Shown: positions 1 to 35,105, counted from the stretch's first letter. The stretch: 35,105 nt of DNA from a virus (IMGVR_UViG_3300036851_000804:1-35105), one strand, 5' to 3'. Notes: generated by a model from the sequence alone, not told the origin. Translations and numbers: made by a program.

Positions 1-810
1 ATGTGCGCCCTCGACGCCTACCGCGCCTGGTGGGGCGACGTCGCAAAGCGCAGGGCACCGGCCACCGCGCGCACGTACCGCTACCACGTGCTGCGCGCGA
101 TGGCTGACCTCGGGCGGGATCTCGAGCACGCCCGCGCCGCCGAGCTGCGCCGCTACGTCGCCCGCCTGTCGCATCAGCACGCCGAGGGAGTGCGATCGGC
201 CCTTTCCGACTTCTACGGCTACCTCCTCCGCTCCGGCAAGAGGGCGGATAACCCGATGCAGGGGGTGGAGAGGCCACGCATCTCCCGTCGAAGGATCAGG
301 CGCTCGCTCGAACGTGAGGAGATCACCCGGCTGCTGGTGGCCGCGGCGCTCGTCGACGAGCAAGCGGCATGGGCGATCCTCGCCTGCTACTCAACCGGGC
401 TGCGGCCCGGCGAGCTCATCGCGCTCACCTGCGACCGGCTCGTTCTCAACGGGGCATCGAGCATGGTCGAGATCGTCGAGACCAAGACCGGCCTCGATCG
501 GATGGTGCCTCTGTCTCGCATCGGGCGCGCGGCCTTCGGCGAGCTCGCCCGCGGGCGGGTTGGCCGCCTGCTGCCCTACGGCCGGACGCAGTTCTGGCAG
601 CGGGTTCGCCGCGCGGCGGCCGCCGCCGGCATCGACCAGGCGCGCGCGCGTCCCTACGCGCTCCGTCACTCGTTCGCCACGCATCTGCTTGAGGCCGGCG
701 CGTCGCTGCGGGTCGTCGCCGACCTCCTCGGGCATGTGGACACGCGACACACCATGACCTACACGGTTCCCGCAGACGACGAGAGGAGGCGGGCGGTGGA
801 GATGCTGTGA
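1..810 (+). CDS. int: Tyrosine recombinase / phage integrase (XerC/D-like)
   Basis: A 269-residue site-specific recombinase that would integrate and excise the phage genome. Residues 1-90 look like a SAM-like core-binding domain and about 100-269 are the catalytic domain. Visible active-site residues are R135 (TGLRPGEL), K162 (ETKTG), R222 (YALRHSF), H245 (LLGHVD) and nucleophile Y254 (TMTYT). The usual first His of the HxxR box is Tyr here (Y219). The protein is short and I see no separate arm-binding domain, as in Xer recombinases. The start is the first base of the window, so an upstream start cannot be excluded. It overlaps the next gene by GTGA. The family call is firm; the attachment site is unknown. 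Confidence 0.95.
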
Positions 811-1013
811 CTCCCGAGGAGCGGCAAGCCGTCCTGCAGCTAGTTCGCGGCGCCCTCATCGCCGGCTTCGCCTTTCTGCTGTGGTGGTTCGGTCTGCTGA
901 ACCCGTTGCTGCCCGCAGGCTTCGATCGGGAGACCTCGCGCCACGAGCGGACCTGCGTGGCCTCGCAAGACAGGGCGGGGAGAAGCGCGCAGATCACCTG
1001 CCGGACGCGCTAG
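807..1013 (+). CDS. Small membrane protein coupled to the integrase
   Basis: A 68-residue protein starting with GTG inside the integrase stop (GTGA overlap, 807-810), so translation is probably coupled. Residues about 11-37 form a hydrophobic segment ([20 protein letters not shown]) that could be one membrane helix. The tail is basic and contains two Cys. It overlaps the convergent gene at 1010-1013 by four bases. I recognise no family. A role in lysogeny or superinfection exclusion is possible but not shown. Confidence 0.55.
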
Positions 1014-1291
1014 CGGCCGTTCGAGCCCTTCGAGACGAAGTAGGAAGTCACGATCGCGGCGACAAGCCCCGCCGACCAGGCGGGGATGTCGCCCGATCCG
1101 CCGCGAATGACGCCGTAGAACGCGAGGCCGAAGGCGCCGACCAGGCCGACGATCGCGAGGATGCCGCGGATGTCGTCGGAGCGGTCGGTCCAGCGACGGC
1201 GGAGCCCCCCGCCGGCTGGCGGCGTCACCGCCTGCGTCGGCAAGACCGGCTCCTCCGGCGGAGGAGCCGGTAGCGCTTCCGGCTCAGTCAT
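1010..1291 (-). CDS. Two-helix membrane protein, holin candidate
   Basis: A 93-residue protein. A Pro/Glu-rich N-terminus (about 1-35) is followed by two hydrophobic stretches, about 42-63 (GILAIVGLVGAFGLAFYGVI) and 70-87 (IPAWSAGLVAAIVTSYFVSK), then a short polar tail. Small size, two helices and a place at the end of the late operon fit a class II-like holin. The endolysin is about 7 kb upstream, so the pairing is positional inference only. The start overlaps the stop of the preceding gene by 8 bases. Confidence 0.6.
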   Translation of the reverse strand: MTEPEALPAPPPEEPVLPTQAVTPPAGGGLRRRWTDRSDDIRGILAIVGLVGAFGLAFYGVIRGGSGDIPAWSAGLVAAIVTSYFVSKGSNGR

Positions 1292-1478
1292 CTCCGATCA
1301 GCTCCTTCGGCTCGCAGCCGAGCGCGGCCGCGAGCCGCTGTAGGTGAGACGGCGGAATCCGCAGGCGTCCGTTCGCGTAGCCGTAGAGCTGCCAGGGTGC
1401 GAGGCCGGCGAGCGAGGCGATCACGTGACCCGGCAGCCCCGTCGCGTGCACTTTGCGCGCGATCGGCGAGTCGGCCAT
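1284..1478 (-). CDS. Small helix-turn-helix (XRE-like) protein
   Basis: A 64-residue protein. Residues about 14-60 resemble a Cro/CI-type HTH (HVIASLAGLAPWQLYGYANG, then a LAAALGCEPKEL tail typical of XRE proteins). The ATG at 1478 was chosen because it lies one base after the upstream stop; the longer reading frame to 1628 is only an overlap with the neighbour. Being last but one in the late operon suggests a late or feedback regulator. Target unknown. Confidence 0.7.
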   Translation of the reverse strand: MADSPIARKVHATGLPGHVIASLAGLAPWQLYGYANGRLRIPPSHLQRLAAALGCEPKELIGDD

Positions 1479-1479
1479 C

Positions 1480-1737
1480 TTACGCACCGTCGCCCCATCC
1501 TTCGACGCGCTCGCCGGCCTCGAACAGCGCGGCGAAGTTGTGAGTCTCGTGAAACCCGCAGTCGTAGAAGCAGACGAGCGAGGCGCGGCCGTAGACGTGA
1601 TCGTCCTCGAGGCTCTGCACTCGGCCACAGCGCGGGCAGGACAGCGCGACGCGGTGTGCCGCTCCGTCGGCGGTGGTCATGCGACCCATCCGCGTCGTCC
1701 GCCCGTCGGGCAGCGCGATCCGGCGAATCTCGCTCAT
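1480..1737 (-). CDS. Small zinc-ribbon-like protein
   Basis: An 85-residue protein with paired cysteines CPRC (about residues 34-37) and CFYDC (about 56-60), as in a treble-clef or zinc ribbon. The first third is basic (RRIALPDGRTTRMGRM). It is coupled to the large upstream gene by an ATGA overlap (1734-1737) and to the HTH gene by a one-base gap. Nucleic-acid or protein binding is possible; function not recognised. Confidence 0.65.
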   Translation of the reverse strand: MSEIRRIALPDGRTTRMGRMTTADGAAHRVALSCPRCGRVQSLEDDHVYGRASLVCFYDCGFHETHNFAALFEAGERVEGWGDGA

Positions 1738-4700
1738 CTCCTCGACTCCATCAGCTCCACGAACCGCGCAAAGGCAGGATACTGCTCAGCCTCGCGCGGC
1801 CTACCCTTGACGAGCTCGGTGAGTGCGTGCCGCGCCCGCTCGAAGCGTCGCCGCTCGGCCCGCTCGGCGATCTCGGTCAGCCCGATCCGGGTCGGCGCCC
1901 ACAGCCCGAAGGACTGCAGAAGCCGACGGCGGAAGGCATCGGGGTCTCGCTCCCGCAGCTCGCGCATGTCGCGCGTTGCGAACACCACATCCTGCAGCGC
2001 GCCGGCCTGCGGGATGATCGAGGGCAAGAACGTCCGCCACGGCGGGGGCCGGCGCATCACGAGCGAGCCCGACACCGGGTCGTAGCCCAAGTCCGGGTGA
2101 AGCTCCGGCCCGGCGCGCACCGGGTCGAGGCCGAAGGTCTGCAGCATCCCCTCGACGAGCGGGTTCGCGTGCGCGAGCAGGCCGGCGAGGGAGAAGTAGG
2201 AAGGCACCGTCAGGAACGGCACCGGGCCCCCGAGCGGCAGCGCGCGGATCTTGCCCCCGGCGTCGGGCTTGCCGAACATCAGCAGCGACTGCAGCCGCTC
2301 GGGCAGCCCCGAGCCCCAATCCGCGAACTCGGTGCGGGCGAAGTTGGAGATGATCGCGGCGCGCACCGGGTGGTCGAACGGGTAGGAGAACGTGTAGCCC
2401 AGCAGGAACCGGATCCAGCCGTAGAACGGGATCGCGTAGCGGATGACCTCTCGCTCGACGGGCGTGAGGCGCGACCAATCCACCATCGCCTTCTGAGCGA
2501 GCTCGAGGCCCGCGGCGTGCGCCGCCTCGCGAGAGAGGCCGCGGCGCACGCCGCGGGTCTTGCCGTGGAGATAGCCCATCACCCGGTACATGTCGTCGAT
2601 CAGCTGAGCGAAGGCCCAAAGCGGCTGCGTCGTCGCTCCCCTGGCGCGCCCTGCCTCGTTCCACAGGCGGCCGAGCGTGCGGCCGCCGGCCGCCTCCCAG
2701 GCGGCCTTCTGCCACCGGGCGACGTCGGCCGGCACCGCGGCGGTGCCGCGGGCGAGCTCGTCGGGCACTCGGTTCTCGCGGATCATCTGATACGCCTGCC
2801 GGAAGAAGCGGAACACGGTCGGGTCGGAGCGCATGCCGAGCATCAGCGCGCCCGAGATGACGTTGTGCAGGTAGTAGGAGGGCGAGAGCGCGAGGACTGA
2901 GGTTCGGAACGCGCCCATCGGGACATCGAGCGCTTTCTTCCAGGCGGTCGCCGGCGTGCGCATGATGTCGATGGCGCCGGCGATCGAGCGCGGGAGCATG
3001 AGCCCCCCGCGGAACTGAACCCCGGCCCGGCGGAAGGGGTAGATCGACTCGGGGTCGAATTCGATCCAGTCCCGGGAGATTTGCGCGTCGATTCTCCCCC
3101 GCCCGATGTGACGAGACAGCGGCTCGCCGTGCGCCTCAGCGTACTGCGTCCCTCTCTCCACGTAGGCACGGCGCACGTCATCGGCCGGCTTGATGATCCC
3201 GGCGTCGATCATGCGCTCGACCGCGACGCGGGAGTGCTCCCGGCGCAGCCACTCGAGCTCCATATGGCGAAGGGCGAGCGAGACGTCGGGGATCCAGGGG
3301 CGCATGTCGGTCGCGCGCTTCTTCACCTGGGAGGGCAGCGGCGCGCGCTCCACGATCACGCGGGGCGCCACGATTTGCCCGAGGGCCTCGCGGCCCAGGT
3401 GGTGCATGAACAGCGGGTTCAGGCCGGCAGCGCGTAGGCCCTGCCAGCTCGCGTTCGCTTCTGCGGCGATCTGACGCACGACGCTTGAGTCGATGCCGGG
3501 GATGAAGGAGTAGTAGCCCTCGTTGACGTAGGCGATGATCCGCTCCCAATCCGGTATCGAGCCCGCGGGCCCGGCCGCGGCGCGGAACCGGGAGCGCATC
3601 TGCTCGGCCAAAAGCGGCCGAAAGCGCGCCGGCGGGCGCGTGACGGCCAGCTCGTCGGCGCGAGCGTGTGCGGCATCGCGCCGGGGCTCCCACATCGCCA
3701 GTCGTTTGCGCGCCGTGGAGAGTTTGCCGCGCGCCTTGCCGAGCTCGCCGCCGAAGCGGCCCCGGCCTTTGACCGGGGTGCCCTCGGCCATCAGCTGCCC
3801 GATGGCGTCGGTGAGCTCCTCGATCTTGGAGGACCAAAAGCCCGCGCGCTCCTCGGCCCGCTTGAACCGGCTGACCTCACGCAGCAGCGCCGGATGCTCC
3901 TGGCGCGAGTAAATCTCGTTGCCCCAGGAGTAGTAGTAGCCCTCAGCGAAGCCTCGGTGGAGCTGGCGCTGCAGCTCCACCTGATACCAGCGCAGGAACC
4001 CCCGCTGCCGGTCGTTCAGCGCCGCCCATGCCTCCCGCGTGCCTTGAAGCTCGAGCCGCGCGAAGGCTTCGACGTCGGCCTCGACGATGCCGAACTCTTT
4101 GACCTTGGCGTCCACCTGCTCGGAGAAGGCCGCGAACCGCTTGCGGAGCGCCTGAGTCTCCCGCGCCTCGATCGCCGACATCGTGCGCACCCGGGGGCCT
4201 ATCCCCATTCGGTCAAGGATCTGCGTCGGCGTCCAGCGGTACAGGTTCGGGCGCGTCTCGAGCCGGGCCTCGAGCGCGCGAATCCCGGCGCCAGCCTCGG
4301 CGCGCAGGCTCCGGCCCGTGAGTGAGTGCGTGACCCGGTTCGCCACCGGGAGTACGTCGAGCGCGGTAAACACCGGATGCTGCGCGAGCATCCCTGCTCC
4401 TCCCGGGGTGGCCAAAGACTCGGTGACGAAGGCGCCGGGGATCATGCGAATCCCGGGGGCGGCGGCGATCTCGCGCACGGCCTCGCGCGGTCCCTCCCTC
4501 AGCGCGTGGCCGATGATGCCGGGAACGCGGGGGATCTGCCGGACCTCCTCGGCGAGCGCGAAGGGCAGCCGCGGGATCGTGGCGGCGAACATGCGCAGGT
4601 CGGCGCCGACCCGCTCCCAAAACCCGCGTTGGGGGGCCGGCGAGACGGCGGCCGAGGACGGCAGGAAGAACGGGCCACGCGCCCGGCCGCCGACCCGGGC

Positions 4701-4940
4701 CCCGGCGGCGAGCGCAACGGCGGTCTCCGCGTAGCCGATCGGCTGCCCGCCGCGCACGATGCGCCGGACGTCCTCGCGCATCAGCGGGAACGCGACCTGA
4801 GGCGACAGGGCCGCCTGCGACGAGATGCGCGACCACTTCCGCGTCGCGCGGCGCAGGTTCGCGAGCTGGTCCCCGGAGATCGGCGGGAAAGGCGCCTCTC
4901 CTGGAATTCCTGGAATTCCTGGTAGCCCGAGCGAGGCCAC
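1734..4940 (-). CDS. Large virion protein, candidate DNA-ejection / polyvalent protein
   Basis: A 1068-residue protein, the largest here, starting with GTG at 4940. It begins with a GIPGIPG collagen-like stretch (about residues 8-14) encoded by a 26-bp repeat found once more in the window. The middle is helical and charged. Around residue 680 is RTSVLALSPSYYLHNVISGA and around 830-860 YAIPFYGWIRFLLGYTFSYP, resembling the C-terminal module (LPD38-like) of large phage polyvalent or internal virion proteins. It is the last of three long genes after the adaptor, the place held by ejection proteins in T7- and P22-type phages. The ejection role is inference; no lytic transglycosylase motif is visible. 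Confidence 0.65.
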   Translation of the reverse strand: MASLGLPGIPGIPGEAPFPPISGDQLANLRRATRKWSRISSQAALSPQVAFPLMREDVRRIVRGGQPIGYAETAVALAAGARVGGRARGPFFLPSSAAVSPAPQRGFWERVGADLRMFAATIPRLPFALAEEVRQIPRVPGIIGHALREGPREAVREIAAAPGIRMIPGAFVTESLATPGGAGMLAQHPVFTALDVLPVANRVTHSLTGRSLRAEAGAGIRALEARLETRPNLYRWTPTQILDRMGIGPRVRTMSAIEARETQALRKRFAAFSEQVDAKVKEFGIVEADVEAFARLELQGTREAWAALNDRQRGFLRWYQVELQRQLHRGFAEGYYYSWGNEIYSRQEHPALLREVSRFKRAEERAGFWSSKIEELTDAIGQLMAEGTPVKGRGRFGGELGKARGKLSTARKRLAMWEPRRDAAHARADELAVTRPPARFRPLLAEQMRSRFRAAAGPAGSIPDWERIIAYVNEGYYSFIPGIDSSVVRQIAAEANASWQGLRAAGLNPLFMHHLGREALGQIVAPRVIVERAPLPSQVKKRATDMRPWIPDVSLALRHMELEWLRREHSRVAVERMIDAGIIKPADDVRRAYVERGTQYAEAHGEPLSRHIGRGRIDAQISRDWIEFDPESIYPFRRAGVQFRGGLMLPRSIAGAIDIMRTPATAWKKALDVPMGAFRTSVLALSPSYYLHNVISGALMLGMRSDPTVFRFFRQAYQMIRENRVPDELARGTAAVPADVARWQKAAWEAAGGRTLGRLWNEAGRARGATTQPLWAFAQLIDDMYRVMGYLHGKTRGVRRGLSREAAHAAGLELAQKAMVDWSRLTPVEREVIRYAIPFYGWIRFLLGYTFSYPFDHPVRAAIISNFARTEFADWGSGLPERLQSLLMFGKPDAGGKIRALPLGGPVPFLTVPSYFSLAGLLAHANPLVEGMLQTFGLDPVRAGPELHPDLGYDPVSGSLVMRRPPPWRTFLPSIIPQAGALQDVVFATRDMRELRERDPDAFRRRLLQSFGLWAPTRIGLTEIAERAERRRFERARHALTELVKGRPREAEQYPAFARFVELMESRR
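4897..4922. repeat. 26-bp repeat, copy 1 (GIPGIPG-coding)
   Basis: Identical to 31421-31446. It contains a 9-base unit (CTGGAATTC) repeated twice and ending CTGG, with two embedded GGAATTCC palindromes. It lies 18 bases inside the 1068-aa gene and encodes PGIPGIPG in the coding frame. Confidence 0.9.
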
Positions 4941-4946
4941 GGGGCC

Positions 4947-6380
4947 CTACTTCTGCTGCTGAGACTCGGTGAGGAACAGCTGCGCGAGCAGGTCGTTCAC
5001 GCCACCGCCGGCGGCCTGCTGCTGGCGCGCGCGGATCACGTAGGGCACCGACTGAGCGGCGAGGCCGAGCGAGGCCGCGTACTGCTGCTGCAGAGCCTGC
5101 TGGTTGGCGATGAAGGCTTCCTCGACGGGGCGGATGCCCGCCGGCAGCCTCGGGACGATCGCGCGCAGGGCTTCGGCCTGCTGCTGCGCCGAGGCTTGGA
5201 GTTGCGACACGTAGGGGCTCATCAACTGCGAGGCCATCGCCTGCCACGCGAGCTGCTCGGGAGTCTCGAGCGCGCCCGTCCCGCCGACGTCCTGGGCGAC
5301 CTGCTGGATGAGGCTGCCGTAGATGGTCGTGATCGCCTCGCCTCGGTTGTAGCCGAGCCCCTCGAGCTGGTCGACGAGCCGGGCCCGGCGCTCGGAGTCG
5401 GCCGCGCTCAGGCCGAGATCGACGCCGAACGCCCGCAGGTCGGCCGGCTTATTCTCGTCTCGGCCCATCCCTCGGAAAGCGCCGGTGATGTTCCCGGCCG
5501 CGAGTTGGCCCAAAACCACGCCGCCGATGACCGGATGGCGTGCCAGGAACCGGAGCCCCGGCACGCGCCCGACCGCCCGGCCGGCCCGATACCAGCCCGA
5601 ACGACCGAGCGCAGCCTTCGCAACCGCCTTCGGCGCCGTGGCCCCTGCGGCCTCGGCAGCCGCCTCCGCCGCGGCCTGAACGCCGGCGCGGCCTGCTCCG
5701 GCCGCCGCGGCCTGCTGAGCCGCCAGCCGCGCGGCCGCCTGGCCTTGCGACAGCGCACGCGGAACGGTGCCTCCAACCTCGTAGGGCGCCAGCCGGCCAG
5801 CGAGGGTGCCGGCCCGGGACGCACCCGCCGCCGCCTGCTCGGCCTCGATCGCCCCCGGCAGGATGCGCGAGAGCGCCGAGACGCGCTGAGCCGCCGGCAA
5901 GCCTGCCGCGGCCGCGCGGCCCGCGCCGATCATCCCCGCGCCGATGCCGCCCCCGGCGGCCGCCTCGCCTGCTCCGAGCGCGCCCCGCGCCACGCCGGCG
6001 ACGCGGCCCCCGACCCCGCCCGTCAGAGCTCCGGCCGTGCCGAACGCAAGTTGCTCGGCGAGCGAGCGGTTCTGGATCGCGCCGGGCAGCGCGCCTGCCG
6101 TCCAGCCGAGGGTCGCGGGAAGCGCCGCGAGCGATGCGCCGCCCGTGAGCGGCGCGCCCGCCACGGCGAGGCCCGAGGCGATCGCGCCACCGAGCGTCGC
6201 CCCCCACCGTCCCCAAAATCCGGGCTTGCGGCGCGCCTCGCGGTCTCGCGTTGCGGCCATGAGCTCGGCGGCGAGCTGCCCTTGCGGGTTCATGTACAGG
6301 CTCGCGGCGTCGCCGCCCATGCCGGGGATCCGGCCGAGGCCCGTGCGCTGCGCCATCGCGGGAACCCACTCGTCGGCCAT
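4947..6380 (-). CDS. Ala/Gly-rich virion protein, candidate ejection protein
   Basis: A 477-residue protein. Residues about 45-95 form a long Gly/Ala-rich hydrophobic, glycine-zipper-like region (WGATLGGAIASGLAVAG...), followed by an Ala-rich helical middle and a Gln/Ala-rich C-terminus ending in QQQK. Such membrane-active segments are usual in podovirus proteins that form the trans-envelope channel. The ATG at 6380 (MADEWVPAM) is two bases after the upstream stop; the longer reading frame to 7199 is a shadow of that gene. Role inferred from composition and order. Confidence 0.65.
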   Translation of the reverse strand: MADEWVPAMAQRTGLGRIPGMGGDAASLYMNPQGQLAAELMAATRDREARRKPGFWGRWGATLGGAIASGLAVAGAPLTGGASLAALPATLGWTAGALPGAIQNRSLAEQLAFGTAGALTGGVGGRVAGVARGALGAGEAAAGGGIGAGMIGAGRAAAAGLPAAQRVSALSRILPGAIEAEQAAAGASRAGTLAGRLAPYEVGGTVPRALSQGQAAARLAAQQAAAAGAGRAGVQAAAEAAAEAAGATAPKAVAKAALGRSGWYRAGRAVGRVPGLRFLARHPVIGGVVLGQLAAGNITGAFRGMGRDENKPADLRAFGVDLGLSAADSERRARLVDQLEGLGYNRGEAITTIYGSLIQQVAQDVGGTGALETPEQLAWQAMASQLMSPYVSQLQASAQQQAEALRAIVPRLPAGIRPVEEAFIANQQALQQQYAASLGLAAQSVPYVIRARQQQAAGGGVNDLLAQLFLTESQQQK

Positions 6381-6382
6381 CT

Positions 6383-7342
6383 TTAGGGCACCGCCCCTCC
6401 CATGTACGCCGTCGCTGCCGAGCCGGCACCGCCCGGAGCGCCGCCGAGTTTCGGCATCCCGCCAGAGCTGGCCCCGAGCGGGAACTGCATCCCGAGCACG
6501 AGCGCCTGCTGCAGGATCTCCGTGGCGATCTCGGCCTGGTTGCCCTGAACCTCGAACAGCTTGAGGTAGAGATCCTCGGTCTTGAGGAACTGATCGAGCC
6601 CGAGCTGCGCCAGCCCCGCGCCGACGCGCGCCTTGAGCTCGGCCGCCGACAGGTTGAGCTCCTTCGCGTGGAGGTCGAGCATCTTCGCGGCGTCGCCCAG
6701 GCGCGCCCGCTGCTCCGCCTCCCCGAGCTTGCGCCGGGCGCGGCCAATGTCGAGCCGCCCCCGGGCCGCGTGGATGCGCGAGAGGTTCTCCTGCAACGAT
6801 GACTGGATCTCTTGCATGCCTTCCCGGTGTCCGACCGTGGACACGGCGCCGCGCGCGGCCGCCGCGCCAGAAAAGCCCTTCTTCTGCGCCTCGCCCCGCC
6901 GACGAGTCGCTACCTCGGTCTCGCGCAGAAGCCGCGCGTCGAGCCCGAACAGCTGCTCCGCGAGGCCCGACTCCGCGCCTAAAAGGCCGAGCTGGCGTCC
7001 GAGGCCCGCGCGGCGGATCGCATCTGCCTGGCGCGCCAGGTCGATCCGGCCGAGGCCGAACTTCTGCCCGCGGCCCATCGCGGCCTGCTGCTGCGCGTAC
7101 AGCGACGGAAGGACGCCGAGCTGCGCGGCGAGGGTATTCGCGGCCATCTGCCCTTGAAGGAGCTGCGGCTGCTGCATGGCGAATGACCAGCCGAGCCACG
7201 GGAGCGAGCCCGGAGGCAAGCCGCCCAACGTGCCGACCGGGATGCCGGCCGAGGTCAGCCCCGCGTAGGTCTGCCCTGCCTGCTGCTGCTGCGCGATCGA
7301 AGTCTGCGTCTGCTGCGTCTGCTCGGTCGGGGCGACGGGCAT
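6383..7342 (-). CDS. Gln-rich helical virion protein, candidate ejection protein
   Basis: A 319-residue protein. Residues 1-25 are Gln/Thr-rich, then come long charged helices (about 100-265) likely to form coiled coils, and a Gly-rich tail. It directly follows the adaptor gene (2-base gap) and precedes the 477-aa gene (2-base gap). Its size and position match T7 gp14/gp15-like or P22 gp7/gp20-like proteins, but I see no diagnostic motif. The start ATG at 7342 (MPVAPTEQ) was chosen over a longer shadow frame. Confidence 0.6.
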   Translation of the reverse strand: MPVAPTEQTQQTQTSIAQQQQAGQTYAGLTSAGIPVGTLGGLPPGSLPWLGWSFAMQQPQLLQGQMAANTLAAQLGVLPSLYAQQQAAMGRGQKFGLGRIDLARQADAIRRAGLGRQLGLLGAESGLAEQLFGLDARLLRETEVATRRRGEAQKKGFSGAAAARGAVSTVGHREGMQEIQSSLQENLSRIHAARGRLDIGRARRKLGEAEQRARLGDAAKMLDLHAKELNLSAAELKARVGAGLAQLGLDQFLKTEDLYLKLFEVQGNQAEIATEILQQALVLGMQFPLGASSGGMPKLGGAPGGAGSAATAYMGGAVP

Positions 7343-7344
7343 CG

Positions 7345-8040
7345 CTAGATCACGTCCTCGCTGCCGTATAGCCAGGCGGGAAGGAGCGCCGTGCGGTACT
7401 GGATCGCATCCGCCTGGTCGCTCCACCGCCGGGAGACCTCCACCAGCTCGGCGACCTTCTCCTCGTAGAGTTGCTTCGCCTCGAGCCAGCGCGGGTCGCC
7501 GTCCTTTCGCAGCGCCACGAACTCGCAGTAGAGCTCGAGCGCGTCCCACCATCCCTCGGGGACGTCGACGTTGGAGGAGTCCGCCGTGCCGTCGGTGGCG
7601 AGATCGGCGGGCAGCTTGTAGTAGAACACCACGACCTTCCCGGCGACCGAAGGCTTCGGGTAGAAGGTGATCTTCAAATTCGGCGGGAAGCCCCACAGAG
7701 TGAACCAGTACGGGTAGCCCTGCGTGACCTGCTTGGAGATGCCCCACACGGCGTCCATCGAGTTGAAGTCCCGGTACTCGAGCGGGTAGCGCAGCGACGT
7801 GCCCCCAGGCTCCCACTCGGCTCGGTACACCCGCAGCGTGTCCGTGGCCAGCGCGTACTCCTGCGTGGCGGCGACGATCGTGACGTCCTGCGTCGTGAGC
7901 AGGGTCTCCGCACGGCGCGCGACGTCGCGCGCGGCCTCGACGATCCACCGGCGCACTTCGGCGTCCGTCCAGAAGCGCGCGGTCGTCTCGTCCAGCCGCG
8001 AGCGAACGTTAGTCAGCAGAGTCCCGAGCGTTTTCGGCAC
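7345..8040 (-). CDS. Head-tail adaptor protein (podovirus type)
   Basis: A 231-residue protein. The N-terminus (TLGTLLTNVRSRL, then FWTDAEVRRWIVEAARDVARR at about 23-43) matches the SU10-/T7 gp11-like adaptor pattern: a short helix, a Trp-Asp-Glu-rich helix and an 'RDVARR' helix. The middle is beta-rich and the C-terminus helical. Such proteins form a ring below the portal and hold the tail nozzle. The start is GTG at 8040, inside the upstream gene (32-base overlap). Confidence 0.7.
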   Translation of the reverse strand: MPKTLGTLLTNVRSRLDETTARFWTDAEVRRWIVEAARDVARRAETLLTTQDVTIVAATQEYALATDTLRVYRAEWEPGGTSLRYPLEYRDFNSMDAVWGISKQVTQGYPYWFTLWGFPPNLKITFYPKPSVAGKVVVFYYKLPADLATDGTADSSNVDVPEGWWDALELYCEFVALRKDGDPRWLEAKQLYEEKVAELVEVSRRWSDQADAIQYRTALLPAWLYGSEDVI

Positions 8041-8374
8041 GATGATCCTCGTTCCACTCCTCGATCAGCTCTAGGGCGGCGCGCACCTGCGCGCCGTAGA
8101 ACGCCAGCTCGGCCCGGCGTGCCTCGAGCACCGCGCGGATGTCCTCGTCGAAGGCCGCTCTCTCGACCCCGGCAAGTCCCGCGAGGGTGTCGGCGATCCG
8201 CGCGCGCGCCTCGAGCTCGGCGGTCATCTGCGCGATGCGCTGGTCGAACTCGGCGATGCGGTCCGGGTGATAGGTACGAAGTCGCACCACCTGATCGGCG
8301 TCGAATCGGTACAGCACAGCCGTCCGGTTCGCCAGCCGCGCCTGCTCGTAGAGGTAGTGCCCGTTCTCATCCAT
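8009..8374 (-). CDS. Small coiled-coil protein of unknown function
   Basis: A 121-residue, strongly charged and mostly helical protein (residues about 40-115 predicted coiled coil; DRIAEFDQRIAQMTAELEARARI). It lies between the endolysin and the adaptor and overlaps both (8 and 32 bases). No family recognised. It could be a tail-assembly helper or belong with the lysis genes. Confidence 0.65.
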   Translation of the reverse strand: MDENGHYLYEQARLANRTAVLYRFDADQVVRLRTYHPDRIAEFDQRIAQMTAELEARARIADTLAGLAGVERAAFDEDIRAVLEARRAELAFYGAQVRAALELIEEWNEDHRAENARDSAD

Positions 8375-8894
8375 AGGTCGCCTCGATGAAGCGCAGGATC
8401 TCGTCCCCCGGGCAGCCGGTGTTGCAGACGTAGCGGTGCCCCACGACCCAATCCCTGCCCGGGTACAGGTGCCGCAGGTTCGAGATCAGGTAGGACATCG
8501 CGTGAGCAGCCTCGGGGGAGAAGTCCACGCGGTTCGCCGTGTCGTTGCCGAGGAAGCAGAAGGCGTGGTAGCGGAGGTTCCCCTGGGACTCCTTCGCCGC
8601 GCCCGAGCAGCCCTGCCCGGCCGAGACGACGTGCCAGCCCCGGCCGACGAAGCAGTAGCCATGCCGGCAGACCAGGAAGTTGTAGGCGATGTCGCGGTAG
8701 CCGCGGGACTCCATGTGATAGCGCTGGATCCCGCGCACGCGCGGGCCGCACTTCACGTGATCGGCCTGCTCGTCCGCGTCGGAGGCGGTGTAGTGCACGC
8801 AGGCGCCCTTCATCCACGACGGGTCGAAGAAGGTCGGCGGGCTCGACGGCGGCGCCGCGCCCCACCCGAACCGAGAAACGACCTGGACGCTCAC
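8367..8894 (-). CDS. Endolysin: N-acetylmuramoyl-L-alanine amidase (type 2 / PGRP fold)
   Basis: A 175-residue amidase expected to cut the bond between muramic acid and L-Ala in peptidoglycan, releasing progeny. Zinc-ligand positions of the Amidase_2 family are visible: H34 (CVHYTAS), H153 (VVGHRY) and C161 (TGCPGD). There is no signal peptide or separate wall-binding domain. The protein has many Cys. The GTG start at 8894 overlaps the upstream 50-codon gene by GTGA, which fixes the start; the longer frame to 8975 is a shadow. Confidence 0.9.
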   Translation of the reverse strand: MSVQVVSRFGWGAAPPSSPPTFFDPSWMKGACVHYTASDADEQADHVKCGPRVRGIQRYHMESRGYRDIAYNFLVCRHGYCFVGRGWHVVSAGQGCSGAAKESQGNLRYHAFCFLGNDTANRVDFSPEAAHAMSYLISNLRHLYPGRDWVVGHRYVCNTGCPGDEILRFIEATYG

Positions 8895-9043
8895 GGCTTC
8901 GCCTCGATCAGCAGCAGCTGATCGGCCAAGTCGGCGAGCGCCTGCTCGATCCTGGAGAGGCGCTCGTCGAGCCAATGCAGGTGCTCGTGGACCGCGAGAA
9001 CCGAGTCCCCGTCGTGGGTGCTAGAGGCGTTCCCCTCGTCCAT
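8891..9043 (-). CDS. 50-residue helical protein coupled to the endolysin
   Basis: Starts ATG at 9043 (MDEGNASSTHDGDS) with an AGGGAG ribosome site upstream and ends in a GTGA overlap with the endolysin. Residues about 18-48 form a Leu/Glu-rich amphipathic helix (HLHWLDERLSRIEQALADLA). No membrane segment is seen, so it is not an ordinary holin. It may be a lysis-timing or tail-oligomerising peptide. Reality is supported by the overlap architecture used throughout this genome. Confidence 0.6.
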   Translation of the reverse strand: MDEGNASSTHDGDSVLAVHEHLHWLDERLSRIEQALADLADQLLLIEAKP

Positions 9044-9058
9044 GCTCTCCCTCCGTCC

Positions 9059-9976
9059 TTAGACGCCTGCCCCGACGGCGACGTATGACCAACTGATCGT
9101 GGAGAGGTCCGTCGCTGCCACGACCTCGGTGGGAGCCGGCTGCGCGACCGTGGAGGTGCCGTGGCCGTGCGTGTAGAGGAACGGTGCGGAGTGCGCGTGC
9201 GCTTCTCCGGATGCCGTCGTGCCCGTATTTATAGGGTGCGTATGGCTGTGAGCATGGTTGGCCTGTTGCGCGGTGCCTGCTCCGCCAGTGTCCACCGCTA
9301 AGGCATTGGATACGGGGCTCGTCGTGGCAGCAGATGAACTCATTGCCAGGCTACCGGGAGTATGTGTGTGCCCGGCCTCGCTCGCGACGTTCTGCAGCGC
9401 GCTCTGCGAGGTGACGCCTGTCGGCAGGGTGTTGAGCGCGGACGTGATCTGTGTCTCCCGCTGGATCTGCACCCGGATGAGCGCCTTCCCCACCGCAGGA
9501 GAGTCAAGCGCCGCGACCTCCGCGTAGCGAAAGCTCACGCCGGCAACAGGCATGAGCAGTACGGCTTTGAGTGAGGCGAAGCGGGCGGAGAGATCGAGGG
9601 TGAACCCGCCGGTGGTGTACGACGCCGGGCCCGTCACGGTCCCGTACTCGATCACCGCACGGGCCAGCACCGCGCCGGTGGAGTCCCGAATCGACGTCCC
9701 GCCGATCGCCGCCCCGTTGACGTTGAGCACGCCCGGGGCCACCCGCTCGAGGGTCGTGTCGGTTGCGCCCGTGCCGGTGCCCCACTTGAGCTTGCCGTCG
9801 GGGAAAATCGCGAAGCGGTTGAAAGCGTCGCCGGTGATTTTGAACGCGATGCCGAGCGTGGAGATCGACGCGCGCTGCAGGCCGGCGGCGCCACTGAAAA
9901 ATGCAATGACCTTGTCGGTGATGGACCCGGCTACCGGGATGGCCCCGAAGATCACATCGTTGATGTTCTCGCCCAT
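9059..9976 (-). CDS. Tail fibre / receptor-binding protein with HxH motifs
   Basis: A 305-residue protein. The N-terminal half has beta-type repeats with Gly/Asp turns (FAIFPDGKLKWGTGTGATD), as in virion-anchored fibres. The C-terminal third is rich in Ser/Thr/Ala and carries HTHT, HAHSHTH, HAHS and HGHG. HxH repeats in the T4 long tail fibre tip coordinate iron along a trimeric needle, so a metal-stabilised trimeric fibre is likely. GC looks lower between about 9200 and 9500 than in neighbours. The start overlaps the HNH gene stop by one base (TAATG). Confidence 0.7.
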   Translation of the reverse strand: MGENINDVIFGAIPVAGSITDKVIAFFSGAAGLQRASISTLGIAFKITGDAFNRFAIFPDGKLKWGTGTGATDTTLERVAPGVLNVNGAAIGGTSIRDSTGAVLARAVIEYGTVTGPASYTTGGFTLDLSARFASLKAVLLMPVAGVSFRYAEVAALDSPAVGKALIRVQIQRETQITSALNTLPTGVTSQSALQNVASEAGHTHTPGSLAMSSSAATTSPVSNALAVDTGGAGTAQQANHAHSHTHPINTGTTASGEAHAHSAPFLYTHGHGTSTVAQPAPTEVVAATDLSTISWSYVAVGAGV

Positions 9977-10410
9977 TAGTTCGTCCGTTCCAGGTAGCCC
10001 AGCAGGGCTCGGATGCGCGCCGAGTCATCGGCCAACAAGCCCAGCGCGCGATTGCACGAGTAGCACAAGAGTCCGCGGACCTTCCCCGTCAGATGGTCGT
10101 GATCGGCGTGAAGCCGACCCCTGCCATTCCCCGGTCCTCCGCAAGCAGCACAGACCCCGCCCTGTGCGGCAAGGACCGACTCGTAGTCCAGTCCCCATTT
10201 CCGTCGGTAGTGACTGTCGCTGATCCGGACCCGCTTGCGCGGGTAATCCCTACGGTGCCGCTCTGTGCTGCAGAAACGACAATAAGCTTGGCGGCCGCCG
10301 CGGGCGCCGCCCTGCCTGTACCAATCCCAGCGCGATCGGACCTGCCTGCATCTGCGGCAATAAAGCAGCTGGCCGAAGGCTGCCGGCGGCGTCGTGTACG
10401 GTCTAGCCAT
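9976..10410 (-). CDS. HNH endonuclease (endonuclease VII-like)
   Basis: A 144-residue nuclease. Zinc ligands appear as C18/C21 with C43/C46 in an N-terminal zinc ribbon and C86/C89 with C115/C118 around the catalytic DHDH (102-105), followed by TGKVRGLLC and N119, the classic recombination-endonuclease VII / HNH signature. It sits between tail genes, a common place for free-standing homing-type endonucleases in phages. ATG 10410 is preferred to GTG 10422 because GGAGG lies about six bases before it. Confidence 0.88.
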   Translation of the reverse strand: MARPYTTPPAAFGQLLYCRRCRQVRSRWDWYRQGGARGGRQAYCRFCSTERHRRDYPRKRVRISDSHYRRKWGLDYESVLAAQGGVCAACGGPGNGRGRLHADHDHLTGKVRGLLCYSCNRALGLLADDSARIRALLGYLERTN

Positions 10411-10455
10411 GTCGCCCTCCACGCTACCTGTCCCGCCCGCCGTTTCCGTGGGCGT

Positions 10456-12246
10456 CTAGCCCTTCTCGATGCGCTGCGCCTCCTCCCAGGCGAGCCTCGC
10501 CGCGTAGATCACCGGCGCCGGGTTGGAGCCCGACCCGGAGGCCGTGAACTTCACCCGGGCGTTGGTCAGGCCCCGCGAGGCCGTCGTCTTGCGCATGACC
10601 TGCGGAATGCTCGCCGAGCCCGACAGCGTGAAGGTCTCCGACTGGACCGAGCCGTCGAAATTCTCGAGGTCGACTTGGACGGTGCCGGTCCCCTGCGCGA
10701 TCACGACCAGCTCGCGGATGCGAACGATTCGGTTCGGGTCGTCCACGAACAGCGGTTGCGACTGCCAGGTGTAGGTCGTGGCGCCCTGCGCCGGCGTGTA
10801 GCCCTTGAGGAAGGTGCCGAGGCTTGTCCCGTCGTCGCTCACGAGCGGGACGGCCCCGTAGATGTAGCCGTTGACCGGGTTCACCTGCCAGATGTAGGGC
10901 GCGAAGGTGCTCGGGTCGTCCAGGCGCCACCAGGACTCGAGGTCGATGTCGTAGAGCCATCCGTTCGGGGCGAGCACCCAGCGCCCGTAGCCGGCGAAGC
11001 CGCCCTTGAAGTCGATGATGTTCGCGGTGTCGGGGTGAATCCAGAAATCCGGCGGCAGCTGCGGAGAGAGCAGGCGGGAGCCGTCGCCGCCGGCCCAGGC
11101 GTAGACCCCATCGCGGTTGCGCCCGTAGACGAAGCCGGCCGGCGTCGACGCGCCCTGACACTCGGTGCCGTTGGTCCCGATCACGCCGGGCAAGCGCCGC
11201 ACCAGCGGGAAGGTGATGTCGGCCTGCACCAGCACGGCGCCGCCCCAATGCTTTATCAGCAGCAGGTCGGAGGCGTTCAGCGACCCGGCCGCGCCGTAGC
11301 CGACGGTGATCTCGGGGGAGAACGACGCCGGGAGCGAGCCGTCGAGCGCGGTGTCGTTCACCTTCGTCCAATGGACCTCCTCGTTGGACTTCACCGCGTC
11401 GGTCGAGGTTGTCTGCCCATCCCATTGGTGCTTCAAGGTGTTGCGCGCGAGCACCACGAGCCGGTTCTGATGGAAGATCGGCACGCCGGCGAACGGGTCG
11501 CCGGCGGCGTAGCGGAACACGTTGTCGGCCGCCGGGGAAGCGGAGGGGTCGATGAACAGGTCGGTGTATTTCCGCCCCGTCGCGGTGGTGGCGAACAGCG
11601 AGGTCGCCAGCTCGTTCCACGAGGCCGCGACGACGACGAAGCCAGCCTGGGTCGGGTCGGCCGGTCGCAGGCGGCCCGACGTGAAGCGGGCGTGCCCGAG
11701 GAACGCCGCCGCACGGTTCTCCCTCGAGAGCGACTCGATCGACTGAGACTGGTTGGCAGGAGCGGCAGAGACTCCGAACGTGGAGTTGTTGTAGAGCCGG
11801 TCACGCAGCAGCACCGCCTTGCGGGTGTCCGATGTGGTGAGCCCGTTGATGCCCTCGAAGTGGAAGAAGAACTCGACCGGGTGCTTGGTCATATCGCGGA
11901 CGTCGAGCGGGTAGTAGAGCGGGACGGTGTTCGCCGGTGACGTGATGCCCGCCACGGAGACGATCGGGCCGTAGGAGAAGAAGCTCACCGACCATTGGGT
12001 TTGATTCGCGTCGATGCGGCCCGGTGAGATGCGCGCGTAGCTCACGTCCTGCCGGGGCAGCGGCCCGAGGCCGCCGGTCGGCAGCCCGATGCACCGGGAT
12101 GTCCCCGCCATCGAGGCGAGGCCCGCGGCGCCGGGCCCGTAGCCGGCGAGCGAGCCTCCGAGCCCGTGGTAGGCAAGGTTGTGAACGATCCCGCGGCGGA
12201 AGTCCGCCAGCTCGAGCCACCGGAGGCCGCGATCTTCTCTGCTCAT
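10456..12246 (-). CDS. Tail tube / nozzle hub protein (beta-propeller-like)
   Basis: A 596-residue protein rich in aromatic-Gly beta repeats (for example GFVYGRNRDGVYAWAGGDG and GYIYGAVPLVSDDGTSLG), consistent with a beta-propeller nozzle such as T7 gp12 or P22 gp10. The N-terminus (LRWLELADFRRGIVHN) is typical of tail proteins that dock on the adaptor. Together with the adaptor at 7345 and no tape-measure or sheath gene, it indicates a short non-contractile tail. Confidence 0.65.
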   Translation of the reverse strand: MSREDRGLRWLELADFRRGIVHNLAYHGLGGSLAGYGPGAAGLASMAGTSRCIGLPTGGLGPLPRQDVSYARISPGRIDANQTQWSVSFFSYGPIVSVAGITSPANTVPLYYPLDVRDMTKHPVEFFFHFEGINGLTTSDTRKAVLLRDRLYNNSTFGVSAAPANQSQSIESLSRENRAAAFLGHARFTSGRLRPADPTQAGFVVVAASWNELATSLFATTATGRKYTDLFIDPSASPAADNVFRYAAGDPFAGVPIFHQNRLVVLARNTLKHQWDGQTTSTDAVKSNEEVHWTKVNDTALDGSLPASFSPEITVGYGAAGSLNASDLLLIKHWGGAVLVQADITFPLVRRLPGVIGTNGTECQGASTPAGFVYGRNRDGVYAWAGGDGSRLLSPQLPPDFWIHPDTANIIDFKGGFAGYGRWVLAPNGWLYDIDLESWWRLDDPSTFAPYIWQVNPVNGYIYGAVPLVSDDGTSLGTFLKGYTPAQGATTYTWQSQPLFVDDPNRIVRIRELVVIAQGTGTVQVDLENFDGSVQSETFTLSGSASIPQVMRKTTASRGLTNARVKFTASGSGSNPAPVIYAARLAWEEAQRIEKG

Positions 12247-12247
12247 G

Positions 12248-12472
12248 TCACCATAGGTACTGCCACGCCGGGCCGCCGGTCGCCCATGCCCAGGTGATCG
12301 GCTTCGGCATCGGCTCCACGACCTCGATGATGAGGTTGAAGAAGCGCGCGTCAGGCGTCGAGACCGACTCCTCGACCGTCTCGACGTGCTCCTGGAAGAA
12401 GCGCGCGTCAGGCGTCGAGACCGACTCCTCGACCGTCTCGACGTGCTCCTGGAAGAAGCGCGCGTCGGTCAC
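12248..12472 (-). CDS. 74-residue protein built of 19-residue tandem repeats
   Basis: GTG start at 12472 overlaps the upstream stop by GTGA. Residues 3-45 consist of two identical copies of DARFFQEHVETVEESVSTP and the start of a third (DARFF). The C-terminus is Trp-rich (ITWAWATGGPAWQYLW). It lies directly before the tail-hub gene (one base), so a small tail component or spacer is possible. No family recognised. Confidence 0.7.
   Translation of the reverse strand: MTDARFFQEHVETVEESVSTPDARFFQEHVETVEESVSTPDARFFNLIIEVVEPMPKPITWAWATGGPAWQYLW
12338..12466. repeat. Perfect 57-bp tandem repeat, 2.3 copies
   Basis: Copy 1 is 12338-12394, copy 2 is 12395-12451 and a 15-base partial copy is 12452-12466. 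I see no mismatch between the full copies. The unit is 19 codons, so frame is kept. Confidence 0.93.
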
Positions 12473-13527
12473 GAGTCCCTCACCTTCTCCCCGAACTCGG
12501 CGGCGTCCACCTTCGCGCGCGTCCATCCGACGCCGCCGCCCTCTGAGATGCCGGAACCCTCGTCGGAGTTGTAAATCTGTCCGAACCAGGCGGCGCCGAA
12601 GCCGAGCTGCTCCGAGACGGACTCCGCGATGTTGTTGGGCGGGGTGCCCGAGCGACAGATGATCCGCCCGAACTTGGAGTTGGCCGCATCCGACTTGGCG
12701 GCCCAACAGAACGCCTGGATGAAGCTGATCGGGTCCGAGCCCGTGCCCCCGAGCGCCGTGAAGTCGTAGGTGTCCTTCGCGTCGGCCGTCGCGGAGAACA
12801 CGTACTCAGCCTCGCCGCGCCCGTCCTCGTCCACCTGCGACCAGTTGGCCCCGGTGTCGGTGCCGCCCCGGGAAAGATCGGTGAAGGTGCCCGGGGCGAT
12901 TGGCCTGAGAACGGAGACCTTGCGGTCGCCCTGGTAGTCGTTGGGCGCGGTGCCGTCGCCGTTCACAAGAGTCACATCGTCGATGTTCACAACTGTCGAA
13001 ATGTCCCCGAAGCGGACCTCGCCAATGGTCGCGTCGGTGCGTTTGGTGTCCACGTTCGTCGAGGAGAGCTCGGGGATGATGACTTCGTCCACCTTGACTT
13101 CGATGAGCCCGGTTGTGTCGTGGCAGATCATCTTGGCTTCGATGTGGTGCCCCTGGTTTGCGTTCCAGAAGTTGATGTCGGTCTGCTTCACCTCCGTGCT
13201 GTTGAGCCGGTTGGCCTGCAGTCTGCCGTCGCTGGTGACGTTGATGAGGAGATTCGTGTCGTTCGCGGTAACGTCGACGAACTCGAACAAGCGTCGAAAG
13301 CCGAGCGAGACGGGCTTGGCGTACATACCGGCGAACAGCGTCGCGTGACGCTTGGAGTCCCTGATGCGCCAAAACCATTGCTGGGTCGCCCCCCGCCCGT
13401 TGCGACCCTTCGCGGTGCTCAGAATGACGGCGACGCCGGCGTCGTTGATCGCGTGCCAGCGGCCGTCTTTGTAATCGACCCCGTTGGTGCCGGCGCTGTC
13501 GAAAGACTCGCACATGATCGCGCTCAT
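12469..13527 (-). CDS. Minor virion protein, possible concanavalin-like fold
   Basis: A 352-residue protein with alternating hydrophobic/polar beta strands, conserved-looking Trp/Gly turns and a repeated 'IDDVTLVNGDG' type segment around residues 190-200. The pattern (FAGMYAKPVSLGFRRLFEF ... HHIEAKMICHDTTGLIEVKVD) resembles LamG/ConA-like lectin domains common in phage surface proteins. Region 12940-13350 is visibly less GC-rich than its surroundings, hinting at exchange. It is coupled upstream by ATGA (13524-13527). Confidence 0.55.
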   Translation of the reverse strand: MSAIMCESFDSAGTNGVDYKDGRWHAINDAGVAVILSTAKGRNGRGATQQWFWRIRDSKRHATLFAGMYAKPVSLGFRRLFEFVDVTANDTNLLINVTSDGRLQANRLNSTEVKQTDINFWNANQGHHIEAKMICHDTTGLIEVKVDEVIIPELSSTNVDTKRTDATIGEVRFGDISTVVNIDDVTLVNGDGTAPNDYQGDRKVSVLRPIAPGTFTDLSRGGTDTGANWSQVDEDGRGEAEYVFSATADAKDTYDFTALGGTGSDPISFIQAFCWAAKSDAANSKFGRIICRSGTPPNNIAESVSEQLGFGAAWFGQIYNSDEGSGISEGGGVGWTRAKVDAAEFGEKVRDS

Positions 13528-13994
13528 GCCGCCCCCAGCCTGTAGACGCGCCGCAGCCCGATCGCCACGACCGCATCCGCCGCGGCGTTGGCTGTCTCGA
13601 CCTCGACCTCGAGCTTGTCATCCGGCGTCCAAAACGTCGTGTCGGCGATGGTGAGCTTCGCCACGGGGGAAAAGAACGCGCCGGCGGCGATCGTCGGCTT
13701 GGCGGAGACGACGTAGATCGACGTGCCGTTCTTCTGGATGTCCACCACGCATGAGCCGCCCGAGGGCGCGGTGTCCACGTTGACCCGCACGTCCTCGATC
13801 ATGGCGCGGAAGCTCGGCCGGTAGGACGGCTTCTTCACCCCCGTCGTGAGCGCTCCGGGCATGGTGAACAGCAACTCGGCCCGCGCGAGCAGCTTGTCCA
13901 AGAACTCGCCCTCGAAGGCGTGGCGAAGATGCGGGGCCTCGCCGCGGGACAGCTGCGGGTAGAGGTTCGCCTGGGGGTTCGGGTTGGAGGCCAT
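13524..13994 (-). CDS. Structural protein of unknown role
   Basis: A 156-residue protein. After a polar N-terminus (residues 1-50) it is beta-rich (VRVNVDTAPSGGSCVVDIQKNGTSIYVV), a pattern seen in small capsid-fibre or tail-spike base domains. It lies between a connector-region protein and the ConA-like protein, so it is probably a virion component. No family identified. Confidence 0.6.
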   Translation of the reverse strand: MASNPNPQANLYPQLSRGEAPHLRHAFEGEFLDKLLARAELLFTMPGALTTGVKKPSYRPSFRAMIEDVRVNVDTAPSGGSCVVDIQKNGTSIYVVSAKPTIAAGAFFSPVAKLTIADTTFWTPDDKLEVEVETANAAADAVVAIGLRRVYRLGAA

Positions 13995-13995
13995 C

Positions 13996-14316
13996 TCACT
14001 CCAGGTTGGGCGTGAGCAGGCGGTAGCCGAAGTCCCGCGCGGCCTCGAGCGCGTACACCCGCCCGCGCAGCTCGAACACCGACATCGACGCGGCGAGCGC
14101 GGCGGACTCCGCGTCGCGCTCGCGCTCGCTTACTCGCTCGGCGCCCGAGCCGTGCCAGCCGCCGACTTTCGCCTTGCGCTCCTCCGCGAGCGATCCCGCC
14201 AGCTCCTGATACGCGCCGTACAGCTCCGTGACGACGGCCGCCAGTCGGGCCACAAGCGCTGGCCTCGGCAGATGCGGCCACGTCTCGAGCTCATCGGCCA
14301 GTCTCAGCTCGCTCAT
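13996..14316 (-). CDS. Small helical protein, connector region
   Basis: A 106-residue, largely helical protein (ALVARLAAVVTELYGAYQELAGSLAEERKAKVGG). It overlaps the stop of the upstream Cys protein by 26 bases and is one base from the next start. No family recognised; possibly an assembly factor. Confidence 0.6.
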   Translation of the reverse strand: MSELRLADELETWPHLPRPALVARLAAVVTELYGAYQELAGSLAEERKAKVGGWHGSGAERVSERERDAESAALAASMSVFELRGRVYALEAARDFGYRLLTPNLE

Positions 14317-14740
14317 CTCCGCCTCCCGGTTCTTCGGACCTCGGGCGTGCGACGACGATGCTCACACGGGCCCTGCCCGCCCCGACGCGCTCCTTCGGCG
14401 TCCAGAACCGGCAGGTGTCCGAAGGCTTGATCGCGCCGTCCTCGTAGGGCCCCTCGATGATCTGGCACAGGTCAAGATCATCGGACGGGTCGGGGTCGTT
14501 GGGGTCGTACCCCGGCTTGGACGTGCCCCACACGATCCAGCGACAGGCTCCGCATTGGAAGGGCGCCGGGCCCGGGGCCACGTAGTTGGCGTCCGGCGCG
14601 CTCACCTTGGGCGCGGGCACCGCCCCGCGGCCCACGCCCGCGGCGGCAACGTCATCGGCGAGCTCGTCGGACGGACGGCCTCGGCGCTCGGAGCGCCGCG
14701 GGGCGGAGGCGAGCTCATCGGCGAGCTCGTCGCGCGGCAC
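14291..14740 (-). CDS. Cys-rich protein, possible metal site, head region
   Basis: A 149-residue protein. It begins with Asp/Glu-Leu-Ala repeats (DELADELASAPRR, DELADDVAA), followed at about 72-122 by CGACRW ... DLCQIIEG ... DTCRFW. This four-Cys layout resembles small phage proteins with a 'CGxCxxf ... C ... C' signature, annotated as zinc or high-potential iron-sulfur-like. The GTG at 14740 lies four bases after the upstream stop; the longer frame to 15010 is a shadow. The metal is not certain. Confidence 0.55.
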   Translation of the reverse strand: MPRDELADELASAPRRSERRGRPSDELADDVAAAGVGRGAVPAPKVSAPDANYVAPGPAPFQCGACRWIVWGTSKPGYDPNDPDPSDDLDLCQIIEGPYEDGAIKPSDTCRFWTPKERVGAGRARVSIVVARPRSEEPGGGDERAETGR

Positions 14741-14744
14741 GGAA

Positions 14745-15257
14745 CTACGAGCGGCTGCGCTTGGAGGCGCCGACGGGCACCTGGCGCGGCTCGTCCTCGG
14801 GGATGTCCTCCGCGGCGAGCTGCCCCGACTCCATCCGGTCGAGGCGCTCGCGGAGCTGGGTGAGCTCTGACTCGAGGCGCTTCTGATAGTCCAGGAGCAT
14901 CTCCTGCTCGCTGCCCGACTGAGGCGCGACGTGGCGGCCCTCGGGGTCATCCAGGAGGGTGATGTAGCGCTCGCCGGCGAGGGAGTAGACCTCGAGGTTC
15001 GGCCGGACACCGTTCCATTCCTCCGGCGTCATCGCCGCCCACCACCCGTACCGCCCCTTGATGCGTTTGAACTCGTCCGTGCGGGCCGTGATGCGACCGT
15101 CCGGGTGGTCGCGCAGGCCCGGGTGGCCCATCCAGCACCACACGGCCTCAAGCGGGACGAACATCTCCGCCCCTGGCGCGATCTCGAAGGGCTGGTTCGC
15201 GTACATGTCCACGAAGGTTTCCGCCCCCGCGTTTATGACCCGGACGACCTGCTGCAT
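14745..15257 (-). CDS. Capsid-region protein with C-terminal coiled coil
   Basis: A 170-residue protein. Residues 1-95 have mixed alpha/beta pattern with several Trp (AVWCWMGHPGLRDHPDG, RYGWWAAM); residues about 123-150 form a coiled coil (EMLLDYQKRLESELTQLRERL). It follows the decoration-like gene. It may be a head-completion or head-surface protein; no family recognised. Confidence 0.6.
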   Translation of the reverse strand: MQQVVRVINAGAETFVDMYANQPFEIAPGAEMFVPLEAVWCWMGHPGLRDHPDGRITARTDEFKRIKGRYGWWAAMTPEEWNGVRPNLEVYSLAGERYITLLDDPEGRHVAPQSGSEQEMLLDYQKRLESELTQLRERLDRMESGQLAAEDIPEDEPRQVPVGASKRSRS

Positions 15258-15271
15258 GGCTCCCCTTCCGA

Positions 15272-15697
15272 CTACATCTTCTGGACGTAGACGTCCACCA
15301 AGCTCGAGGCCGCCGCGGCGATGGCTACGCCGGTCACCTGGCCGATTGCGGTGGCGACCGAGGTGAACGTCGCGACGGAGCCGGCGGTCGTCCCCGAGCG
15401 CTGCACGAGTGCGTTCGCGGCGATCGCACCTTCGGCCTTCACCGACTTCACGACCCCGCGGGTAGCGATGGGTCCGACTTCACCGGCGGGAATGTCCTCG
15501 AGGGCGACGCCGATGACGAGCCGCGGCTCAACCGTCGTGGTCGCCTTGAGGATCTTGCCGGCCGTGTCGATGGAGACGACCATGCCCTTGTCGATCTGCG
15601 TCGACGTCTCCGCCGACTCGTAGAGCTCGTAGTCCAGCCCGGAGAACTTGTCGAGCCCGAAGGCACCCTCCGGGTTCGCGATCTGCGTGGTGGGCAT
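15272..15697 (-). CDS. Capsid decoration / stabilising protein (DUF2190-like)
   Basis: A 141-residue protein with small beta-barrel pattern: VVSIDTAGKILKATTTVEPRLVIGVALEDIPAGEVGPIATRG is typical of DUF2190-type capsid cement proteins. It sits immediately after the major capsid gene in transcription order, where decoration proteins usually are. Confidence 0.65.
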   Translation of the reverse strand: MPTTQIANPEGAFGLDKFSGLDYELYESAETSTQIDKGMVVSIDTAGKILKATTTVEPRLVIGVALEDIPAGEVGPIATRGVVKSVKAEGAIAANALVQRSGTTAGSVATFTSVATAIGQVTGVAIAAAASSLVDVYVQKM

Positions 15698-15716
15698 TTC
15701 CTGCTCCTCCTCCCGG

Positions 15717-16682
15717 CTACGCCTGAATGTTGGTGAACTTCACCTGTCTCGCGGCGTTGGTGAGCACGAGGTTGCCCGCCCACAGCAGCTTCGCCACCAT
15801 CGCGTCCTGGTTCACGGGGATCTGGAAGTCCTCCACGTAGAAGTCGGCGCGCGGCGACACGCAGAAGGACAGGTAGTCCTCGTTCAGCATGAACAGGTGG
15901 TTCGCCGGCACGTGCGAGTCCACCACCCACGGCACGCCGTTGAACAGCAGGTTCGTGAACCCGGCCTGCGCGAGCTGCTCGTCGTGGCCGGCCGGCTCCG
16001 ACGGGAAGCGCTGGCCGGAGGTGTTCAGGTTCCAGTAGATGTCGTACACGCCCTGCGTGGAAACCTGGATCGTCGGGTGCCGCCCGCCCTCCGACCCCGC
16101 ACCGAACTTCGCCTGCAGCTTCGACAGCGTGATCCCCGAGCCGCCGGTGTAGGCGGTGGTGTCCACCTGGGACTTCCACCAGGTGTCGGTCGAGCGCGTG
16201 ATGCCGGCGTAGCTGGCCAGGACGGTCGTGTCGTCCACGGCCCCCTTGAAGCCGTCGAGCTTCTTCGTGTTGGTCGTGCCGTCGGAGAACAGCCCGTCGC
16301 CCAAGATGTCGGCGAGCTCCATCTGCGCCTGCGCGAAATACTGCTTGATGAAGTTCGCGATCGCGATGGGCTGGTCGGTCTTGATGAGCGTCAGCCCGTC
16401 CACCGTCACGGGGACGTACGCCTGCTTCCAGTCCCACACGCCGTTCTTCACGGCGTCGGTGGGAGTCGTGTCGAGCAAGTCGAGCCCGGTGTACCAGCCG
16501 CCGGCCGCCATCTTCGCGTACATGAGCGGCGCCTCGATCTGCGTGCCGCCCTGAACGAGCTTCTTGTTCGCGCGGGTGAGCCGGAAGAAGATCAGGTTCG
16601 ACTTGTAGATGTTGTCGGTTATTTGCGGCAGGATGTAGCGGCGCGCGATGCTCGTCACTACGTTCGTCCCGATGGCAGCCAT
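15717..16682 (-). CDS. Major capsid protein
   Basis: A 321-residue protein. The N-terminus (VVTSIARRYILPQITDNIYKSN), a Gly/Trp-rich E-loop region at about 45-70 and a C-terminal domain with 'NLLFNGVPWVVDSHVPANHLFMLNEDYL' (about 240-275) match HK97-fold major capsid proteins of tailed phages. Gene order scaffold, capsid, decoration supports this. The fold is inferred from pattern and context. Confidence 0.88.
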   Translation of the reverse strand: MAAIGTNVVTSIARRYILPQITDNIYKSNLIFFRLTRANKKLVQGGTQIEAPLMYAKMAAGGWYTGLDLLDTTPTDAVKNGVWDWKQAYVPVTVDGLTLIKTDQPIAIANFIKQYFAQAQMELADILGDGLFSDGTTNTKKLDGFKGAVDDTTVLASYAGITRSTDTWWKSQVDTTAYTGGSGITLSKLQAKFGAGSEGGRHPTIQVSTQGVYDIYWNLNTSGQRFPSEPAGHDEQLAQAGFTNLLFNGVPWVVDSHVPANHLFMLNEDYLSFCVSPRADFYVEDFQIPVNQDAMVAKLLWAGNLVLTNAARQVKFTNIQA

Positions 16683-16706
16683 TACCTAGACCTCCCGGTC
16701 CCCCTT

Positions 16707-17603
16707 TTACTCCCCGCGCATCGCCTGCTCGAGCTCGGCCAGGATCGCAGCGTCGATTTCCGCTTCGGAGCGGGGGGCCGAGGGCGTGCGCGGGACGGAG
16801 CCCGACGACCCGGAGAGCTTCGACGCCTTGCGTTGTCTGCGCTGCGATTCCTCGTGAAGCTTCATGCGGCGCTCGACCTCGCGCTCGCGGAACTCGGGCA
16901 TCGACAGGTAGGCGACCTCGAGCGCCTCCTCGGTGCCACGGATTCGGTCCCCGCCCAGCCGGGCGACGAAGGACGGCAGGATGCGCAGCTGCCCGAGCGC
17001 GTCCTGGACCTTGAGCACGTCTGCCTCGGCGAGCGAGTAGCGCGCCGCGAAGGTGCGCGACGCCTGCTCGATCGCGCCGAGCGCCTGAGCTCGCTCCTCC
17101 TCCATCGTGCGGCTGCGAAGCGTGCCGATCTCGCCGCGGAGCGCCTCGAGCTCGCGGCGCACGGCCGGGTCGAGCTCGTCCTCGTCCGACGCTCGAGCAG
17201 CAGCCGGGCTGGCCGCGCTGGCCTCGGGCGGCTGCTGCTCGAGCGGGACGATCTGCGCGCGGCCCTCAAGGACCGCGCTGATCGCGGCGACGTGCTGCGG
17301 GTTCGCCCGCGCCCATTCGTGGAACTCGAGGATCGCGAGCGCGTCACCCCGCGGGATCCGCCGTCCCTCGAACTCGAACTCCGCCTCGGGCGGCGCCGCG
17401 CCGGGCTCAGCTTCTGCCAGCGCGCCGGGTTCGCCCTCCGTAGGAGCCGGGGCTTCGAGGGGAGCCTGCTCGGGCTCAGCCTCCGGCTCCGGCGCAGGGG
17501 TCTCCTCCGCCGGCGTCGTCTCGGCGCGCAGCGCGTCCTCGATGGCCTCCTGGCGAGACTCGAGATGAGATCCGAGCGCGTCGTTGGTCGATTCGGGCGC
17601 CAT
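16707..17603 (-). CDS. Scaffolding protein
   Basis: A 298-residue acidic protein. Residues 1-75 are low-complexity Glu/Ala/Pro. At about 76-115 FEFEGRRIPRGDALAILEFHEWARAN resembles the start of podovirus-type scaffolds. Residues 140-290 are helical, with a basic C-terminal patch (about 245-262; RRMKLHEESQRRQRKASK) of the kind that binds capsid subunits. It lies immediately upstream of the capsid gene. Confidence 0.8.
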   Translation of the reverse strand: MAPESTNDALGSHLESRQEAIEDALRAETTPAEETPAPEPEAEPEQAPLEAPAPTEGEPGALAEAEPGAAPPEAEFEFEGRRIPRGDALAILEFHEWARANPQHVAAISAVLEGRAQIVPLEQQPPEASAASPAAARASDEDELDPAVRRELEALRGEIGTLRSRTMEEERAQALGAIEQASRTFAARYSLAEADVLKVQDALGQLRILPSFVARLGGDRIRGTEEALEVAYLSMPEFREREVERRMKLHEESQRRQRKASKLSGSSGSVPRTPSAPRSEAEIDAAILAELEQAMRGE

Positions 17604-17605
17604 CG

Positions 17606-17935
17606 CTACCGTCCGCCTCCGACCGCCATCAGGCGCCGCAGCTCATCCACCGGCGGCATGGGCGCCCCGGTCATCACCCCGGGGACGCCCCCGCCTGGCG
17701 GAGATGGGAACACCGGAGCGGGAGCCGGACCGGGCCCTGCCGGCGCGCCCGGGGTAGGAGCTCCCGCTGGCTGCTGCTGCTGAGCTTGAGCCGTCATCCG
17801 CACCCGGGCGAGAACCATCGTCTCGAGCTGCGTCAGGAAGTCGATGTCGGCATCCGGCGCCAGCTTGAGCTGAGCGATCTGCGACACGAGGGCGCCGAGG
17901 CCCTCGGTCATCGTCTGTTGCGATGTCCTCGCCAC
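17606..17935 (-). CDS. Small Pro/Gly-rich protein upstream of scaffold
   Basis: A 109-residue protein with a helical N-terminal half (residues 1-55; LVSQIAQLKLAPDADIDFLTQLE) and a Pro/Gly/Ala linker followed by a short helix (PVDELRRLMA). Two bases separate it from the scaffold gene. Probably a head-assembly protein; no family recognised. Confidence 0.6.
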   Translation of the reverse strand: MARTSQQTMTEGLGALVSQIAQLKLAPDADIDFLTQLETMVLARVRMTAQAQQQQPAGAPTPGAPAGPGPAPAPVFPSPPGGGVPGVMTGAPMPPVDELRRLMAVGGGR

Positions 17936-17940
17936 GGTTC

Positions 17941-18075
17941 CTACGGGTTCAGCTCACGGACCCCGCGAGCGCCCTTCGCCTTCGCGTCGGGGTTCGACCC
18001 GTACTTCCCGTCGGTCGTCTGCCCCTGCTTGACGAGGGGGGCGTCGCCCGTCTTGCCGAGCTTGTCTTTGGGCAT
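17941..18075 (-). CDS. 44-residue basic protein
   Basis: Starts ATG at 18075 with a strong AGGAGG five to six bases upstream. It is Lys/Gly-rich (MPKDKLGKTGDAPLVKQGQ ... SNPDAKAKGARGVREL). The stop is five bases before the next gene. Function unknown; it belongs to a run of very small basic proteins beside the portal gene. Confidence 0.6.
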   Translation of the reverse strand: MPKDKLGKTGDAPLVKQGQTTDGKYGSNPDAKAKGARGVRELNP

Positions 18076-18084
18076 CTCCGCCTC

Positions 18085-18141
18085 CTAGTACCGGCGACCG
18101 CGACGGCCGCGCCGCCGGCCCTTCCGATGTCCGCCTCGCAT
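18085..18141 (-). CDS. 18-residue arginine-rich peptide
   Basis: Encodes MRGGHRKGRRRGRRGRRY: nine Arg plus Lys and His in 18 residues. An AAGGGGG stretch about six bases upstream could be its ribosome site. It follows two RNA hairpins and ends about ten bases before the next start. The composition is protamine-like. Too short for certainty, but a second similar peptide at 18205 supports it. Confidence 0.45.
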   Translation of the reverse strand: MRGGHRKGRRRGRRGRRY

Positions 18142-18158
18142 TTCGGCCCCCTTTGCGA

Positions 18159-18203
18159 CCGCGGGCTTGGCCGGCCCGCGGATGGAGCGCGCTTTCGCGC
18201 GCT
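18159..18203 (-). other. Two tandem RNA hairpins between arginine-rich mini-genes
   Basis: In the transcript (minus strand) the first hairpin has a perfect 7-bp stem AGCGCGC / GCGCGCT closed by a GAAA (GNRA) tetraloop (18186-18203), starting one base after a stop codon. The second has a perfect 8-bp stem CCGCGGGC / GCCCGCGG with a 7-base loop (18159-18181). No U-tract follows, so a standard intrinsic terminator is unlikely. An mRNA processing, stability or attenuation element between portal and head genes is possible. Confidence 0.6.
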
Positions 18204-18204
18204 G

Positions 18205-18255
18205 CTACTTCCGCCTGCGGCCTCGACGACCGCCGCGCCGACCGCGCCGCGCCAT
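18205..18255 (-). CDS. 16-residue arginine-rich peptide
   Basis: Encodes MARRGRRGGRRGRRRK, nine Arg in 16 residues. A full AGGAGG lies about nine bases before the ATG at 18255, the best evidence that it is translated. The stop is next to the GAAA-tetraloop hairpin. A DNA-condensing or RNA-binding role is inference from composition. Confidence 0.5.
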   Translation of the reverse strand: MARRGRRGGRRGRRRK

Positions 18256-18333
18256 CTGCCTCGCCTCCTTCCGATCCTCTGGAGCTGTCAAGAGCCGGAC
18301 GCTAGCACCGGCCCGTGCGCTTTTGGTGGGCGT

Positions 18334-18534
18334 CTAGTCGCCTCGCCGGGCGTTGCGCCGTGCGTGGAGGGACTCGGAGAGCTCCTCCTCGCTCATCTCG
18401 TCGTAGCGCTCGTTGTGGCGCGGCGAGATGTGACCATCCAGCGTGCGAATGACCTCATGCTCGGGATGGCGATGCTTGAACCCCCCGCGCGGGTCATCCG
18501 GTGCGACGCCGGGCGCGTCCGATTCGTGCCCCAT
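18334..18534 (-). CDS. Small charged protein after the portal gene
   Basis: A 66-residue His/Glu/Arg-rich protein (GGFKHRHPEHEVIRTLDGH ... EEELSESLHARRNARRGD) with a basic C-terminus. Its ribosome site AGGAGG lies in the last codons of the portal gene. No family recognised. Confidence 0.6.
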   Translation of the reverse strand: MGHESDAPGVAPDDPRGGFKHRHPEHEVIRTLDGHISPRHNERYDEMSEEELSESLHARRNARRGD

Positions 18535-18537
18535 GAC

Positions 18538-20277
18538 CTAGCCTCCTCCCGGGGACTGCGCGCGGCCCGCCCGCTGACGCTTGCCGGGCGGAGACCACAC
18601 GCCTTGCTGGATCTGCTGCGTGATCCGGTCAAGGATCGTCTTGCGGTTCGGGTAGTCATGCGCGTCGAGCAGGGCCTCGCGGTCAATGCCGCCGAGCGCG
18701 TAGAGCATGTCGGCCTCGGCAGCTCGCGCCTGGCGCGAGGTCGGCAGGGCCGAGCCTGCCTGGACCCACAGCGAGAACTTCATCGGCATCAGCTCGCCGT
18801 CCTCGGCCGGCATGTAGAAGTGCCGGGATTTGAGCAGCATCGCCGACTGCTCGCCCTGCGGCCCGGTGATCGAGACCATCCGCGGCGCTGTGTAGTTCTC
18901 CACGATCAGCGACGCGGCGAGCTGGCCCGAGTCGTTGAGGCTCAACTCGAGGTTCCGAAGTGCGTTGCGCACACGCACGAAACCGCCCTCCTGCGAGGCG
19001 TCCAGCACCCCGCGCGCCGTGCGAGCAGGCGGAGTCACCCCTCGCGAGATCGCCGACAGGCCCGAGACTCGCTCCATCTCGCCGATGTAGAAGCGGATCA
19101 GGTCCATGACGTAAGTGGGGATCTGCGGCGGCTCCATCCACTTCGCCTCGGCGCCTGAGTTCTTCTCGAGTCGCACGCCCGGCCGGTTCACGATCTTCGT
19201 GCGAGAGATCCCGGCGCGCTTGTCCTCCAGGAACACGGGGTTGCCGGTCAGCTCCGCGTTGTGCTGGACGGCTGCGAGCAGGCGGTTTATGGACATCTGC
19301 AGCGGGGTCAGGTGCTCCACCAGCGCGACGCCCCAAAAGTCGCCGATGTCGGTCGGCACGTAGCGGGTGTAGGGGTGGCGCCCGTGTCCGAAAATCTCGT
19401 CGGCATACGCCCCGAACAGAAGCCGGTTGCCGGCGATCAGCCGGACCCGCCAGCGATCCTCGACGTACTCCTCGTCGGCCTCGATGTAGACCTGGGACTC
19501 GCGCGTCCAGCATTCGTAGATGCTGACGCCCTGCGTGATGGCGCCGCTCACCCGGTCGGACGCGCCGGGCAGGCCGAAGCGGGGCGGGGCGCCCGAGATG
19601 CCGCCGGGGTTCGCCATCGGGCCTTTTCCATAGGCGTTTGGGTCATCGCGCCGAGCAAGCGAGCTCGATTCGTCGGTCCCCTCGATCTCGGAGAGCACGA
19701 TGTCGGCGCCGGGGAACTTGCGCTCGAGCTCCTCGATCGAGATGGTGCGGGCCTCGATGAAGAAGTTGGCGTCCTCGATGTTCGAGGCCATCGGGTCGGG
19801 ATAGAAGGTGAACGGGTCGATCCGCACCGTGCGCGCGTCGCCGAGGCCGTCCTCGAGCCCGGATTCCCACACGCTTTTCAGGAAGCCGGTGCCGTAGAGC
19901 CACCCGTCCCACAGCATCTTCTCGATCTCGGATGTCGTCTTGCGCAACTGCCAGTTCGACTCGAGCACCTTCTCCAAATCGCGCGCGACCTCGGAAACCG
20001 TGTCGTAGAACGGCGAATGAGGATCCGCAGCGGCCGAGACCATCAGCATCGGCCGCTGCTCGGTCATCCAAGCGACCAGCGCGGCAATGATGGGGAAAAT
20101 CTCCGATGCCTGCGGCGAGGGCATCCAGGGCTCGCGCGCCGGCGACCACGAGCGGTTGTGCACCATGCGGTAGCTGCGCTGCCAGGCGTCCAGCCGTCGG
20201 TTGCGCTCCTGCTTCGCCCAGCCGAACAGGCGGCGCAGGTAGCCAACGACGTCGAGCTCGGCGGCGGTGGCGACCAT
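18538..20277 (-). CDS. Portal protein
   Basis: A 579-residue portal, the dodecameric ring through which DNA is packaged and ejected. The N-terminal half (WMTEQRPMLMVSAAADPHSPFYDTVSEVARDLEKVLESNW) and DPFTFYPDPMASNIEDANFFI (about 155-175) are typical of podovirus-type portals; AVQHNAELTGNPVFLEDKRA and the long wing/stem helices at about 410-440 follow. It is placed between terminase and scaffold. Confidence 0.88.
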   Translation of the reverse strand: MVATAAELDVVGYLRRLFGWAKQERNRRLDAWQRSYRMVHNRSWSPAREPWMPSPQASEIFPIIAALVAWMTEQRPMLMVSAAADPHSPFYDTVSEVARDLEKVLESNWQLRKTTSEIEKMLWDGWLYGTGFLKSVWESGLEDGLGDARTVRIDPFTFYPDPMASNIEDANFFIEARTISIEELERKFPGADIVLSEIEGTDESSSLARRDDPNAYGKGPMANPGGISGAPPRFGLPGASDRVSGAITQGVSIYECWTRESQVYIEADEEYVEDRWRVRLIAGNRLLFGAYADEIFGHGRHPYTRYVPTDIGDFWGVALVEHLTPLQMSINRLLAAVQHNAELTGNPVFLEDKRAGISRTKIVNRPGVRLEKNSGAEAKWMEPPQIPTYVMDLIRFYIGEMERVSGLSAISRGVTPPARTARGVLDASQEGGFVRVRNALRNLELSLNDSGQLAASLIVENYTAPRMVSITGPQGEQSAMLLKSRHFYMPAEDGELMPMKFSLWVQAGSALPTSRQARAAEADMLYALGGIDREALLDAHDYPNRKTILDRITQQIQQGVWSPPGKRQRAGRAQSPGGG

Positions 20278-20409
20278 CTACTCGGCCCGCAAAACCGAGC
20301 GCGTCATGCGGCGTCCCGAGCGCGCCGCGGACCGCGGCGTCGCGCTCGGCCTGCCGACTCGCCGTCCCATGCGCGTCGAGATACGCGCGGATACTCTGCG
20401 CGGTGCCAT
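20278..20409 (-). CDS. 43-residue arginine-rich protein
   Basis: Start at 20409 (MAPRRVSARIST) is chosen because AGGAGG lies five bases upstream; the adjacent ATG at 20412 is too close. It has 13 Arg and many Ser/Ala, with a protamine-like look. The stop abuts the portal start. Possibly DNA-binding; no family recognised. Confidence 0.55.
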   Translation of the reverse strand: MAPRRVSARISTRMGRRVGRPSATPRSAARSGRRMTRSVLRAE

Positions 20410-20609
20410 CATCGCCTCCTTGCCTGCCGTCGCCTGCCGCGGCTGCCTTTGCGATCGCGCCATGAGAGGCCCGCCTCCGACATCGCTATCGCCTTCGCCT
20501 GATCCGGGTCCGTCACCTTGTCACCGGATGACGAGTGGAGGCTGCCGCGGCGGAACTCGCCCATCACGCGCCGAACCTTGCGGCGTCCCCGGTCCCGTCG
20601 CGCGGCCAT
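20409..20609 (-). CDS. Basic protein with DUF6496-like core
   Basis: A 66-residue protein. The core VMGEFRRGSLHSSSGDKVTDPDQ...AIAMSEAGLS (about 15-50) matches a short motif recurrent in phages and bacteria (DUF6496: MxEFKxGxLxSGSGxxVxxxxQAxAIAxSEA). It is flanked by Arg-rich arms (MAARRDRGRRKVRR and GSRGRRRQARRR). Function of the family is unknown; DNA or nucleoprotein contact is likely from charge. Confidence 0.65.
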   Translation of the reverse strand: MAARRDRGRRKVRRVMGEFRRGSLHSSSGDKVTDPDQAKAIAMSEAGLSWRDRKGSRGRRRQARRR

Positions 20610-20612
20610 CGC

Positions 20613-20981
20613 TCAAGCAAAATAGCGCCGCGCGGGCTCTTTTCCTTGGGCGTAGTCCTTCCGACCCCGCAACTCGTCCGCCTGCCCGGAGACCCCGAGC
20701 GCCTTGCGGTCGGACAGGTCGGCGGGCTGGTAGTCGACCGGCATTCCGAGTCGCTCGGACATCTCGGCCGACTTGACGCGCAGTTGCTGGCGGAAATCTT
20801 TGTCGTCGCGCACATAGGAACCGAGGGAGTGGTTGAAGTGCTCGGCGGTCCCGCGGATGAAGCCCGGGGCGTGCCAGATGCGCCGGAGCGGACCGCCGCA
20901 GCCGCAGGGGCCAGCGTGCGCGCGATCGGTCGAGCCGCTCACCGAGCCGCACTCCGCGCAGCGAAACTCGTAGTACGGCAT
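20613..20981 (-). CDS. FmdB-like zinc-ribbon protein
   Basis: A 122-residue protein starting MPYYEFRCAECG, the standard FmdB/CxxC_CXXC_SSSS-type N-terminus, with a second pair in CGCGGPLRR. The rest is helical and charged (about 45-122). ATG 20981 overlaps the upstream stop as TGATG. FmdB-like proteins recur beside phage packaging genes; role unknown. Confidence 0.75.
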   Translation of the reverse strand: MPYYEFRCAECGSVSGSTDRAHAGPCGCGGPLRRIWHAPGFIRGTAEHFNHSLGSYVRDDKDFRQQLRVKSAEMSERLGMPVDYQPADLSDRKALGVSGQADELRGRKDYAQGKEPARRYFA

Positions 20982-21124
20982 CAGGGGGTGAGGGGCGTGG
21001 TGACGAAGTTGTAGCCGCACCGCTCGCAGGTGGAACCGAGGTTCTCGCCGTCGTAGCGCAACCGAACCTCAGGCCACCCGCACTTCGGACAGCTGGGCTT
21101 AAGCGGGGTCACAGGCGCGGTCAT
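20981..21124 (-). CDS. 47-residue zinc-ribbon protein
   Basis: Starts ATG 21124, directly abutting the terminase stop, and ends TGATG with the FmdB-like gene. It contains CPKCG (about 12-16) and CERCG (about 33-37), spaced as a zinc ribbon. Function unknown; tight placement between two real genes supports it. Confidence 0.65.
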   Translation of the reverse strand: MTAPVTPLKPSCPKCGWPEVRLRYDGENLGSTCERCGYNFVTTPLTP

Positions 21125-22726
21125 CTAGCCCTCCTCCCAGGTCGCCCAGGCGGGCGGCGGCTCCATGCGGTCCCGCAGCTCGCGGGACTCGAAGGCCGCC
21201 AGGGGCCCTTCCGTCCGGGCACAGACAACGGCGATGCCGAGTGCCATCACGCAGTCATCATGGCCCTGCGGGTCGGCGGGACCGTAGGCGTTGTCTTTCA
21301 GGATCGTGTAGTTGCGGAATTCCTCGTAGGTCCGGCGGTCGTGAATCGTCAGCGACCCGTCGATGATGAGCTTGCCGACCTCGGCCAGCATCCAGTCCTT
21401 CCGCTTCCAATTGGTCGACCACCCGAACATGGGAGCGATCTTCCCCGGCGGGCGGTCGGCCCAGCGGTGCCGCCACAGGTGCGGGTAGTCAAGCGACACG
21501 AGGCGGCCGATCGTGGCGTAGCCGGGCCCTTCGACCTCGGGAGCGATCTCCGCGTCGTTGTAGTAGCGGGCGATCTTCACCAGCTCATCCGCGAAGCTGA
21601 TGGGGTCGATCTTCCCGTGCCAGACGGCGACCTGCTCGTACATCCGCCGGTTGATGACCTGCGCGCAGGCGTAGTCGCCGCCGCCGGCGTGCGCGGGGTC
21701 GCCCCCGACGAAATACTGGCCCCAATCCAGGTCTTTCGAGGGCTGGCGGAAGATCGTGAGCGGGCCCGTGGGGTCGGGCACGAAGCGCAGGCGAACGCCG
21801 TCGTCGGTCGCGATCAGTCGACCCTGGCCGCCGGGCATCGCCTCGTAGCAGTCGCGCAGCCGGTCGGGCGGGAACATGTTGGCGCCCGAGGTGACGAACG
21901 CCTCCTCCGGCGTTGAGGGGTACTCCTGGTGGAAGTCCTCGGTCTTGCCGCCGGCGAGGTTGGCGATCGCCCAGCGTCGCCACGCGAGATGATCGTCGTC
22001 GACGCCGAGCTTGCGCAACGCGCGCTCCTCGGAGTCGAGCTTGCCGAGATCCGGCAACGACAGGCCCGCGCCGGACGCCGAATACTCCGGGTGCCGCCAC
22101 CAGGGGAAGAACATCGGCACGTACTCGACCTCGCCCTGCTCGGCCGCCATCCAGGTCTCGTGAAACCAGTTGCCGACGCCGTTCGCGGTGGACTCGAGCA
22201 CGATGATCGAGCCGGGCGAGGTCGGGATGGTCTGGCGCATCCCGAGCATGATCTCGTCGGGAAAGTCCCAAAACGCGACCTCGGAGGCGTGAAGCGCCTG
22301 AATGGTCCGCGCCCGGCCGGCGCCGACGTTCGCCGCGGTGGCGATCCGCACGCTCGAGCCGGTCTCGGTCCAGGCGATCTCGCGCTTGGAGTGGTACTTC
22401 GCGTGGAACAGCGGCTTGAAGGGGAACGTGTCCCAATACAGCCGGGTCATGCCGATCAGGTGCTCGGAGGCGTCCTGCTCGTGCGCGATTACCAGCCCGA
22501 AGGAGTGATGGACGAGAAAAGCGCGCCAGAACAGCACCGCCTCGGTCGCGGTCGAAATCCCTAATTGACGCGCCTTCAAGACGACGATTCGCACCGGGCG
22601 CCCGGCGCCAAGCTGGCGCTCGATCTCGGCTAGGAACTCGCGCTGGGCCCAATTCGGCCGGAAGGGCTCAAGCGTCCCCCGCTTCGTGCGGATCGTCAGC
22701 TGCCGCACCAGCGGCACCAGGCGCAC
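21125..22726 (-). CDS. terL: Terminase large subunit
   Basis: A 533-residue packaging motor. The ATPase has Walker A LKARQLGIST (K51-T59), a Walker B-like HASEVAFW at about 143-150 and a coupling motif LESTANG at about 175. The RNase H-fold nuclease has GGDPAHAGGGDYA (about 340), an acidic EVEGPG (about 392) and DDCVMALGIA (about 491). The start is GTG 22726 with AGGAGG six to seven bases upstream, inside the upstream gene (59-base overlap). Confidence 0.95.
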   Translation of the reverse strand: MRLVPLVRQLTIRTKRGTLEPFRPNWAQREFLAEIERQLGAGRPVRIVVLKARQLGISTATEAVLFWRAFLVHHSFGLVIAHEQDASEHLIGMTRLYWDTFPFKPLFHAKYHSKREIAWTETGSSVRIATAANVGAGRARTIQALHASEVAFWDFPDEIMLGMRQTIPTSPGSIIVLESTANGVGNWFHETWMAAEQGEVEYVPMFFPWWRHPEYSASGAGLSLPDLGKLDSEERALRKLGVDDDHLAWRRWAIANLAGGKTEDFHQEYPSTPEEAFVTSGANMFPPDRLRDCYEAMPGGQGRLIATDDGVRLRFVPDPTGPLTIFRQPSKDLDWGQYFVGGDPAHAGGGDYACAQVINRRMYEQVAVWHGKIDPISFADELVKIARYYNDAEIAPEVEGPGYATIGRLVSLDYPHLWRHRWADRPPGKIAPMFGWSTNWKRKDWMLAEVGKLIIDGSLTIHDRRTYEEFRNYTILKDNAYGPADPQGHDDCVMALGIAVVCARTEGPLAAFESRELRDRMEPPPAWATWEEG

Positions 22727-23150
22727 CGGAAGCCTCCTTCATCAGCGTCAGGAACTTCTCGCGGAGGTCGGCGAGCTCATCGGACTCCTCGCCTCTCTCG
22801 AGCTTCGTGCGCAGGATCAGCGACAGCAGGCGCACGGTCAGCGCGTCGGCGCGCGAGTGGGTCCCGTGGTTCAGCACGTACAGCGCGTGCTCCGCCGCCT
22901 TGCGCGCGACGAGATCGACGACCTGCTCGAGCTGGCCCTGGCCGTTGCCTTCCGGCTCCGGCACCCGCGCCGTCTGTGCGAGCACCTGCTCGAGCGGCAT
23001 CCCGAGTGCGCGGGCGACCGTCGTGGGCGTGAGCCCCTGTGCGAGCAGGCCGACGGCGATCTCTGCCCGCGTCGGCGGGACAGGCGGCTTAGCGCGGCGT
23101 CGCGGCTTGCCGGCGCGCTTTTTCCTTGAGGGCTTCGAGCGAGCGGGCAT
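22668..23150 (-). CDS. Terminase small subunit candidate
   Basis: A 160-residue protein. A very basic N-terminus (residues 1-27; KPSRKKRAGKPRRRAK) precedes a helix-turn-helix at about 28-55 (RAEIAVGLLAQGLTPTTVARALGMPLEQV), then helices likely to oligomerise and a Gly/Ala-rich tail. HTH plus position directly before TerL suggests the DNA-recognition subunit. No sequence signature proves it. Confidence 0.6.
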   Translation of the reverse strand: MPARSKPSRKKRAGKPRRRAKPPVPPTRAEIAVGLLAQGLTPTTVARALGMPLEQVLAQTARVPEPEGNGQGQLEQVVDLVARKAAEHALYVLNHGTHSRADALTVRLLSLILRTKLERGEESDELADLREKFLTLMKEASGAPGAAGAAADDPHEAGDA

Positions 23151-23370
23151 GGATCACGACCAATCCCTGCGCGTCGGTGAGCGGCATCGCCGCGTACTTG
23201 TCGGTCGGGCCCACCCCGATCGTGATTTCGAGGTTGCCGCGCACGCTGCGAAACCCCGCGATGTAGCCGGTGAACTCGGCCTCGTCGAAGCGCGGCATGA
23301 CCTGTTGGAGCTCGCGCACCTTGCGCCGCGTCGCCGCCACCTGCCGGGCGATCCGCTTAGGGTCCGGCAC
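23089..23370 (-). CDS. Small protein of unknown function
   Basis: A 93-residue protein with a basic helical N-terminus (residues 1-25; RIARQVAATRRKVRELQQV), a beta region (NLEITIGVGPTDKYAAMPL) and a basic C-terminal helix. The start is GTG 23370 with GGAGG about nine bases upstream. It overlaps the neighbours on both sides (14 and 62 bases). Confidence 0.6.
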   Translation of the reverse strand: MPDPKRIARQVAATRRKVRELQQVMPRFDEAEFTGYIAGFRSVRGNLEITIGVGPTDKYAAMPLTDAQGLVVIHARSLEALKEKARRQAATPR

Positions 23371-23638
23371 CGGGCCTCGCCTCCGCGCCGTCCGACCACG
23401 CCTCCCACGGCGGCACCAGGGTCGGCTCGGGCGAAAGCACGAGAAGATCCTCCGTCGTCTTGGCTGCGAGCTCAGGCCGCTCGGGCGTCGGGGCCGGCGC
23501 GAGGATGCGCTCCACGACCAGCCCGAGCGAGGCCGTGACCCGATCGACGAGGCGCGTCAGCACGTAGGCAAGTGCGCCGAGCGCCGTCAGCACGATCAGC
23601 GCGCCCGCGGCCCACGCGATCACGAATTCCCAGGTCAA
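23357..23638 (-). CDS. Single-pass membrane protein
   Basis: A 93-residue protein. Residues 5-27 (FVIAWAAGALIVLTALGALAYVL) form a clear membrane helix, followed by a Pro/Glu-rich cytoplasmic tail. The start is TTG 23638, overlapping the upstream stop as TTGA and preceded by AGGAGG. It lies before the terminase genes. Lysis or membrane role is possible, unproven. Confidence 0.6.
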   Translation of the reverse strand: MTWEFVIAWAAGALIVLTALGALAYVLTRLVDRVTASLGLVVERILAPAPTPERPELAAKTTEDLLVLSPEPTLVPPWEAWSDGAEARPGAGP

Positions 23639-23868
23639 CCTAGCGCCTCCTCCTCGCCCGAAGGCTCGACAGGCTCGCCCTCGCCCATCGGCGCAGGCTC
23701 CTCCTCACTTTTGGGCTCCGCCTCGGCCGCAGGCCCCTCCTCGCCGACGAAGGGCTGCTCGTGCCCGCAGTACGCGCACGCGACCGCCTCGACGGACTCC
23801 CCGACATCCGGGTCGACGTTCCACCAGTTCAGGCATTTCTCGCACGTTTGCTTGACGGGCTCTGCCAT
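23635..23868 (-). CDS. Zinc-ribbon protein with acidic tail
   Basis: A 77-residue protein with CEKC (about 9-12) and CAYCGHEQ (about 31-38) separated by an acidic loop, then an almost purely Glu/Pro/Ala tail (about 44-77). The tail could mimic DNA. No family recognised. Confidence 0.65.
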   Translation of the reverse strand: MAEPVKQTCEKCLNWWNVDPDVGESVEAVACAYCGHEQPFVGEEGPAAEAEPKSEEEPAPMGEGEPVEPSGEEEALG

Positions 23869-23879
23869 GTCTCCTCCTC

Positions 23880-23907
23880 GCTACCGTGTAGCTTGCTACG
23901 CCGTAGC
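23880..23907. repeat. Tandem short palindromes (GCTAC / GTAGC), possible operator
   Basis: Half-sites GCTAC, GTAGC, GCTAC and GTAGC start at 23880, 23888, 23895 and 23903. They form two palindromes with 3-base centres and a third across TT. They fill one of the few gaps in the late operon. CTACGCCGTA (23896-23905) recurs on the other strand at 28084-28093 in the control region. It could be a repressor site or a pair of small RNA hairpins. Confidence 0.5.
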
Positions 23908-23910
23908 AGG

Positions 23911-24120
23911 CTAGCTGACGTTCGAGAACGTGACGGCGCCGGCGGCGACCGGCAGCGTCGCTGACTGCGCCGTCGCGAATTGAGCGGTCGCCGTGGTCAG
24001 CGCGTGCACGGAGGTCGAACCGCAGTAGATGCACTTCGCGCGGTTCGCCGCCGACCACCAATGCCCGCGGCAGCGGGTGCACACGCACAGGATGTTCTCG
24101 ATGCCGATTCTCTCGGCCAT
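23911..24120 (-). CDS. Small zinc-binding protein
   Basis: A 69-residue protein with CVCTRCRGHWW (about 12-22) and CIYCGS (about 30-35), a zinc-ribbon layout, then an Ala/Thr-rich C-terminus (SATLPVAAGAVTFSNVS). ATG 24120 is preceded by GGAGGAG and overlaps the upstream stop. It may be a zinc-headed virion accessory; unknown. Confidence 0.65.
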   Translation of the reverse strand: MAERIGIENILCVCTRCRGHWWSAANRAKCIYCGSTSVHALTTATAQFATAQSATLPVAAGAVTFSNVS

Positions 24121-24383
24121 CACTCCTCCTCGACGTAGGGTTCGTAGTGAAGCGCCACGTAGTCCGCTGCGACCGGCCAGAAATGCCCGGAGAGCGGGTC
24201 GTAGGCGATGAAGTCGCCGGGCTTCGCGCCGAGCCGGCCCTCGGAGGTCTCGACGTCGAACGGCTCGTCGACGCGCCGCATGTGCACAGGGTTGGGCTTC
24301 TTCACGAGGCGAGGCCAGTTCACCGCGTCTGCTGCGAGCTCGGGTGAAGGGATGAACTCGCGACGCTCGATGGTTTCGTCCAT
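24120..24383 (-). CDS. PGDxI-type small phage protein
   Basis: An 87-residue protein whose core (RLGAKPGDFIAYDPLSGHFWPVAADYVALHYEP, about 50-82) matches the PGDYG-type domain found in many phage proteins (a small SH3-like fold is assumed). The function is unknown. It is coupled to the genes on both sides. Confidence 0.65.
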   Translation of the reverse strand: MDETIERREFIPSPELAADAVNWPRLVKKPNPVHMRRVDEPFDVETSEGRLGAKPGDFIAYDPLSGHFWPVAADYVALHYEPYVEEE

Positions 24384-24667
24384 CAGACCTCCACTCGGTT
24401 GAGGAGCCCGTCCAACTGGTGCCCGATGCGCAGCAGCTGCGCGCCGTGCGCGTGAACCGTCACCGCGAGCGGCGATTCCACCGGCCCGACGGTGGCGAAG
24501 TCCGGCGTCGCCGCTTCTGGACCCTCCGGCGTGAGGATGGGCGCAAGAAGCCTCGCCGCGCGCGCATAGATATTCGCGAGCCTGTCGATCTGCGTCTCGA
24601 TGCCCGCGAGGCCGGCAACGATGGTTGACTCCGGCCGGACCTCCTGGCCCTGCGCTTCTTCCCTCAT
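24383..24667 (-). CDS. Small helical protein of unknown function
   Basis: A 94-residue protein, mostly helical (STIVAGLAGIETQIDRLANIYARAARLLAPIL and HAHGAQLLRIGHQLDGLLNRV). ATG 24667 overlaps the upstream stop as ATGA; the longer frame to 25120 is a shadow over a GC-rich non-coding region. Confidence 0.6.
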   Translation of the reverse strand: MREEAQGQEVRPESTIVAGLAGIETQIDRLANIYARAARLLAPILTPEGPEAATPDFATVGPVESPLAVTVHAHGAQLLRIGHQLDGLLNRVEV

Positions 24668-24831
24668 GCGTCCTCCTTCTCGATCGCGCCGGCGTGTCCG
24701 CAGTCGGGGCACGTCGAACTGAGTGCGGGGATGGGATCGGGGAAGGGCCCGTCGCGGAAGTAGACCGGCGCAGGCTCGACCTGTGTGTCCCAGCAGCAGC
24801 CGCAGTCTCCGCAGAGCACCAGGAGCCCCAT
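24664..24831 (-). CDS. 55-residue zinc-ribbon protein, first gene of the late operon
   Basis: Starts ATG 24831 (MGLLVLCGDCGCCWD). CGDCGCC (about 7-13) and CPDCG (about 42-46) make a zinc ribbon. It is the first leftward gene after the palindrome-rich gap, so the late promoter should lie just upstream; I could not identify a convincing one. Confidence 0.65.
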   Translation of the reverse strand: MGLLVLCGDCGCCWDTQVEPAPVYFRDGPFPDPIPALSSTCPDCGHAGAIEKEDA

Positions 24832-25168
24832 CGGCGGCGAGGCTACACCGGGCCGCGGCGGAAACGGTGGGCGATGTTTGGCAAAACTGGTCGCGGCCTC
24901 CGTACGGGAGCCGTCTGTAAAACCTGGGCAGCTTTCCCCCCGCGCGCGAGGCGGCGGGGGGAAAGCGGGAGAGGGGACGCGGCGGCCGCGCTCGAGGGCG
25001 CCGCGAGGGCGCCGGCGGCCGGCCGGCCTCGAGCACGGGCGGCCGCGGCCTCGAGCTCGAGCGGCGATCATCGGCCGGCCTCGAGCACCGGCGGCCCGGC
25101 GCCGGGCCTCGAGGCGCCACAACGCCGGCGGCCGGCCCGAAGGCCGGCCGCTCGAGCGCTGCCGCGTG
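24832..25168. other. Non-coding gap downstream of dnaN, palindrome-rich
   Basis: A 337-base stretch without a supported gene. The left part (24832-24930) is ordinary and may hold the late promoter. The right part (24967-25168) is dense in CTCGAG (seven copies in 24991-25156), GGCGCC and GGCCGGCC. A strong hairpin lies between the two parts. Confidence 0.7.
24931..24966. terminator. Perfect 13-bp hairpin, possible terminator of dnaN
   Basis: Arms GCTTTCCCCCCGC (24931-24943) and GCGGGGGGAAAGC (24954-24966) are perfectly complementary around a 10-base loop. It lies about 200 bases past the dnaN stop. No T-tract follows directly on either strand (TTTT occurs about nine bases later on the minus strand), so it is an atypical terminator or another structural element. 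Confidence 0.45.
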
Positions 25169-26362
25169 CTAGGCGATCCGCACCGGCATCAGGAGATACA
25201 GCGCGGAGCTCGCATCCGAGGCCCAAAGCGTAGGCTTGAGCCCGTCCCGGGCGCCGAACGTGACCGTATCGAGCGGCCCGGCGCCCGTAGCCCCGAGCGC
25301 GGCGAGCATGTAGCCCGGATTGAGGCCGACGACCAGGCCGGCGCCCGACGTCGCCGCGGCGACGTCCGCGGACGCCTCGCCGACGTCCTGCGCGCCGGCG
25401 TGCAGCCGTATCCGGTCGGCCTCGAGCTCGAGGCGCACCGGGGCGCCGGCGGCCGCCATCGGCAGGACCGCCCGAATGCCGGCCTCGAGCTCGCCGGCCC
25501 GCGCCGCGAACCGATGCTCGAGGGCGCCGGCCTCGGGGATCAATTGCCGCCAGTTCGGATACTCACCCTCGATCATCCGCGTCACGAGGCGCCAGCCGGC
25601 GCCGGCGAACGCGAGGCTTGAGCCCTCGGCGCCGGCCTCGAGCTCGATCTGGTCCGTCGGCTCGAGGCGGCCCGCGATCCGCGCGAGTGCCGCGGCGACG
25701 CGGCCCGGTATGACGCGGCGCCCGAAGCCGGCCTGCTCGAGCGCGGCCGGCGTCACGTATTCGAGCGCGAGCCGGTAACCATCCGTCCCGCACAGCGCGA
25801 ACCTATGGCCCGCTGCATCGGCCTCGAGCTCGAGCAGAAGGCCCGTCAGAATCGGCCTCGCCTCATCGTGCGACGCCGCGACGCTAACGCGCTCGAGGGC
25901 GCCAGTGAGCTCGAGGGCGCCGAACGTCGCCGCACGCGGGATCATCCCTACCGGCGCCGGCATATCCTCGAGGGCGCCGGCCCGTAGCCCAGTCGCGACG
26001 CCGGCGGCCCGAACCGTGAGCGCGTTGGCGCCGCTTGCCTCGAGCTCGAGCTCAACGTCGGCGCCGGCCTTGCGCGGCCCGCGGCCGCGAATGAGCTCCG
26101 CGAGCACTTTGTACGGGACCGCAACCGCGCCGGCGCGCCGAACGCCGGCCCCGATGGTGATACTGCCCGCCAGCTCGAGATCCGTCCCGCGGATCGTCAG
26201 GCGTGAGCCCGCCGCCTCGAGCGCGACGCATCCGAGGGCCGGCAGGCTCGAGCGCGTACCGATGCACGGCGCGAGGCGCCGCAGGGCGCCCGCGAGCTCC
26301 TTCCTGCTAACGGTAGCCTCGAGGCCGGCGGCCTGGAGGGCCGATGCTGCGATAGCGCTCAC
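25169..26362 (-). CDS. dnaN: DNA polymerase III beta sliding clamp
   Basis: A 397-residue clamp of typical family length. Three repeated domains are recognisable. Family motifs include ILTGLLLELE, CGTDGYRLALEYV (about 190), MIEGEYPNWRQLIP (about 262-276; canonical form IDGRFPDYRRVLP) and the C-terminus LYLLMPVRI (canonical YVVMPMRL). It should tether the polymerase and other clamp-binding proteins to DNA. It is unusually rich in Leu-Glu-Ala-Gly and poor in Lys, following the CTCGAG/GCC repeats in its DNA. GTG start with AGGAGAGG upstream. No phage polymerase accompanies it. Confidence 0.93.
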   Translation of the reverse strand: MSAIAASALQAAGLEATVSRKELAGALRRLAPCIGTRSSLPALGCVALEAAGSRLTIRGTDLELAGSITIGAGVRRAGAVAVPYKVLAELIRGRGPRKAGADVELELEASGANALTVRAAGVATGLRAGALEDMPAPVGMIPRAATFGALELTGALERVSVAASHDEARPILTGLLLELEADAAGHRFALCGTDGYRLALEYVTPAALEQAGFGRRVIPGRVAAALARIAGRLEPTDQIELEAGAEGSSLAFAGAGWRLVTRMIEGEYPNWRQLIPEAGALEHRFAARAGELEAGIRAVLPMAAAGAPVRLELEADRIRLHAGAQDVGEASADVAAATSGAGLVVGLNPGYMLAALGATGAGPLDTVTFGARDGLKPTLWASDASSALYLLMPVRIA

Positions 26363-26428
26363 GGCGCCCTCTCCTGTCCCGGCGCCGGGATCACGGGCGC
26401 CCTATCGTGGGCGCCTCTCGCTGGCGCC
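26363..26428 (-). promoter_or_regulatory. dnaN leader with five GGCGCC palindromes
   Basis: GGCGCC occurs at 26363, 26381, 26396, 26410 and 26423 (start-to-start spacing 18, 15, 14 and 13 bases), all within the expected 5' untranslated RNA. Any two copies can pair as a 6-bp hairpin; the one nearest the start codon borders the ribosome site. Autoregulation through RNA structure or clamp/repressor binding is possible. Confidence 0.5.
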
Positions 26429-26435
26429 ATACGTA

Positions 26436-26464
26436 AGTGTACGCCGCCGACGCGAACCGCACAA
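26436..26464 (-). promoter_or_regulatory. Promoter for dnaN
   Basis: On the minus strand, TTGTGC (26464-26459), 17 bases, then TACACT (26441-26436). The expected start is near 26429, leaving a 66-base leader. The same -10 TACACT serves the XRE gene at 28138. Confidence 0.5.
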
Positions 26465-26478
26465 GAGCGCCCCCACAC

Positions 26479-26607
26479 CTACCCGGCGCGCGCCTTCGCC
26501 TGCCAGCGCGCTACCGAGCGCTCACTCACACCCACCACGCCCGCGGCCTCGGCCACTTGCGCCCCGCCCGCGACCATCGCAAGCGCCCGCCGTTCCTTCT
26601 CCACCAT
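26479..26607 (-). CDS. 42-residue helix-turn-helix peptide overlapping WhiB
   Basis: Encodes a homeodomain-like HTH (ERRALAMVAGGAQVAEAAGVVGVSERSVARWQ). Its ATG at 26607 lies inside the 3' end of the WhiB gene in another frame (86-base overlap). No clear ribosome site was found at the ATG. The frame is open further upstream (ARPGRSADM), so it may be the lost or frameshifted C-terminus of WhiB. Function as a DNA-binding element is likely from pattern. Confidence 0.5.
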   Translation of the reverse strand: MVEKERRALAMVAGGAQVAEAAGVVGVSERSVARWQAKARAG

Positions 26608-26893
26608 GTCGGCCGAACGCCCTGGGCGGGCGCCGACGTCCCGCGGGTCGCAAGCGCCGCCGCTCCTGCGGCGTCAGCCCGCCCCACACCCCCGGCATCC
26701 CCGCGTACTTGCCCCGCTCGGCCTCCCAGGCCAGCGCGTAGGCAAGACACTCCGCCCGCACCGGGCACACGCCACAGATGCGCTTCGCCTCGCGGGCGTT
26801 CTCGCCCTTCTCGACGAAGAAGCGATCACTCTCGACCGAGCCGCACGCCGCCCGCTCCCACCAACCGCCGGCGCTCACGATGCCGATGCTCAC
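26522..26893 (-). CDS. WhiB-family iron-sulfur transcription regulator (1)
   Basis: A 123-residue protein. Four cluster ligands are C17, C40, C43 and C49 (CGVCPVRAEC) and the signature GVWGG is at 68-72, followed by a basic stretch ([19 protein letters not shown]). WhiB proteins bind a 4Fe-4S cluster and usually act with the principal sigma factor. GTG 26893 overlaps the RadC-like stop as GTGA. The last 40 residues (Gly/Arg-rich) overlap an HTH frame and may not be the native tail. Confidence 0.9.
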   Translation of the reverse strand: MSIGIVSAGGWWERAACGSVESDRFFVEKGENAREAKRICGVCPVRAECLAYALAWEAERGKYAGMPGVWGGLTPQERRRLRPAGRRRPPRAFGRHGGEGTAGACDGRGRGASGRGRGRGGCE

Positions 26894-27336
26894 ATCGTCC
26901 CCCTTTCGTGCGCCGAGCACCACGCGCCGCCCTCTCCGATCACGAGATGATCCAGCAGCGCCACGCCGAGCAACCGCCCCGCGTCGGCGAGGCGCCGCGA
27001 GAGCGCGCGGTCGTCGGCCGACGGGATCGAGCTGCCCGAAGGATGGTTATGCACGACCACGAGCGCCGTGGCGCCCGCGAGCAGCGCCGCGGCGAACATC
27101 GGCCGCAGGTCCACCTGTGCCGAGGCGAGGCCGCCGCGCGCTAGCTCGATCCAGCCGCGTACCCGGTGCTGCTGGTCAAAGAAGAACGCCAGCACGACCT
27201 CAACGGCCTCCCCGTCGAGGATCTCGCCCGCGATCCCCGCCACGTCTGCCGGGCCTCGCACGCTCGCCCCGTGCGGCGGTGCCGCTTCCTCCCGCACCAG
27301 CGCCAGCCGGTGGCGGTACGCCGTTGCTTCCGTCAT
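26890..27336 (-). CDS. radC: RadC-like JAMM-domain protein
   Basis: A 148-residue protein consisting of the JAB/MPN part of RadC only: E46, H96 and H98 of HNHPSG and D108/D109, then RRLADAGRLLGVALLDHLVIGEG. The N-terminal HhH half of full-length RadC (about 220 residues) is missing, as in many mobile-element copies. The zinc-dependent activity is assumed; a role in recombination or anti-restriction is often suggested but unproven. ATGA overlap upstream. Confidence 0.88.
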   Translation of the reverse strand: MTEATAYRHRLALVREEAAPPHGASVRGPADVAGIAGEILDGEAVEVVLAFFFDQQHRVRGWIELARGGLASAQVDLRPMFAAALLAGATALVVVHNHPSGSSIPSADDRALSRRLADAGRLLGVALLDHLVIGEGGAWCSAHERGTM

Positions 27337-27659
27337 GGCATCACCCCCACGCCCCCCCCTCCTGTAGCTTTGGCGATGGCGGCTCGCAACTGCTGCCGGG
27401 CTACGGCCTGGTCGTATGTCCCGGTCCCCCAACCGTCGATGACTTGCTGTGCCGCCTCTAGCAACTCTGGTGCCGCTTTGATGAGGTGGGCGTTGGCTTT
27501 GCGCCGGGAACCGCGACATATCGCAACCAGCTTGTCGCCAACAGGTGCGTCGTAGGCATAGACCCACCATTCCGCGTCGCCACGTGGCCGACGACTTCCT
27601 GAGCCAGGCCCCCGGCCCTCATCCTGAGCCGTCCACGGTCCCGGTGTGTGCTTGCTCAT
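27333..27659 (-). CDS. Conserved 'HTPGPW' phage protein
   Basis: A 108-residue protein beginning MSKHTPGPW with KANAHLIKAAPELLEAAQQVIDG at about 55-75, a pattern found in many phage and prophage small proteins of unknown function. It is coupled by ATGA overlaps on both sides. Confidence 0.7.
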   Translation of the reverse strand: MSKHTPGPWTAQDEGRGPGSGSRRPRGDAEWWVYAYDAPVGDKLVAICRGSRRKANAHLIKAAPELLEAAQQVIDGWGTGTYDQAVARQQLRAAIAKATGGGGVGVMP

Positions 27660-28054
27660 CTCACCCCGCTCTCCTCATGCGCACGGATCGCGAACACCGG
27701 ACGCGCGAGCACGTACTCGACGCCCTGCCCGGCACCGGGCACCCTGTCGCCCCAATTCCAGAACACCGCCGCGCGCAACTCGAACGTCGCCTCGAGCGCG
27801 TCAAGCGCGACCATCTCGAACGGCCCCCCGCTGATGTCCACGGTGCCGTCGCCGAACAGAAACGCCGAGCCGAGCTCGCAGCAGACGTACACCTGTCCCG
27901 GGTCGCAGTACCCCGAGCCAACCTGCCACACCCGGCCGAGCGTCCCGTCCGGCCACCGCACGACGTCGCCCGATCGCGGCCGCGACAGCCGCGCGTGATC
28001 CAGCTCCGAGGAGATGACCCCCTCCGCCCCGACATACTCCGTCACCCTTCCCAT
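27656..28054 (-). CDS. Small beta-rich protein, first gene of the RadC-WhiB operon
   Basis: A 132-residue protein with SH3/KOW-like pattern (SGDVVRWPDGTLGRVWQVG) followed by a beta-rich half with CC (VYVCCELGSAFLFGDG). ATG 28054 is preceded by GGGGG at five bases. It is the first gene after the leftward promoter. No family recognised. Confidence 0.6.
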   Translation of the reverse strand: MGRVTEYVGAEGVISSELDHARLSRPRSGDVVRWPDGTLGRVWQVGSGYCDPGQVYVCCELGSAFLFGDGTVDISGGPFEMVALDALEATFELRAAVFWNWGDRVPGAGQGVEYVLARPVFAIRAHEESGVR

Positions 28055-28076
28055 GTCGCCCCCTTTCTCGCCATAC

Positions 28077-28106
28077 ACTCTAGTACGGCGTAGGCGCTAC
28101 GGTCAA
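28077..28106 (-). promoter_or_regulatory. Leftward promoter of the RadC-WhiB operon
   Basis: On the minus strand, TTGACC (28106-28101), 18 bases, then TAGAGT (28082-28077). The expected transcript start is about 16 bases before the ATG at 28054, just enough for the GGGGG ribosome site. Confidence 0.55.
28084..28101. promoter_or_regulatory. Possible repressor operator
   Basis: CGTAG-GCG-CTACG (28089-28101) is a short palindrome in the spacer of the leftward promoter. TACGGCGTAG (28084-28093) matches the complement of 23896-23905. This would be the natural target of the XRE protein encoded at 28138. Confidence 0.4.
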
Positions 28107-28121
28107 GCGCCTGACAGGGCG

Positions 28122-28130
28122 TGCTACACT
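28122..28130 (+). promoter_or_regulatory. Extended -10 promoter of the XRE gene, leaderless
   Basis: TGC-TACACT (28122-28130) is an extended -10; no good -35 is seen at the usual spacing. Transcription would start at or next to the ATG at 28138, giving a leaderless mRNA. There is no ribosome site before the ATG, which agrees. Confidence 0.5.
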
Positions 28131-28137
28131 TCGGGGC

Positions 28138-28356
28138 ATGACGACGAAGCGCAAGCCTGCCGGCCTCCGCGGGCTCCGAGAGGCCGCGGGGCTCACTCGC
28201 GCCGAGCTCGCCGCGGCGGCCGGCACTTCCGAAACGCAGGTTTGGCGATGGGAGCGGGGCGCACACCCCACCCTCGCCCACGGCGCGCGCGTGGCCGCAG
28301 CGCTCGGGGTCAGCCTCGACGAGCTGCTCGCCGCGCTGGACGGCCAGAAGCGCTAG
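28138..28356 (+). CDS. XRE-family regulator, candidate repressor
   Basis: A 72-residue, single-domain HTH_3 protein (GLRGLREAAGLTRAELAAAAGTSETQVWRWERG at about 8-40, then LAAALGVSLDELLAAL). It is one of the few rightward genes and faces a leftward promoter 84 bases away. There is no oligomerisation domain, more like Cro than CI. It is convergent with the second WhiB operon (11-base gap). Confidence 0.85.
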   Translation: MTTKRKPAGLRGLREAAGLTRAELAAAAGTSETQVWRWERGAHPTLAHGARVAAALGVSLDELLAALDGQKR

Positions 28357-28367
28357 CACCGGCTCTC

Positions 28368-28658
28368 TCAGGCGAGGCGGCGCGCGGCCTCGAGCGCCTG
28401 CCGGTGCTTGAGCTTGATGCGCTGATCCTGCGAGAGCCCGCCCCACATCCCGTAGCGCTCGTTCGCCTCGAGCGCGTAGGACAGGCACTCCTGCCGAACC
28501 GGGCACGCCTCGCACACGCCGCGCGCCGCGGCGTAGGCGTCGGGCTTCGCGGTGTCGACGAACCACCAGTCGGTCGGCATCCCGGCACACGCAGCGTGAT
28601 CCCGCCAGCGGTCGTAGAAAGGCAGGAGCGCGGCGAGTTGGGGCCCCTTCGACCTCAC
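28368..28658 (-). CDS. WhiB-family iron-sulfur transcription regulator (2)
   Basis: A 96-residue protein. Cluster ligands C24, C49, C52 and C58 (CEACPVRQEC) and GMWGG at 70-74 are intact, followed by a basic C-terminus (LSQDQRIKLKHRQALEAARR). Length is normal for phage WhiB proteins such as TM4 WhiBTM4, which is known to interfere with host WhiB2. It ends the early operon. ATGA overlap upstream. Confidence 0.93.
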   Translation of the reverse strand: MRSKGPQLAALLPFYDRWRDHAACAGMPTDWWFVDTAKPDAYAAARGVCEACPVRQECLSYALEANERYGMWGGLSQDQRIKLKHRQALEAARRLA

Positions 28659-28855
28659 GGCGCCGGCCTCGAGCTCGGCGTTGTTGCGCGCGGCGCCTCT
28701 CTGATCTCCCCGCGGAAAGCGTCAGACTGTCCCAGGATGGCCGCGTCGCCGCCGCAGCGGTCGCAGAGTGCGATAGATGCGTGAAGCGGCGGGCAGTAGT
28801 GAGAGATGAGGGCCTCCGCGCGCCCACACCGCCAGCACGCCGCCGTCGCGTTCAC
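28655..28855 (-). CDS. 66-residue zinc-ribbon protein
   Basis: CWRCG (about 7-11) and CDRCG (about 35-39), with an extra C/H between (HYCPPLH), form a zinc ribbon. The tail is polar. GTG 28855 overlaps the RusA stop as GTGA, which fixes the start. Unknown function; possible co-factor of WhiB or RusA from position only. Confidence 0.65.
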   Translation of the reverse strand: MNATAACWRCGRAEALISHYCPPLHASIALCDRCGGDAAILGQSDAFRGEIREAPRATTPSSRPAP

Positions 28856-29355
28856 GAGTGCCCCTTCGCGCACACTTCGCACGTTTCAGGCGACCCGCCC
28901 TCCGCCACAGAAACGCAGCACGCCGCCCCGCAGCAATTCGAGACGGCCTCGCTGACGCTGACGCTCACGCCCGGCGCCGCGTCGTAGGCGAGCTCCTTGC
29001 GCACGAGCGCCTCGACCACCTGCGAGTCGTCGTGGTAGAGCACGCCAGTCAGCGCGTCGAGGATCGCGCGCAGCAGCTTGTCCAAGTCTGGTTTCTTCGT
29101 GGCCGGCAGGCGCCGGCGCTTCGGGGCCGACTTCGGCACGGGCATCCGAAACACGACCCCCACGCGCAGCGGCGTGCGGGCGAAAAGCCACGGGGCGTTG
29201 ATGCCGACGGCCTCCTGCGCGGACCACGCGACGAGTTGCCGCCAGTCCTTCAAGCCCTTCGCGGTGTCGCGCACGAATGGCGCCCCATTCGCCGAGCGCC
29301 CGACCGTCTTGGAGCCCTGCGCGACCGGGATGCCGGCGACGTCGAAGTGGATCAT
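28852..29355 (-). CDS. rusA: RusA-family Holliday junction resolvase
   Basis: A 167-residue endonuclease that cuts four-way DNA junctions. The N-terminus (FDVAGIPVAQGSKTVGR) and KPDLDKLLRAILDALTGVLYHDD carry the acidic residues D90, D92, D100 and D109/D110 of the family. The last 30 residues are an added Cys-rich tail (NCCGAACC and CEVC), not part of the usual fold of about 120-130 residues. The protein probably processes replication or packaging intermediates. Confidence 0.9.
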   Translation of the reverse strand: MIHFDVAGIPVAQGSKTVGRSANGAPFVRDTAKGLKDWRQLVAWSAQEAVGINAPWLFARTPLRVGVVFRMPVPKSAPKRRRLPATKKPDLDKLLRAILDALTGVLYHDDSQVVEALVRKELAYDAAPGVSVSVSEAVSNCCGAACCVSVAEGGSPETCEVCAKGHS

Positions 29356-29702
29356 GGTGGCCAGCCCTTCATCGTTTCCGCGGCCTCGGCGGTCAGGGTG
29401 ATTCCGTCATCGGTCGCGGTCATGCCCGGAAACTTCTTGGCGTACTCATCGGCGAGCCACACCGCTTCGGCCGCGATCGCACTCGCGAGTTCATCGCGCT
29501 CGAGCAGTCGGCGGTCGGCGAGCACTTGGGTCAGCGCCGTCAGCTCGGCTCGCAGGATCAGCAGTTTCTCGAAGATGTCGCGGAAGCCCTGCGTGGGCGG
29601 ATCATCGAGCGGCCGCGTCCCGAGGATGCGGCCGGTGAGCACGCTGCGCCACTTCGCGAGCCGGTTCAGCGCGGCCTGCATGCGATCCGTGGCTTCACTC
29701 AC
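29352..29702 (-). CDS. Conserved actinobacteriophage-type helical protein
   Basis: A 116-residue protein. NRLAKWRSVLTGRILGTRP and DIFEKLLILRAELTALTQVL (about 13-62) match a helical family recurrent in actinobacterial phages and hosts, of unknown function. It is coupled by ATGA overlaps to RusA and to the upstream gene. Confidence 0.6.
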   Translation of the reverse strand: MSEATDRMQAALNRLAKWRSVLTGRILGTRPLDDPPTQGFRDIFEKLLILRAELTALTQVLADRRLLERDELASAIAAEAVWLADEYAKKFPGMTATDDGITLTAEAAETMKGWPP

Positions 29703-29962
29703 GTCTCCACCACCTGTCCGTGCACGATGATCGGGTCGGGGATGTCTCGCAGGCGGGCCTCGACGTCCTCGAGCGTGCGCGTGAGGCGGCGAATCGCGGG
29801 CAGCAGCTCGGAAAGGATCGCGCGGCTGAGGTACGTCGCCGAATCCTCCCAGAAATGCGCTCCATCGTGGCCCCGTCGGAGTCGGCAGGGTGCGGGGCCG
29901 AGCGTGTCGGCCCAGGGTGGGGCCGCGAAGCAGCTGTCATCTGCGTAGGCGTCGTCGGTCAT
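29699..29962 (-). CDS. Small protein with C...C...GHDGAH motif
   Basis: An 87-residue protein. Residues about 11-37 carry C, CRLRRGHDGAHFWED, a probable Cys/His metal site also seen in the gene at 31261. The rest is helical (LSELLPAIRRLTRTLEDVEARL). The start ATG 29962 follows GGGGAG at six bases and overlaps the upstream stop as ATGA. Confidence 0.6.
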   Translation of the reverse strand: MTDDAYADDSCFAAPPWADTLGPAPCRLRRGHDGAHFWEDSATYLSRAILSELLPAIRRLTRTLEDVEARLRDIPDPIIVHGQVVET

Positions 29963-30063
29963 GGGGTCTCCCCATTCACGAACAGCGCACAACAGCGCGC
30001 GCACGTTCGGAACCAGCGATCAATGCGAACAATCAATCCGCCACATCCCGTGTGAACGCTCAC
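29959..30063 (-). CDS. 34-residue zinc-binding micro-protein
   Basis: GTG 30063 overlaps the upstream stop as GTGA and its own stop overlaps the next ATG, so the frame is fixed on both sides. It contains HTGCGG and CARCC, a minimal zinc-ribbon layout. GC is lower here. Function unknown. Confidence 0.55.
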   Translation of the reverse strand: MSVHTGCGGLIVRIDRWFRTCARCCALFVNGETP

Positions 30064-30590
30064 GATGGCTGCTCCTCCTCGGAGAGCAGGGCCTCTGGAT
30101 CGGGGCTCACCATGATTGCCGTCACGGGACCGCTCCCTTCGCGTTCTTTCAGGCGCGCAATAGCTAGGCTGATTTGCTCGTTCTGGAAGTAGCCCATGTG
30201 GTCGTCACACACCGCGTTACCCGCCATCACCGTAACAGCGCGGTCGGGCCGTTCTCGGGTGTAGAGACACAAAACACAGACCATCACGCGCTCCCTTCGG
30301 TTGTCTTGTTGAGGCGGGAGAGGACGGCGGATGATGTTCAGCGCGACCGGGACCATCTGATGCGCGATGACTTCCAGCTCGATCAAGCCTCCGGCGTTCA
30401 GGGACGCGAGATCCTCTTGGCTCGGGCGCCAGAAGGACCGGATCGCGGGGAACCGGGGGTCGCTGCGGTCAACAAGCGCCGGCAACCGGCCGATCTCGGC
30501 ATCAGAAAACCCGGGCGGCTTGCCGATGATTGTTGCGACGCCCCGTGGGTAGCGTGCCTTGGCGAACTCGGGAATCTGGCTCGGCAGCAT
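30060..30590 (-). CDS. Conserved phage protein with C-terminal Cys/His module
   Basis: A 176-residue protein in two parts. Residues 1-95 (PAIRSFWRPSQEDLASLNAGGLIELEVIAHQMVPVAL) look like a known conserved phage hypothetical. Residues about 100-150 carry CVLCLY and CDDHM, a possible zinc site, as if a second small protein had been fused. ATG 30590 follows a GGGGGGAG site at five bases; GTG 30593 is an alternative. Confidence 0.6.
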   Translation of the reverse strand: MLPSQIPEFAKARYPRGVATIIGKPPGFSDAEIGRLPALVDRSDPRFPAIRSFWRPSQEDLASLNAGGLIELEVIAHQMVPVALNIIRRPLPPQQDNRRERVMVCVLCLYTRERPDRAVTVMAGNAVCDDHMGYFQNEQISLAIARLKEREGSGPVTAIMVSPDPEALLSEEEQPS

Positions 30591-31255
30591 CACGTCTCCC
30601 CCCTTGCTCGCTCGAACGCCTCAAGGCCGGCGCTCACGGCGCGTTGGTCGCCTCGGTAGTGAGCCTCGAGTTCATGCCGAAGCTCCTCCGCGGTGAAGCC
30701 CGAGACCCGCGCTCGAGCCCGCCCGCGGGCCTCGGCGTCAGCGAGAGGGGGCGACACCTTACCGGAGGGTTTCCGTCCCTCAGAACTCTCTTTAGAGAGT
30801 TCTTTCGGGTACGGGGTTCGGTCACCGACTGAACGCTTTGGGGAACGTTTCTCCAACGAGTCGCCAACGGTCGGGGAAGCAAGGGCGCGAGCACGCGCTT
30901 GAGCACGTGCTTCACCGGATGCGAGGCCGCCCCGTCGGCCAGCGCGACTCCTCTTGGTTCTTTGCCGGCGGACCTGCTCACGCGAGGGCTGGTAATCGAG
31001 GTAGTCGTGGATGGCGTATCCGCCTTCGACCTCCTCCCAAATGCCGTGCGCGATGAGCCGCTTGGTCGTCTCGGCGGCATCGGAATCGACGTCGGAGGGG
31101 ATCAGACCGTGCACCGCCGCCCGGGGCAGAAAGCCATCCGTCAGGTTCCGGTTGGCGTAGCACAGCGCCGCCACCTGGAGCGCCATCGCGTTCGGACCCG
31201 CGGAGACTAGTTTCGGGTGCTGAGCGAAGTCCTCGTCGATCCGAACCCACACCAT
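30590..31255 (-). CDS. Replication-initiator-like protein (DnaD/replisome-organizer type)
   Basis: A 221-residue protein. The N-terminus (MVWVRIDEDFAQHPKLVSAGPNAMALQVAALCYANRNLTDG) is the winged-helix pattern typical of phage replisome organizers, continuing to IWEEVEGGYAIHDYLDYQPSREQVRRQR. The middle is basic and low-complexity, and the last 30 residues form a helix (ELRHELEAHYRGDQRAV). It may load the host helicase at the phage origin. No helicase loader was found. Confidence 0.6.
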   Translation of the reverse strand: MVWVRIDEDFAQHPKLVSAGPNAMALQVAALCYANRNLTDGFLPRAAVHGLIPSDVDSDAAETTKRLIAHGIWEEVEGGYAIHDYLDYQPSREQVRRQRTKRSRAGRRGGLASGEARAQARARALASPTVGDSLEKRSPKRSVGDRTPYPKELSKESSEGRKPSGKVSPPLADAEARGRARARVSGFTAEELRHELEAHYRGDQRAVSAGLEAFERARGET

Positions 31256-31260
31256 CGGAC

Positions 31261-31455
31261 TTACCCCCACGTCACTTCCCACGCCGTGCCCGCCGGCGGA
31301 TCCAGCACGGCCACGTGGGCGCCGTCGTGCCCTGTCGGCTTCGCGCAGAGCACCGCGATCGCCGAGGCGTACCCTCGCATGTTGACGTGCGCGAATTGGC
31401 CGCACCGCGCGGGCTCCGGGTCTCCTGGAATTCCTGGAATTCCTGGACTGCTCAT
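31261..31455 (-). CDS. 64-residue protein with GIPGIPG start and GHDGAH motif
   Basis: Starts MSSPGIPGIPGDP, encoded by the second copy of the 26-bp repeat. A Cys/His site follows: ARCGQFA, C and PTGHDGAHVA (about 17-47). ATGA overlap downstream; five bases separate it from the initiator-like gene. The motif parallels the gene at 29699. Confidence 0.65.
   Translation of the reverse strand: MSSPGIPGIPGDPEPARCGQFAHVNMRGYASAIAVLCAKPTGHDGAHVAVLDPPAGTAWEVTWG
31421..31446. repeat. 26-bp repeat, copy 2 (GIPGIPG-coding)
   Basis: Identical to 4897-4922, in the same strand, reading frame and distance-to-start class (within the first ten codons). The hosts of the two copies are unrelated genes 26.5 kb apart. 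Confidence 0.9.
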
Positions 31456-31646
31456 TCAGTCCCGCTCTCCGGCAGAAAGCGCACCGTCCTGGCGCCCTCG
31501 CGGCAGGCGGGCCGGTCGTTGCAGTACCGCACGTTCTGCCGCATCGGGACGCGGCCCGCGAGCATGGTTTCAGTCGTGTAGACCGAGATGCGCTCATCCG
31601 GGCGCTCGTCGTGACAGACGTGGCACGTCCAGGTCAGCGCGTTCAT
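31452..31646 (-). CDS. 64-residue Cys-rich protein
   Basis: Contains CHVCHDER (about 8-15) and CNDRPAC (about 42-48), probably one zinc site. It is coupled by ATGA overlaps on both sides; the longer frame to 32243 is a shadow. Function unknown. Confidence 0.65.
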   Translation of the reverse strand: MNALTWTCHVCHDERPDERISVYTTETMLAGRVPMRQNVRYCNDRPACREGARTVRFLPESGTE

Positions 31647-31912
31647 TCCGCCCCGGCCTCGACGTAGACAACCTCGAAAGAGTCCTGGTCGATGTCGATG
31701 ATGTCGGTGCGGAGCCCCTTGCCGGCCTGGAGCTTCGTCGCGACGACCTTGCCGCGGCCGCGGAACTCCACCTCGCGCTGCTGGTCCATCGGGTCGGCGA
31801 CGGGGATGTCGCCGGCGCCACCGAGCGCGACCTGGAACTTGCGATACGGAACGCCATCGAAGGTGCACTTCGCCTCGGGCATCCCCTCGAGCTCCTCCTG
31901 CTCCGCTGCCAT
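31643..31912 (-). CDS. Conserved small protein (TFDGV-type)
   Basis: An 89-residue protein: CTFDGVPYRKFQVALGGAGDI at 16-36, then beta-rich REVEFRGRGKVVATK and DSFEVVYVE. This resembles small conserved actinophage hypotheticals. It may be a single-strand-binding or regulatory fold; not established. Confidence 0.6.
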   Translation of the reverse strand: MAAEQEELEGMPEAKCTFDGVPYRKFQVALGGAGDIPVADPMDQQREVEFRGRGKVVATKLQAGKGLRTDIIDIDQDSFEVVYVEAGAE

Positions 31913-31933
31913 CAGGCCCCCCCTTTCCGGCCC

Positions 31934-32161
31934 CTAGCAGGGCCGCTCGGTCGTGATTGATCTCCCGTCGCCGGGATAGGTGGTCGTGTGGGTCCAGCAC
32001 GTCGGCGCCCCGACCGGGATGGGGACGTAGGAGACCTCCGGCGCGGGCTGCGGGCGGGTAACGCTCCGGCGGATCGCGCGCAGGTCGTGGGATGCGACGA
32101 ACGACGAGCCGACGAGCACGGCGCCCGCGAACCACACCGCGGCCCGCTCGATCCCGTTCAC
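31934..32161 (-). CDS. Single-pass membrane protein
   Basis: A 75-residue protein. Residues 7-24 (AAVWFAGAVLVGSSFVAS) form a membrane helix; the tail has two Cys and many Thr/Pro. The GTG start 32161 overlaps the upstream stop as GTGA. Early expression with a membrane helix could mean superinfection exclusion; inference only. Confidence 0.6.
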   Translation of the reverse strand: MNGIERAAVWFAGAVLVGSSFVASHDLRAIRRSVTRPQPAPEVSYVPIPVGAPTCWTHTTTYPGDGRSITTERPC

Positions 32162-32466
32162 GACGCCGTCCGCCTCGCGCGCCGGAGCAGGTCGTAGTGC
32201 CGTCGGCACAGTCCCCGCCCGACCGGGGTGGCCTCGCAGTCAACGGCGACGCAACTCATGGCGCGGCGCGGCCGCGTGTAGCTGATGAGCGCGTTGGTCG
32301 TGCGGTGGCGGTACCAGCGCATGTAGTGCATCTTGCACATCCCGCGACCGACCGTGGGCTCGAAGCAGCCGGGCAGCTCGCACGGCCGCTTGGAGCCATG
32401 TAGTGCCCGCACACCGACCCGGCGGTAGCCCCACCGCAGCTGCGGGCTGATCGCGTCCCTACGCAT
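32158..32466 (-). CDS. Protein with two Cys-His zinc fingers
   Basis: A 102-residue basic protein with a duplicated finger: CELPGC ... GRGMCKMHYMRWYR (about 29-52) and CVAVDC ... GRGLCRRHYDLLRR (about 72-96). The CxxxxC-x(n)-CxxHY form is known from phage zinc-finger proteins near HNH domains. DNA or RNA binding is likely. Confidence 0.7.
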   Translation of the reverse strand: MRRDAISPQLRWGYRRVGVRALHGSKRPCELPGCFEPTVGRGMCKMHYMRWYRHRTTNALISYTRPRRAMSCVAVDCEATPVGRGLCRRHYDLLRRARRTAS

Positions 32467-32653
32467 CGGTCGGGCTCCCTCCGGTGCGGCCGGACCACGG
32501 GTCGGGCGGGGTCTCACCAAAGACGCGCTCGATCGAGGCGGGGACATCTGCCCAGCAGCGGACGCAGTAGCCGGAGAGGTCATCGGCCGGCGAGATCGCA
32601 TCGCGCCCGCAGTAGAGGCAGCGAAAAGCGAGCATCCCCTCGACTCCGGGCAC
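32459..32653 (-). CDS. 64-residue zinc-ribbon protein
   Basis: CLYCGRD (about 12-18) and CVRC (about 30-33) form a zinc ribbon; the tail is Pro/Gly-rich. The start may be GTG 32653 or ATG 32635; the GTG leaves a few bases after the upstream stop. It overlaps the next gene by 8 bases. Confidence 0.6.
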   Translation of the reverse strand: MPGVEGMLAFRCLYCGRDAISPADDLSGYCVRCWADVPASIERVFGETPPDPWSGRTGGSPTDA

Positions 32654-32657
32654 CCGC

Positions 32658-33683
32658 CTAGCCCTCGGCACCGGAACTCACCGCCTGAGCGGCGACCCGC
32701 AGGTTCTCCATGATCGAGGGCAGCTGTTCGGGCGGCAGGTCGGCGACCGAGCTGACCCTCCAGCGCCGGTACAGGCTCGCGAGCCACGCCTTGCGCGCCC
32801 GCGGCTGCGGGATGACCTCGAGCACGAGCGCCCACAGGTCGGCGTACGCCCCCGTGAGCTGCTCCGGCGGCGCCTCCTCGGGCTCGGCCTCGCGGTCGGG
32901 CCCCTCGCCGATCCCGGCGTCGGGCTCCTCGTCGGGCTCGGGCTCATCGAGCGGGAGCGCGGGAGCATCCGCCGTCACGTGCGGCGGGGGCGGCGCCGGC
33001 GAAGGTTCCGACACCGCCCCCTCCGATGGCTGCTCGGCGCGGGCGACCTCGGCGACATCGACCGCCTCCTCGTGAGCGCGCACGGCCGGCTCATCGGGCT
33101 CCGAGTCCTCCAAGTCGGGCATGAACTCCGCGAAGGCGAGCCGGAGGGCGTTGCGCCCGGATCGAGCCAACGCCTTCTTGCGCGCGTCGTCGTAGGGGAT
33201 CGCGACGCGCTCCTTCTTGCGGGCTTTCTTGTTGAACCGCTCGACCCAGAGCGGGAACGAATCCTCATACGAGCAGCCGGGGCGGTTGGGGATGTCCTTG
33301 CGCCAAGCGTGCGCGGTGATGTAGACGCGCTCGCTCCGGATCTGCTCGTCCGACCAGTCCAGGCCGCCGAACTGGCCCGATGACTGCGCGATCACCAGCC
33401 GCCCGGCGAACGTGGTGAAGGTCACCCATCGCGGCTCGACCGCGTCGCCGTCCGGGGTTCTCTTGTCTTTGTTCTCGTCCCACACGACGACGTGGGACAA
33501 AAGCGGGTTCAGCCTCAGCATCTTGCACCGGGCGAGCGCGAGCGCGACGCCGGGCAGGTCGATCCCGGCATAGACGGTCTCCAGCGCCAAGAGCACGATC
33601 TGCTCGGGCAGCGCGTCGTCGATCAGGCGCGCGATCGAGCTCGGCAGCTCGCGGTCCCGGCGCTCGGCCAGTTGGCCACTCAT
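32658..33683 (-). CDS. RecT/Bet-like single-strand annealing protein candidate
   Basis: A 341-residue protein. The N-terminal 160 residues (LPGVALALARCKMLRLNPLLSHVVVW, then WVTFTTFAGRLVIAQSSGQFGGLDW and RVYITAHAWRKDIPNR) follow the Bet/RecT pattern of 'A..C...GLdP' and a beta-rich core; KARKKERVAIPYDDARKKALARSGRNALRLAF ends the core. The C-terminal third is a Pro/Glu linker and a short helical domain. It would anneal single strands in phage recombination. A separate exonuclease is not seen, and the match is by eye. Confidence 0.55.
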   Translation of the reverse strand: MSGQLAERRDRELPSSIARLIDDALPEQIVLLALETVYAGIDLPGVALALARCKMLRLNPLLSHVVVWDENKDKRTPDGDAVEPRWVTFTTFAGRLVIAQSSGQFGGLDWSDEQIRSERVYITAHAWRKDIPNRPGCSYEDSFPLWVERFNKKARKKERVAIPYDDARKKALARSGRNALRLAFAEFMPDLEDSEPDEPAVRAHEEAVDVAEVARAEQPSEGAVSEPSPAPPPPHVTADAPALPLDEPEPDEEPDAGIGEGPDREAEPEEAPPEQLTGAYADLWALVLEVIPQPRARKAWLASLYRRWRVSSVADLPPEQLPSIMENLRVAAQAVSSGAEG

Positions 33684-34000
33684 AGCTCCACATCCTCGAG
33701 TTCGTCGTCGGCGACCCCGCGAGGGAGTTCCCATCGCTGAACCGGACGCGGCTGATTGCTCGCCGCGACAGCCCGGGCCATCTCCTCCGACGTCGGCGTC
33801 AGGCAGTAGACGGCAGACGGCGAGTAGAACTGCGTCGCGATGAAATCGCTGGGCCCGCTGGGCCCGTCCGATGTCGAGGGCCCCGGCACATCGAGGCGGA
33901 GAAAGCCCGATCCGCCGATCTCCTGCTCGCTAACGAGCCCGGCGAGCCGCCGATGCCCCATCAGCTCCAGAATCGCCCAGCCCTTGAACGGATCGCTCAA
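33680..34000 (-). CDS. Conserved 'ELMGHRRLAG' phage protein
   Basis: A 106-residue protein. DPFKGWAILELMGHRRLAG, SEQEIGGSGFLRLDVP and ATQFYSPSAVYCLTP are hallmarks of a conserved family found in many phages and prophages near recombination genes; its function is not known. The start is TTG 34000: AGGAGG lies five bases before it, and it overlaps the upstream stop as TTGA. Longer frames are shadows. Confidence 0.75.
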   Translation of the reverse strand: MSDPFKGWAILELMGHRRLAGLVSEQEIGGSGFLRLDVPGPSTSDGPSGPSDFIATQFYSPSAVYCLTPTSEEMARAVAASNQPRPVQRWELPRGVADDELEDVEL

Positions 34001-34155
34001 CTGACCCTCCTTGTGACTCGGATCGGAACCCACGTCCGGCAGGGGCGTCGGCACTCAACGCCGCCGCCGGCGAGCACTCGGTAGCCCCAGCGGCGGTAGA
34101 AGAAGCGCCCGCACCACGCACAATGAGCGGGCAGGCGAACAGGTTGCCGCTTCAC
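33997..34155 (-). CDS. 52-residue basic zinc-binding protein
   Basis: GTG 34155 and the stop at 33997 both use 4-base overlaps with neighbours. It has CAWCG (about 12-16) and CRRPC (about 35-39) in a strongly Arg-rich chain. DNA or RNA binding is likely. No family recognised. Confidence 0.6.
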   Translation of the reverse strand: MKRQPVRLPAHCAWCGRFFYRRWGYRVLAGGGVECRRPCRTWVPIRVTRRVS

Positions 34156-34487
34156 GACGCGCGCCTCCGCGCCTGCGTGACCCAGCGGCGAATCGCGTGG
34201 CGCGACAGCGCCCAGCCGTTGCGCGGGAGCGCGGCGACGATCTCGAACTTGAACGCCTGGTAGAGCTCGTCGGCCGTCTCGTCGTCGTAGACGTCAGCCA
34301 GCAGCGCCCATGCGGTGTCAGCGGGGCCCGAACCCGCGTAACCCCACTCGAAGCCGGTCGGCGAGTGGCGGTACGGCTCGGCCACGCGCGTCCTGCGGCA
34401 GTTGCTCAGCGCGCGGCGATGCTCGTCGCGGTGGATGACGCAGGTGCCAAGCGGCGTCCTGCTCCCGCGGTAGTAGACCTCCGCCAT
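34152..34487 (-). CDS. DUF6166-like protein
   Basis: A 111-residue protein. FEWGYAGSGPADTAWALLADV (about 46-66) is the DUF6166 signature (WGYgGSGPaxLAlAlL), followed by a helical part with FKFEIVAALPRNGWALSRHAIRRWV. The family is widespread in phages and mobile elements; its activity is unknown. Confidence 0.75.
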   Translation of the reverse strand: MAEVYYRGSRTPLGTCVIHRDEHRRALSNCRRTRVAEPYRHSPTGFEWGYAGSGPADTAWALLADVYDDETADELYQAFKFEIVAALPRNGWALSRHAIRRWVTQARRRAS

Positions 34488-34502
34488 CTGCGGCCTCCCC
34501 CC

Positions 34503-34715
34503 TTACGCGCTGCGCTCGCCGTCCTGGCCGAACAGATCCTCGACCGAGCACCTGAGCGCGCGCGCGATTTTCAGCGCGGTCTCGATGCGCGGCGGCGTGC
34601 CTGCCTCGATGCGGTAGATCGTGGTCTCTCGCACGCCGATCTCCGTCGCCAGCTGGAAGGCCGTGAGGCCAGCGCGACGGCGCGCAGCTTTGAGCGGGTG
34701 GGCAGGGAACGGCAT
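34503..34715 (-). CDS. XRE-family regulator, first gene of the early operon
   Basis: A 70-residue HTH_3 protein (ARRRAGLTAFQLATEIGVRETTIYRIEAGTPPRIETALKIARALRCSVEDLFG). ATG 34715 sits three bases after the predicted start of transcription, so the mRNA is likely leaderless. It is divergent from the rightward HTH gene and probably binds the operators between them; it may be the lysogeny repressor or a Cro-like switch. Confidence 0.87.
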   Translation of the reverse strand: MPFPAHPLKAARRRAGLTAFQLATEIGVRETTIYRIEAGTPPRIETALKIARALRCSVEDLFGQDGERSA

Positions 34716-34724
34716 GGCGTCTGA

Positions 34725-34752
34725 ATCCTAACGTGCGGACCGTGCCAGTCAA
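34725..34752 (-). promoter_or_regulatory. Leftward early promoter
   Basis: On the minus strand, TTGACT (34752-34747), 16 bases, then TAGGAT (34730-34725). The transcript start near 34718 leaves almost no leader before the ATG at 34715. The -35 lies inside the inverted repeat. Confidence 0.6.
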
Positions 34753-34774
34753 GACAGGGAAAGCCTGCCTTGAC
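34748..34774. promoter_or_regulatory. Central operator, inverted repeat
   Basis: GTCAAGACAGG (34748-34758) and CCTGCCTTGAC (34764-34774) are inverted with one mismatch around a 5-base centre. They cover both -35 elements, so one bound repressor dimer could silence both directions. Confidence 0.65.
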
Positions 34775-34796
34775 CGTGCCAACGGGCTCGTACTAA
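34770..34796 (+). promoter_or_regulatory. Rightward promoter of the HTH gene
   Basis: TTGACC (34770-34775), 15 bases, then TACTAA (34791-34796). The spacing is short, so strength is doubtful. The start near 34803 would give a leaderless ATG at 34807. Confidence 0.4.
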
Positions 34797-34806
34797 CGTG
34801 CGGAGC

Positions 34807-34830
34807 ATGACGTGGAAGGGCGAAGCGTAA
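34807..34830 (+). CDS. Possible 7-codon leader peptide
   Basis: ATG at 34807 opens MTWKGEA; its TAA overlaps the ATG of the next gene (TAATG, 34828-34832). It would couple translation of a leaderless transcript to the HTH gene. Too short to prove. Confidence 0.3.
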   Translation: MTWKGEA

Positions 34831-35105
34831 TGCCCGCAGCGGGATCGGGGGGTATCCGGGGTCGCTACCGGCTCTTGGCGGGACTGCTGGCTAGCCATAG
34901 GGCCAGCGAAATGTCCTGGGGCGAGATCGCCAGGCGCGTCGGCCGATCCGAAACCGCAGTTGGGAGGGTCATGCGTGGGGAGGCTCTCGGGATGCGCATT
35001 CCGCGAGTTGGTGAGGCCGCGCTGATTGACCTGATCGCGCGCACGCTCGAGATACCGAAGCCCCTGCTGGACGCCGCCCTCTTGCGTGAACTGCGGGGCC
35101 CGTAG
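34830..35105 (+). CDS. HTH regulator upstream of the integrase (if circular)
   Basis: A 91-residue protein with HTH at about 29-52 (SWGEIARRVGRSETAVGRVMRGEA) followed by a region predicted to extend the domain (ALIDLIARTLEIPKPLLDAALLREL). ATG 34830 is preferred; GTG 34812 in the same frame would add six residues. The stop ends the window, and in a circular map the integrase ATG would follow at once, so it may control integration. Confidence 0.75.
   Translation: MPAAGSGGIRGRYRLLAGLLASHRASEMSWGEIARRVGRSETAVGRVMRGEALGMRIPRVGEAALIDLIARTLEIPKPLLDAALLRELRGP

Follow-up and report, generated by a model that had tools for sequence, protein, structure and literature searches.

A family of ultra-short arginine-rich genes predicted in the head module of tailed phages

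Comparison of a virus record from IMG/VR of 35,105 bases and ~70% GC (hereafter the window, i.e. the whole stretch of DNA that was analysed) with related head modules points to a family of ultra-short structural-module genes, located between the portal and the scaffold or capsid genes in several deep tailed-phage lineages and encoding peptides of 11–26 amino acids, mostly 11–16, with the consensus MARR.. and otherwise R, K, H and G only. Judged from sequence, the family is real and selected at the amino-acid level, and its ribosome site is among the strongest of the module. The function of the peptide is most likely nucleic-acid-binding and protamine-like, in head assembly or packaging.

The head module of the window and its micro-genes

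The minus strand of the window encodes, in this order, TerL, a 47-aa zinc-ribbon protein, a 135-aa protein, a DUF6496-like 66-aa ORF, a 43-aa ORF and the portal protein, followed by w66, p16, p18, w44, w109, a probable scaffold and the major capsid protein (MCP) (Table 1). The preliminary description had placed five of these ORFs (p16, p18, w44 and the 43-aa and 66-aa ORFs) in a single cluster around the portal gene. All five are present on the minus strand with the sizes given there when the coordinates are recomputed, the 43-aa ORF being 44 aa long if the earlier of its two ATGs is the start, and they share strand and order with the TerL–portal–scaffold–MCP genes. They do not form one unit, because neither of the two Arg-rich ORFs preceding the portal is conserved at that position, which rules out the cluster as proposed. 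For the 43-aa ORF no relative was found among the related loci, and the 66-aa ORF has one close viral relative only, in another context. The latter resembles DUF6496 (PF20106), but it scores 21.9 bits against a gathering cut-off of 24.0 and lies outside the conserved micro-gene unit. Both ORFs may be real genes, and both are probably unrelated to that unit. The part of the earlier grouping that stands is p18 and w44, which fit the syntenic module of p16. The conserved unit is located downstream of the portal and consists of w66, p16, p18, w44 and w109, with w109 as the conserved downstream boundary of the micro-gene interval. ORFs similar to w66 also occur in loci L015, L031 and L083, and homologues of w44 were detected in 24 loci by tblastn.

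Two further genes of the minus strand were noted. The gene after the MCP (15272-15697) shows weak matches to head decoration and scaffolding PHROGs (phrog_122, phrog_673), and a DnaN-like sliding clamp is encoded at 25169-26362 of this 35 kb phage contig (phrog_947, E 1e-50; three Pfam DNA_pol3_beta domains).

Table 1. Coordinates of the features discussed, in the window unless another locus is named
Feature	Coordinates	Strand	Properties and basis
TerL	22726-21125	-	
DUF6496-like ORF, 66 aa, Arg arms	20409..20609	-	probably outside the conserved unit
Arg-rich ORF, 43 aa, 13 Arg	20278..20409	-	overlaps stop of 66-aa ORF, abuts portal start
Portal protein, P22-like	18538..20277	-	PF16510, E 3e-24; phrog_156
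w66, 66 aa, acidic, first gene 3' of portal	18334..18534	-	TLDGH motif; aligned to L002
Shine-Dalgarno AAGGAGG of p16	18264..18270	-	duplex energy -15.7 kcal/mol
p16, micro-gene, MARRGRRGGRRGRRRK	18205..18255 (stop included)	-	16 aa, charge +10, MARR family
Shine-Dalgarno-like AAAGGGGG of p18	18147..18154	-	duplex energy -11.2 kcal/mol
p18, second micro-gene, MRGGHRKGRRRGRRGRRY	18085..18141	-	18 aa, charge +10
w44, 44 aa, K/G-rich	17941..18075	-	small conserved family, xKQGQT/MRQGHT..YGxxP..DL; also aligned to L002
w109, Pro-rich, ends MPPVDELRRL	17606..17935	-	homologues in 79 loci; alignment
Probable scaffold, 298 aa, net charge -25	16707..17603	-	position between w109 and MCP
Major capsid protein	15717..16682	-	phrog_9953, E 1e-59
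Lys-rich ORF, 22 aa, Tunturiibacter phage (L249, PP887698)	5736-5804		
Lys-rich ORF, 22 aa, Tunturiibacter phage (L311)	5167-5235		

A micro-ORF was given a fixed definition: 10–24 aa, no less than 42% R+K and 70% RKHGS, and a Shine-Dalgarno (SD) site. In the whole 35 kb, either strand included, p16 and p18 alone fit it. At least one such ORF appeared in 0.1% of the dinucleotide shuffles of the portal–w109 gap, and two appeared in none of 3000. The full ribosome site described earlier for p16 is confirmed, with AAGGAGG 8 nt before the ATG, and both micro-genes have a strong SD at 4–10 nt. Furthermore, p16 is shorter than the upper bound of 26 aa, consists almost exclusively of R, K, H and G after MA, lacks acidic residues and lies between the portal and the scaffold and MCP genes on the same strand. 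The assignment of p16 and p18 is based on position, motif and SD, their sequence being of low complexity. A second basic micro-ORF ending in RY is found at the same place as p18 in six loci (L028, L029, L054, L024, L093 and L097), and the apparent likeness of p18 to such second micro-ORFs is one of position and composition only. A structured RNA in the interval was considered and dropped, because the predicted folding is no better than that of shuffles (z -0.04) and the interval has no Rfam match.

Occurrence of the micro-genes in related and distant phages

Approximately 110 related loci were collected by portal or MCP, including head modules with portals 34–54% identical to that of the window. 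In 54 non-redundant portal–w109 gaps, micro-ORFs are present in 25, amounting to 28 in all; none is found antisense, and shuffles yield 0.04 on average. Look-alike peptides such as MARRGRKHGRRGRK, MARRGKRHSKRGHKR, MARRRGRHHKRK and MARRGRKHHRK occur across phages of 48–70% GC. In nearly all micro-ORFs of the relatives the SD follows the pattern AAGGGGGTG or GGAGGTGA. In many carriers the gap is occupied by two to six consecutive small basic ORFs, after which come w44 and w109 homologues. The window and L031 share the order w66-like ORF, MARR micro-ORF, second basic micro-ORF, w44 and w109, with the MARR micro-ORF at about +280 to +310 from the portal stop; across the relatives this distance varies from about +60 to +1390.

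In the portal tree one large clade holds carriers in 41 of 46 rows and a separate deep clade in 8 of 8, with L131 as a further carrier; because rows L113–L158 were chosen for carrying the peptide, counts that involve them do not represent prevalence. Among the five other rows of the large clade, the peptide of L026 and L063 starts with GTG or TTG, the L065 sequence stops too soon, and variants of the basic micro-ORFs are present in L025 and L067. Presence of the micro-gene follows the portal tree, with 7 changes versus 29 after shuffling. The micro-gene is not universal, because the ~34 portals nearest to that of the window come without it; head function therefore does not require the peptide in general. 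Genes resembling w66 and w44 are retained in those near non-carriers that were inspected, and the portal–w109 gap of non-carriers is devoid of small basic ORFs. The window, with L003 as its nearest row, is an exception within its non-carrier neighbourhood. Two non-carrier relatives have a Gly-rich ORF of ~340 aa directly after the portal gene (L083, 4952-5986; L085, 4937-5968).

The family was also retrieved by two scans of IMG/VR in which the portal was not used. The first pattern, GGTG N4-9 ATGGCNCGTCGN(VRN)7, was run on all of IMG/VR and matched 48 contigs, five of which show the start of a long protein and 43 an ORF of at most 16 aa; all 43 short ORFs adjoin homologues of portal, TerL, MCP or w109. 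The second pattern, AGGAGG N4-10 ATGGCNCGNCGN(VRN)7, added 50 contigs, of which 42 have a short ORF (at most 26 aa). Here a head-module homologue is adjacent by tblastn in 41 of 42, and in the remaining one (L261) a PHROG portal lies 530 bases upstream. Altogether, 86 contigs have a short ORF (L033 included), representing 52 distinct peptides. The micro-ORF lies inside a portal/head gene module in all 86 contigs and is co-directional with it in 85, the exception being L291, where the portal is on the opposite strand at the contig end. Not one of the 1,047 residues of these 86 ORFs is acidic, in spite of a pattern that leaves room for D, E, N and Q. The family is highly basic and disordered in composition (R 48%, K 16%, H 10%, G 17%), with almost no hydrophobic residue. 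Carrier contigs reach 95 kb, and some carriers have portals only 21–32% identical to that of the window or to other query portals. The preliminary description had suggested a search for the same mini-genes beside portals in related genomes, and they do recur there: across many lineages both the reading frame and the amino acids are conserved and the SD is very strong.

Some of these loci deserve mention by themselves. The peptide MARRGRKHGRRGRK is unchanged in L028, L029 and L054 and in L276 and L289, despite very distant packaging genes (the TerL of L276/L289 is 29% identical to that of the window), which may reflect strong constraint, convergence or transfer. In L153 a portal-looking protein of 744 aa starts with MARRGGKRGRKSRES, which resembles a micro-peptide as an N-terminal arm. 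In L141 a TTG-started 64-aa frame, at +988 to +1180 from the portal stop, joins a small phage domain beginning MPFKSENQRRYLWARHP.. in frame to MARRRGRHGGRHKRK and could be a fusion or a longer version of the micro-gene; the similar ORF of L059 matches phrog_1375 weakly.

As a control, the first pattern was run on 257 Gb of bacterial genomes, giving 86 matches and one such gene only (L233). This is a phage locus with the micro-gene beside a portal, on a contig binned in an Acidimicrobiaceae MAG; of 296 searched genomes of the class of that MAG, it alone matched. The binning is the sole hint of a host, which leaves the earlier label 'actinophage' unproven, and the label 'short-tailed' rests on the P22-like portal.

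Among the isolates examined no cultured carrier of the MARR form was found. The interval from portal to scaffold lacks a micro-gene in SV21, DS1 and Shocker, and Mx8, Mx9, BUCT555, ppBjS10J-1, ctMlz233 and Mwe-JY13 have tightly packed modules with no micro-gene among the translated annotated small ORFs. The cultured Tunturiibacter phages Tunturi_1 and Tunturi_2 contain, in the corresponding slot downstream of the portal, an unannotated ORF with AGGAGG for the Lys-rich peptide MAKESKKEMKKEELKKKKSGKK. It is an analogue and not a family member, because it contains Glu. GenBank entries MW202753 and MW202825 contain MARAKRKGRKARK and MARKARKTRKGRK, likewise unannotated. Annotation misses micro-genes because they are below the usual length limits of gene callers. 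A PHROG search with a 30-aa concatenation of two family peptides gave no match. In the literature searched, outside of which lies the paper on small phage genes by Fremin et al. (2022), no description of Arg-rich small phage virion proteins or phage protamines was found.

Ribosome sites and selection on the peptide

The predicted energy of the anti-SD duplex has a median of -16.4 kcal/mol for basic micro-ORFs taken with no SD criterion, whereas the other ATG ORFs of equal size that these gaps contain have -3.7 and random positions -3.6 (p 3e-11). Weak sites are seen in 11 basic ORFs, mostly second micro-ORFs or internal starts. The values for MCP and portal starts are -8.4 and -6.5 kcal/mol, respectively, so that by predicted duplex energy the micro-gene SD is about twice as strong, the micro-gene set in this comparison being SD-selected. 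High expression of the micro-genes is inferred from the strength of these sites.

Selection was assessed in 17 sister pairs, taken for the most part from the portal tree and irrespective of how similar their peptides are; five of these are identical and uninformative. The pairs differ by 40 synonymous and 20 nonsynonymous codon changes, whereas random stop-avoiding substitutions give 15.6 ± 3.6 synonymous changes, with a maximum of 29 among 3000. By codon position the differences number 17, 18 and 52. In a peptide-matched set, which is biased by choice, 38 synonymous changes are found against 8 nonsynonymous, with 12.0 synonymous expected. Such a codon pattern indicates a peptide that is translated and retained. 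Purifying selection is thus apparent at the level of the family, the window itself having no close carrier for comparison. Since evolution preserves the amino-acid sequence, the micro-gene is a real gene. Absence of conservation of the frames and ribosome sites had been named beforehand as a ground for abandoning the proposal; both are conserved in the family, so that at the level of sequence the proposal is not refuted.

Possible functions of the micro-peptide

The Arg-rich composition fits the protamine-like or RNA-binding role proposed earlier. In the preferred reading the peptide would be an unstructured polycation, produced late and abundantly, which would bind the DNA entering the head, or DNA or RNA together with the acidic scaffold during procapsid assembly, and would lower electrostatic repulsion, as protamines and the adenovirus peptide mu do. 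The acidic scaffold, with a net charge of about -15 to -45, could keep the peptides inside the procapsid up to its own displacement by DNA. This retention step lacks the support of a correlation, because the scaffolds of carriers are no more acidic than those of non-carriers (median -23.5 with and -35 without the micro-gene), and a charge balance with the scaffold was rejected for that reason. That the family is a conserved ultra-short head-module gene family with such a late, abundant nucleic-acid-binding polycation as its product is an evenly balanced proposition. A broader nucleic-acid role of the peptide in the head is rated at or slightly below that level. The more specific proposal that several deep tailed-phage lineages encode their own protamines as free-standing 11–20-codon genes in the head module, packaged with the DNA or loading it, is tentative and somewhat less probable than its opposite. 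Protamine-like head filling or stability ranks first, assembly with the acidic scaffold second and an RNA- or host-directed action third.

The adenovirus peptide mu has 19 aa, is present at 100–300 copies per virion and helps to condense the genome (PMC7998265), and peptides of such size can thus serve the core of a dsDNA virus. Like the phage peptide, the adenovirus core peptide X/mu (as well as protein VII) represents an Arg/His-rich polycation of a dsDNA virus, of ~19 aa in the case of mu. However, mu arises by cleavage of a precursor and is packaged together with an animal-virus genome, whereas the phage peptide is the direct product of an 11–26-codon gene; no homology is claimed.

Among phages, the J protein of phiX174 and other Microviridae is a tiny basic head-module protein that binds the packaged DNA. 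It differs from the micro-peptide in its greater size, its binding to ssDNA and the coat protein and its aromatic C-terminus, and the micro-peptide phages, unlike phiX174, have the terminase–portal–scaffold–MCP module of tailed phages. The internal head proteins IPI-III of T4 are small, basic and put into a tailed-phage procapsid before DNA entry. In contrast to the micro-peptides they are far longer than 26 aa and have a capsid-targeting sequence cut by a protease, an element for which 11–26 aa leave no room. Motor-packaged dsDNA phages usually need no condensing peptide, which counts against a protamine role, as do the sister clades that manage without the peptide and a scaffold charge that does not vary with its presence.

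Instead, the peptide could be an assembly factor that leaves before the virion is complete, a polycation with the acidic scaffold, the portal or RNA as its partner, which would assist in nucleating procapsids or in setting the portal vertex. The location of the micro-genes of carriers between portal and scaffold genes, the strongly acidic scaffolds and the strong SD are in line with this. However, the clades lacking the peptide keep the portal–w109–scaffold–MCP module with scaffolds at least as acidic, and the explanation is considered unlikely, though a serious one. It is rather improbable that the product is a late host- or RNA-directed peptide of the arginine-rich-motif type, which would bind host RNA, ribosomes or a phage transcript and shift late expression. 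High predicted expression and a composition like that of arginine-rich RNA-binding motifs would suit such an activity, but not the strict head-module placement in every lineage found, nor the lack of acidic and near-lack of hydrophobic residues for a specific protein partner.

Translation itself, by way of the strong SD and the Arg codons, might regulate or couple the neighbouring genes, the peptide being irrelevant. Such a cis-acting role, for which the exceptionally strong SD sites and the known minigenes of phage lambda can be adduced, predicts no selection on the peptide, whereas amino acids are kept while codons change, both in the sister pairs (40 synonymous changes versus 15.6 expected) and in the peptide-matched sets (38 versus 12.0). 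Moreover, the Arg codons vary, the window shows neither an unusual RNA fold nor an Rfam match, and the distance from the portal stop is variable, which renders this explanation very improbable. Finally, chance Arg-rich frames in high-GC DNA, conceivable in a window of ~70% GC as Arg and Gly codons are GC-rich, can practically be dismissed, since the GC content of carriers spans 48% to 70% and their codons include AAG, CAC and CGT, and since position, SD, codon tests and the 28 ORFs observed against 0.04 in shuffles and 0 antisense refute chance for the family, the probability of at least one such ORF in the window alone being 0.001.

For the preferred, protamine-like reading, the family offers a testable case in motor-packaged dsDNA phages, where condensing proteins are thought to be unneeded, and the sister clades with and without the micro-gene constitute a natural experiment. 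A conserved protein gene of 11–16 codons beside portal and head genes means that the head modules of tailed phages hold overlooked genes. If the proposal is true, phage protamine genes of 11–20 codons would be among the shortest conserved protein genes known.
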